Assembly (NCBI GenBank): GCA_030431515.1
Contig: JAUIIX010000025.1
Location: forward strand, 1-41,869
From: a bacterium
GTDB lineage: Bacteria; Bacteroidota; Ignavibacteria; Kapaibacteriales; UBA2268
Reading direction: 5' to 3'
DNA length: 41,869 bases
This document shows positions 1 to 41,869 of the stretch, one piece after another. Within the stretch, counting starts at the first letter, position 1, and each line of letters starts with the position of its first letter. The notes beneath the pieces are model-generated. The model ran no database searches. It was not told where the DNA came from and was given only the letters and a program-made list of their open reading frames with translations. The position numbers and the translations under genes are program-made.

Positions 1-451
1 GAGCTCCACCAAAAGAACGATTATCTAAGTTTCCGCCATATTCACGAGCAAATGGTACACCTTGAGCAACACATTGGTCAATAATATTAACTGAAACTTG
101 TGCTAATCTATGCACATTTGCTTCTCTTGCTCTAAAATCTCCACCTTTAACAGTATCGTAAAATAATCTATATACTGAATCACCATCATTTTGATAATTT
201 TTAGCAGCATTGATTCCACCTTGAGCTGCGATAGAGTGAGCTCTACGAGGCGAGTCATGATAAGTAAATGCGTGAACATTATAGCCAAGTTCTGCTAAAG
301 TAGCTACAGCAGATGAACCAGCAAGACCAGTTCCAACCATTAAAATTTTAAATTTTCTTTTATTTGCTGGATTAATTAGTTTGCTATCAAACTTATGATT
401 ATCCCATTTATCTTGTAAATCGCCACTTGGAATTTTTGAATCTAATACCAT
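1..451 (-). CDS. sdhA: Succinate dehydrogenase/fumarate reductase flavoprotein subunit, N-terminal part
   Basis: Flavoprotein of respiratory complex II, which oxidises succinate to fumarate on the cytoplasmic face of the membrane. Only the first 150 codons are in the window; the gene runs off the left edge. The reverse strand read from ATG at 451 begins [12 protein letters not shown]. It has the FAD-binding Rossmann motif GTGLAGSSA at residues 40-48 and [11 protein letters not shown] at 71-81, whose His72 matches the histidine that carries covalent FAD in this family. The later segment [16 protein letters not shown] also fits SdhA/FrdA. It lies 5 bases downstream of sdhC, so the two are co-transcribed, and sdhB is expected further left. 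Family assignment is secure; the direction of the reaction (succinate oxidation or fumarate reduction) cannot be told from sequence. Confidence 0.93.
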
Positions 452-456
452 ATATT

Positions 457-1137
457 TTATGCTCCTAATTTAACTAAACCAAACAAAATACTAACAGGTA
501 TAAAAGCTAAAAGTAAAGTAATAATTATTGAAACTAAATTACTTAATCTTTTAGTTTTTTGCATTAAAGAATTTCCTGAGAATCCTAAAGTTTGAACCAT
601 AGATTGAATACCATGTTTTAAGTGAAATCCTAATGCTACCACAGCCAATACATAAAACAATGATACTACTGGGTTTTGAAATCCAGTTACAACCATTGAA
701 TAAACATCGTGTCTTCCTTTGTCGTCAAGTAATTCCATAAACTCAGGGTTAGTAACACCAAGCGTATAATGCATTAAGTGATATATAACAAAGAATAAAA
801 TTACCATTCCAAAGAGAGCCATACCTTTAGAAGCAAAATTTGCTCTTTTTGTATTTGTAACTTTGTATCCTATTGGTTTAGAACTTTTATTTAGCATAGT
901 TAATTTAATAGTAAATAAAACATGTACTATTAAAGCAACTATTAATCCAATCCTTGCTCCCCATATTAATAAAGGATTTGCTTTTAGACCAGCGGCATAA
1001 GCATTAATTAAATCTCTACCTAAATCTGGACCTAAGAATACTAAAATATTTGCTGCAGTATGACCTAAAACGAACCCGACCATCATTAAACCGGTTATTG
1101 CAACTAATATTTTTGACATTATCAGTGAATTTACCAT
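457..1137 (-). CDS. sdhC: Succinate dehydrogenase cytochrome b558 subunit
   Basis: Membrane anchor of complex II, 226 residues, of the single-subunit diheme b type found in Bacteroidota and Bacillus. About five hydrophobic helices are visible (roughly 8-30, 55-80, 103-127, 153-176, 198-222). Candidate heme ligands are His26, His72, His120 or 123, and His172 or 175. It would pass electrons from the flavoprotein and iron-sulfur subunits to the quinone pool. The start at 1137 is chosen because AGG lies 5 bases upstream of the ATG; an internal Met7 (MSKILVAI) is possible. It is the first gene of the sdh operon and is divergent from the transporter at 1334. Confidence 0.92.
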
Positions 1138-1333
1138 ATTTACCTAAAATTATTATGAAATTATTTTGTTACTTAAATTTTATTTTTTAACTTTAATTTT
1201 TAAAATGAACGAATTAAAACATTATTTTATAAAGTAAGAGTAAATATGTCTTATTTCGTTTGTATTTTTCAAAGAAAACAAATTATAAAAATTATTATTA
1301 TTAAACAAATTTTGGTGAAAAAACAGGTAATTT

Positions 1334-2884
1334 ATGTCAGATAGAGAAGAATGGGGAAGTCGGTTTGGATTAATATTAGCAATGGCTGGGAATGCTATTG
1401 GTTTAGGTAATTTTTTAAGATTCCCAGTACAAGCCGCACAAAATGGTGGTGGTGCTTTTATGATTCCATATTTTGTAGCATTCATACTCCTCGCTATTCC
1501 TCTTATGTGGGTTGAATGGTCAATTGGTCGAAATGGTGGAAAATTTTCTCATGGTTCGCTTCCTGGAATGTTCGATGTACTTTGGAAACATCCAATTGCG
1601 AAATATATGGGAGCGATTGGATTATTTATTTCTACTATAATTATGATTTACTATACTGTTATTGTATCGTGGATGCTCGGATTTTCTTTCTTTTCAATTA
1701 CTGGGAGTTATTCAGGGATTGAGAATATTACTTCAATGGGAACATACCTTACAGAATTTCAATCTGGGGGTGATCAATTTTTTACATCAATGTGGCCTGC
1801 TTATATATTTTTATTACTAACTGTTGCACTTAATTTCTACATTCTTTCTAAAGGTATTAGTGGCGGAATTGAAATGTTTGCTAAAATTGCTTTGCCTTTA
1901 TTATTTATTTTTGCAGTATTTTTAGCTGGTTATGTTTTAATGTTAGGAACTCCTGACCCTGTTAATTTTCCTGAACGATCGGTATGGCATGGGCTCGCCT
2001 TTATTTGGAATCCTAATTTTGAATATCTCGGCAACTCAAAAATTTGGCTCGCCGCCGCGGGACAAGTATTTTTCACTTTATCTGTTGGAATGGGTACTTT
2101 ACAAGCGTATGCTTCTTATTTAAAACCAAAAGATGATATTGCTTTATCAGGATTAACAACTGCATCTATTAATGAATTTGCAGAAGTTGTTTTAGGTGGT
2201 ACTATTGCAATACCTATCGCTGTTGCTTTTTTTGGATTAATGGAAACTCAAGCAATTGCTGATGGTGGAACCTTTAACCTTGGAATTGTTTCAATGGGGG
2301 TTATCTTTAACCAAATGGAATACGGGCAATTCTTTGGATTTATGTGGTTCTTCTTGCTATTTTTTGCTGGGGTTACATCTTCTGTGGCTATGGCTCAACC
2401 TCTAATTTCATTCTTGAAAGAGCAATTTAATTTTGACCATCGAAAAGCTACTTTAGTTGTTGGTGGAATTATACTTGTAGCTGTTCATTTTGTTTTTGTT
2501 TACTTACAATATGGCTTCTTAGATGAAATGGACTACTGGGCAGGGACTTTCTTACTTGTTGTTATATCTTTAATTGAAGTAATTATTTTTGGTTGGATAT
2601 TTGGAATTGACAAAGGTTGGGATGAGTTAAATCGAGGTTCTGATATAAAAATTCCAAAGATATTCAAATTTATTATTAAATATGTTACTCCAGTTTACTT
2701 GATATTCATCTTGATATTCTGGACAATTGATGATGCGATTCCAACTCTTTTGATGTCAAAAGCTAAGCCAGAAAATATTCCGTATATGTGGGGCTCTCGA
2801 ATCTTTATGATAACACTGATGATTGGTCTTTGGTTGATGGTCAGAGTTGCTTGGAAGAGGAAGAAGGAAAAAGAAGTTAGTTGA
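1334..2884 (+). CDS. LeuT-like sodium:amino-acid symporter (NSS/SNF family)
   Basis: Sodium-driven uptake of an amino acid across the inner membrane. The 516-residue protein strongly resembles Aquifex LeuT along its whole length, as I recall that sequence: GNAIGLGNFLRFPVQAA in TM1 (residues 19-35), tyrosines IYYTVIVSW in TM3, FFTLSVGMG in TM6, NEFAEVVLGG in TM7 and FFAGVTSSVA in TM8. Asn20, Ala21, Asn26, Thr348 and Ser349 match the sodium-site residues. The Glu matching LeuT Glu290 is present, which fits chloride independence. Two substrate-pocket positions differ: Met253 for LeuT Phe259 and Met353 for Ile359. AGG precedes the ATG by 6 bases. It is monocistronic, with a terminator just after the stop. 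Family is sure; the substrate is not known. Confidence 0.95.
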   Translation: MSDREEWGSRFGLILAMAGNAIGLGNFLRFPVQAAQNGGGAFMIPYFVAFILLAIPLMWVEWSIGRNGGKFSHGSLPGMFDVLWKHPIAKYMGAIGLFISTIIMIYYTVIVSWMLGFSFFSITGSYSGIENITSMGTYLTEFQSGGDQFFTSMWPAYIFLLLTVALNFYILSKGISGGIEMFAKIALPLLFIFAVFLAGYVLMLGTPDPVNFPERSVWHGLAFIWNPNFEYLGNSKIWLAAAGQVFFTLSVGMGTLQAYASYLKPKDDIALSGLTTASINEFAEVVLGGTIAIPIAVAFFGLMETQAIADGGTFNLGIVSMGVIFNQMEYGQFFGFMWFFLLFFAGVTSSVAMAQPLISFLKEQFNFDHRKATLVVGGIILVAVHFVFVYLQYGFLDEMDYWAGTFLLVVISLIEVIIFGWIFGIDKGWDELNRGSDIKIPKIFKFIIKYVTPVYLIFILIFWTIDDAIPTLLMSKAKPENIPYMWGSRIFMITLMIGLWLMVRVAWKRKKEKEVS

Positions 2885-2900
2885 TTTAAGTTTTAATTTT

Positions 2901-2928
2901 AGCCCATCATTGATGGGCTTTTTTTTTG
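2901..2928 (+). terminator. Rho-independent terminator of the LeuT-like gene
   Basis: The inverted repeat AGCCCATC-ATT-GATGGGCT at 2901-2919 forms an 8-bp stem with a 3-base loop. It is followed at once by a run of nine T. It starts 17 bases after the stop codon of the transporter. Confidence 0.9.
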
Positions 2929-2929
2929 C

Positions 2930-3085
2930 AGTATTTAGCAATAAAATCGGTGTATTTTATTTTTTAAAGAACTGGGTTCTGTATTACGTTTGTTATTCCG
3001 GGGAGATTCTTCGGCTACGCCTCAGAATGACGTAGAGTTGTTTATGGATTCATCGCTACGCTCTGAATGACCGATTTTTGCAATT
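2930..3085 (+). repeat. Dispersed intergenic repeat, copy A
   Basis: First copy of a ~150-base repeat also found at 3148, 4935, 5279, 9698 and 25478. In order it holds a 'gcagt...ggtgtatttt' lead-in, AAAGAACTGGGTTCTG, a hairpin GATTCTTCGGCTACGCC-TCAGAATGAC, the linker GTAGAGTTGTTTATG, and a second hairpin GATTCATCGCTACGC-TCTGAATGAC. There is no ORF of interest. Together with copy B it fills the spacer 2930-3474, apart from unremarkable AT-rich DNA after 3300. Confidence 0.85.
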
Positions 3086-3147
3086 ATGAGAAACTCATCA
3101 AAATCTTCCCCAAGAGGAAGACTTGAAATACATAGAGTTATGTCGTT

Positions 3148-3300
3148 TCTGCAGTTTTTGCAGTAAAATGGGTATTTTTTTCAAAGAACTGGGTTCTGAA
3201 TTACGTTTGAAATTTCTGGGAGATTCTTCAGCTACGCCTCAGAATGACGTAGAGTTTTTTGTGGATTCTACGCTTATTTCTGCTACGCTCAATATAAGTC
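3148..3300 (+). repeat. Dispersed intergenic repeat, copy B
   Basis: Same orientation and order of blocks as copy A: TCTGCAGTTTTTGCAGT, CAAAGAACTGGGTTCTG, first hairpin at about 3221-3247. The second hairpin is disrupted by an insertion (GATTCTACGCTTATTTCTGC, then TACGCTC). The ORF covering 3123-3314 is a by-product of the repeat. Confidence 0.8.
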
Positions 3301-3474
3301 CCTTTGAAGGATGAGTATATCCTCATTCTATATCCAGAATAGGAATTCTTTATTTAATTTGTACTAATCTATTTATGATTTTCTTTATACATTAATTTTC
3401 CTTCAAATTCTTTATCATTTAATTTTTTTCAATATTTAACATATAATAGCTTTTCTAATTGTCTCTCCTCTTTT

Positions 3475-4827
3475 TTAGATTTTAGTAAATCCATAATCAA
3501 AAGCAAAGTTGATCCCAATCGCTATAAATTTATTATATAATTGATTGTCGCTATACATTGTACAATAAACTGAAACTGGATATGGATAATTATTTAATGT
3601 ATATGAAGCCATCGCAAAATTATTCAAGTCATAGATATTGCTCTCTCCTGTCAAATTTTTACCATAGGATAATCGAAGTTTATTATTTACTTCAAAGTAT
3701 ATTCCTTGGTAGTTATCTACTTTTGCAACTAATTTCCTTGTTCCAAAATCATAATAATTATTAAATTTATAAAATATTCCTACTCTATTTGAGAATTTAT
3801 TATAGTCGTCATCGATAGTAATATTAAAATGATAATCAATATTCATTATTACCCCTAAATTACTATATTCTATTGCTTTATCCATATTAATAGTGTAGCC
3901 GGTGAATATGCTTGCTCCAAGTGCCATATTTCTATCTAATTGTTTATTAAATGCTTTTTTATTTTTTTCAATCCAATCTTTTTTATCTTGGATTAAATTA
4001 TCAATTGCTGCTAATTCCTTTGTTTTTTGTCCTAATTCATTAATTGTCTCTTCTAAATCTCTTTTTACATTTTCTGAGTTTTTAAAGAAATCTTGATATT
4101 CTTTTTTCTTATATTCAAATTCACTTAATTTTACATTTAATTTTGAAACTTCATCATTATAAAAATTATTTATATAATTTTCTATTGAATCTAAACTTCT
4201 TATTTTATTATTTTTATAAATTTCAAATTCTATTTTCATTGCGTAAAATTTTTCTAATTCGCTTTTATTCTTTTCATATTGACTTAGTCTATACATTATA
4301 TCATAAATATCATTTTTTGTCCAATATACAATTTCATTTGGAGCTAGATTATTATATTTATTTAGCTGACGAATTAAATCTTTAGTTCTTTCATTATAAT
4401 CACTTGGTTTTATTAAATCATTGTTAATTATTAAATTATTCACTGTTTTTTCAGCTTCTTTTTTAACAACTGGGTTTTCCTTTTCTTTTGGATTAATAAC
4501 ATCAAAATATATTGGACCAATAACTTTACGATTTTTTATTTTATCAAATAACATAAAATAACCACTTTCTTCGGGACTTGCATAGACCATAAAATCACTC
4601 GACTTTATTTGATAAAATTCTTTCAGTTTATTATTAGTATTATAATATTCTATCCTATAATTAATAGGATTATATACTGTTCCAAATATTCTAATATTTT
4701 CGCCATAGTTAATTTTAGCTTTATCAACATGGAATTCTATATTAAATTGCTGTTCTTTCAGCAATTCGTTTAGGTCTGTCGCGCAAGATGTAAGGATTAC
4801 AATTAGCGATAAATAAATATATTTCAT
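3475..4827 (-). CDS. Predicted lipoprotein with coiled coil and beta-rich C-terminal domain
   Basis: A 450-residue protein of unknown function. It starts MKYIYLSLIVILTSC, a lipoprotein signal with the lipid-anchored Cys at residue 15, so it should be attached to a membrane. Residues about 180-300 are rich in Lys, Glu and Leu with heptad-like spacing and probably form a coiled coil. The last ~150 residues alternate polar and aromatic residues (YSNLGVIMNIDYHF, VGIFYKFNNYYDFG, FIAIGINFAFDYGF), suggesting an outer-membrane beta-barrel or beta-sandwich. GAG lies 7 bases before the ATG in the context GAGTTTATTATG, and a TAATTTTG promoter -7 element reads on the minus strand at 4865-4858. It is monocistronic and flanked on both sides by the dispersed repeat. 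I do not recognise the family. Confidence 0.8.
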   Translation of the reverse strand: MKYIYLSLIVILTSCATDLNELLKEQQFNIEFHVDKAKINYGENIRIFGTVYNPINYRIEYYNTNNKLKEFYQIKSSDFMVYASPEESGYFMLFDKIKNRKVIGPIYFDVINPKEKENPVVKKEAEKTVNNLIINNDLIKPSDYNERTKDLIRQLNKYNNLAPNEIVYWTKNDIYDIMYRLSQYEKNKSELEKFYAMKIEFEIYKNNKIRSLDSIENYINNFYNDEVSKLNVKLSEFEYKKKEYQDFFKNSENVKRDLEETINELGQKTKELAAIDNLIQDKKDWIEKNKKAFNKQLDRNMALGASIFTGYTINMDKAIEYSNLGVIMNIDYHFNITIDDDYNKFSNRVGIFYKFNNYYDFGTRKLVAKVDNYQGIYFEVNNKLRLSYGKNLTGESNIYDLNNFAMASYTLNNYPYPVSVYCTMYSDNQLYNKFIAIGINFAFDYGFTKI

Positions 4828-4934
4828 AATAAACTCGATAATGTTTTTTGATTATCACAAAATTATTATTAAACTTTATTTTATGTACCTACATAAAATA
4901 GTAGTTTTTTTACTTGATTGTAATTGAATGAGGC

Positions 4935-5100
4935 GAAATGGTGTTTTTTTGTTTTTCAAAGAACTGGGTTCAGAATTACGATGGCAATTTATGAGAGATT
5001 CTTCGCATTCGCTCTGAATAACGTAGAGTTTTTTGTGGATTCATCGCTTCGCTCTGAATGACCGATTTTTGCAGTTTTTGCAGTGATTTTGGTGTTTTTT
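4935..5100 (+). repeat. Dispersed intergenic repeat, copy C
   Basis: Has the TTTTTCAAAGAACTGGGTTC block, then hairpins at about 4996-5020 and 5037-5061 joined by GTAGAGTTTTTTGTG, then CCGATTTTTGCAG and TTTTTGCAGTGATTTTGG. The first hairpin here reads GATTCTTCGCATTCGCTCTGAAT, differing from copy A in both arms. The tail runs directly into another CAAAGAATTGAGTT block at 5102, so copies C and D were arranged head to tail. Confidence 0.85.
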
Positions 5101-5101
5101 T

Positions 5102-5322
5102 TCAAAGAATTGAGTTTAAATGATTGATAAAGTAGGAACGGTTTTGAGCATTAGGGCAGTTTATATCATCTCATTTAGTCTTAAAATTGTTGCGAATTCT
5201 AGTTTGTTGTTTTCTAACCGTTCCCTACAAGTAAATGAATTTATTTTACTGGATATTTCGCTATGTTATGAATGCCGTAGGGTTTCTGGGAGATTCTTCG
5301 GTTACGCCTCTGAATGACAGTG
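5102..5322 (+). repeat. Dispersed intergenic repeat, copy D (interrupted)
   Basis: Begins with CAAAGAATTGAGTT at 5103. About 170 bases of unrelated DNA follow, and the repeat resumes at 5279 with GGGTTTCTGGGAGATTCTTC and a hairpin GATTCTTCGGTTACGCC-TCTGAATGAC. A decayed hairpin-like stretch lies at about 5245-5275. Copies C and D occupy most of the spacer 4828-5409, and I see no gene in it. Confidence 0.7.
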
Positions 5323-5359
5323 AGATATATTTGATGTTTAGCTAACTGAGCAAAAATAA

Positions 5360-5392
5360 TCCTTCAACTATTAACTAATTGAAGGACTTTTT
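5360..5392 (-). terminator. Bidirectional terminator after the GIN-domain gene
   Basis: An 8-bp stem TCCTTCAA / TTGAAGGA (5360-5367 and 5379-5386) with an 11-base loop. T-rich DNA flanks it on both strands (CTTTTT on plus; TTATTTTTG on minus). It lies just beyond the stop of the minus-strand gene at 5410. Confidence 0.6.
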
Positions 5393-5409
5393 AAATAATA
5401 CTAATAAAA

Positions 5410-6129
5410 TTACTTTTTTACTACACTCGAACCACCAGATAAATCTTGTTTTGTTATAACAGCTTCACCTTTGTAACTAAGAGTACTACCACCAGAAGCA
5501 TCAATTTCTATTGTCTTATTAACAGTATGACTGACAACTCCACCACCAGATATTTCACAAACTAAATTGTCAATTAAAAAATCATAAGATTCTGAACTGC
5601 TACCACCACTTAATTCTAACTTACAATAGCCAGTTTTACCTGTTAAATTTAGCTTTCCTCCACCAGAAACATCTGCTTCTAAATCTTGGCAGTTCACTTG
5701 AGCATTTAGAACACTTCCACCATTCAAATCTATTTTTAATTTTGTCTGTTTAATTTCATTTTCAAAAGTAATTTTACTACCACCAGACGCATCTATTTTT
5801 TTCAGTTTATTATATGTTATATAAACCTTGACTAAAGATTTATTGTCAAAAATAATTTTATCTTTTATTTCAACTTCTAATTCATCTTTTTCAACTTTTA
5901 CTTCTATATATTGATGGAGATTTTCATTTGCTTCTATTTCTATTTTTTCTACTTCTCCATAGCTTATAAAACAAAGAAATCCATCTTCTACATTTATTTC
6001 ATCAAAGTATGAAATGTCACGCACTTCTTTACTTATATTTTCAGAAGAACTTACTATCGTTCCATCTTTACAACTATTTAGCACAATAGTAATGATAAGT
6101 AAAAGAATAATAATTAAATACTTTTTCAT
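5410..6129 (-). CDS. GIN-domain (DUF2807) putative adhesin lipoprotein
   Basis: A 239-residue lipoprotein. The start is set at the second Met (6129), preceded by GAGATTTATT, the start context repeated at other genes here; an ATG 12 bases further upstream is less likely. The signal peptide MKKYLIIILLLIITIVLNSC places the lipidated Cys at residue 20. The mature part is a repetitive beta-helix-like domain with recurring Ser-Gly-Gly turns (DASGGSKI, DLNGGSVL, DVSGGGKL, ELSGGSSS, EISGGGVV, DASGGSTL, DLSGGSSV), typical of the head-GIN/DUF2807 family. The family is common on Bacteroidota cell envelopes; its biochemical role is not established. It is transcribed alone and ends at a terminator. Confidence 0.88.
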   Translation of the reverse strand: MKKYLIIILLLIITIVLNSCKDGTIVSSSENISKEVRDISYFDEINVEDGFLCFISYGEVEKIEIEANENLHQYIEVKVEKDELEVEIKDKIIFDNKSLVKVYITYNKLKKIDASGGSKITFENEIKQTKLKIDLNGGSVLNAQVNCQDLEADVSGGGKLNLTGKTGYCKLELSGGSSSESYDFLIDNLVCEISGGGVVSHTVNKTIEIDASGGSTLSYKGEAVITKQDLSGGSSVVKK

Positions 6130-6175
6130 AATAAATCTCATATTTTAAAAGGTGAATAAAAAAATTTAATAGTGA

Positions 6176-6487
6176 TTATTCTTTGCCATTTTTGATGTTA
6201 TCAACCTTATATCTATTTGGATTGAAGTCAGTTAACTCATCTAATGAACCATCATCAATATATAATAAAAATAAGCCCGCAGTTAAAACCGATATATACC
6301 TTAAAGTAGGGCTATCTGGAAAAACATATTCTTCTAATAAGCCCCAAATTCCTGCCCATACCATTACTAAAGCAATAGTTTTATAAATTATAAATATATT
6401 TGGCTTATCAGCCAACTTCGAAAAAAACACACTTTTGTAATTTTTGGGTTTTTTGTAAAATGATTGAATTTTTTGAGGAATACTCAT
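6176..6487 (-). CDS. Small membrane protein overlapping rnr
   Basis: A 103-residue protein with two hydrophobic segments (about 30-48 and 62-80) separated by an acidic loop (EEYVFPDSP), and a charged C-terminus ending NIKNGKE. Its ATG overlaps the stop of rnr by 4 bases, so it is translated from the same message, probably by coupled re-initiation. I do not recognise a family. The first ~25 residues are basic and should be cytoplasmic. Confidence 0.7.
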   Translation of the reverse strand: MSIPQKIQSFYKKPKNYKSVFFSKLADKPNIFIIYKTIALVMVWAGIWGLLEEYVFPDSPTLRYISVLTAGLFLLYIDDGSLDELTDFNPNRYKVDNIKNGKE

Positions 6488-8649
6488 CTTCGCCTTTTCA
6501 TTTCTTTGTCAGGATTCACAAATGTAAAATCCATAAATCGTTTTTCAATATTAACTCTAACTAATTTCACTCTTATTCGAGTTCCAACTTTTAATTGTTT
6601 TTTGGTAGATCTTCCAACAAATCTGAAACTTTTTTCTTCATAATTATAATAATCGTCATTAACTTCTTTAATCTTTAGTAAGCCTTCTGCGTAATAATCA
6701 TCTACCATTACAAATACACCAAATTCTATTAATCCAGTAATTGTAGCATCAAATTCCTGTCCTACTTTATCGGCCATTATGATTGTATGTGTTAGTTTAG
6801 TAGAAGCTCTTTCTGCTTCCATAGACGATCTTTCAGTTTGAGATATATGCTTTGAAATAGCAGATGTAAATATTTTAAGATATTTTAATCTGTCATTATC
6901 TGGTCTGCCTTTAGCATATTCTTTTAAAAATCTGTGGATTAATAAATCACAATATCTCCTGATTGGAGAAGTAAAGTGAGTGTAATCTTCAAAACCTAAT
7001 CCAAAATGCCCATAATTAACTGGGTCATAAATCGCTTTAGGTAATGACCTAATTAATACTTGATTAACTAAATTTGCTTCAGTCTTTCCATGATAAGTAT
7101 TTATTATATCATTAATAAGAGTAGAAGTAATTTTAGTAGTTGGGAATTTTTTTCCAAGTGAAGAAATAAACTCGATTGATTCTCTTATCTTAGCAGGTTC
7201 TGGTTCTTCGTGAATCCTATAAATAGTTGGAATATCTCCATCTGTTCTATATTCTTTTGTGAACTTTTTAAACTCTAATGCAACTACTTGATTAGCAGCC
7301 AACATAAATTCTTCTACTAACTGAGTTGATTCTGTCGCTTGTTTTAGTTTTACTTCAATTGGATTCTTATTTTCATCAAACTTAAATCTAACTTCACTTG
7401 ATTCAAAATTAATCCCTCCATATTTGAATCTTTTTTCTCTTAATGTTTTAGCTAATTCATTTAATTCTAAAATTAGTTCAACATTATCACCTTGCTGAGT
7501 TTCAATTATTTCAAGCACTTCTTCATAAGCATATCGTCTTTTAGATTTGATTACTGTTTCAGTTATTTGATAATCAATTACATGACCTTTTTTAGAAAAT
7601 GTCATAATAACAGAATAAGCAAATCTAATAGTACGAGGTTTCAGAGAGCAAATATCATTCGATAATCTTTCTGGAAGCATCGGGATAACCCTATCAGCTA
7701 AGTAAGTAGAATTTCCTCTATTTCTTGCTTCAATGTCAAGTTCCGAATTTTCTTTTACATAATGTGAAACATCTGCAATGTGAACACCTAAGATCCGATT
7801 CCCATCGACATCTTTAGTTAGTGATAGTGCATCGTCAAAATCTTTTGCATCGTCAGGGTCAATTGTAATAACTAATTCATCTCTTAAATCTAATCTACCA
7901 GGGTATGATTTTTGTGATTTTGGTTTATTGATTGCTTCACTTTCTTTAACTACTTCATCAGGGAAATTTGAATTAAGTTCGTATTCTTCAGCAATCTCGT
8001 TAAATTTAGAAGAGAAGTTTTGAGTATTATGAATTATATCTATAATTTCAATAGATGGGTTTTTCTTAGTATCATTCCATTCTAAAATTCTTGCTTTACA
8101 ATAATCATTTTCTTTAGCACCATTAAGTTTGTCTTCAGGAATAATAAAATCAAATAAATAATTATCAGAATCTGGAACAAAATAATATTCTCTACCATCA
8201 AATTCTACTTTTCCACGAATTTTGTTTTTATTTCTTTCGATTACGTCAACTACTTTTCCAAATAGTTTAGTTTTGCGGTCTGGAATAATTTCAACCTCTA
8301 CTAAATCACCATTTAAACCATTGGATAGAAACTTGTTTCTAATATTAATTATTGTAGCCGAATTATCATTTGCAATGACATAAGATTTTATCTTGTCAAT
8401 GTATAATATACCTTGGAAGGTATAAGAAGAAATTCTATTCAAAAGATGATATTTTTTCTTAGGGAATTTTTCTAAGACATCAGAGTCAATTAATTCTTGA
8501 AGTAATTCTTTCAATTCTGCATAATCGCTTGATTCTGTTTCAATCTTTAATAATCTTGTGAACTGACTTATTTTTGCTGGGGAATCTCTTTTCGATAAAT
8601 ATTCAATAATCTTATCTGTGAATTCTTGTTTTTTTATTGTATCAAACAT
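6484..8649 (-). CDS. rnr: Ribonuclease R (RNB-family 3'-5' exoribonuclease)
   Basis: Processive 3'-5' exoribonuclease that degrades structured RNA, including rRNA and mRNA fragments, in the cytoplasm. The 721 residues hold an N-terminal winged-helix-like region (about 1-75), cold-shock/OB domains (about 75-230), the RNB catalytic domain from about 245, and a C-terminal S1 domain (about 625-710, TITGLIEFGVFVMVDDYYAEG). The active site is visible in ITIDPDDAKDFDDALSL (around residues 262-280), with the four acidic residues that bind two metal ions, and further on in HIADVSHYV, STYLADRVIPMLPERLS and HFTSPIRRYCDLLIHRFL. It starts 5 bases after the methyltransferase gene and overlaps the small membrane gene downstream, forming an RNA-processing operon. 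Confidence 0.95.
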   Translation of the reverse strand: MFDTIKKQEFTDKIIEYLSKRDSPAKISQFTRLLKIETESSDYAELKELLQELIDSDVLEKFPKKKYHLLNRISSYTFQGILYIDKIKSYVIANDNSATIINIRNKFLSNGLNGDLVEVEIIPDRKTKLFGKVVDVIERNKNKIRGKVEFDGREYYFVPDSDNYLFDFIIPEDKLNGAKENDYCKARILEWNDTKKNPSIEIIDIIHNTQNFSSKFNEIAEEYELNSNFPDEVVKESEAINKPKSQKSYPGRLDLRDELVITIDPDDAKDFDDALSLTKDVDGNRILGVHIADVSHYVKENSELDIEARNRGNSTYLADRVIPMLPERLSNDICSLKPRTIRFAYSVIMTFSKKGHVIDYQITETVIKSKRRYAYEEVLEIIETQQGDNVELILELNELAKTLREKRFKYGGINFESSEVRFKFDENKNPIEVKLKQATESTQLVEEFMLAANQVVALEFKKFTKEYRTDGDIPTIYRIHEEPEPAKIRESIEFISSLGKKFPTTKITSTLINDIINTYHGKTEANLVNQVLIRSLPKAIYDPVNYGHFGLGFEDYTHFTSPIRRYCDLLIHRFLKEYAKGRPDNDRLKYLKIFTSAISKHISQTERSSMEAERASTKLTHTIIMADKVGQEFDATITGLIEFGVFVMVDDYYAEGLLKIKEVNDDYYNYEEKSFRFVGRSTKKQLKVGTRIRVKLVRVNIEKRFMDFTFVNPDKEMKRRR

Positions 8650-8654
8650 GTATT

Positions 8655-9425
8655 TTATATAAATTTAGAAAAATGACTAAGAGAAATACCTGCTGCTACA
8701 GAAACGTTCAAAGATTCGGTATTACCTTTCCCTGAAATAATAAATTTATCACTAATAATTTCTTGAACACCTTTAGAAATACCATGAGATTCATTACCAA
8801 AAACTAAAACAAATTTACCTTTTGATTTTATAGATTCAAGGTCTTTCTTCCCATCTAAAGAAGCACCATAAATAGGCATATTTGGGAAATAATCTTTCAA
8901 TCCTTGTGGCAAATCTTCAAAATACTGAATTGGCATTTTAAAAATAGCACCCATAGATGAGCGAACAGCTTTAGGATTATAATGATCAGAGCTATCATTG
9001 CCAAGTACAATTTGCTTGAATCCAAACCATTCAGCAGTTCTAATAATTGTTCCCAAATTTCCTGGGTCATTAATTCCATCTAAAACAATAGTAGTTTCAT
9101 TTGGTTTAATATCTGTGTGTCTTTTATTTATAATCGACACTAAGCCCTCTGGCGATTTCATGGTTGACATTTGGTCAAATTGGTGCTTAGGAGCATTATA
9201 AATCGGCGTCCCTATTTCAGCAAATTTATCAACAATATCAAGCACTTCTAAAGAAGGAGAATCTCTTACTACAAGCAGTTCGGTAGTATATTCAGAATTA
9301 TAAGCTTCATTACAAAGTTTAGTACCTTCGGCAATAAATAAATGATGTTGGTCTCTATTCTGTTTTTGATTTAGTGACCTAATTAATTTTCTTAGTTTTT
9401 GAGTAATTGTTATAGCGTAGTGCAT
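8655..9425 (-). CDS. SpoU/TrmH-family RNA 2'-O-ribose methyltransferase
   Basis: SAM-dependent methyltransferase acting on the ribose of a tRNA or rRNA nucleotide. The 256 residues carry an N-terminal substrate-binding domain (about 1-95) and a SPOUT catalytic domain. All three motifs are present: LDGINDPGNLGTIIRTAEWF (motif 1, about residues 106-125, with the conserved Asn and Arg), FVLVFGNESHGIS (motif 2) and SLNVSVAAGISLSHF (motif 3, at the C-terminal knot). It resembles RlmB/YsgA-type enzymes, but the target nucleotide cannot be told from sequence. It is the first gene of the operon with rnr. The start at 9425 gives MHYAITITQKLRKL; no strong ribosome binding site is seen. Confidence 0.9.
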   Translation of the reverse strand: MHYAITITQKLRKLIRSLNQKQNRDQHHLFIAEGTKLCNEAYNSEYTTELLVVRDSPSLEVLDIVDKFAEIGTPIYNAPKHQFDQMSTMKSPEGLVSIINKRHTDIKPNETTIVLDGINDPGNLGTIIRTAEWFGFKQIVLGNDSSDHYNPKAVRSSMGAIFKMPIQYFEDLPQGLKDYFPNMPIYGASLDGKKDLESIKSKGKFVLVFGNESHGISKGVQEIISDKFIISGKGNTESLNVSVAAGISLSHFSKFI

Positions 9426-9697
9426 AATTTTCTTTAATATGTTCTGAATTATAAAAATTCAATTTATAAAATTAATGAATAATTTGTGATTATAAAAATA
9501 TATACGAAAAAAAAACAAAATAGTTTCAATGCTAACTAATATAATTACATTAAATATATCAATTTAGTTGAAAATGAAAATATTTATTGTTGATGTACGG
9601 TTTTCTAAATGATTGCGATATATGTTTCTGATGGATTATGTTTTTTATCCAATCACTCCTAACTACAGATTAGCTGAAGAAAGATTCTAAGTAGATA

Positions 9698-9812
9698 AAT
9701 AAAGAACTAAGGTCAGTATTAGTTTGCTAATATCTGGGAGATTCTTCGGCTACGCCTCAGAATGACGTAGAGTTTTTTATGGTTTCATCGCTTCGCTTTG
9801 AAAGACCAGAGA
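9698..9812 (+). repeat. Dispersed intergenic repeat, copy E
   Basis: Contains AAAGAACTAAGGTCAG, then ATCTGGGAGATTCTTCGG, a first hairpin at about 9739-9765 identical in sequence to that of copy A, the linker GTAGAGTTTTTTATG, and a slightly decayed second hairpin. It sits in the spacer 9426-10045, where I otherwise find no gene, only AT-rich DNA and a short unexplained, slightly GC-richer stretch at about 9815-9945. Confidence 0.8.
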
Positions 9813-10045
9813 AAAAGAGAACCCCATCCTAAAACCTTTCCCGGTGAAAAAGAGTTTGATAACATAAGAGTTATGTTCTTTGCTTGGCTGCAGCGTAGTC
9901 TAATAACTATAGAAAAAAGAATCAACCAAAGACCCACAAGATCGGAGATGTTGAATATGAGGTTTTAACAGAGAATAATAATTCTGATTCAGTTTTTAAA
10001 ATATTGAAAATATATATTCGTTTCCAAACAGAAATGAAGGATAAA

Positions 10046-10249
10046 ATGGAAAACAAAATAAAATCAAAAATTATAAGCAAGATTCAAAATCTAAAAGATG
10101 ATATAGTCTTATATGAAATAGATACTTTGTTAAAAATACCTAAAAAAATGTCATTCAAAGAATACAAGTTAAAAATCAGTAATGCTGAAAAAGATATATT
10201 GGCAAATAATCTTTACACATCTGAGGAAATTGCTAATTTAATTTTATGA
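10046..10249 (+). CDS. Antitoxin of a RelE/ParE-type toxin-antitoxin pair
   Basis: A 67-residue protein with alternating Lys and Glu, MENKIKSKIISKIQN..., ending YTSEEIANLIL. This is the usual look of Bacteroidota antitoxins paired with RelE/ParE toxins: an N-terminal helical region and a C-terminal segment that would wrap the toxin. The start at 10046 is chosen because AAGGA at 10037-10041 precedes it by 4 bases; upstream ATGs lack such a site. Its stop overlaps the ATG of the toxin frame in ATGA, the normal coupling of such operons. The antitoxin is intact while the toxin is broken. Confidence 0.7.
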   Translation: MENKIKSKIISKIQNLKDDIVLYEIDTLLKIPKKMSFKEYKLKISNAEKDILANNLYTSEEIANLIL

Positions 10250-10551
10250 AGTACATTGTATCTTTGACAAAATCTGCCAAAACTGATATTGAAGAAATAT
10301 TAGATTAATATTTAGGTAATGAAAATTATTATATTGCTAAGAACTTATTAAGTAAGATATTAAAATCAGTAGCTTTATTAGAAAATAATCCTAAATTAGG
10401 TAAAGTTGAGCCATTATTAATTGGCGAATATAGGTTTATCCAATCTGGATTATATAAAATTGTTTATAAAATCAAAAATGAAAATATTTATATTATAGCA
10501 ATTTTTGATAATAGAAGAAATCCTGATAGTTTACATATATTACATGAATAA
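10246..10551 (+). pseudogene. ParE/RelE-family toxin with an in-frame stop codon
   Basis: The frame reads MKYIVSLTKSAKTDIEEILD, then TAA at 10306-10308, then YLGNENYYIAKNLLSKI and on to the end at 10551, 101 codons in all. The parts on both sides of the stop fit a RelE/ParE toxin: an N-terminal strand and helix, LLENNPKLGKVEP, EYRFIQSGLYKIVYKI and the C-terminal IIAIFDNRRNPDSLHILHE. These toxins are ribosome-dependent mRNA endonucleases or gyrase inhibitors. The only defect is one nonsense codon (codon 21), so inactivation looks recent. A sequencing error is possible and cannot be ruled out from the sequence alone. Confidence 0.8.
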
Positions 10552-10649
10552 ACTAACTCATTAAAATAAATAAGTACTCCAATTCTACAAATATTGCACA
10601 TATCCGATGTGATTATGTATATAGACTTACATTTTTAATTAAATCGAAC

Positions 10650-11423
10650 TCAATCCCTCAAAATCTTAATCTTCAATAAATCATTTATTTCTTTGTATTT
10701 TAGTTTAATACTTATTTGTCCATAAGCGTAAGCTGCTATTTCGTATGGATTCCAAAGCAATGTAATACCGTCGTTTTCTATTAAAAAGTTTTCAGTTAAT
10801 TCAAATTTATCTTCTGGAAATTGAAAGCCCGATGAGTTGATTTTAGCACCTTGTGGAACTTTATAAACTGTTCTAAATTTATTTTCTGCAACGATAAATA
10901 ATGAATCTACATTTGTAACAACATCTTTTAATTTCAGTCGTTTATTAGAATTTATATCATAGTTGAAATTCTTTGTATTGTAAGTTCCATGTGCACCACC
11001 AGTGAAAGAATTTTTATTCACTTGAATTGCTAAAATATGAAATATCATTTTAGATTGAAATGATTCATCATATATAAAATCATGAGGAGTAGCTTCAGGG
11101 TCAAACTTTTTTAAATCTTCTTCATTCTTTTTAAATTCATTGATAAAATTAAAGCATTTTTCGCCCATTATTTCATATAATTCTTTATCTTTTATATCTT
11201 TTTTCTTATTTGTTATCTCCAAATCAAAATATATTTGTTCTTCCAAATCTTTATTTATATTTTGAAAAATTGGATAATTAACTGAATAGTATGACGCTTT
11301 AGGGTTGCTCTCATCAACACTATATTTGTAAGATATTTTTCCAATTTTTAAAGCATCTTTAGAAATTAAAAATAATGGTAAAGTTAGCATAATTAACGAA
11401 ATAAAAAACTTATTTTTTAGCAT
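10650..11423 (-). CDS. DUF3298/DUF4163 (RsiV-like) exported protein
   Basis: A 257-residue protein beginning MLKNKFFISLIMLTLPLFLISKD, a signal peptide. The mature part carries the features of the DUF4163/DUF3298 pair seen in the periplasmic part of RsiV and PdaC: YYSVNYPIFQN near the start, SFTGGAHGTYN in the middle, a 'RLKLKDVV' segment, and WNPYEIAAYAYGQISIKL near the end. The role is not known; related domains bind lysozyme or cell-wall ligands. The start at 11423 is chosen over an upstream ATG because GGGGA precedes it by 4 bases; it overlaps the end of the 85-residue gene upstream by 14 bases. Confidence 0.8.
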   Translation of the reverse strand: MLKNKFFISLIMLTLPLFLISKDALKIGKISYKYSVDESNPKASYYSVNYPIFQNINKDLEEQIYFDLEITNKKKDIKDKELYEIMGEKCFNFINEFKKNEEDLKKFDPEATPHDFIYDESFQSKMIFHILAIQVNKNSFTGGAHGTYNTKNFNYDINSNKRLKLKDVVTNVDSLFIVAENKFRTVYKVPQGAKINSSGFQFPEDKFELTENFLIENDGITLLWNPYEIAAYAYGQISIKLKYKEINDLLKIKILRD

Positions 11424-11667
11424 CAAATCCCCACTCTTCATGTTTAATAAATGTATCAATAAACTCGCTGCTTTTTTCAGGAGTTGTGTTTTTTATTACT
11501 TTGTTAAAATGTAATAATTTGAATTTTAACGATTTATTATCGTTAATATTTTTTAAATAATATTTACGAATATCAATTAAAGTTTTATTGACTAATTCAG
11601 TTTTCTCTTTTTCTTTAACTGGATCTTTTTCAATAATTCTTTGTTTAAAAATTACCTTTTTTTTCAT
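11410..11667 (-). CDS. Small hypothetical protein downstream of acs
   Basis: An 85-residue, Lys- and Glu-rich, apparently soluble protein (MKKKVIFKQRIIEKD... to EEWGFDAKK) with predicted helices and no signal peptide. It starts 16 bases after acs ends and overlaps the next gene by 14 bases, so it belongs to the acs transcript. I do not recognise it. Confidence 0.6.
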   Translation of the reverse strand: MKKKVIFKQRIIEKDPVKEKEKTELVNKTLIDIRKYYLKNINDNKSLKFKLLHFNKVIKNTTPEKSSEFIDTFIKHEEWGFDAKK

Positions 11668-11683
11668 TTAAATTAATTAATAA

Positions 11684-13567
11684 TTAGTCTTCTAAAGTTG
11701 ACAAATTGCCTGGGTCTTGACCAAGTGCTTGTGCTTTTAAAACCCTTCTCATAATTTTACCAGAACGAGTTTTAGGTAACTTATCGACAATTTCTATTTT
11801 TTCTGGAACTGCAATTGGTCCAACTTCGTGCCTAATATGTAATTTTAATTTGTCAGGTAATTCATCTGCATTAGTAACTCCTGATTTCAGAATAACAAAG
11901 CAATGAATTGCATTCCCTTTTAATTCGTGTGGTAATCCTATTGCCGCAGCTTCGGCAACGTCAGGATAGCTAACCAATGCACTTTCAATTTCGGCAGTAC
12001 CAAGACGATAGCCAGACACTTTAATTACATCATCTACTCTACCAATAACCCAGTAATAACCATCGGAATCTCTTCTTGCAGAATCTCCAGTCATATACAT
12101 TCCTGGGTATTTTTGCCAATATTGTTCTACATACCTTTCATCATTACCATAGATTGTACGCATCATCGAAGGCCAAGGATTTTTAATAACTAGAAATCCT
12201 TCTTCATTATCTGCAACTGAATTTCCTTCTTCGTCAAGAATATCCATTTCAATACCTGGGAAGGGTTTGGTTCCAGAGCCAGGTTTCAAAGGCATACAAG
12301 GCATAGGAGTAATCATAAACATACCTGTTTCTGTTTGCCACCAAGTATCCATAATCGGACATTTACCGTCACCTATCACTTCATTATACCATCTCCACGC
12401 TTCAGGGTTTATCGGCTCACCTACACTTCCTAATAGACGTAAAGAAGATAAGTCATGACGCTTTGCCCATGCATCACCAAATCTCATCAAGCCCCTAATT
12501 GCTGTTGGAGCTGTATATAAAATATTAACCCCATATTTCTCAACTATTTCCCACCATCTATCAGGGAATGGAAAATTAGGAGCACCTTCATAAATTATTG
12601 AAGTAGTACCATTTAATAATGGGCCATACACAATATAACTATGTCCTGTAATCCAACCTGGATCGGCAGCACACCAATATCTATCTTCATCTTTAATATC
12701 AAAAACATATTTTAAACTTGCATAAACACCAACCATATAACCGCCATGCGTATGCAAAATTGCTTTTGGTTTGCCAGTAGTTCCACTTGTATATAAAATA
12801 AAAAGTGGGTCTTCAGCATCAGTTTGTTCTGCCTTGCAATGAATACTTGCTATTGGTAATTGCATTAACTCGTGATACCACATATCTCTACCTGCAAGCA
12901 TATTTACTTCTTGCCCTGTTCTTTTCACACAGATAACATGTTGAACTACTCCACTTCTATCTACTGCTCCATCTGTAATATCTTTTAAATTAACTAATTT
13001 ACCTCTTTGGTAAGCTCCGTCGCAAGTTATAACAACTTTACTTACACTATCTTCGATTCTTTCGTGAAGAGACTCGGTGCTAAAGCCACCATAAACAACT
13101 GAATGCACTGCACCAATTCTTGCACAAGCTAGCATTGCAATCACGAGTTCAGGAACTCTTCCCATATAAATTGTTACAATATCACCCTTTTGCACATTCA
13201 TTGACTTCAATACATTAGAGAATTTACAAACTTCGTTATAAAGTTCATTGTAAGAAATTGACCGAGTGCTTCCGTCTTCTCCTTCCCAAATATAAGCAAG
13301 TTTATTTCTACGATAAGAATTTTTATGAACATCTAAGCAATTATAAGTAATATTAGTCTTTGCATTTACAAAGAATTGATAAAATGGAGCATTAGATTCA
13401 TCTAAAAATTTATCCCATTTTTTAAACCAATGTAATTCTTCTGCCATCGAAGTCCAAAACTTTTCTGGATTTTCTGAAGCAAACTTATTTAATTTGTTCC
13501 AATCTTTTATATGTGCATTATTAACTACTTCTTCACTTGGATTGTAAAAATTGCCATCAAAATTCAT
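11684..13567 (-). CDS. acs: Acetyl-CoA synthetase (AMP-forming)
   Basis: Activates acetate to acetyl-CoA through an acetyl-adenylate; cytoplasmic. With the start at 13567 (AAGG then TTTATT before the ATG) the protein has 627 residues, near the usual length. A start 30 bases further upstream is possible but lacks a ribosome site. It has the N-terminal ACS domain, the P-loop-like YTSGTTGKPKA (about residue 260), the acetate-pocket region WWQTETGMFM, TGDSARRDSDGYYWVIGRVDD at the hinge, and PKTRSGKIMRRVLK (about residues 600-612), whose Lys is catalytic and is the usual acetylation target. It heads a three-gene transcript and is divergent from the PspC-like gene. Confidence 0.95.
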   Translation of the reverse strand: MNFDGNFYNPSEEVVNNAHIKDWNKLNKFASENPEKFWTSMAEELHWFKKWDKFLDESNAPFYQFFVNAKTNITYNCLDVHKNSYRRNKLAYIWEGEDGSTRSISYNELYNEVCKFSNVLKSMNVQKGDIVTIYMGRVPELVIAMLACARIGAVHSVVYGGFSTESLHERIEDSVSKVVITCDGAYQRGKLVNLKDITDGAVDRSGVVQHVICVKRTGQEVNMLAGRDMWYHELMQLPIASIHCKAEQTDAEDPLFILYTSGTTGKPKAILHTHGGYMVGVYASLKYVFDIKDEDRYWCAADPGWITGHSYIVYGPLLNGTTSIIYEGAPNFPFPDRWWEIVEKYGVNILYTAPTAIRGLMRFGDAWAKRHDLSSLRLLGSVGEPINPEAWRWYNEVIGDGKCPIMDTWWQTETGMFMITPMPCMPLKPGSGTKPFPGIEMDILDEEGNSVADNEEGFLVIKNPWPSMMRTIYGNDERYVEQYWQKYPGMYMTGDSARRDSDGYYWVIGRVDDVIKVSGYRLGTAEIESALVSYPDVAEAAAIGLPHELKGNAIHCFVILKSGVTNADELPDKLKLHIRHEVGPIAVPEKIEIVDKLPKTRSGKIMRRVLKAQALGQDPGNLSTLED

Positions 13568-13756
13568 AATAAACCTTATCATTTTTTCTACATTCAAAAC
13601 TCAAATTAAGCATTTTATTTTGAATTTGCAATATTGAAAGTTCATTAAATTATTTTTAAATTTAGTAAAAATCTTAGTATTTAATTGCAACTATTATTTT
13701 TTTATTTCGTTAGTTATTTATAATCAATTATTAATAATATATTTAAGGTGAATAAA

Positions 13757-14209
13757 ATGGCAAAGAAATTATATAGATCACAACATCAGAAAGTTATTGG
13801 TGGTGTTTGTGGGGGTATTGCCGAATATTTTGAATTAGACCCCGTTTTAGTCAGAATATTATTAGTTGTTTCTATTTTTGCTTTTGGTACAGGATTTTTA
13901 GCTTACTTAATTGCAATGATTATAATACCTAAAAGACCATTAATGTATCAAGAAGCACAATCTATGAATACTGAGTTTGAACAAAGTCAAGAATCAGAAA
14001 ATTATCAAGAATTTGGTCAACAAAATGAAGAAATTGACTCTGGTAAAACTAAGAAGTTTTTTGCTTATACTTTAATAGTAATCGGAAGTATAATATTATT
14101 AGAAGATATAATAGATATTTTAAATTTTGAATATTTAATTCCCTCATTACTAATTATTGCTGGTGTATTTTTATTATTTAATGGGAAAAATAAAGATGAA
14201 AGAAACTAA
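13757..14209 (+). CDS. PspC-domain membrane protein
   Basis: A 150-residue inner-membrane protein. The PspC domain covers residues 1-60: KLYRSQHQKVIGGVCGGIAEYF, then a hydrophobic helix. A Glu/Gln-rich linker (about 68-96) follows, then two further hydrophobic segments resembling the LiaI/DUF5668 region. The start at 13757 is preferred to a GTG at 13748 because AAGGTG lies 6 bases before it. PspC domains take part in envelope-stress responses in other bacteria; the partner here is unknown. It overlaps the next gene. Confidence 0.87.
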   Translation: MAKKLYRSQHQKVIGGVCGGIAEYFELDPVLVRILLVVSIFAFGTGFLAYLIAMIIIPKRPLMYQEAQSMNTEFEQSQESENYQEFGQQNEEIDSGKTKKFFAYTLIVIGSIILLEDIIDILNFEYLIPSLLIIAGVFLLFNGKNKDERN

Positions 14210-14447
14210 TTACTTTTTTGCCTTATTATTTATCTCAAGTGGTACGCTTTTACTTCTAAACTCATTAGATATTTTCTATTATGATTTTAGTGCTATCAGA
14301 GATTATTGGGCGGTTTCTTTTATATTCTTTGGACTTTCTATTATTATAGAAAATGTTCTTTTGAAAAAAGTATTAATGTCTTTACTTGGAATATTTATTA
14401 GTCTAATTGCTTTTTCTTTTTATAGTTTAGCTGTATTCAAATTTTAG
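14196..14447 (+). CDS. LiaI/LiaF-like small membrane protein
   Basis: An 83-residue protein, almost entirely hydrophobic, with three or four membrane segments (FALLFISSGTLLLLN, WAVSFIFFGLSIIIE, VLMSLLGIFISLIAFSFYSLA). The start ATG at 14196 overlaps the end of the PspC gene by 14 bases; longer starts in the same frame exist. It resembles the membrane part of LiaF/DUF5668 proteins and the C-terminal half of its neighbour, so the two probably act together in the envelope. Its 3' end overlaps the convergent lipoprotein gene by 21 bases. Confidence 0.7.
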   Translation: MKETNYFFALLFISSGTLLLLNSLDIFYYDFSAIRDYWAVSFIFFGLSIIIENVLLKKVLMSLLGIFISLIAFSFYSLAVFKF

Positions 14448-15041
14448 AATATTATCTTCAATTATACAAATATCTAATTTCTTGTTTTGTTTAATTTCAA
14501 AACTACTTTCTTTTAGAAGCCCGTTAATTGTATAAGTCAAAGTATAAAATCCTTCATTAAGTAAATGAAGGTTTGATATTTCTCTCGAGTTAATATCAAA
14601 AGATTCTAAGGTGTTAGTGTTAAATAGTTTTATTGAAGTATTTGAACTTGTCAGATTCCATAATCTGAAATTATTATCTTTTAATTTTGAAGCATATTTT
14701 AATTGTAGTGAAGTATTAAAATCGTAAATAAATGCAATGTAGTTTTCTTTAGATTCTAATTCTACTGAATTTACTAATAATATTTCGCTGTTTTTTCTAA
14801 CATTTATTATTGAATTACCACTAATATATTTCTTTGCTTCATTTTCAAAAATATTGTAGTTTTTATCTTCAATAAATATATCATTTGAATAGACTTTTAA
14901 TGTTTTATGTTTTGCAGATAAGTTCACAAGGTTGATACTTGAATTTTGCTCAGGAATATTCTCTTTTGCGGTATCAACTTCATTGACACATTCGCACGAA
15001 ATAATTAATAAACTTAATATTAGAATTGAGATAAATTTCAT
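14427..15041 (-). CDS. Predicted lipoprotein of unknown function
   Basis: A 204-residue protein with signal MKFISILILSLLIISC (lipid-anchored Cys16). The mature part is beta-rich and the end (LLNEGFYTLTYTINGLLKESSFEIKQ) has the cadence of a T9SS-like or Ig-like strand pair, but it continues for ~18 residues and is not a typical sorting domain. A promoter-like TACTTTTG reads on the minus strand at 15077-15070. It is convergent with the LiaI-like gene. Confidence 0.72.
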   Translation of the reverse strand: MKFISILILSLLIISCECVNEVDTAKENIPEQNSSINLVNLSAKHKTLKVYSNDIFIEDKNYNIFENEAKKYISGNSIINVRKNSEILLVNSVELESKENYIAFIYDFNTSLQLKYASKLKDNNFRLWNLTSSNTSIKLFNTNTLESFDINSREISNLHLLNEGFYTLTYTINGLLKESSFEIKQNKKLDICIIEDNILKFEYS

Positions 15042-15089
15042 TTTATTATATTTGAATTTGTTTTTTTAACAAAAGTATAAACTATTAAG

Positions 15090-15524
15090 ATGAAAAAATA
15101 TTTTTTATTTGAGCCAGAAACTGATATAAATAAACATTGGGAATACCTTTTAAACATTATAATTGACCAAGCTGATTTCGTAGAATTTAACATTTTATGG
15201 CACGATTGGATGATGCAAAAGGAGTTTATCCTACTAAAAAAGTTCAAAGTGGAAGAATTTGAGAACAGAAAAAAGATATTTATGTCTAATAAATCAGTTC
15301 GTTATAAACTGACTCCAGAAGTCAGAGAATATGTGCTAAGTAAGAAATTCACTGACTGGCAACATCATTTTGTAGAAGACCCATCTTTCCTAAGAAAAGG
15401 AAAAGAATTTATTGCTTGCCGTTCCAACAAAGGTAGAATTTGCCTCTTACTTTCCGAACCCGAAAGACTATTCCTTATCGAGCAGGGCTTAGATATTTGG
15501 TTTGAGTTAGAGAGTAAGTATTGA
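15090..15524 (+). CDS. Hypothetical protein whose 3' end is repeated as cassette boundary
   Basis: A 144-residue soluble protein rich in Trp, Phe and charged residues (MKKYFLFEPETDINKHWEY... to FELESKY). There is no signal peptide or membrane segment, and I do not recognise it. Its last ~73 bases (from 15452) recur almost unchanged at 18850 and 21504, where they are fragments without the rest of the gene. It thus marks the left edge of the cassette array. It is divergent from the lipoprotein at 15041, with 48 bases between the starts. Confidence 0.7.
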   Translation: MKKYFLFEPETDINKHWEYLLNIIIDQADFVEFNILWHDWMMQKEFILLKKFKVEEFENRKKIFMSNKSVRYKLTPEVREYVLSKKFTDWQHHFVEDPSFLRKGKEFIACRSNKGRICLLLSEPERLFLIEQGLDIWFELESKY

Positions 15525-15832
15525 AGAACTTAGAAAATCTTATCAAAAAATAAAAATTATTTGGAATTGTCAAATATTAAATATAGTTTGCAATTAGTAG
15601 TTTTGCAAAAATAAAAAAATAGATTCACAAAAAGACAATTTTAGGAAGTTGGGTAATATTTGCTCAACATATTTTAATATTTAATTTGAGGTGTTTTATG
15701 TTTCAAAACGTTAAGGGTAATTATACTCTTCCAAAATCGCCTAACTCTATTACGGGGGGGGGGTCTTACGCTCTTTTATTCCAGCAATTGTGATTGCATT
15801 GTCAATATTTTTTGCAACTAATGTAGTGGCAA
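15452..15832 (+). repeat. Cassette boundary and leader, copy 1
   Basis: Holds the last 73 bases of the gene at 15090, a ~170-base non-coding leader and the first codons of protein A. It is almost the same as 18850-19222: one difference in the first 76 bases, a diverged patch around 15530-15595, then near identity through the start codon, the G run and the signal peptide. A possible promoter lies within it (TAGTTTTG at about 15599-15606, no good -33 match). Similarity stops after the signal peptide. Confidence 0.9.
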
Positions 15833-16356
15833 CTGCATCTTGCTCTTGTCCATCAGGTTTCACACCAAAAAGTTTTCAATATACTTTAGCAACTACAAGC
15901 TGTGAGATTACGATAAATTATTGTACAAATTGTTCTCCTACTGGGCATACTTCAGTTTATTTATGTGATATAGTTGTTCCCTATGGGAATTGTACTGGCA
16001 TAACAGTTGATGCTGCTTTCTGGCAAGAGATTAAGGAAGCTACACTTATTGAGAATATGGAAGATTGTAACTTAGGTATGCCTCCATGTCCTGGTAGAAT
16101 TCAAATGGATTTTTATAAAGGAGATTGTAAAAGGTTAGTTTATGATGACTATTATGAAACTATTACTATTGAAGATTGTGATGAAGAAGGTGGTACTTGT
16201 GTAAATTATTATTCAATATGCTGGGATCCAATTACACAAGATTGGGATTTTGATTTTTATGATTATGATGTTACAGATCCGGGAGAATGTGGTCCAGCAT
16301 TACCTAAACTAGATGAAGAAGACAGATTCTTACTATGCTTTACTACATGCAACTAA
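15698..16356 (+). CDS. Secreted Cys-rich protein A1, out of frame at a poly-G run (phase OFF)
   Basis: ATG at 15698 follows GAGGTG by 4 bases and opens MFQNVKGNYTLPKSPNSITG. A run of ten G (15754-15763) comes next, and in this frame a stop follows at 15791 after 31 codons. In another frame the DNA after the run encodes LRSFIPAIVIALSIFFATNV, an excellent signal peptide, leading into a 180-residue mature domain with many Cys (CSCPSG..., YCTNCSP, CFTTCN) that ends at 16356. With 11 or 8 G the two parts join; 11 G gives 219 residues. The mature domain is a distant relative of A2 but has no T9SS sorting domain. It is probably exported to the periplasm or beyond. Function unknown. A consensus-length error in the run is possible, but the run itself is conserved in both cassettes. 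Confidence 0.8.
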
Positions 16357-16415
16357 TTATAAAGTGAGTATAAATAATTTATGCTAACTTTTTTTCATTT
16401 TAATCGGAGACAATC

Positions 16416-18812
16416 ATGAAACTACCTCTACTACTTTTATTTTTTATAACTTCACTTTTTGCTCAATACCCTAAATCATTTTATGACACTGATTTTGAAA
16501 ATGGCTTTTTTCCAATTGAAAATACTAAATCAAAAATTCTAAATATTGGTACTGATAGTTTAATTTTTTATGGTGAACAAGGTTTAATGTTAAAAACTTT
16601 TGACGGAGGAAAAAGCTGGGTTCAAGATTTTTCTGGTACTTATGGTAATATTCTTAAATTGTTAAAATATAAAAATTCAATATACGGAATTTCTACTTTT
16701 AGAGAATTTATGTTTTCAGATGATAATGGTGAGTATTTTAATTTTACGAAATTAGATTTTATACTTTCAAGTTTTACAATTTTAGAAGATAACATCTATG
16801 TTACTACATATCCTAATGATACTATGCTTATTTCTACTGATTTTGGAAAAACATTTCAAGCTCAAAAAGTAATTACAGATACAATTATTGATATTTTTTC
16901 ATTTGAAGATAAATTAATAATTGTTAATTTTAGTAATGAATTATATTATAGTAATAGTGATGCATCAAATTGGACAAAATTAGATTTACCAGAATTAACT
17001 GATTGGATAATTAGTAAAAAAGAGGATAATATTTATTTGAATGACAAGAAATTTATAGCAAAATTAAATTCTAATTTTACTTGGCAAATTGATACTATAT
17101 TAGATAATGAAAAAGATTTTAATTTTTATCCTATTGATAATGGTTATTATATTTACAAAAATCAATTTGATAAACAAAATACAAAAATTAGTGATAAGTA
17201 TATTGTATTTTTTAAATATGTAAAAGAAAATAATAAATTTAATATTACAATTTTAGATACACTAAAACCATTAACATTTGATAGTTATTCTGTATTTAAT
17301 AATGCAGGAATTTCATTTGTAATAAACGACTTAACAATAAATAATAACAATGCTTATTTCTCATTTTATTATAATAAATTAATAAAATATGAAAATATGA
17401 ATGAATTGAAAATAATAAATCAAAAATATATGTCAACAAGACAAAGATGTGATATTATATTAAAGGAGGATTATTGGTTAAGAATTAATAATAGTTCTAC
17501 TCATTTATTCAAATCAACAGATAAAGGAGTATCATTTTCTCCTTTAAATAGCATTGTTGAAAAATTTAGGATTGATACACAAAGTGGGGATACTTTAACT
17601 GATTATAGATTTCCAGAATACGGCTACTTTTATTTTAAAGATGAAAATAATTTTATATTATCTTTAGATGCTACTTTTAAAATTAAAGAGCATGGAGTTT
17701 CAACTCATTTTGGTTCACCGGTTTCATGGGCAATAACAAAAGATGGTGGTAAAACTTATGATATTATAAGAGATTCAATCAGAAAGCACTTCAAATTAGA
17801 TGAATCACCTTCAAAATCTTTGATGATACCACAAAGCCATATGGAAAATAAATATTTATTTTCACAATATCATGAAGGAGATAATTATTTTTATTTATTA
17901 GACACAAATTATTCTATGAGTCAAGTAAGTAAAATAGACAGTTCTGATAGAATATTCTGTTTTTATGATAAAGTCAATAATTTAACTTGGTGTAAATCAA
18001 TATATAGATATGATTTAATTAGCCAAACGGACACTATTAATTTAGAAGACAATAAATTTTATTATACAAAAGATGGAATAAATTGGATTGAAGTTTACAA
18101 TGTAACTTTAGATAGGTATTCAGATTCTGAAATAGGAATATCAAATGAGAATGAAATATTTATAGTTGCAAATAAAGATAAACCATATATTTACCGTTAT
18201 GATATAGAAATGAATAAAATAGACTCTTTAGGATTAAATACTATTTATAAAAAGATTTATTTTCATAATGACTTTTATCAAAATAAATTATTTCGTTTTG
18301 AGCAAGATAAATTTTATGGTGATTGGTATGAAATAATTGATACATTAAATATTAGAAGGCAAGCCGTTGTTAATTTTGAAATTAATGGTAATGATATCAA
18401 CGTTAAAACCCACTTAAATAAAATTAGCACTCAGTCTTATTTAATTAATCCTTTTTATGAGAATGCAGATTTTTATTACTCAAAATCAATATTTGACGGA
18501 AATTTTCTATATAAAAGAATGGATGAAAATCGATATAAGTATTATACTTCAGTAAACACGAAAGATATAAACAATGAAATGCTTGCAATTGCCTACCCCA
18601 ACCCAGCAAATAAGGGAAATATAGTTAATATCGAATTAGAGGAATTAGCCAACAAAATCGAAATCTATGATTTACTTGGGAATAAATTGCAGACTATAAA
18701 TGAAAATAACTTTAATTATCATATAAATACTGAAGGATTCAAATCTGGTATGTATTTAGTAGTTATTCAATTTGAGAATAAAAAGGAGTTGACTAAATTT
18801 GTAGTGGAGTGA
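16416..18812 (+). CDS. T9SS-secreted Asp-box (BNR) repeat protein B1
   Basis: A 798-residue exported protein. Signal peptide MKLPLLLLFFITSLFAQ; ATG preceded by GGAG at 7 bases. The long central part has recurring Asp-box motifs of a beta-propeller: KTFDGGKSW (about 60), FSDDNGEYF, ISTDFGKTF, KSTDKGVSF, ITKDGGKTY, YTKDGINW. Such propellers occur in sialidases, sortilin-like and photosystem assembly proteins; no catalytic set is evident here. The last ~75 residues (AYPNPANKGN...ELANKIEIYDLLGNKL... SGMYLVVIQ...KFVVE) are a T9SS type A sorting domain, so the protein should cross the outer membrane and be released or anchored at the surface. It lies 59 bases after A1. Its sorting domain is nearly identical to that of B2 while the propeller has diverged. 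Confidence 0.85.
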   Translation: MKLPLLLLFFITSLFAQYPKSFYDTDFENGFFPIENTKSKILNIGTDSLIFYGEQGLMLKTFDGGKSWVQDFSGTYGNILKLLKYKNSIYGISTFREFMFSDDNGEYFNFTKLDFILSSFTILEDNIYVTTYPNDTMLISTDFGKTFQAQKVITDTIIDIFSFEDKLIIVNFSNELYYSNSDASNWTKLDLPELTDWIISKKEDNIYLNDKKFIAKLNSNFTWQIDTILDNEKDFNFYPIDNGYYIYKNQFDKQNTKISDKYIVFFKYVKENNKFNITILDTLKPLTFDSYSVFNNAGISFVINDLTINNNNAYFSFYYNKLIKYENMNELKIINQKYMSTRQRCDIILKEDYWLRINNSSTHLFKSTDKGVSFSPLNSIVEKFRIDTQSGDTLTDYRFPEYGYFYFKDENNFILSLDATFKIKEHGVSTHFGSPVSWAITKDGGKTYDIIRDSIRKHFKLDESPSKSLMIPQSHMENKYLFSQYHEGDNYFYLLDTNYSMSQVSKIDSSDRIFCFYDKVNNLTWCKSIYRYDLISQTDTINLEDNKFYYTKDGINWIEVYNVTLDRYSDSEIGISNENEIFIVANKDKPYIYRYDIEMNKIDSLGLNTIYKKIYFHNDFYQNKLFRFEQDKFYGDWYEIIDTLNIRRQAVVNFEINGNDINVKTHLNKISTQSYLINPFYENADFYYSKSIFDGNFLYKRMDENRYKYYTSVNTKDINNEMLAIAYPNPANKGNIVNIELEELANKIEIYDLLGNKLQTINENNFNYHINTEGFKSGMYLVVIQFENKKELTKFVVE

Positions 18813-18849
18813 TTAATTCATTTATACTTAATCAATGACCTTCAATACA
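18594..18849 (+). repeat. Repeated T9SS sorting-domain segment, copy 1
   Basis: From TACCCCAACCCAGCAAATAA onward, the DNA coding for the B1 sorting domain plus ~37 bases after its stop matches 21247-21503 closely. Matching continues into the boundary fragment at 18850. Confidence 0.9.
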
Positions 18850-19222
18850 TTCCGAACCCGAAAGACTATTCCTAATCGAGCAGGGCTTAGATATTTGGTT
18901 TGAGTTAGAGAGTAAGTATTGAAGAGTTTATAAAATATTTATCAAAAAATAAAAATTATTTGGAAATATAAAATATTAAATATATTTTGCAATTAGTAGT
19001 TTTGCAAAAATAAAAAAATAGATTCATAAAAAGACAATTTTAGGAAGTTGGGTAATATTTGCTCAACATATTTTAATATTTAATTTGAGGTGTTTTATGT
19101 TTCAAAACGTTAAGGGTAATTATACTCTTCCAAAATCGCCTAACCCTATTACGGGGGGGGGGCTTACGCTCTTTTGTTCCAGCAATTGTGATTGCATTGT
19201 CAATTTTTTTTGCTACTAATGT
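18850..19222 (+). repeat. Cassette boundary and leader, copy 2
   Basis: Second copy of 15452-15832. The first ~73 bases are a fragment of the 3' end of the gene at 15090, without its body. The leader, GAGGTG ribosome site, start codon, ten-G run and signal-peptide codons follow. The spacer 18813-19096 contains only this. Confidence 0.9.
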
Positions 19223-20105
19223 TAATATTTATTGTCAAACTTGGAATAATGATTGTGACTATAATAGCTGTTATGATTCAAATAATATTCCTTGGGAAAC
19301 AAAAACAGTAAAAGTTCCTTATAATGGTACTGATAGTCCAAACTGTTGGGTCGAGATAACTTATAGAATTAGATCGAATGATGGTTCATTTCCTGGATTA
19401 ACAGGATGTGAGCTTGATATATTATTGGTAATGACAGCAGGTGAATGCTTTTACCCTCACCAAGACCCTTATCCACCGAACACTACCTATCCTCCTTTAA
19501 TGGATATTAATAGTGTTCAAGATATGTGGAATAAATCTATTGAGATATTTTTAGAGTCAAATATTGAACCTTGTTTTGTACCAACTGGACCAGGTCCAAA
19601 TGGATGTGTTTATGTTTCTCGTCTTAATTCAGCAACTTGTAAAAAGATGATTGACAATGGCGACTGCACTAAAAGTATAGAATATTGTGAAAGTTATAAT
19701 TCATGCTGTGGAGTTGATGTTATTATATGTCAAAATCCTGGTGGATCAAATGCAGCAAGTTGGCATTTACCAAACGAAGTTCCAGATAATTGTTTTATGA
19801 ATAATGATTCAGAATGTAAGCTTAGTTGTGAGAGTCATAATTGGATTGCACCTAAAATTATATTTAATAAATCAGAAATAAAAAATATAGTTGAATTTAA
19901 TAATTTGAAAAATGGACTTGAGATATCAAGTGGTAATTTAATTGTAGATTATGAAGTAATTAACGTATTAGGAAATAAAGTATTGACCGGAAGAATTACA
20001 GGCCTTAATTTAATAGATAATTCAAAACTTTCTACAGGAATGTATATTTTAATACTTAAATATAATGGTCAAAGAGATACTTTTAATTTTATAATTCAAA
20101 AATAA
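19097..20105 (+). CDS. Secreted Cys-rich protein A2 with T9SS domain, out of frame at a poly-G run (phase OFF)
   Basis: ATG at 19097 with GAGGTG 4 bases before it opens the same peptide as A1 (MFQNVKGNYTLPKSPNPITG). The ten-G run is at 19153-19162. In the start frame translation ends at 19217 after 40 codons. The signal peptide LRSFVPAIVIALSIFF and the mature domain are joined to the start only with 9 or 12 G; 9 gives 335 residues. The mature region has about 20 Cys and shares scattered matches with A1 (C-x-EITY, an E-x-N region before a Cys, CKK, paired Cys further on). The last ~70 residues (SSGNLIVDYEVINVLGNKVLTG...LSTGMYILILKYNG...) form a T9SS type A sorting domain. B2 follows after 13 bases. 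Function unknown. Confidence 0.8.
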
Positions 20106-20118
20106 AAAAAAGGTAACA

Positions 20119-21465
20119 ATGTTTCTATTTTTTATGTTTTTTAATATCTTATTTGGAATTAATGAAATAAAGATTTTAAAACCTACTAATGAACTTCCAT
20201 TGACAAACCTTACCCATAATAATGAAGGTATTATTATGGGTAGAGGTATAAAAGTGATTGAAGTAGGTAATTTAAATTTAATTTATAATCTTATTTCGAA
20301 AGATAATGGTTATACCTTTGATACAGTAGGAGTTTATAGACATATTCCAAATCCTAAAAATCCGACAAGCAACTATCATAAGACTATTTCATTTCAAAAT
20401 ATATTTATTTTTGCAAGTGATTATACAAGTTTGTTAATAACAAATGATGAAGGGAAAAGCTTTGATTCTTTGATATTATCAGAAAGTAAGAAGTTTTATG
20501 CTTGTACATATTCTTTTTCTCAAAATGATACTAATGCTCTATTATATTCAAATTCGAATATGAATCAATACGGTTTTCCTGCATTTGATTTGTTTTATTC
20601 AACTGATGGATTCAATAACTATAAAGTAATAGATTTTGATATATTTAAAGATACTTTTAATATTTTAAGAGATATGAAATTAGAAAACTCTAATATAAAT
20701 CTTTATAGCACCTTATACATTAACGAAGATTCAAGTTATTTTAATATTCACTCTTATGATATTGAAAATAATAGTTACAATAAAGATTCAATATTAGTCG
20801 ATTTTCATAATTTTAAACATATAACTACAATAGATAATAATTATTATCTTTATATTTTAAAAATAAAAGAAATCGTAAAAGGTGGAGCTAATATTTATAG
20901 TAAATTATTAGTAAAATTAAATAAAGACGGATATGAAATTATCGATACTATTAATGTACAAAAAGGAGGAATTGAAGTATTCTCATATTATGATGGTACT
21001 TCAATATATTCATTAACTTATGGTAAACTTTCCATATATAATACAAAGAAAAACGAATTAGATTCTTTAAATTTTCCAATTAGTTTTTTTGCTACAAATG
21101 CTTGTGCTATTTCATTTCAAGAAGGATACTCATGGTATAATGAGGAAACAGTTAAATTAATGATTTCTTCTGGTAGTAATTGTGTCTTTGAAATTGATTT
21201 AAAAGCTATTTTAAGTATTGAGAAAAAAGATACTAAATCAAATATTTACCCCAACCCAGCAAATAAGGGAAATATAGTTAATATCAAATTAGAGGAACTC
21301 GCCAACAAAGTCGAAATCTTTGATTTGCTTGGCAATAAATTGCAGACTATTATAGAAAATAACTTTAATTACCAAATTAATACAGAAGGATTAAAATCTG
21401 GTATATATTTAGTAGTTATTGAATTTGAGAATAAAAAGCAAATAACAAAATTTGTGGTGGAGTGA
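20119..21465 (+). CDS. T9SS-secreted Asp-box repeat protein B2
   Basis: A 448-residue exported protein, a shorter relative of B1. The signal peptide MFLFFMFFNILFGINE follows AAGGTAACA before the ATG. Asp-box-like motifs are seen in SKDNGYTF, TNDEGKSF and STDGFNNY. The final ~75 residues (IYPNPANKGN...VEIFDLLGNKL...SGIYLVVIE...KFVVE) are a T9SS type A sorting domain almost identical to B1's. It begins 13 bases after A2, so A2 and B2 are one transcript; if A2 is out of frame, ribosomes may still reach B2 through its own site. No enzymatic function can be assigned. Confidence 0.82.
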   Translation: MFLFFMFFNILFGINEIKILKPTNELPLTNLTHNNEGIIMGRGIKVIEVGNLNLIYNLISKDNGYTFDTVGVYRHIPNPKNPTSNYHKTISFQNIFIFASDYTSLLITNDEGKSFDSLILSESKKFYACTYSFSQNDTNALLYSNSNMNQYGFPAFDLFYSTDGFNNYKVIDFDIFKDTFNILRDMKLENSNINLYSTLYINEDSSYFNIHSYDIENNSYNKDSILVDFHNFKHITTIDNNYYLYILKIKEIVKGGANIYSKLLVKLNKDGYEIIDTINVQKGGIEVFSYYDGTSIYSLTYGKLSIYNTKKNELDSLNFPISFFATNACAISFQEGYSWYNEETVKLMISSGSNCVFEIDLKAILSIEKKDTKSNIYPNPANKGNIVNIKLEELANKVEIFDLLGNKLQTIIENNFNYQINTEGLKSGIYLVVIEFENKKQITKFVVE

Positions 21466-21503
21466 TTAATTCATTTATACTTAATCAATGAACCTTCAAT
21501 ACT
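21247..21503 (+). repeat. Repeated T9SS sorting-domain segment, copy 2
   Basis: Matches 18594-18849 over the sorting-domain codons, the stop and GATTAATTCATTTATACTTA after it. Confidence 0.9.
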
Positions 21504-21580
21504 TTCCGAACCCGAAAGACTATTCCTTATCGAGCAGGGCTTAGACATCTGGTTTGAGTTAGAGAGTAAGTATTGAAGAG
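21504..21580 (+). repeat. Cassette boundary fragment, copy 3 (right edge of the array)
   Basis: About 75 bases equal, apart from two changes, to the 3' end of the gene at 15090. Unlike copies 1 and 2, no leader or A gene follows, so the array ends here. Confidence 0.9.
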
Positions 21581-21592
21581 CATAATATCTCA

Positions 21593-22135
21593 TCATAACC
21601 AATATAATAAACTAAAGTTTAAAGATGGAGCAAACCAATTCTTATTTTCATTTGCATAAATAGCAGATACTACACCAACACTTGTACGAATTACATATTT
21701 ATCAGTTAATTTAAAATCTTTACCACCTCTAAGACTTAAATAATAGAAATAATTAGTTTTCTTATCAAAAAGAGTTTCAAATTTATCAAAATGCGTTAAC
21801 CCAACTGAGAAATTCCACGAACCATATTTAAAATTTTCACTCTTTTCACCAAAATAATAATATAATTCAGATGAAAAAGCAAATTGATCCATTGGAATTG
21901 TTATATAAGTTAAATCTCTAAGAGCAGGAGATGCTCCAATTTTAAATGAAAAGAATATACTTTTTTTCAAATGAATTATTGGACCTAAATAGATAATTGG
22001 AGGATTAGCAACCCCAAACTCTATTCCGAGATTTTTTTCTTTAACTTTAAAAATACTTTCATTATTACTCGAATCAATTTCATTTGAAACAAGTGAAGAT
22101 GATGTTAAAAATATTAATATAATTAGTGTTTTCAT
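21593..22135 (-). CDS. Predicted outer-membrane beta-barrel protein
   Basis: A 180-residue protein with signal peptide MKTLIILIFLTSSSLVSNE and alternating hydrophobic strands rich in Phe and Tyr (FFSFKIGASPAL, AFSSELYYYFGE, GSWNFSVGLTHF, YFYYLSLRGGKDF, APSLNFSLLYWL), ending in an aromatic residue as barrel proteins often do. No specific family is recognised. It begins 3 bases after the lipoprotein gene upstream and is convergent with the cassette array. Confidence 0.7.
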   Translation of the reverse strand: MKTLIILIFLTSSSLVSNEIDSSNNESIFKVKEKNLGIEFGVANPPIIYLGPIIHLKKSIFFSFKIGASPALRDLTYITIPMDQFAFSSELYYYFGEKSENFKYGSWNFSVGLTHFDKFETLFDKKTNYFYYLSLRGGKDFKLTDKYVIRTSVGVVSAIYANENKNWFAPSLNFSLLYWL

Positions 22136-22138
22136 AGT

Positions 22139-22636
22139 TTAATAGTTGTAATGTGCTCCATGACCAGTGGGTTTATCTATTTTAGGTCTTCTATGCATAT
22201 AGTATCTGCCAGGATTCTCTCTTATACTAAATAATTTATATTCATTATTTCTTTCAATAAATGAAAAACAAATTACATTTGCTTTATTAAATATTGTAAA
22301 AGCAATATCTAAATGCTTTCTATTTAAAGGAGGAATACCATAACTATAATTACCAACTATGTATTCGTTAATATCAATTAATATATAATCTTGAGTGTAC
22401 ATATAAACATCAAGATTCTTTAACTCTTGAAGTTTATTTGATCTCCTTAAGAAACTTATATCTAGAATTGTAGAGTCATTTGCTAGTGAATCAATATTAA
22501 ATCTATTATTCATAAAGTCTTCACAAATTTGATATTCAAAAAAATATTCACTTTTCAAGTATTCAAATTTTATTTCTCTTATTGTAGAACAAGAAAATAG
22601 TAAAAAGACTAATAATATTTGAAGATATGATTTCAT
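22139..22636 (-). CDS. Predicted lipoprotein of unknown function
   Basis: A 165-residue protein with signal MKSYLQILLVFLLFSC (lipid-anchored Cys16). The rest is a small mixed domain ending in a His- and Tyr-rich tail (PTGHGAHYNY). It is transcribed with the barrel gene that follows, and they may form an envelope pair. Not recognised. Confidence 0.68.
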   Translation of the reverse strand: MKSYLQILLVFLLFSCSTIREIKFEYLKSEYFFEYQICEDFMNNRFNIDSLANDSTILDISFLRRSNKLQELKNLDVYMYTQDYILIDINEYIVGNYSYGIPPLNRKHLDIAFTIFNKANVICFSFIERNNEYKLFSIRENPGRYYMHRRPKIDKPTGHGAHYNY

Positions 22637-22687
22637 AGTATTTCAAAAATACAAAAATTTCAAATTAAAAAAGAATTTATTATTAAA

Positions 22688-22719
22688 TTTGTATTCTAAT
22701 ATTTATGATTTTAATTTAA
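22688..22719 (+). promoter_or_regulatory. Possible Bacteroidota-type promoter of the DUF2723 gene
   Basis: TTTG at 22688-22691, a 20-base spacer, then TAATTTAA at 22712-22719 (one base from the TAnnTTTG consensus). The ATG at 22727 lies only 7 bases further, and there is no ribosome site between. Confidence 0.35.
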
Positions 22720-22726
22720 CTATGTT

Positions 22727-24538
22727 ATGAAAAAACTACTACCAATTATTGTTTTTATACTTACATTTATTGTTTATGCAACTACTGGCTATCAAGATTT
22801 GACATTTACTGATAACGGTGAACTCGCTGCATCTGCAGTAACTCTTGGGATTTCTCATCCTACTGGCTATCCTTTGTTTATTATTTTAGCGCATATCTGG
22901 TCGATAATTCCATTAGGACTAACTAAGATTCATCAATTGAATTTGTTTTCTGCATTATTTGCTTCTTTGTCTTCAGTCGTAGTATATTTCACTACTGCAT
23001 TGATTTTAAAGAATAAATCAAAGATTGAAGAACTTAAATTAGAATTAGTTGCAATGAAATTCGCTTTAGTATATTCTCTTGGAAATCTAATTTGGCAACA
23101 ATCAAATTCACTCGAAGTTTACTCTTTGCACTTCTTTTTTCTTAACCTTATGATTTTCCTTTCATTTAAATTATATTTTAACTTTGATATTAAAATATTA
23201 TTAACTTTATTTTTTACATTAGGTCTTAGTTTTACTAATCACTTAACTACTATCCTAATAGTACCTTCACTTCTTTTTCTATTAATATTTGATAACAAGT
23301 TCAAATTAAGAAAACTTGATAAAAAAGTATATTTATATGGTTTTAGTTTATTCCTAATTGCCTTATCTATTTACGCTTATTTGCCAATTCGCTCGAGTAT
23401 GGATCCGCTTTTCAATTGGGGTGGGGTATCTCGCAGTTTCGACAAATTTTTGTATCACGTTCAAGGAAAACAATACCAAGTTTGGATGTTCACTGGAAGT
23501 GAAGCAATAAAAGAAAACTTAGCAAAATTACCAGAAATTATCTTTAATCAATTTCAATTGCTAATCTTAATGATTATACCTGGATTATATTTTGCATTCA
23601 AAAAATCAAAGTATATGTTTTTGTACTTAATGCTTGCAACTCTTGTAACTATTTTTTACTCATCGAATTATATTATTCATGATATAGAGCCATACTTTGG
23701 ATTAATGGTAATCGGATTGCTTTATTTTGGTGTTTATGGCTTTTTGTTAACTTATGAAAAATATAAATCTAAAGCATATTTATTATCTTTTATGATAATT
23801 CCTTTAATTGTATTTAATTTCTCTAAAAATGACTTTTCTGAAAAAGATATTGTTCCTCAATTCACAACACAATTAGTTGATAACTTGGATTCAAACGCAG
23901 TAGTAATAAGTGCTCAATGGGATTTTTGGGTTTCTGCTTTTTGGTATAAACAGCAAATCGAAGGATATAGAAAAGACGTAATTTTGATAGAAAAAGAATT
24001 ATTACGTAGAACTTGGTATCCTGAGCAAGTTTTCAAATGGTATCCAGAGTTAGGAAGTAGCAAACTTGAAAGAGATAAATTTTTAGTTCATCTCGAAAAA
24101 TTTGAAAAAGAAGAAAATTATGATGTAAATGGAATTCAAATTACATTTATAAAATTATTAAAATCATTCATTGATAATGATATAAATAAAAGACCTGTTT
24201 ACTTGACTTATGATATTTTACAAACAGAGCAACAATTAACCAAAGATTATTTCTTAAAACCAGAGGGCTTAGCATTCAGAGTTTATAAATTGGATAATCC
24301 ATTGCACGAAACTAAATTTGAAAACATAAACATTGAGGCATTCTTAAAAAATAAAGCCGATAATAATAATCATTTAGATGCAGGAATATTTGATTTTCTC
24401 ACAGTTACATATATAAATTATTCAAGATTTTATATGGGTAAAGGTAATTTAGTATCTGCAAATAAATGTATAGATATTGCTTTAAAAATTGACCCTGAAA
24501 ATGTAATGGCAAGACAAATGAAAGAACAGATAAGGTAG
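22727..24538 (+). CDS. DUF2723 family GT-C glycosyltransferase-like membrane protein
   Basis: A 603-residue inner-membrane protein. The first ~370 residues have about ten hydrophobic helices. It begins with the family signature TFTDNGELAASAVTLGISHP followed by TGYPLF (about residues 26-50), whose acidic residue matches the catalytic-type Asp/Glu of GT-C enzymes. The C-terminal ~230 residues are soluble, with SAQWDFWVSAFWYKQ and LRRTWYPEQVFKWYPEL, then a TPR-like end. The family is related to eukaryotic TMEM260, a protein O-mannosyltransferase. A role in adding sugar to exported proteins or lipids is inferred, not shown. It is monocistronic. Confidence 0.82.
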   Translation: MKKLLPIIVFILTFIVYATTGYQDLTFTDNGELAASAVTLGISHPTGYPLFIILAHIWSIIPLGLTKIHQLNLFSALFASLSSVVVYFTTALILKNKSKIEELKLELVAMKFALVYSLGNLIWQQSNSLEVYSLHFFFLNLMIFLSFKLYFNFDIKILLTLFFTLGLSFTNHLTTILIVPSLLFLLIFDNKFKLRKLDKKVYLYGFSLFLIALSIYAYLPIRSSMDPLFNWGGVSRSFDKFLYHVQGKQYQVWMFTGSEAIKENLAKLPEIIFNQFQLLILMIIPGLYFAFKKSKYMFLYLMLATLVTIFYSSNYIIHDIEPYFGLMVIGLLYFGVYGFLLTYEKYKSKAYLLSFMIIPLIVFNFSKNDFSEKDIVPQFTTQLVDNLDSNAVVISAQWDFWVSAFWYKQQIEGYRKDVILIEKELLRRTWYPEQVFKWYPELGSSKLERDKFLVHLEKFEKEENYDVNGIQITFIKLLKSFIDNDINKRPVYLTYDILQTEQQLTKDYFLKPEGLAFRVYKLDNPLHETKFENINIEAFLKNKADNNNHLDAGIFDFLTVTYINYSRFYMGKGNLVSANKCIDIALKIDPENVMARQMKEQIR

Positions 24539-24604
24539 ATTTTTGAATCCCTGTATAATTTAGAAGTTAGGAAACTACTATCTAATAATCCAATAAAAAG
24601 TAAT

Positions 24605-24622
24605 GAACGCAAATTTGCGTTC
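24605..24622. repeat. Perfect 18-bp palindrome
   Basis: GAACGCAAATTTGCGTTC is its own reverse complement. It extends to 26 bp (TAATGAACGC... to ...GCGTTCACTA) with one mismatch. It stands in the spacer between the convergent genes ending at 24538 and 24734, where nothing else is seen, so it may act as a terminator stem or be a mobile repeat. Confidence 0.75.
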
Positions 24623-24733
24623 ACTACGTTTAGGACAAGTCATAAGTAAAACATTATCATTCATAACTAGTATCATAATATTAATTGTCTAACAGTCAAA
24701 GTAGATAAAATTGTATTTGCTAATTTTGATGAA

Positions 24734-25138
24734 CTAATTATTTATAAATATAATGAAATCAGAATATGTAATAAATTTAATACCTTTATATTCTTTTTCG
24801 ACTAATAAGTCTTTGTCACCTGTAATAATAAATTCAGCATTAGATTCAGTAGCAATTTCGATAAGATAATCATCTTTAGGGTCTCTAAGAAATTTTAGTT
24901 TATTTGGTATAGATACGAAATTAAAGTTGTACTTAAATAAGAAAATCAAATTATTTACATCTTCTTTTGATATATATTTGATTAGTTTTGGTTTTTGAAA
25001 AGTATTAATTAGTTCTAAGAGTTGTTTTTTACTAGTGAAAACTTCTATATTATTTTGTTCTATCAAAGTAAAAATATTTTCAAAAGATTTGCCAAGTTAG
25101 TAACTTACCCAAATATTAGTATCAATTACTACTTTCAT
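24734..25138 (-). pseudogene. PIN-domain toxin with an in-frame stop codon
   Basis: Reading from ATG at 25138: MKVVIDTNIWVSY, then TAA at 25099-25097 (codon 14), then LGKSFENIFTLIEQNNIEVF and on to 24734, 134 codons in all without the final stop. The N-terminal VIDTN carries the first metal-binding Asp of a PIN ribonuclease. The later DPKDDYLIEIA and ITGDKDLL carry the others. The frame resumes with an internal ATG at 25066 (110 codons), but that product would lack the first Asp and strand. One base change from a Leu codon (TTA) would give this stop. Confidence 0.82.
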
Positions 25139-25340
25139 ATATTTCTTTCCTACTTTCCTTAACTAAACTTAAAATTTCCTCTTCAGAAATATCTATATTT
25201 TTATTTCTTGTGATGAAATTGTTTAACCAACGATTTTTATTAATATCGTTTAAGTATGAAATTAAATCATCAAATTCATTTTTGTTTAAATTTGATACTT
25301 CATTTTTAATTCTATTTAATTTATCAATTGTTGTTTCCAT
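25122..25340 (-). CDS. Antitoxin of a PIN-domain toxin-antitoxin pair
   Basis: A 72-residue acidic-basic helical protein (METTIDKLNRIKNEVSN... EEILSLVKESRKEIYESSN). It lies directly upstream of the PIN gene and overlaps it by 17 bases, the usual arrangement. The C-terminal SEEEILSLVKESR helix is the expected toxin-binding part. It appears intact while its toxin is interrupted. Confidence 0.7.
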   Translation of the reverse strand: METTIDKLNRIKNEVSNLNKNEFDDLISYLNDINKNRWLNNFITRNKNIDISEEEILSLVKESRKEIYESSN

Positions 25341-25477
25341 AATATTATCAACGAAATTAGATATTATTTATTTTTTTGATTTGTATAAAGTAAAATTTAA
25401 ATATATGTTTTAAAATATTCATAGTCTATAAAACGTTTACTTAATTAAGTTATTTTAACTTTCTAATTTTTCAATTC

Positions 25478-25582
25478 CACTCGAAATGATAAAGCTAGAC
25501 TCTGAATGACATTGATATTTTTATGGATTCATCGCTTCGCTCTGAATGAAAAGAGTTTTTACAGTTTTATTGCAGTGATTTT
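25478..25582 (+). repeat. Dispersed intergenic repeat, copy F (partly decayed)
   Basis: Contains the right arm of the first hairpin (GACTCTGAATGAC), a changed linker, the second hairpin GATTCATCGCTTCGC-TCTGAATGA at about 25527-25549, and a TTTACAGTTTTATTGCAGTG tail. It sits in the spacer 25341-25740, which otherwise looks empty. Confidence 0.75.
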
Positions 25583-25740
25583 TTTATGTTTTTGGGATAA
25601 TTTTGTAATTTTTTACTTGAAGGAATTAGGTAAAATTTTAAAAAAATGATTTTAATGAGTTTTTTCTAATCGTGTAAATTAAAAAATATATAGATATAAG
25701 GAAATAGGTATTATCGAATTTGAAAGTAAATTAAAAATAA

Positions 25741-25772
25741 TTTGCATTATATCTAAAATATACTTAATTTTG
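25741..25772 (+). promoter_or_regulatory. Bacteroidota-type promoter of the tRNA-Arg/SRP RNA region
   Basis: TTTG at 25741-25744, a 20-base spacer, and TAATTTTG at 25765-25772, matching the TTTG/TAnnTTTG consensus known for Bacteroidota primary sigma factors. The tRNA begins 14 bases later. Confidence 0.6.
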
Positions 25773-25785
25773 TAATCTATTTTAT

Positions 25786-25859
25786 GCGCCGGTAGCTCAG
25801 CTGGATAGAGCAACAGCCTTCTAAGCTGTGGGTCATAGGTTCGAATCCTATTCGGCGTA
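25786..25859 (+). tRNA. tRNA-Arg (anticodon TCT)
   Basis: A 74-base cloverleaf: acceptor GCGCCGG pairing with TCGGCGT (G-T pairs at both ends), D arm with AGCTCAGCTGGATAGAGC, anticodon stem ACAGC/GCTGT around CTTCTAA (anticodon TCT, AGA codons), T arm ATAGG-TTCGAAT-CCTAT, discriminator A. CCA is not encoded. Confidence 0.95.
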
Positions 25860-25875
25860 CTAATCTAAAAAACTT

Positions 25876-25968
25876 GAGTCAAGCTAAGTGGCTAAGACAA
25901 ACCCAACTCCGTCAGGTCTGGAAGGAAGCAGCGGTCAGTTTGCTCTTAGGGTGCTGGCTTGACTTTTT
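25876..25968 (+). ncRNA. ffs: Signal recognition particle RNA (4.5S type)
   Basis: The conserved domain IV is seen as GTCAGGTCTGGAAGGAAGCA then GCGGTCA at about 25911-25936, with the GGAA tetraloop and the Ffh-binding asymmetric loop. The ends pair as GTCAAGC (25878-25884) with GCTTGAC (25957-25963), followed by a T run that should act as terminator. It binds Ffh and guides ribosomes making exported proteins to the membrane. It lies 16 bases after the tRNA and just before RNase G. Confidence 0.93.
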
Positions 25969-25985
25969 TATTTTTTAAAGGTTCT

Positions 25986-27575
25986 ATGAAAAAAGATATT
26001 CTTGTCAATTCTTCGGTCAATCAAGTTAGAGCTTGTATAACTGAAGACGGAGACATAGCCGAGTATTTTATAGAGTTTCCAGAAAAAGAAAGAATTGTTG
26101 GGAATGTTTATTTAGGAAAGGTTACGAATGTAGTACAAGGAATTAATGCTGCATTCATAAATATAGGTTTTGGTTCTGATGCTTTTTTACATTTCTCTGA
26201 CGTTGATGAATCTTTAGAAAGTTCTGTTATCCTCGAAGAAGATGATGATGACGATGAAGAAGAAATTGAAGATAAGTCGAAAAAAGGAAAAGGTAAAAAG
26301 AAAGAAAGTACCGCAAAATTTTCTACTAAAAGATCAGGCGATGTTCAGATAAATATTGCCAAAGGTCAGGATATTGTTGTCCAAGTTACTCGTGAGGCCT
26401 ACTCCACTAAAGGTGTTAAGGTTACTTCCAAAATTGCCATCCCCGGTAGATACTTAGTACTTATGCCTTATGATAAATTGCTGGGTGTATCTAAAAAAAT
26501 CAAATTTTTTAAAGAAAGAAAACGCTTAAGATATGATGCCCGTCAATTTATTGGACATGAGTATGGTTGTATTATGCGTACTGCTGCTCGTGGTAAGACT
26601 AAAGAAGAATTGGAAAATGATTGGGAATATCTTAAATCTGTTTGGGTTGAAATTGAAAAGAAAATCAAAGGAAGTAAATCTCCTGCTTTAGTTTACAAAG
26701 ATATGACTTTAACTAAGACTTTAGTACGTGATATGTTTGACAGTAGCGTTGAGAATTTTATTGTTGATTCGAAACCAATTTATACTGAAATTACTAATTA
26801 TCTTAAATGGATTTCTCCGCATTTACTTGAAAAAGTTTCTTTTTATAATAAGCCGAAACCTATTTTTGAATATTTTAATGTTGAAAGAGATGTTAATAAT
26901 ATTTATAAAAGAACAGTAAGACTTAAAAGTGGTGGCTCTATTGTTATTGACCAAGCTGAAGCTATGGCTGTGGTAGATGTTAACTCTGGTAGATCAACAG
27001 ATTCTCATCAAGAATTGACTGCTTTGAATACTAATATGGAAGCACTTTACGAAATCTGTAAACAAATTAGATTACGTGATATGGCTGGTATGATTGTCAT
27101 TGATTTTATTGATATGACTATTGAGAATAATAAGAAGAAATTATTTAATGAAGCGAAAAGAATTTTATCTCGTGATAAAGCTAAGACTGTTGTTTTCCCT
27201 CTTACTCAACTTGGTTTGCTTCAAATTACCAGACAAAGAATTAATCAAAATATAACTGAAAAAGTTAGTGAAGTATGCCCTACTTGTAAAGGTGCGGGTA
27301 CTATTACTTCTCCAGCAATGACATTGAATGATTTGGAAATGTGGATTAAAAACTTTAAATCTGAGTCTAATGAGTTTAGATTATTGATTAGAGTTCATCC
27401 TACTCTTGCTGATGAATTAATGCAAGGGACTATTACTAAATTATCAAAATTGATGTTTAAATACTTCCTTAGAATTAAATTATTGCAAGATGATTCAATT
27501 CCTTTAAACCAATTTCGTGTCTTTAGCGTCAAAACACAAAAGGAAATTACAAAAGAATATTTAAGTAATGGTTAA
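25986..27575 (+). CDS. rng: Ribonuclease G/E family endoribonuclease
   Basis: Single-strand endoribonuclease for rRNA maturation and mRNA decay. With the ATG at 25986 (AAAGG 4 bases before; an upstream start at 25959 would overlap the SRP RNA) it has 529 residues. An S1-type domain near the start (GNVYLGKVTNVVQGINAAFINIGFG) is split by an acidic-then-basic low-complexity insert (about 84-120, EEDDDDDEEE...KKGKGKKK). The catalytic part shows AMAVVDVNSGR and MIVIDFIDM, with the two metal-binding Asp, and the zinc-link motif CPTCKGAG (about 430). It ends about 85 residues after the zinc link and lacks the long degradosome tail of RNase E. It overlaps dxr by 8 bases. Confidence 0.93.
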   Translation: MKKDILVNSSVNQVRACITEDGDIAEYFIEFPEKERIVGNVYLGKVTNVVQGINAAFINIGFGSDAFLHFSDVDESLESSVILEEDDDDDEEEIEDKSKKGKGKKKESTAKFSTKRSGDVQINIAKGQDIVVQVTREAYSTKGVKVTSKIAIPGRYLVLMPYDKLLGVSKKIKFFKERKRLRYDARQFIGHEYGCIMRTAARGKTKEELENDWEYLKSVWVEIEKKIKGSKSPALVYKDMTLTKTLVRDMFDSSVENFIVDSKPIYTEITNYLKWISPHLLEKVSFYNKPKPIFEYFNVERDVNNIYKRTVRLKSGGSIVIDQAEAMAVVDVNSGRSTDSHQELTALNTNMEALYEICKQIRLRDMAGMIVIDFIDMTIENNKKKLFNEAKRILSRDKAKTVVFPLTQLGLLQITRQRINQNITEKVSEVCPTCKGAGTITSPAMTLNDLEMWIKNFKSESNEFRLLIRVHPTLADELMQGTITKLSKLMFKYFLRIKLLQDDSIPLNQFRVFSVKTQKEITKEYLSNG

Positions 27576-28722
27576 AAAGATAAGTATATTAGGATCTACG
27601 GGATCTATAGGGACACAAACATTAGATGTAATCAGACAGTATAATGATATGTTTGAAGTTAACCTGTTAACCACAAACTCTAATATTGATTTGTTATATC
27701 AACAAATTTTGGAATTTAAACCAAAAAAAGTTTTAATAAATAATGAAACGAAATATAATGAGTTTCAAGATTTATATAAGGTTGATTGCGAAGTTTTTGG
27801 CGGTCGAGAAGATTTACTTTCCCTTTGCTCTGACAAGGAAACTGATTTATTAGTTTCTTCTTTGGTTGGTTTTTCTGGTGTTGAGCCGACTTTGAATGCT
27901 ATTAATAGTGGTGTAGATGTTGCCCTTGCTAATAAAGAATGTTTGGTTAGTGCTGGTAAGTTAATTACTAAATCGGCAAAGAAGAAAAATGTTAAAATCT
28001 ATGCTATTGATAGTGAGCATAACGCTATATTACAATGTCTTGTAGGTGAAGAAAGTTCATTTATCGAAAAATTGATTTTGACTGCTTCGGGTGGTCCTTT
28101 TAGGAGTTTAGAGAAGTCAAAATTTAAAGAAATAACTATTAAAGATGCTTTAAATCATCCAAATTGGTCGATGGGTAGTAAGATTACTATCGATTCTGCA
28201 AGTATGATGAATAAAGGTCTTGAAGTGATTGAAGCATATTGGCTATTTGGAATTTCGCCAGATAAGATTGATGTTTTGGTACACAAACAATCTATAATTC
28301 ATTCGATGGTACAATTTGTTGATGGTTCGGTGAAAGCACAATTAGGTTTACCTGATATGAGGGTGCCTATTTCTTATGCACTTACTTATCCAATGAGATT
28401 TAAACTTGATGTACCGAGATTAGATTTAGTAAAAATATCTGAATTAAATTTTGAGAAACCAGATTTAGAAAAGTTTGAATGTTTGAAATTAGCTTATTCT
28501 GTATTAAATGAAGATGCTACAAAAGCAATTATTTTAAATGCGGCAAATGAGATAGCTGTAGAATCATTTTTACAAGAGAAAATTAATTTTGTAGATATTC
28601 CAAAAGTGATTAGTGAAATGCTAAATAAAATATCTTCAAATAATTTAGAAGAATTGGAAGAAATAATTGAGTTAGATAGGAAAACAAGAGAGTTTACTTA
28701 TAACTATATTGGAAATAAATAA
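27568..28722 (+). CDS. dxr: 1-deoxy-D-xylulose 5-phosphate reductoisomerase
   Basis: Second step of the MEP isoprenoid pathway: DXP to MEP with NADPH and a divalent metal; cytoplasmic. The 384 residues are normal for the family. Seen in order: NADPH motif GSTGSIGTQTLDVI (7-20), ANKECLVSAG (about 120), the metal-binding IDSEHNAILQCL (about 148), ASGGPFR (about 172), HPNWSMGSKITIDSASMMNK (about 195-214) and LEVIEAYWLFG. Its ATG lies 8 bases inside the end of rng, so translation is coupled. Confidence 0.95.
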   Translation: MVKKISILGSTGSIGTQTLDVIRQYNDMFEVNLLTTNSNIDLLYQQILEFKPKKVLINNETKYNEFQDLYKVDCEVFGGREDLLSLCSDKETDLLVSSLVGFSGVEPTLNAINSGVDVALANKECLVSAGKLITKSAKKKNVKIYAIDSEHNAILQCLVGEESSFIEKLILTASGGPFRSLEKSKFKEITIKDALNHPNWSMGSKITIDSASMMNKGLEVIEAYWLFGISPDKIDVLVHKQSIIHSMVQFVDGSVKAQLGLPDMRVPISYALTYPMRFKLDVPRLDLVKISELNFEKPDLEKFECLKLAYSVLNEDATKAIILNAANEIAVESFLQEKINFVDIPKVISEMLNKISSNNLEELEEIIELDRKTREFTYNYIGNK

Positions 28723-28724
28723 TT

Positions 28725-30116
28725 ATGGAATTTTTATCAAGTATTTTTTATTTTATTATTGTAATTGCTATTTTAGTAGTAATTCATGAGTGGGGACATT
28801 ACATAGCAGCGAAAATGACTGGTATGCGTGCTGATGTTTTTGCACTTGGAATGGGAAAAAGACTATTTGGGTGGAATAAAAAAACTGGCTTTACTTTAGG
28901 AAACTTACCAGATGACTACGAGTATGATGGTACAACGGATTGGAGAGTATGCCTCTTCCCTATTGGTGGTTATGTTAAAATTCCAGGTATGGTAGATGAA
29001 TCAATGGATCCAGAGTTTTCGGACAAAGCTCCTAAAGATTATGAATTTAGATCAAAAAATACTTTTCAAAAAGCATTTGTTTTGTCTGCTGGTGTAATTA
29101 TGAATTTTCTACTTGCTGTGCTTATTTTTACTGGAATTAGATTTTTTCAAGATGAGTATAGAACTTTAACAAATGAAATTTCTTTTGTTCATGAAGAGAG
29201 TTTAGCAAGTTCTATTGGTTTACATGTATATGATAAAATTATTGAAATCAATGGCAAGAAAACAAATTATTGGGAAGATGTAATTCAGAATTTAACTATT
29301 GAGAATTTTGGTAGTGACTTAAATTTATTAATTGTTAGAGATAATGAGGAAATTGAATTTAACTTAAATCAAAAGAAAATAACGACTTTACTAACCGACA
29401 ATGATAAGTTGGAAAGAGGAATAAACAAAGCTATTGGAATTGAACCAGCTAATTGTGTAGTTGTTATTAATGATGTGTTGACTTTAGAGCCAGCAGGTAG
29501 AGCTGGGATTCAAGCTATGGATACTTTACTTAGTATTAATAATATTTATCTTACTTCTGCAAGTCAAATGATAAAAGTAATTGAGGAATCTGTTGGGACT
29601 TTATCATTAAAAATAAAACGAGGTGAAAGAATTTTAAATACTTTTGTTACTCCAAATCAAGAAACTAAAAAAATAGGAGTTTACCCTCAAACAGTTTATT
29701 TAGGTGAATTAGATAAAGTAGCTTATGGTTTTGGCGAATCAATATCTTATGGGTATAAGCAATCTGTTGGTTTAGTTGGATTAATTGTTACTTCATTTAG
29801 TGAGATATTTAGTGGAAATATTGCTTTTGATAAAGCCGTTGGTGGTCCAATAATGATTGCAAAACAATCAGCTAAAACTGCCGAAATGGGCTTAATAAGT
29901 TTTTTAATTTTTATAGCAAATTTGTCAATTTCACTTGCGTTGATTAATATATTACCAATACCCGCATTGGATGGTGGGCATTTGATAGTTGTATTAATTG
30001 AAGGAATTACAAGAAGAGAGTTATCTACTAAGGTAAAGATTGTAATTCAAAATGTAGGAATGGCAGTGTTGTTTATGTTTTTTATTTTTGTGATTTATAA
30101 AGATATAATGAGATAA
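28725..30116 (+). CDS. rseP: RseP-like site-2 (M50) membrane metalloprotease
   Basis: Intramembrane zinc protease, 463 residues. HEWGH at residues 21-25 supplies the zinc-binding histidines and catalytic Glu, and LPIPALDGGHL near residue 415 the third ligand (Asp). Two PDZ-like regions lie between (about 140-220 and 235-310), and there are about four hydrophobic segments. In other bacteria it cuts anti-sigma factors and cleared signal peptides. It begins 2 bases after dxr and its stop shares one base with the surE start; the dxr-rseP order is common. Confidence 0.92.
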   Translation: MEFLSSIFYFIIVIAILVVIHEWGHYIAAKMTGMRADVFALGMGKRLFGWNKKTGFTLGNLPDDYEYDGTTDWRVCLFPIGGYVKIPGMVDESMDPEFSDKAPKDYEFRSKNTFQKAFVLSAGVIMNFLLAVLIFTGIRFFQDEYRTLTNEISFVHEESLASSIGLHVYDKIIEINGKKTNYWEDVIQNLTIENFGSDLNLLIVRDNEEIEFNLNQKKITTLLTDNDKLERGINKAIGIEPANCVVVINDVLTLEPAGRAGIQAMDTLLSINNIYLTSASQMIKVIEESVGTLSLKIKRGERILNTFVTPNQETKKIGVYPQTVYLGELDKVAYGFGESISYGYKQSVGLVGLIVTSFSEIFSGNIAFDKAVGGPIMIAKQSAKTAEMGLISFLIFIANLSISLALINILPIPALDGGHLIVVLIEGITRRELSTKVKIVIQNVGMAVLFMFFIFVIYKDIMR

Positions 30117-30883
30117 TGGAAAAAGTAGATATATTAGTATGTAATGATGATGGAATAGATGCTCCTGGAATTAATGCCTTAGTAAATGCACTGAAAGATA
30201 TTGCCAATATAACGGTAGTTGCTCCTGATAGACAACAGTCTGCTGTAGGTCATGCTCTTACCTTATCAAGCCCATTGAGGGCTGTTCCTTTTCATAAGGA
30301 TGGAGAATTATTTGGATATGCGATTAATGGAACGCCTGCCGATTGTGTTAAAATTGGATTGAGTGGATTAATAAAAAAGAAACCTGACTTTGTAATATCT
30401 GGGATTAACCATGGTCAGAATACTGCAGTAAATATATTATATTCGGGTACTGTTTCGGCAGCTACTGAAGGTTATTTATCTGGAATAAAATCTATTGCTT
30501 TTTCATTAGCAAGTCATGATTATGATGCAGATTTTTCTGTGGCAATGAAATTTGTGAAAAGAATTGTTAAAAATTTGATTTCTAATAAATATGATGAAAA
30601 TTATTTATTAAATGTGAATATTCCTTATACAAATGAAAGAGAAATTAAAGGAATTAAGATTGTTCACCACTCTGACACTGTTTGGAAAGACAAATACGAA
30701 AAAAGAAAAGACCCATTCAATAGAGAATATTACTGGTTTGCTGGGGAATATAATATTGTAAATGAAGACCCTGATAGCGACGATAATGCTTTACAAAATA
30801 ACTACGTTACAATTACACCACTGCAATTCCAGATTACAGATTTTGATAAAATTGAAAAAATAAAATTTTTAGAAGATAAGTAA
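30116..30883 (+). CDS. surE: 5'/3'-nucleotidase SurE
   Basis: Metal-dependent phosphatase of nucleoside monophosphates. The 255-residue protein has ILVCNDDGIDAPGI (7-20) with the metal-binding Asp pair, SAVGHALTLSSPLR, NGTPADCVKIG and SGINHGQN, all conserved in SurE, and SGTVSAATEGYLSG. The ATG overlaps the stop of rseP (TAATG). Confidence 0.93.
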   Translation: MEKVDILVCNDDGIDAPGINALVNALKDIANITVVAPDRQQSAVGHALTLSSPLRAVPFHKDGELFGYAINGTPADCVKIGLSGLIKKKPDFVISGINHGQNTAVNILYSGTVSAATEGYLSGIKSIAFSLASHDYDADFSVAMKFVKRIVKNLISNKYDENYLLNVNIPYTNEREIKGIKIVHHSDTVWKDKYEKRKDPFNREYYWFAGEYNIVNEDPDSDDNALQNNYVTITPLQFQITDFDKIEKIKFLEDK

Positions 30884-30910
30884 TTAATTAATTTTTATTA
30901 ATTTTACCTT

Positions 30911-31243
30911 ATGGCAGAATACAAATTATTAAAAGATTTAGAAGTAGGAATGCTTATAGCCGAATCCATAATCAATAATTATGGACAATTGATGATTCCT
31001 AATGGTAGTACATTATCTGAAAAACATATAAAATTACTAAAAACGTGGAATATCAAAGGTGCTAAAATCAAATCTAGCGAAGATGAGCTTGTTTTTGTTA
31101 TTCCTGCTTTTATGAAAAAAGAATTGAGAGATAGAGTGTTGTCAAAATTTTCTAAACTAAGGTATTCTGAATTAAGTACTGAATTGTTTAATGACCTGAT
31201 TGAAATGGGTATTATTTATCACGCTAAGAAGTTAAAAAATTGA
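30911..31243 (+). CDS. Small signalling domain of HD-GYP/HDOD-associated type
   Basis: A 110-residue soluble protein. Residues 1-60 match the short domain often found ahead of HD-GYP or HDOD domains: LKDLEVGMLIAESIINNYGQ, then LMIPNGSTLSEKHIKLLKTW and NIKGAKI. The remainder is helical. It starts 27 bases after surE and its stop overlaps the TTG start of the HDOD gene, so both are made together and are probably partners. The molecular role is not known. Confidence 0.72.
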   Translation: MAEYKLLKDLEVGMLIAESIINNYGQLMIPNGSTLSEKHIKLLKTWNIKGAKIKSSEDELVFVIPAFMKKELRDRVLSKFSKLRYSELSTELFNDLIEMGIIYHAKKLKN

Positions 31244-32097
31244 AATTAATAAATAACATAATATCAAAAATTGATGACTTCCCTACGCTTCCAACTATTT
31301 ATACTAAGTTAAATGAAGTTACCTCAGATCCGAAGTCAACTGCTACTGATGTTGCTAATATAATTGCTCAAGATCAGGCATCTGCAACTAAAGTATTAAG
31401 ATTAGTAAATTCACCTGCATTTGGTTTTCAAAGAGCTGTAACTACTATTTCTCAAGCAGTTGTTTTATTAGGTTTTGATGAAATAAAAAATATTGTTCTT
31501 ACTATTTCGATTATAGATACTTTCAAAGATATTGGTAATAGTAATTATTTAAAACCTATTGATTTATGGAAGTATTCTATTGCAATGGGGATAGTATCAA
31601 GAGCAATAGCCGAAGATATTAAAGTTGAATCAAGCGAAAAAGTTTTCTTATGTGGAATTTTGCATGGAATTGGTAAGTTGTTATTTATGAAAATGCTTCC
31701 TGACTTATATGAGAAAGTATTATCTTATTCGTATGAAAATAAGGTATCTACCAGAGAAACTGAAGTAAAAATTATAGGAATGCACAATTCAACTGCTGGA
31801 AGATTACTTGCGGAAAAATGGAATTTACCACCAGACATTAAAAATGTAATTAAATTTTATAATATTGGTGATAATGGTGGCGAATTTGACTTAAATATTG
31901 CGATTGTTCATGTTGCATCAGTTGTTGTCGATATATTAGAATTAGGTAGTTCGGGCGAGTTCAAAGAACGTAGTATTAACCCTATGGCTTTTAATAAACT
32001 TGGTCTTTCTAATGATTTCTTTACAGAAAATTTATCAAGGATTTTAGCTGAATATAGAGAGTCTATTGATTTATTATTAATTTTAGATAAGAAGTAA
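31240..32097 (+). CDS. HDOD-domain signalling protein
   Basis: A 285-residue protein that begins with TTG, overlapping the stop of the previous gene (TTGA). It shows HDOD features in order: DDFPTLPTIYTKLNEV, IIAQDQASATKVLRLVNSP, TTISQAVVLLGFDEIKNIVL, and CGILHGIGKLLFMK with the remnant HD-type residues, then MHNSTAGRLLAEKWNLPP. HDOD proteins act in two-component or nucleotide-second-messenger networks without a proven enzymatic activity. The kinase follows after 3 bases. Confidence 0.9.
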   Translation: MKLINNIISKIDDFPTLPTIYTKLNEVTSDPKSTATDVANIIAQDQASATKVLRLVNSPAFGFQRAVTTISQAVVLLGFDEIKNIVLTISIIDTFKDIGNSNYLKPIDLWKYSIAMGIVSRAIAEDIKVESSEKVFLCGILHGIGKLLFMKMLPDLYEKVLSYSYENKVSTRETEVKIIGMHNSTAGRLLAEKWNLPPDIKNVIKFYNIGDNGGEFDLNIAIVHVASVVVDILELGSSGEFKERSINPMAFNKLGLSNDFFTENLSRILAEYRESIDLLLILDKK

Positions 32098-32100
32098 AAA

Positions 32101-33813
32101 ATGGAACTAAATAGCATCTTGCAAGAAAATAAAGATTTCGTAGAATCGGTTCAGATATTTTTATCTAAACCTAAGTACGGTTATCAATATTCTGATTTAT
32201 TTCAAGATGGTTTAGAAGTTTTTATCAAATCTCCTATTGCTGATTCTTGTTCTTTATTCTTAGTTGATGAGGAAGATTTTAATTTAGAACACCGACTTAC
32301 AATACCTGCCAAAGAAGAAGATAATCATAAAAAACTATTAGATATATTTATTGAAAAAGAAATTATAGGAATAACTCTTCACTCTGGTGAAGTATATTAT
32401 TATCAAAAAAATGAAATAAAAGATGTCGATAAAGATTATTTAATAATACCATTAGTTGTGTCTTGGGGAATAACTGGAATAGTTATTTTACAATTAAATG
32501 ATAACACAATGTTCGATGTTGTTGAATATATGACTATCTTTAAAATGCACGCTGGCTTATTCTCTTCTGCTATTGAACGATTTCAATTATTCTCTAATTT
32601 AAAAAATACTAAGGATGTATTAGATCAATCAGTTGCTATAAGAACTAAAAATTATGTTGATAAGGAAGATGATCTTAAAAATATAATTAATTTTCTTGAT
32701 ATTGGTATTTTAGTTATTGATGAATCTGATAAAATTATATTAGCAAATCCATACTTAAAAAAATTATTCGCTTTGGAACTTTCTGATGAATTATCAAATG
32801 ATAAGATACTTGAATTAAAAGAAATTGGGAAGTTTGGTAAGAATGAAAGTTTTATTATAAATTCTTTAAATGTAAAAATACCAGTAATATATAACATCTC
32901 AAATATTAAATTAAAGAATAATCCAGTTAAAATTATTTCTATTTTAGATATAAGCGAAAGAAAAGTTGCAGAAGATGCTTTACTTAAATTAAATAATGAA
33001 TTAGAACAAATAGTTAAGCAACGTACAAATGATCTTGAATTATCAGTTTCTAATTTGGAAAAAGAAGTTATCAGTAGAAAAAAAGCTGAAGAAGAAATTA
33101 GACATTTATTTGATAAAGAAAAAGAATTGAATCTACTTAAAACTAAATTTGTTCAAACTGTATCTCATGAATTAAGAACACCTCTAACTGTGATTCGTTC
33201 TACTGCTCAGTTAATTGAATTATATGATGATAAGTTATCTGCTGAAGATAAAAAGAAATATTTAAACAGAATATTAAACCAAGTTGATTCATTAACGGAT
33301 ATTATCCAAAATGTAAATATAGTAGAAAGCGAAGAGAAATACGATGAAGAAAACATAAGAGAAATTGAAATAATTAGTATTATCAATGATAGTATTGAAC
33401 ATTTTAATAGAATTCAAAATAAGAAAAATAATTTTGTAATTGAGTCTGAAAATAAAGAAGTATTTATTGAATTTGTTCCTAATTTATTTTCAGTAATGAT
33501 GACAAACCTTATTGGTAATTCAATTAAATTTTCGAATGCTGGCTCTAAAGTAGTAATCAATATTGAAATTGTTAACTCAAATGTTAATATTATAATAACA
33601 GATGAAGGAATTGGAATTCCTGAAAATAATTTAAAGAAAATATATGATGCCTTTTATAGAGGTGACAATGTAGGTGCTATTTCTGGCAGTGGTTTAGGTT
33701 TAAATGTTGTTAAATCTATTTTAAATAGTTTTAAAGGCAATATAGATATTGAGTCAGAAGAAAACAAAGGAACAAAAGTAAAAGTCACTATCCCTTTAAA
33801 ATATGAAAACTAA
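32101..33813 (+). CDS. Sensor histidine kinase with GAF-like and PAS domains
   Basis: A 570-residue cytoplasmic kinase without membrane segments. Residues about 20-175 look like a GAF domain. About 195-290 form a PAS-like domain (IINFLDIGILVIDESDKIIL ... ISILDISERKVAEDAL). A coiled coil follows (about 290-345), then HisKA with the phospho-accepting His356 in TVSHELRTPL, and a HATPase with NLIGNSIKFSN (N box), DEGIGIP (G1) and GSGLGLNVV (G2). It overlaps the next gene by 11 bases, which is its likely partner. Confidence 0.93.
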   Translation: MELNSILQENKDFVESVQIFLSKPKYGYQYSDLFQDGLEVFIKSPIADSCSLFLVDEEDFNLEHRLTIPAKEEDNHKKLLDIFIEKEIIGITLHSGEVYYYQKNEIKDVDKDYLIIPLVVSWGITGIVILQLNDNTMFDVVEYMTIFKMHAGLFSSAIERFQLFSNLKNTKDVLDQSVAIRTKNYVDKEDDLKNIINFLDIGILVIDESDKIILANPYLKKLFALELSDELSNDKILELKEIGKFGKNESFIINSLNVKIPVIYNISNIKLKNNPVKIISILDISERKVAEDALLKLNNELEQIVKQRTNDLELSVSNLEKEVISRKKAEEEIRHLFDKEKELNLLKTKFVQTVSHELRTPLTVIRSTAQLIELYDDKLSAEDKKKYLNRILNQVDSLTDIIQNVNIVESEEKYDEENIREIEIISIINDSIEHFNRIQNKKNNFVIESENKEVFIEFVPNLFSVMMTNLIGNSIKFSNAGSKVVINIEIVNSNVNIIITDEGIGIPENNLKKIYDAFYRGDNVGAISGSGLGLNVVKSILNSFKGNIDIESEENKGTKVKVTIPLKYEN

Positions 33814-34891
33814 AAAATTAATATTAGTAATAGAAGATGAAATAGAAATTAGAAATGACTTAAAGGAAAGTCTTTTGCTTAATGACTACGAAGTTCTTAC
33901 TGCTGAAAATGGATTTGAAGGATTTGAAAAAATAGTAAAATATAATCCTGATATGATAATTTGCGATGTGATGATGCCCGTTATGAATGGACATGAACTA
34001 TTATCTCTTATCCGTAAGAATGAAAGAATTGCTAATATTCCTTTTTTATTTTTAACTGCTAAGTCTGATTATGATGATATTAGAGAAGGTATGGATTTAG
34101 GTGCTGACGATTATTTAGTTAAACCATTTGATTATAACACCTTGCTTAAGGCATTAAATACTCGACTTGAAAAATCTAATCTACAACAATCTATTTATCA
34201 AAATAAAATTGATAATATAAAAAATTCAATATTTAGATCTATCCCTCACGAAATTAGAACTCCTTTGAATGGAATATTAAATAATTCTGAATGGATAATT
34301 TCTAATATTAATAAATTGAATTTGAATGAATTAAAAAACAATATCAAAGAAATTAACGCTGATGCAATTAGACTTAATAGACTCTTCGAAAATTATATTT
34401 TTTATACTAAAATTAAATTATTAATACAAGATAAAGAAGCTGTTGAGGAGGTAAAAGAATCACATACTAATTTGCCAAATTCAATTATTAATGATATTTG
34501 TAACTATATTTTTAACGATAAAACAAGCACATTTGTTCTATCTGTTAGAAACGATGTAACAAAACTAAATATCAACGAACATCATTTCAGTAAATTAATT
34601 TTTGAGTTAGTAGATAATGCTAAAAAATTCTCTGATAAAAACTCTATTATTAAAATATCATGTGAATACAGCAATGATAAATATACATTTAAAATAGAGA
34701 ATGAAGGATTAGAATTTCCAAAAGATAAAATTGATATGATTGCAGAATTTAGCCAATTTAATAGATCTTCATTTGAGCAAAGTGGTGTTGGGCTTGGACT
34801 TTGTATATGTGCTAATATTCTTGATATTTATGAAAGCAAATTAAATATAATCAGCAAACAAAACATAACTGTAATATCTTTTACAATTTAA
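33803..34891 (+). CDS. Receiver-histidine kinase hybrid (response regulator with kinase output)
   Basis: 362 residues. An N-terminal receiver (about 1-125) has acidic residues EDEIE, phospho-acceptor Asp55 in CDVMMPVMNG, TAKSD and KPFDY. It is followed by a HisKA-like segment with His149 in SIPHEIRTPLNG, and by a HATPase region with ELVDNAKKFSD and GVGLGLCICANIL. A clear DxGxG motif (G1) is missing: the matching stretch reads IENEGLEFP. The kinase may thus be weak, or work as an ATP-binding or phosphatase output under control of the receiver. It has no DNA-binding domain. Confidence 0.88.
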   Translation: MKTKKLILVIEDEIEIRNDLKESLLLNDYEVLTAENGFEGFEKIVKYNPDMIICDVMMPVMNGHELLSLIRKNERIANIPFLFLTAKSDYDDIREGMDLGADDYLVKPFDYNTLLKALNTRLEKSNLQQSIYQNKIDNIKNSIFRSIPHEIRTPLNGILNNSEWIISNINKLNLNELKNNIKEINADAIRLNRLFENYIFYTKIKLLIQDKEAVEEVKESHTNLPNSIINDICNYIFNDKTSTFVLSVRNDVTKLNINEHHFSKLIFELVDNAKKFSDKNSIIKISCEYSNDKYTFKIENEGLEFPKDKIDMIAEFSQFNRSSFEQSGVGLGLCICANILDIYESKLNIISKQNITVISFTI

Positions 34892-34912
34892 TCAATAAAT
34901 CGTAAATATAAT

Positions 34913-35821
34913 ATGAAAATAGTTTTTATGGGAACACCAGAATTTGCTGTTCCATCTTTAGAAAAATTAGCAAATCACTTTGAAGTCGCTGCAGTTGTAA
35001 CTGTTCCTGATAGAGAAAAAGGTAGGGGGAGAAAAGTATCTTATTCACCTGTTAAAGAAAAAGCTATCGAATTAGGAATACCAGTTTTACAAGCCAACAG
35101 TTTGAAAGATGAAGAGTTCATAAATGAATTAAAAAGTATAAACCCTGATATTATTTGCGTTATAGCATTTAGGATTTTACCTGAAGCAGTTTATTCTATT
35201 GCTAAGATTGCTTCATTCAATATACATGGCTCTTTATTACCAAAATATCGTGGCGCTGCTCCTATCAATAGAGCAATAATGGCAGGTGACAAAAAATCTG
35301 GTTTAACAAGTTTTATATTAAAAAAACAAGTAGATACTGGGGATATATTGCTGAAAAAAGAAGTTGAAATCAGTGATAATATGACTGCTGGGGAGTTACA
35401 TGATTTATTAATGCCTATTGCAGCTGATTTATCCTTAGAAACAATAAATTTATTAATATCTGGCGATTATGATGCACTCACTCAAGATGAAAGTCTTGTA
35501 AGTCCAGCACCTAAGATATTTCGTGATGAATGTAAAATAAATTCTAATGTAAATTATATAATTGCAAAAAATCATATTCTGGGCTTATCACCTTATCCTG
35601 CGGCTTTTATGTTTTTAGAAGAAAGTGAAGTAAAAATATTAAAGGCAGAAATCAGTGAAGAGAATATAGAATGTGGTGAATTTAAGATTAGCAATAAATT
35701 CTTACTTGGTTTTGAAGAAGGCACTTTGGAAGTAACAGAGTTAAAAGTTCAAGGAAAACAAGCTACAAAAGTAAAAGACTTCTTGAATGGTTGGAGAGGA
35801 GTAAAAGAAGGAAAATTTTAA
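34913..35821 (+). CDS. fmt: Methionyl-tRNA formyltransferase
   Basis: Formylates the initiator Met-tRNA using 10-formyl-THF. The 302 residues begin MKIVFMGTPEFAVPSLEKL, with the catalytic set FNIHGSLLPKYRGAAP (Asn and His) and KKQVDTGDILLK (Asp), and the C-terminal tRNA-binding domain ending VKDFLNGWRG. It lies 21 bases after the hybrid kinase and could share its transcript. Confidence 0.95.
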   Translation: MKIVFMGTPEFAVPSLEKLANHFEVAAVVTVPDREKGRGRKVSYSPVKEKAIELGIPVLQANSLKDEEFINELKSINPDIICVIAFRILPEAVYSIAKIASFNIHGSLLPKYRGAAPINRAIMAGDKKSGLTSFILKKQVDTGDILLKKEVEISDNMTAGELHDLLMPIAADLSLETINLLISGDYDALTQDESLVSPAPKIFRDECKINSNVNYIIAKNHILGLSPYPAAFMFLEESEVKILKAEISEENIECGEFKISNKFLLGFEEGTLEVTELKVQGKQATKVKDFLNGWRGVKEGKF

Positions 35822-35900
35822 TTTTAATTTTATTTGTATAATAAAACTAAAAATAATATCCTATAAAATAATGATATTTATATATTTAATTAAGTATTTT

Positions 35901-35932
35901 TTTGTTATTTAAAAATATTTTTTATAATTTTG
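35901..35932 (+). promoter_or_regulatory. Bacteroidota-type promoter of the SPOR-protein gene
   Basis: TTTG at 35901-35904, 20 bases, TAATTTTG at 35925-35932: the same element and spacing as at 25741. A short inverted repeat, GTTGT/ACAAC (35934-35949), lies at the expected start of the transcript. The spacer 35822-35975 holds nothing else. Confidence 0.6.
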
Positions 35933-35975
35933 AGTTGTTGCAGCACAACATTTCTAAAATAAAGGGGACAAATCA

Positions 35976-37076
35976 ATGAAATTTCTAATAATTTCGTTAG
36001 TATTATTATATACTAATGCATTTTCGCAAAGTAATATTCCAGTATCAGAATACCTAAATGAGATTGCTTCTGGCAATACAAACAAAGTAAAAATGATGCT
36101 ACCAGACTTGATGGTAGAATATCCTAATGATGCAGGTGTAAAATTACTAACTGCTGCTATTCTTTCAGATGCAATGAAAGCTTTAGAGATTTACAATGAA
36201 ATTGTAAACGAATCTCCTCAATCTGAATGGGCTGATGATGCACTTTATAGAATTATTCAATTCAATGTTGTTTTGGGGAATAATGAAACTGCCTTAAATG
36301 ATTTGAATAAACTAAGACAAAGATATCCAACAAGTGAGTATATTATTCCTTCTGCGGATTTAGTTAAAACTGCATTCGGAGTTAAAGAAAGTTTGAAGTC
36401 AACTAACTATGCTAATATTAATGAAAACTCAGATTCTAAATTAGTTCAAAAATCTAAAAAAGAAGAAATAGTTAAAAATGATGATATTATTATTATACCA
36501 AATAATGATAATAAAGTTGAAAAAGAAATAAAAACTAATAGTAATGAAAGTCAAGTTAAAAAGCCATTAAATGTTGCAAAAGTTGATGATGATGAAGATA
36601 CTATTGTTGGCAAAGATGATATAAAAACAAAAGAGCCAGAAGAAAGTCCTAAAAAAGTTGAAAAAGCTGAAAAAGGTAAAGATGCTGCTGAATCATTGAA
36701 AAATATTCTTAATAAGCAGATGGAAATTGAGAAAAATACTAATAAAAATGATGCTCAAAAACAAAATACGAATGTAAAAGAAAATGCTTCTAAAGACCTT
36801 GCTACTAATAATATGAAAACGGAAGAATCTGAAAAAATAGCTAAAAAAAGATGGGGACTTCAAGTAGCAATATATGAGTCTAAAGAATCGGCTGAGAAAG
36901 AAAAAGAAAAATTCTTGAGCCAAAGAATGAGAACAGAAGTTATTGCAAGAAATGTAGATAATAAATTAATGTATGCAGTTGTTGTGGGTAATTACTCAAC
37001 TAAAGCAAATGCAGAAGCTGCAAAAATTATTATTAACCAACAATGTAATTGTAACCCTTTATTATTAGAAAGATAA
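35976..37076 (+). CDS. SPOR-domain periplasmic protein with TPR-like region
   Basis: A 366-residue exported protein. The signal peptide MKFLIISLVLLYTNAFSQ follows GGGGACAAATCA before the ATG. Residues about 20-130 are helical repeats of TPR type (EIYNEIVNESPQSEWADDAL, ALNDLNKLRQRYPTSEYI). A long Lys/Glu/Asn-rich linker (about 140-285) leads to a C-terminal SPOR domain (RWGLQVAIYESKESAEKEKE ... MYAVVVGNYSTKANAEAAKI), which in other bacteria binds denuded peptidoglycan at division sites. A role in cell-wall remodelling or division is inferred. Confidence 0.85.
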   Translation: MKFLIISLVLLYTNAFSQSNIPVSEYLNEIASGNTNKVKMMLPDLMVEYPNDAGVKLLTAAILSDAMKALEIYNEIVNESPQSEWADDALYRIIQFNVVLGNNETALNDLNKLRQRYPTSEYIIPSADLVKTAFGVKESLKSTNYANINENSDSKLVQKSKKEEIVKNDDIIIIPNNDNKVEKEIKTNSNESQVKKPLNVAKVDDDEDTIVGKDDIKTKEPEESPKKVEKAEKGKDAAESLKNILNKQMEIEKNTNKNDAQKQNTNVKENASKDLATNNMKTEESEKIAKKRWGLQVAIYESKESAEKEKEKFLSQRMRTEVIARNVDNKLMYAVVVGNYSTKANAEAAKIIINQQCNCNPLLLER

Positions 37077-37083
37077 GAATAGT

Positions 37084-37965
37084 ATGAGTATTTTTAGTGG
37101 ATTAGACCAAATAAGCGAGTTAGAAACTAAGTATATTATTTATATTATAATTACTTATGTAATTGCAATAGTTCTGACTTCAATTATTAGAAAATTAATG
37201 TCTATTTTTATTAATAATCGTTCTAAATTTCTTAAGGTTGACCCCACAAATTATAATTTCCTAAAACACGCAGTAAGCTTTATTATTCTAATGCTTGCTA
37301 CAATGATTGTATTTTATATTATTCCAGATTTACGAACACTTGGTACCACCTTGTTTGCTGGTGCAGGAGTATTTGCAGCAGTTTTAGCTTTTGCCTCTCA
37401 AGCGGCATTATCTAATATTATTTCTGGAGTATTTATAGTAGTATTTAAACCCTTTAGAGTTAGTGATTTAATTGCAATTCATCCAAATATAATTGGTTAT
37501 GTGAAAGATATTACTCTAAGACACACTGTCCTTAATGACTTTGAAAATAAAATGATAGTAATTCCTAATGCACAAATAAGTTCTGATACTATCGTTAATT
37601 ATCATATTGATGATCAACGACTTTGCCGCCATTTATTTTTTAATATTTCTTTTGATTCTGACTTAGACTTAGCAATTTCAATTATGCAAGATGAGATAAG
37701 AAAGCATAAATATTTTAAAGATTTCAGAGATAGTGAAGATTTTAAATATGGAATTGAAGATGTTAGAGTAGTTGTAAGAGAAATAACGGATAATGCGGTT
37801 GTACTTAGGGCAAGTATTTGGTCATCTAATCCAGAAGAATCTTGGATATTGCATACTGATATGAACAGACAAATAAAACTTAGATTCGATAAAGAAGGAA
37901 TTAAAATCCCTCATCAACATAGAACAATCCGATTTGAAGGTGACACACCTTATAAAAAAGATTAA
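37084..37965 (+). CDS. MscS-family small-conductance mechanosensitive channel
   Basis: A 293-residue inner-membrane channel that would open under tension to release solutes. Helices lie at about 17-37, 58-80 and 85-125. The last is the pore-lining TM3, with the Gly/Ala-packed pattern LFAGAGVFAAVLAFASQAAL followed by SNIISGVFIVVFKPFRVSD, the family's hallmark. The beta domain (VKDITLRHTVL...IVIPNAQISSDTIVNY) and the alpha/beta C-terminal part follow. It starts 7 bases after the SPOR gene, so they share a transcript. Confidence 0.93.
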   Translation: MSIFSGLDQISELETKYIIYIIITYVIAIVLTSIIRKLMSIFINNRSKFLKVDPTNYNFLKHAVSFIILMLATMIVFYIIPDLRTLGTTLFAGAGVFAAVLAFASQAALSNIISGVFIVVFKPFRVSDLIAIHPNIIGYVKDITLRHTVLNDFENKMIVIPNAQISSDTIVNYHIDDQRLCRHLFFNISFDSDLDLAISIMQDEIRKHKYFKDFRDSEDFKYGIEDVRVVVREITDNAVVLRASIWSSNPEESWILHTDMNRQIKLRFDKEGIKIPHQHRTIRFEGDTPYKKD

Positions 37966-37991
37966 AGTGTGTATTATTTTTGACACTTTTT
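37964..37991 (+). terminator. Weak candidate terminator after the MscS gene
   Basis: A 7-bp stem AAAGTGT / ACACTTT with a 12-base loop and a short T run, directly at the stop codon. It is AT-rich, so only moderately convincing. The rest of the spacer up to 38182 is AT-rich with no clear element. Confidence 0.4.
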
Positions 37992-38182
37992 CATAATTAT
38001 TAGTTTTATTTGAAATTATTAGGTAAAATAGTTAGATTAAGTAAATTTTGAATTGATTTTACAAAATAAATCTTTAACTTAGTAGTCTGGATACTAACAA
38101 AAAATATTTTTTCAATTAATCTAAGAGGAATCAATCATATAAATTTTTTACTATTTTTTTTATTATAGTAGTGAGGTTTATT

Positions 38183-41100
38183 ATGATGAAATTCATCTTA
38201 ACACTTTCTTTCCTTTTTCTAAATGTGATTGTATTGATATCACAAACTCCGTATTTTAACATTTACTACACAGATGTTAGCGAGTTCCCGAAAGTCAAAA
38301 TGCACTTCAATGCTGCAAATTTTTCAGGTCAAAACATTCCTTATGATTTAATAGACTTAAATGATTTTAGATTTACTGAAAATGGTGTTGATGTTAAACT
38401 TGACAAAAATGGTAATCAAAACTTAGATTTAGTTTGTGGTGATAATTCATCAGATATTCCTTTATCTGTAATTTTAGCACTTGATTGTACTAAGTCAATG
38501 GAAGAAATTGTAGGTAATAATCAAACTCGTTTCCAATGGGTTAGAGAAGCCGCTAATTTATTTGTTGATTCTTTAAAATTTATTGGGAATACTGAAGTAA
38601 CGGTGATGGGTTTTGCTGGTTATCAAGTCTTTAATTCTGGTTGGTTAGAAAGTAGAGCGGAAACAAAATTTGAAATTGCTGAGTTAAATCCAATTTCTGG
38701 ATTCACTAATTTTAATCCTCCTTTCGATGATCCTAATAATGGTATATTTAAAACATTCAAATCAGCAAAAGAGAATACAAGAAAAGTAGTAATATTTTTA
38801 ACTGATGGTAGTCATGAATTAAACGGTGATCCAAGTTCTTTTAAATATTTAGAATATGCTGAAACTGCTATTAAAGTAGGAATAGAAATCTATGCTGTTG
38901 AAGTTAATGTATCTGCTACTAATAATAGACTGAATTCTCTTACTGGTAGAACTGGTGGTTATTTTGAGAATGTAGATAGCAAGCAACAACTTTACTCAGT
39001 TTTTGATAAATTTTATTTTGATTTACAACACAACTCTAATAAATGTTGGTTTGAATATACTGCACCTTTAGCTTGTGCTGGAGATGATAATACTCGTGAA
39101 GTTTTTGCGGCATTTGATAAATATAAAAGTTTATATGAATTAACTCAAACATTTACTTACGATGCACCAAATGATAAATTATATTCAATCGATGTAGATA
39201 AAACAGACTTACTTTTCTCAAATAATACTGGTGGGGCAACAAGCCAAAAAATCACTCTTTCAGCTAATGAAACTGATTTTCAAATTGACAACATATCAGT
39301 ATATCCAGATAATGCAAACTTTACAATTACTCCAAAAAATATTTTAATACCGAAAGGAGAAAGTAGAGAAATTACAATCAATTATACGCCTCAAGGTACC
39401 GAGAACTCTGAAGTATATGATTTGATGATAAATTCAAGCCCTTGCCCTGTTGCAGCTATTAGTTTAGTTAGTCCTTGTAGTGCTGAATTTGATGATTTAT
39501 TGACATTCAAAAATATTCCTTTAAATCAGAAAAGAATATTAACAGTTGATTTTAAAAATACTACGTTAAAAGATTTAGTTGGAAAAGTAGAGTTAACTGG
39601 TGCAGATGCTGGTAAATTCACTATTTTAGACGATGATATTAATTTAAAAACTGATGAAACAAAAACAGTAAGTGTTGAATTTGAATCAGATGTAGTCGGA
39701 ACATTTAATGCCGATTTGGTATTTAATGTAAATGATGAATGTGGTATATTTACAACTAAAGTTGAAGCAAATGCAATAAAAGCAAGTTTAGCTTTAACTC
39801 CATTAGAATTTGGTGAATTAAGAATAGGTCTAACTGATAAAAAGACTTATACTATTTCTAATAATGATACTCAAAATCCTGCAGATATTGTAATTAATTC
39901 TATTTCTTGGGAAAATTCTAATGAAAACTTCAATGATGTTCTTAATATTTCTGAGACTTTACCTTTTACTTTAGCACCTAATGAATCAATTGAACTTGAA
40001 GTAGAATTTACGCCAAATACAGTAGGTACTAAAAACGAAAATATCTTAATTGAAATAAAAGATAATGCAGACTTATCAGTATTGAATGTTAATGGAATTG
40101 GAACTTTACCAGAAGTTTCAGCTAATAGTGTAGTATTCCAGGATACTGATTATCAAACTAATTCAGATATTGAAAAAGTAATTATTGAAAATAATGGTAA
40201 TGAAGATTTATTAATTAATGAAATATTGATAAATTCTGACTCTAAACATTCTCAGGACTTTACGATTATTACTACTCCTCTTACTAATTTAACAATAGCA
40301 AAAGGGCAGTCAATGGAAATTGAGGTACAATTTACCCCTCAAGCTGGTGGACTGAGAGAAGCAGAAATAGATATAATTCATAATGCTGCTTTTGGTGATT
40401 TAACAGTTGACAAAGTTTATAAAGTGAATTTAGAAGGTGTTGGAATTGTAAACAAACAGCCATATACTTTTGATTTAAGTGATATTAATTTCAATGGTGT
40501 TAGTACTTGTGAAAATGAATCTTTTAATTATACAATAGTTAATAATTCTAATGAGCAATGGGATCTAATATTAGAAATTGAAGGTACAAATGATTTCTAT
40601 ATTAATCAGCAAAAATCATATAACTTTAGTTTAGATGCAGGTCAATCTGAAACTGTTGAATTAAACTTTAATCCTTCAAGTTTAGGAATTCAAACTGCTA
40701 ATATTAAAATTATTTCAACTGATAATTTAGTTTCTGGTTCTGCACAACTTGAAGGTGAAGGTATTAGCGAAGATATAATGATTACAATTGACAATCCTAA
40801 ATATACAAGTGCAAGATCATTTGAACCAGGTGATAGATTTGATTTTAAAATTAATTTGAGTATTCCTGATTATGAAAGATTAGTCTATAATACTATTAAT
40901 ATTGAAGTTAAATATAGTCACAAACATAATCCTTATGATGCTGAGAAAGGTGCTTCATTCTCATTGAATGATTGGAATTTTCAGATAGTTGAAAACAATG
41001 TCATGGCTGATAATAATGACTTTTCATTAATGAAAATTAAAATATCAAAAGCAACTGACCAAACTGGAAGTTTAGATGGCAAAATTACAATTCCATTGAA

Positions 41101-41506
41101 AGCAATGTTGAATAACAAGATAAATCAAGATATTACTGTAAATGCTTCTATTGAGAATATAAACTGTATTAATTATATTGAAGCCACTCAAAATATAAAA
41201 ATTGAAGCATGTGGTTCAGAATTTAGTGCAATATTTATTGGAAACCCTACAGAACTTGAAAAAGTTGCTCCTAATCCAATTAATATATCTCGTGAGTTAT
41301 CTTACTCAAATACTTATGAAGACTTAGTAGTTATCGACTTAGTTGATATGTATGGAAATATAGTTAAAGAATATGTTAGAAGTGTTCAAAGTCCTGGTCA
41401 ACATAGTTTTATACTTGACATAGAAAAACTAAGCACTGGTAAGTATATGCTTAGATTACAACATACTGATAAGTTAGTTGCTCAACAAGTGATGATAATT
41501 AGATAA
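38183..41506 (+). CDS. T9SS-secreted vWA and choice-of-anchor-D protein
   Basis: With ATG at 38183 (AGG then TTTATT before it; an upstream GTG at 38171 is really the ribosome site) the protein has 1107 residues. Signal peptide MMKFILTLSFLFLNVIVLIS. Residues about 90-290 form a von Willebrand A domain with the metal-site-like VILALDCTKSMEE and VVIFLTDGSHE. About 330-870 are a series of choice-of-anchor-D/ASH-type Ig-like repeats (FGELRIGLTDKKTYTISNND, LAPNESIELEVEFTPNTVG, IAKGQSMEIEVQFTPQAGG, LDAGQSETVELNFNPSSLG). The C-terminus (VAPNPINISRELSYSN... LVDMYGNIVKEY...LSTGKYMLRLQ) is a T9SS type A sorting domain. It is likely a surface or secreted adhesin-like protein and is monocistronic. Confidence 0.88.
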   Translation: MMKFILTLSFLFLNVIVLISQTPYFNIYYTDVSEFPKVKMHFNAANFSGQNIPYDLIDLNDFRFTENGVDVKLDKNGNQNLDLVCGDNSSDIPLSVILALDCTKSMEEIVGNNQTRFQWVREAANLFVDSLKFIGNTEVTVMGFAGYQVFNSGWLESRAETKFEIAELNPISGFTNFNPPFDDPNNGIFKTFKSAKENTRKVVIFLTDGSHELNGDPSSFKYLEYAETAIKVGIEIYAVEVNVSATNNRLNSLTGRTGGYFENVDSKQQLYSVFDKFYFDLQHNSNKCWFEYTAPLACAGDDNTREVFAAFDKYKSLYELTQTFTYDAPNDKLYSIDVDKTDLLFSNNTGGATSQKITLSANETDFQIDNISVYPDNANFTITPKNILIPKGESREITINYTPQGTENSEVYDLMINSSPCPVAAISLVSPCSAEFDDLLTFKNIPLNQKRILTVDFKNTTLKDLVGKVELTGADAGKFTILDDDINLKTDETKTVSVEFESDVVGTFNADLVFNVNDECGIFTTKVEANAIKASLALTPLEFGELRIGLTDKKTYTISNNDTQNPADIVINSISWENSNENFNDVLNISETLPFTLAPNESIELEVEFTPNTVGTKNENILIEIKDNADLSVLNVNGIGTLPEVSANSVVFQDTDYQTNSDIEKVIIENNGNEDLLINEILINSDSKHSQDFTIITTPLTNLTIAKGQSMEIEVQFTPQAGGLREAEIDIIHNAAFGDLTVDKVYKVNLEGVGIVNKQPYTFDLSDINFNGVSTCENESFNYTIVNNSNEQWDLILEIEGTNDFYINQQKSYNFSLDAGQSETVELNFNPSSLGIQTANIKIISTDNLVSGSAQLEGEGISEDIMITIDNPKYTSARSFEPGDRFDFKINLSIPDYERLVYNTINIEVKYSHKHNPYDAEKGASFSLNDWNFQIVENNVMADNNDFSLMKIKISKATDQTGSLDGKITIPLKAMLNNKINQDITVNASIENINCINYIEATQNIKIEACGSEFSAIFIGNPTELEKVAPNPINISRELSYSNTYEDLVVIDLVDMYGNIVKEYVRSVQSPGQHSFILDIEKLSTGKYMLRLQHTDKLVAQQVMIIR

Positions 41507-41534
41507 GAATATAGTCAGTCAAAAAGACTCAATT

Positions 41535-41568
41535 AAAAAAGCCATAAAGTTAATTCTTTATGGCTTTT
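41535..41568 (+). terminator. Rho-independent terminator after the vWA protein gene
   Basis: AAAAGCCATAAAG / CTTTATGGCTTTT, a 13-bp stem with the 6-base loop TTAATT, ending in T-rich DNA, about 30 bases past the stop. Confidence 0.85.
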
Positions 41569-41600
41569 ATATTTATAGCAATTAAATTTGCTTGTTTTTG

Positions 41601-41671
41601 AGGTGATGGCCGGACTCGAACCGGCGTTCACGGTTTTGCAGACCGGTGCCTAACCACTTGGCTACATCACC
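41601..41671 (-). tRNA. tRNA-Cys (anticodon GCA)
   Basis: On the minus strand: acceptor GGTGATG pairing with CATCACC, D arm with AGCCAAGTGGTTAGGC, anticodon loop CTGCAAA (GCA), T arm GCCGG-TTCGAGT-CCGGC, and discriminator T as expected for tRNA-Cys. The first pair of the anticodon stem is a C-T mismatch. A TAATTTTG promoter -7 element reads on the minus strand at 41710-41703, 31 bases upstream; no good TTTG element accompanies it. The DNA from 41711 to the window end is AT-rich with no feature seen. Confidence 0.94.
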
Positions 41672-41869
41672 AAAATTTCTTAATTCTATAAAAATAAGAT
41701 TACAAAATTATGATTTGTAATTTAAGGATTAATTTGTTTTTCATCTACGCAATTTTCTTATATTCGTGGAAAACTAATCCGAATTAATTAAAATAAAATT
41801 TGCAAAAAAAAAAAATGTATTATATTGCAATTTTAATATAGCAATAAATTATAATATTGACTGTTTTTA

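Follow-up and report, generated by a model that had tools for sequence, protein, structure and literature searches.

G runs between start codon and signal peptide in a Kapabacteria genome: a probable phase-variation switch of secreted proteins

Why should a well-supported start codon be separated by a run of ten G from the signal peptide of a long Cys-rich open reading frame that lies in another frame? The locus that raises this question, A1, is situated in a 41,869-nt stretch of DNA that was analysed as a whole and is termed the window herein. Surface and secreted proteins are the usual targets of phase variation, and poly-G phase variation is best known from the host-associated bacteria Campylobacter, Helicobacter and Neisseria. 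We therefore examined the A1 start region, the remainder of its genome and related genomes for the position, length and reading frame of such runs, and for the nature of the proteins encoded behind them.

The A1 start region and its second copy

A first-pass annotation of the window had described A1 as a GAGGTG site, a start codon with 18 codons, ten G, and an out-of-frame signal peptide continuing into a Cys-rich ORF, and direct reading of the sequence confirmed this layout, with 18 codons and then ACG preceding the run (Table 1). As assembled, the start frame ends after the 31 residues claimed (MFQNVKGNYTLPKSPNSITGGGSYALLFQQL, stop at 15791-15793), and the accompanying arithmetic, according to which 8 or 11 G would join the start to the secreted protein, is right. 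The signal-peptide frame (LRSFIPAIVIALSIFFATNVVATA) extends from TTA at 15766 to a stop at 16354-16356 and is closed on its 5' side by a stop codon ahead of the G run. By direct reading, no ATG was found close to the signal peptide in this frame, and the earliest listed start, a GTG at 15790, is inside the hydrophobic core and has no visible Shine-Dalgarno (SD) site. The same annotation had considered a ten-G run unlikely by chance, and this held: the window is AT-rich (24-33% G+C), a shuffled window would hold on average 0.09 matches to eight G, both strands counted, and the window has no G runs of 6-9 and exactly two of 10. Across the 3.55-Mb assembly there are three runs of nine or more G/C, namely A1, A2 and one on contig C5. 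The C5 run, of nine, has no comparable gene start; it was set aside as a switch candidate, its surroundings being phage-like by impression.

The second ten-G run of the window, which is absent from the first-pass annotation, is found 3.4 kb downstream of the first, in a gene referred to as A2. The stretch 18939-19222 repeats the A1 region, with 97% identity over the 224-nt leader and 94% identity over 70 nt after the run. In both genes an SD site and ATG are upstream, the tract length decides whether the body is joined to them, and no other good start was seen. The tracts of A1 and A2 are of the same length, G10; A2 has one base fewer after the run, so that the two genes come into frame at different tract lengths, and the dead-end peptide of A2 at ten G has 40 residues. 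A search of the source genome for the leader cassette found no copy beyond these two, and a search for the leader DNA in 60 genomes, including the source genome, returned elsewhere just five matches, of 24-57 nt.

Table 1. Features of the tandem A-B region of the window
Feature	Position	Strand	Remark
Repeat including 3' end of 144-aa gene	15448..15556	+	further copies 18846-18954, 21500-21608
Shared leader cassette copy 1: upstream region, ribosome-binding site, ATG, 18 leader codons, G run	15540..15763	+	97% identical to 18939-19162
Terminator-like hairpin, 9 pairs, presumed 5' untranslated region	15648..15668	+	identical copy 19047-19067
A1 start codon and leader MFQNVKGNYTLPKSPNSIT	15698..15753	+	SD GAGGTG 15688-15693
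A1 G10 tract, proposed phase switch	15754..15763	+	
A1 body: predicted signal peptide and Cys-rich secreted protein, 196 codons	15766..16356	+	off start frame as assembled
B1: 798 aa, weak BNR/propeller similarity, type IX secretion system (T9SS) type A sorting domain	16416..18812	+	TIGR04183 48.7 bits, cut-off 23
B1 3' end repeat (sorting domain)	18594..18838	+	91% identical to 21247-21491, end of B2
Shared leader cassette copy 2	18939..19162	+	97% identical to copy 1
A2 start codon (ATG 19097) and leader MFQNVKGNYTLPKSPNPIT	19097..19152	+	SD GAGGTG 19087-19092
A2 G10 tract, proposed phase switch	19153..19162	+	
A2 body: predicted signal peptide, Cys-containing protein, T9SS sorting domain, 313 codons	19164..20105	+	off start frame as assembled
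B2: 448-aa T9SS cargo	20119..21465	+	sortilin-like propeller similarity just under cut-off

Each A gene is followed by a B gene, so that two A-B units stand in tandem in the window, alike at their ends and unlike in their middles. The BNR match of B1 is below its cut-off; B1 has its own start and is perhaps co-transcribed with A1. The repeat present in three copies flanks both units and would be the mark of a tandem duplication. Two other A-B units of the source genome, on contigs C155 and C133, have plain starts; the B gene on C133 has a sorting domain, and that on C155 had no sorting-domain match at E 0.01.

The hairpin listed in Table 1 sits about 30 nt 5' of each start codon, where it is possibly a second control layer or the end of an upstream transcript. 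Two terminator-like hairpins were found in the region versus 1.7 expected from shuffles, and the folds of the 100 nt upstream had z-scores of -1.3 for the A1 copy and -2.75 for the A2 copy. An Rfam search found nothing at the leaders, and matches in a sigma-70 promoter scan were too common to be usable.

Besides the C5 run, five other loci of the source genome have runs of 7-8, and one alone, A3, fits the same design. A3 is encoded on the minus strand of contig C138 (L263), where a 28-codon leader of different sequence is followed by G8 at 3939-3946 and then by a signal peptide resembling that of A1 and A2; the body comprises 360 codons and includes a sorting domain, and B3 (480 aa), also with a sorting domain, follows. 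Like those of A1 and A2 at G10, the SD-preceded start of A3 is off frame at G8. A further ATG, overlapping the run and in frame at this length, lacks a visible ribosome-binding site. The region upstream of A3 forms a hairpin that is no better than shuffles (z -0.87).

Placement, length and frame of the runs in relatives

Runs of nine or more G/C occur in 41 of 54 genomes of the family. When their placement was assessed, runs with flanks under 350 nt were excluded (11 of 80), and 19 of the 69 usable runs were found after a ribosome-binding site and ATG (at most 45 codons) and before an ORF of at least 100 codons. In 200 random placements within the same loci the average was 2.06 and the highest count 6, such that about 2 of the 19 positives are expected by chance; the other 50 runs do not fit the arrangement. 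The loci sampled comprised 40 of at least 55 listed runs of 9+ outside the source genome and 40 of the 55 listed runs of 10+, with 6 of 13 runs of 10+ fetched for genome G030, and 20 further places were taken from contiguous assemblies. A small comparison set of 21 runs, drawn from six genomes that belong to the order but not to the family, contains a single fit versus 1.4 at random, and the family differs from this set (Fisher P 0.02). The sole fit of the 21 (L259, G055) is a G10 in frame that leads from a start codon to a secreted-looking protein. A one-contig genome, G067, has four C/G runs of 10-12 (L109-L112) in a conserved repeated context with no recognised start codon, and these could be promoter-type switches.

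Within the genus, an A2 homologue was identified in genome G002 (E 2.4e-46). It begins with ATG and 23 codons, followed by G7 and a signal peptide in another frame, and is therefore off; the B gene beside it has a sorting domain. The remaining same-genus genome has an A1-family gene that starts at a contig end consisting of ten G. For a membrane protein encoded near the A genes, the nearest named matches include several Candidatus Kapabacteria / Kapaibacterium MAGs, at up to 42-43% identity, which makes this group of Bacteroidota the most likely home of the window.

The first-pass annotation had pointed to a length fixed among relatives as evidence against a switch; the lengths differ. The A2 homologue has G7 and A3 has G8. 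Two leaders of one genome have C13 and C11 and are 96% identical over the upstream 100 nt, and two leaders of G030 have G12 and G10 with 94% identity upstream, one being ON and one OFF. Six G030 leaders with a common last stretch before the run have lengths of 10, 10, 10, 10, 12 and 13. In these six gene starts (L140-L145) the leader ends in TTSNVVETTT before G10-G13 and the bodies differ; by eye, a repeat is apparent on both sides of the run.

We assembled 24 runs of this design, comprising the 19 placement positives together with A1, A2, the G002 homologue, L029 and A3, from 12 genomes and with paralogues included. Twelve of these need a shift of -1, ten need +1 and two are in frame. Neutral slippage would leave one third of the alleles ON; the observed proportion, 2 of 24, is lower (P 0.005 on the assumption of independent runs, several being paralogues). 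L235, whose in-frame G9 by eye falls in a methyltransferase-like motif of a cytoplasmic protein, is not part of the count; if it is added, ON alleles are 3 of 25 (P 0.015). The requirement of a ribosome-binding site with at least four matching bases removed L038, L041 and L049 (in frame, weaker sites) and the off-frame L141 and L144. L042 (G020), an A1-family locus in which C12 follows an upstream start codon, is not counted because its signal-peptide frame has an extra stop after the tract. The placement test allowed 50 open upstream codons, a limit that might hide ON alleles, and a looser upstream limit with a ribosome-binding site of at least four matching bases revealed no in-frame run beyond those already counted except L235. 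The OFF excess could reflect selection for silence in most cells or, alternatively, transcriptional slippage.

Sequencing is notoriously error-prone at long G runs, and the tracts could be sequencing or assembly errors, the true lengths being in frame and the genes intact, with the signal peptide preceded by a Gly-rich stretch. At least 7 of the 55 listed runs of 10+ are within 30 nt of a contig end, versus 0.17 expected, which signals either trouble at the runs or real heterogeneity, as mixed tract lengths and poor sequencing of G runs would both produce such ends. Against error, the short tracts G7 and G8 are off frame too, off-frame runs recur in 12 assemblies with near-equal needs for +1 and -1, and even with a wrong consensus the presence of runs at this place in several genes of an AT-rich genome would need explanation. 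We consider this explanation improbable.

G runs are also slippery, and ribosomal frameshifting or RNA-polymerase slippage might decode the off-frame templates, in which case the tract would serve a regulated or leaky decoder and there would be no genetic switch. This would account for the 22 of 24 runs that are off in the DNA, and slippage of RNA polymerase could yield several lengths. The shifts needed are of both signs, however, and the shift required differs between A1 and A2 despite their common leader. Since no single programmed direction fits shifts of mixed sign, programmed frameshifting of one direction was rejected, and decoding in general appears slightly less probable than sequencing error.

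The proteins encoded behind the tracts

To judge whether the frame after the A1 run is a genuine gene, we turned to its homologues. Matches at E<=0.01 were obtained in 12 of 54 family genomes, source included, and 18 homologous loci align with the A1 body. With the exception of L093 and L094, these loci (16 of 18) have a Met directly 5' of an N-terminus that resembles a signal peptide, which indicates that the frame after the A1 run is a genuine gene. None of the 18, two paralogues from the source genome among them, has a G/C run longer than 5 between 200 nt upstream and 300 nt inside the frame, and thus the switch is not required by the protein family as such. A profile built from the A1 homologues does find run-bearing loci, namely L079 (G001, E 8e-19), L042 (4e-17) and L029 (G033, 3e-7). 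As these carry a run before an A1-family protein, the family has acquired or kept runs in several genera.

A1 had no Pfam or NCBIfam match, including to a C-terminal sorting domain, and is called secreted from its N-terminal hydrophobic segment alone. The TIGR04183 sorting domain scored above 23 bits in all five of A2, A3, B1, B2 and B3, with 30.2 bits for A2. The A1 and A2 bodies are divergent, with a best local alignment of 26% identity over 193 columns, shared signal peptide included. Profile comparison gave probabilities of only 60% for the A1 and A2 families and 8% for A1 and A3, and a single superfamily is therefore not claimed. Structure prediction without an alignment produced poor models of both mature A1 (174 aa, mean pLDDT 52.5) and most of the A2 body (290 aa, mean pLDDT 37.6).

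Across the 24 tract genes, the median Cys content of the bodies is 4.3%, versus 1.0% in 31 control ORFs from the same loci (P 3e-5). A strongly hydrophobic segment near the N-terminus exceeds threshold in 19 of 24 tract genes versus 14 of 31 controls (P 0.01), in a scan of the leader plus 60 residues for positives and 80 residues for controls that slightly favours the positives; in L045, L070 and L142 a hydrophobic N-terminus is not clear. Judged by sequence, such Cys-rich products with hydrophobic N-termini fit secreted or surface proteins.

These data also bear on whether the genes are decaying, i.e. frameshifted pseudogenes in a recently duplicated pair. While A1, A2 and A3 are all off frame from their SD-preceded starts, their bodies are otherwise open over 196, 313 and 360 codons, the Cys-rich family that includes A1 is conserved, the design of A2 recurs in its same-genus homologue, and in the 24 cases the frame change is at a G/C run, other genera included; decay is accordingly very unlikely. 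Least credible of all is that the leader encodes a short upstream peptide of its own and translation of the secreted protein begins at another, non-ATG codon, with the run being no switch, for although the overlapping ATG of A3 and an earlier ATG in L068 (G016) are in frame, the signal-peptide frame of A1 and A2 lacks an ATG close to the signal, their first GTG lacks a visible ribosome-binding site and cuts the hydrophobic core, and the A3 ATG, being at the head of the run, would itself switch with its length.

We conclude, with a probability of roughly 0.8, that A1 and A2 are contingency (phase-variable) genes controlled via a slipped-strand G tract. The first-pass annotation had called A1 a probable phase-variation switch, and the length differences, the enrichment of placement in the family and the real A1 family support that claim. 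Slipped-strand mispairing would change the length of the G tract between the start-codon leader and the signal peptide; some lengths would join the start to the secreted protein, and others would lead to a dead-end peptide. We infer that the tract slips in living cells and acts as a reversible switch, and that the products are exported, A1 by its signal peptide and A2 and A3 by type IX secretion. Loss of MutS was rejected as a cause of slippage, as the source genome encodes a full-length MutS; this would slow slippage, yet phase variation remains compatible with it.

A cassette on divergent payloads, and known systems

Because the conserved ends of the units (leader 97%, sorting domain 91%) surround divergent middles, exchange of payloads would be possible in addition to switching. 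The leader cassette may have been copied to different payloads by duplication or recombination. A wider proposal, which we advance tentatively and regard as possible rather than probable, is that Kapabacteria have a family-wide phasome made up of Cys-rich and type IX secreted proteins, with recombination copying a mobile cassette onto different payloads. Such a cassette would consist of promoter, ribosome-binding site, leader, G/C tract and signal peptide. If the phasome reading is true, the OFF excess would mean that in most cells the majority of these secreted or surface proteins stay silent, a pattern to be expected if free-living bacteria hedge their bets against phages or grazers.

The mechanism is of a known kind. 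A Campylobacter study treats tracts of 7+ G, in genomes with a G+C content of about 30%, as hypermutable (PMC6321876), and the lengths G10, G10 and G8 of the source genome and G7 of the same-genus homologue all reach its 7+ G/C cut-off (PMC6321876). The Campylobacter phasome, as that study describes it, is alike in its AT-rich genome, its coding G/C tracts of 7+ with varying lengths, and the presence of tractless homologues alongside (PMC6321876). It differs in that the host here belongs to the Bacteroidota, the cargo is type IX and Cys-rich, one leader cassette precedes divergent bodies, and ON alleles are only 2 of 24, below a third. Neisseria opa has a repeat within the leader-peptide coding sequence (PMC3745409) and is similar in this respect and in having several copies with the same 5' switch (PMC3745409). 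The opa repeat is the pentamer CTCTT (PMC3745409), whereas the Kapabacteria genes have a mononucleotide G run, and unlike in opa, the A1 and A2 run precedes the hydrophobic core, after an 18-codon leader. A survey of prokaryotes reports that poly(A)/poly(T) tracts are enriched at 5' gene ends (PMC2831843); the tracts here are G/C runs of 7-14 in AT-rich genomes, as opposed to the poly(A)/poly(T) of that survey (PMC2831843).

In the literature, the match for slipped-strand mispairing together with Bacteroidota was a short-tandem-repeat atlas (PMC12699852), which notes a high repeat density in Bacteroidota (PMC12699852). Type IX secretion and slipped-strand also co-occur in a published paper. 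A search for Kapabacteria with phase variation found no paper, the spelling Kapaibacterium and most subscription journals being outside its range, and among the titles listed there was no report of such tract genes in the Kapabacteria group. Three aspects look new: the host group, the cargo of type IX and Cys-rich proteins, and the repeated use of a single promoter-leader-tract-signal cassette before divergent payloads.

If the phase-variation reading is true, its recurrence in uncultured Kapabacteria suggests that random switching of secreted proteins is used beyond the host-associated setting. Automatic annotation could then overlook or shorten such genes, since their reading frame is interrupted in the OFF state and some contigs stop at a tract. 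Elsewhere in the window, at 25786-25969, a tRNA gene is followed directly by a small signal-recognition-particle RNA.
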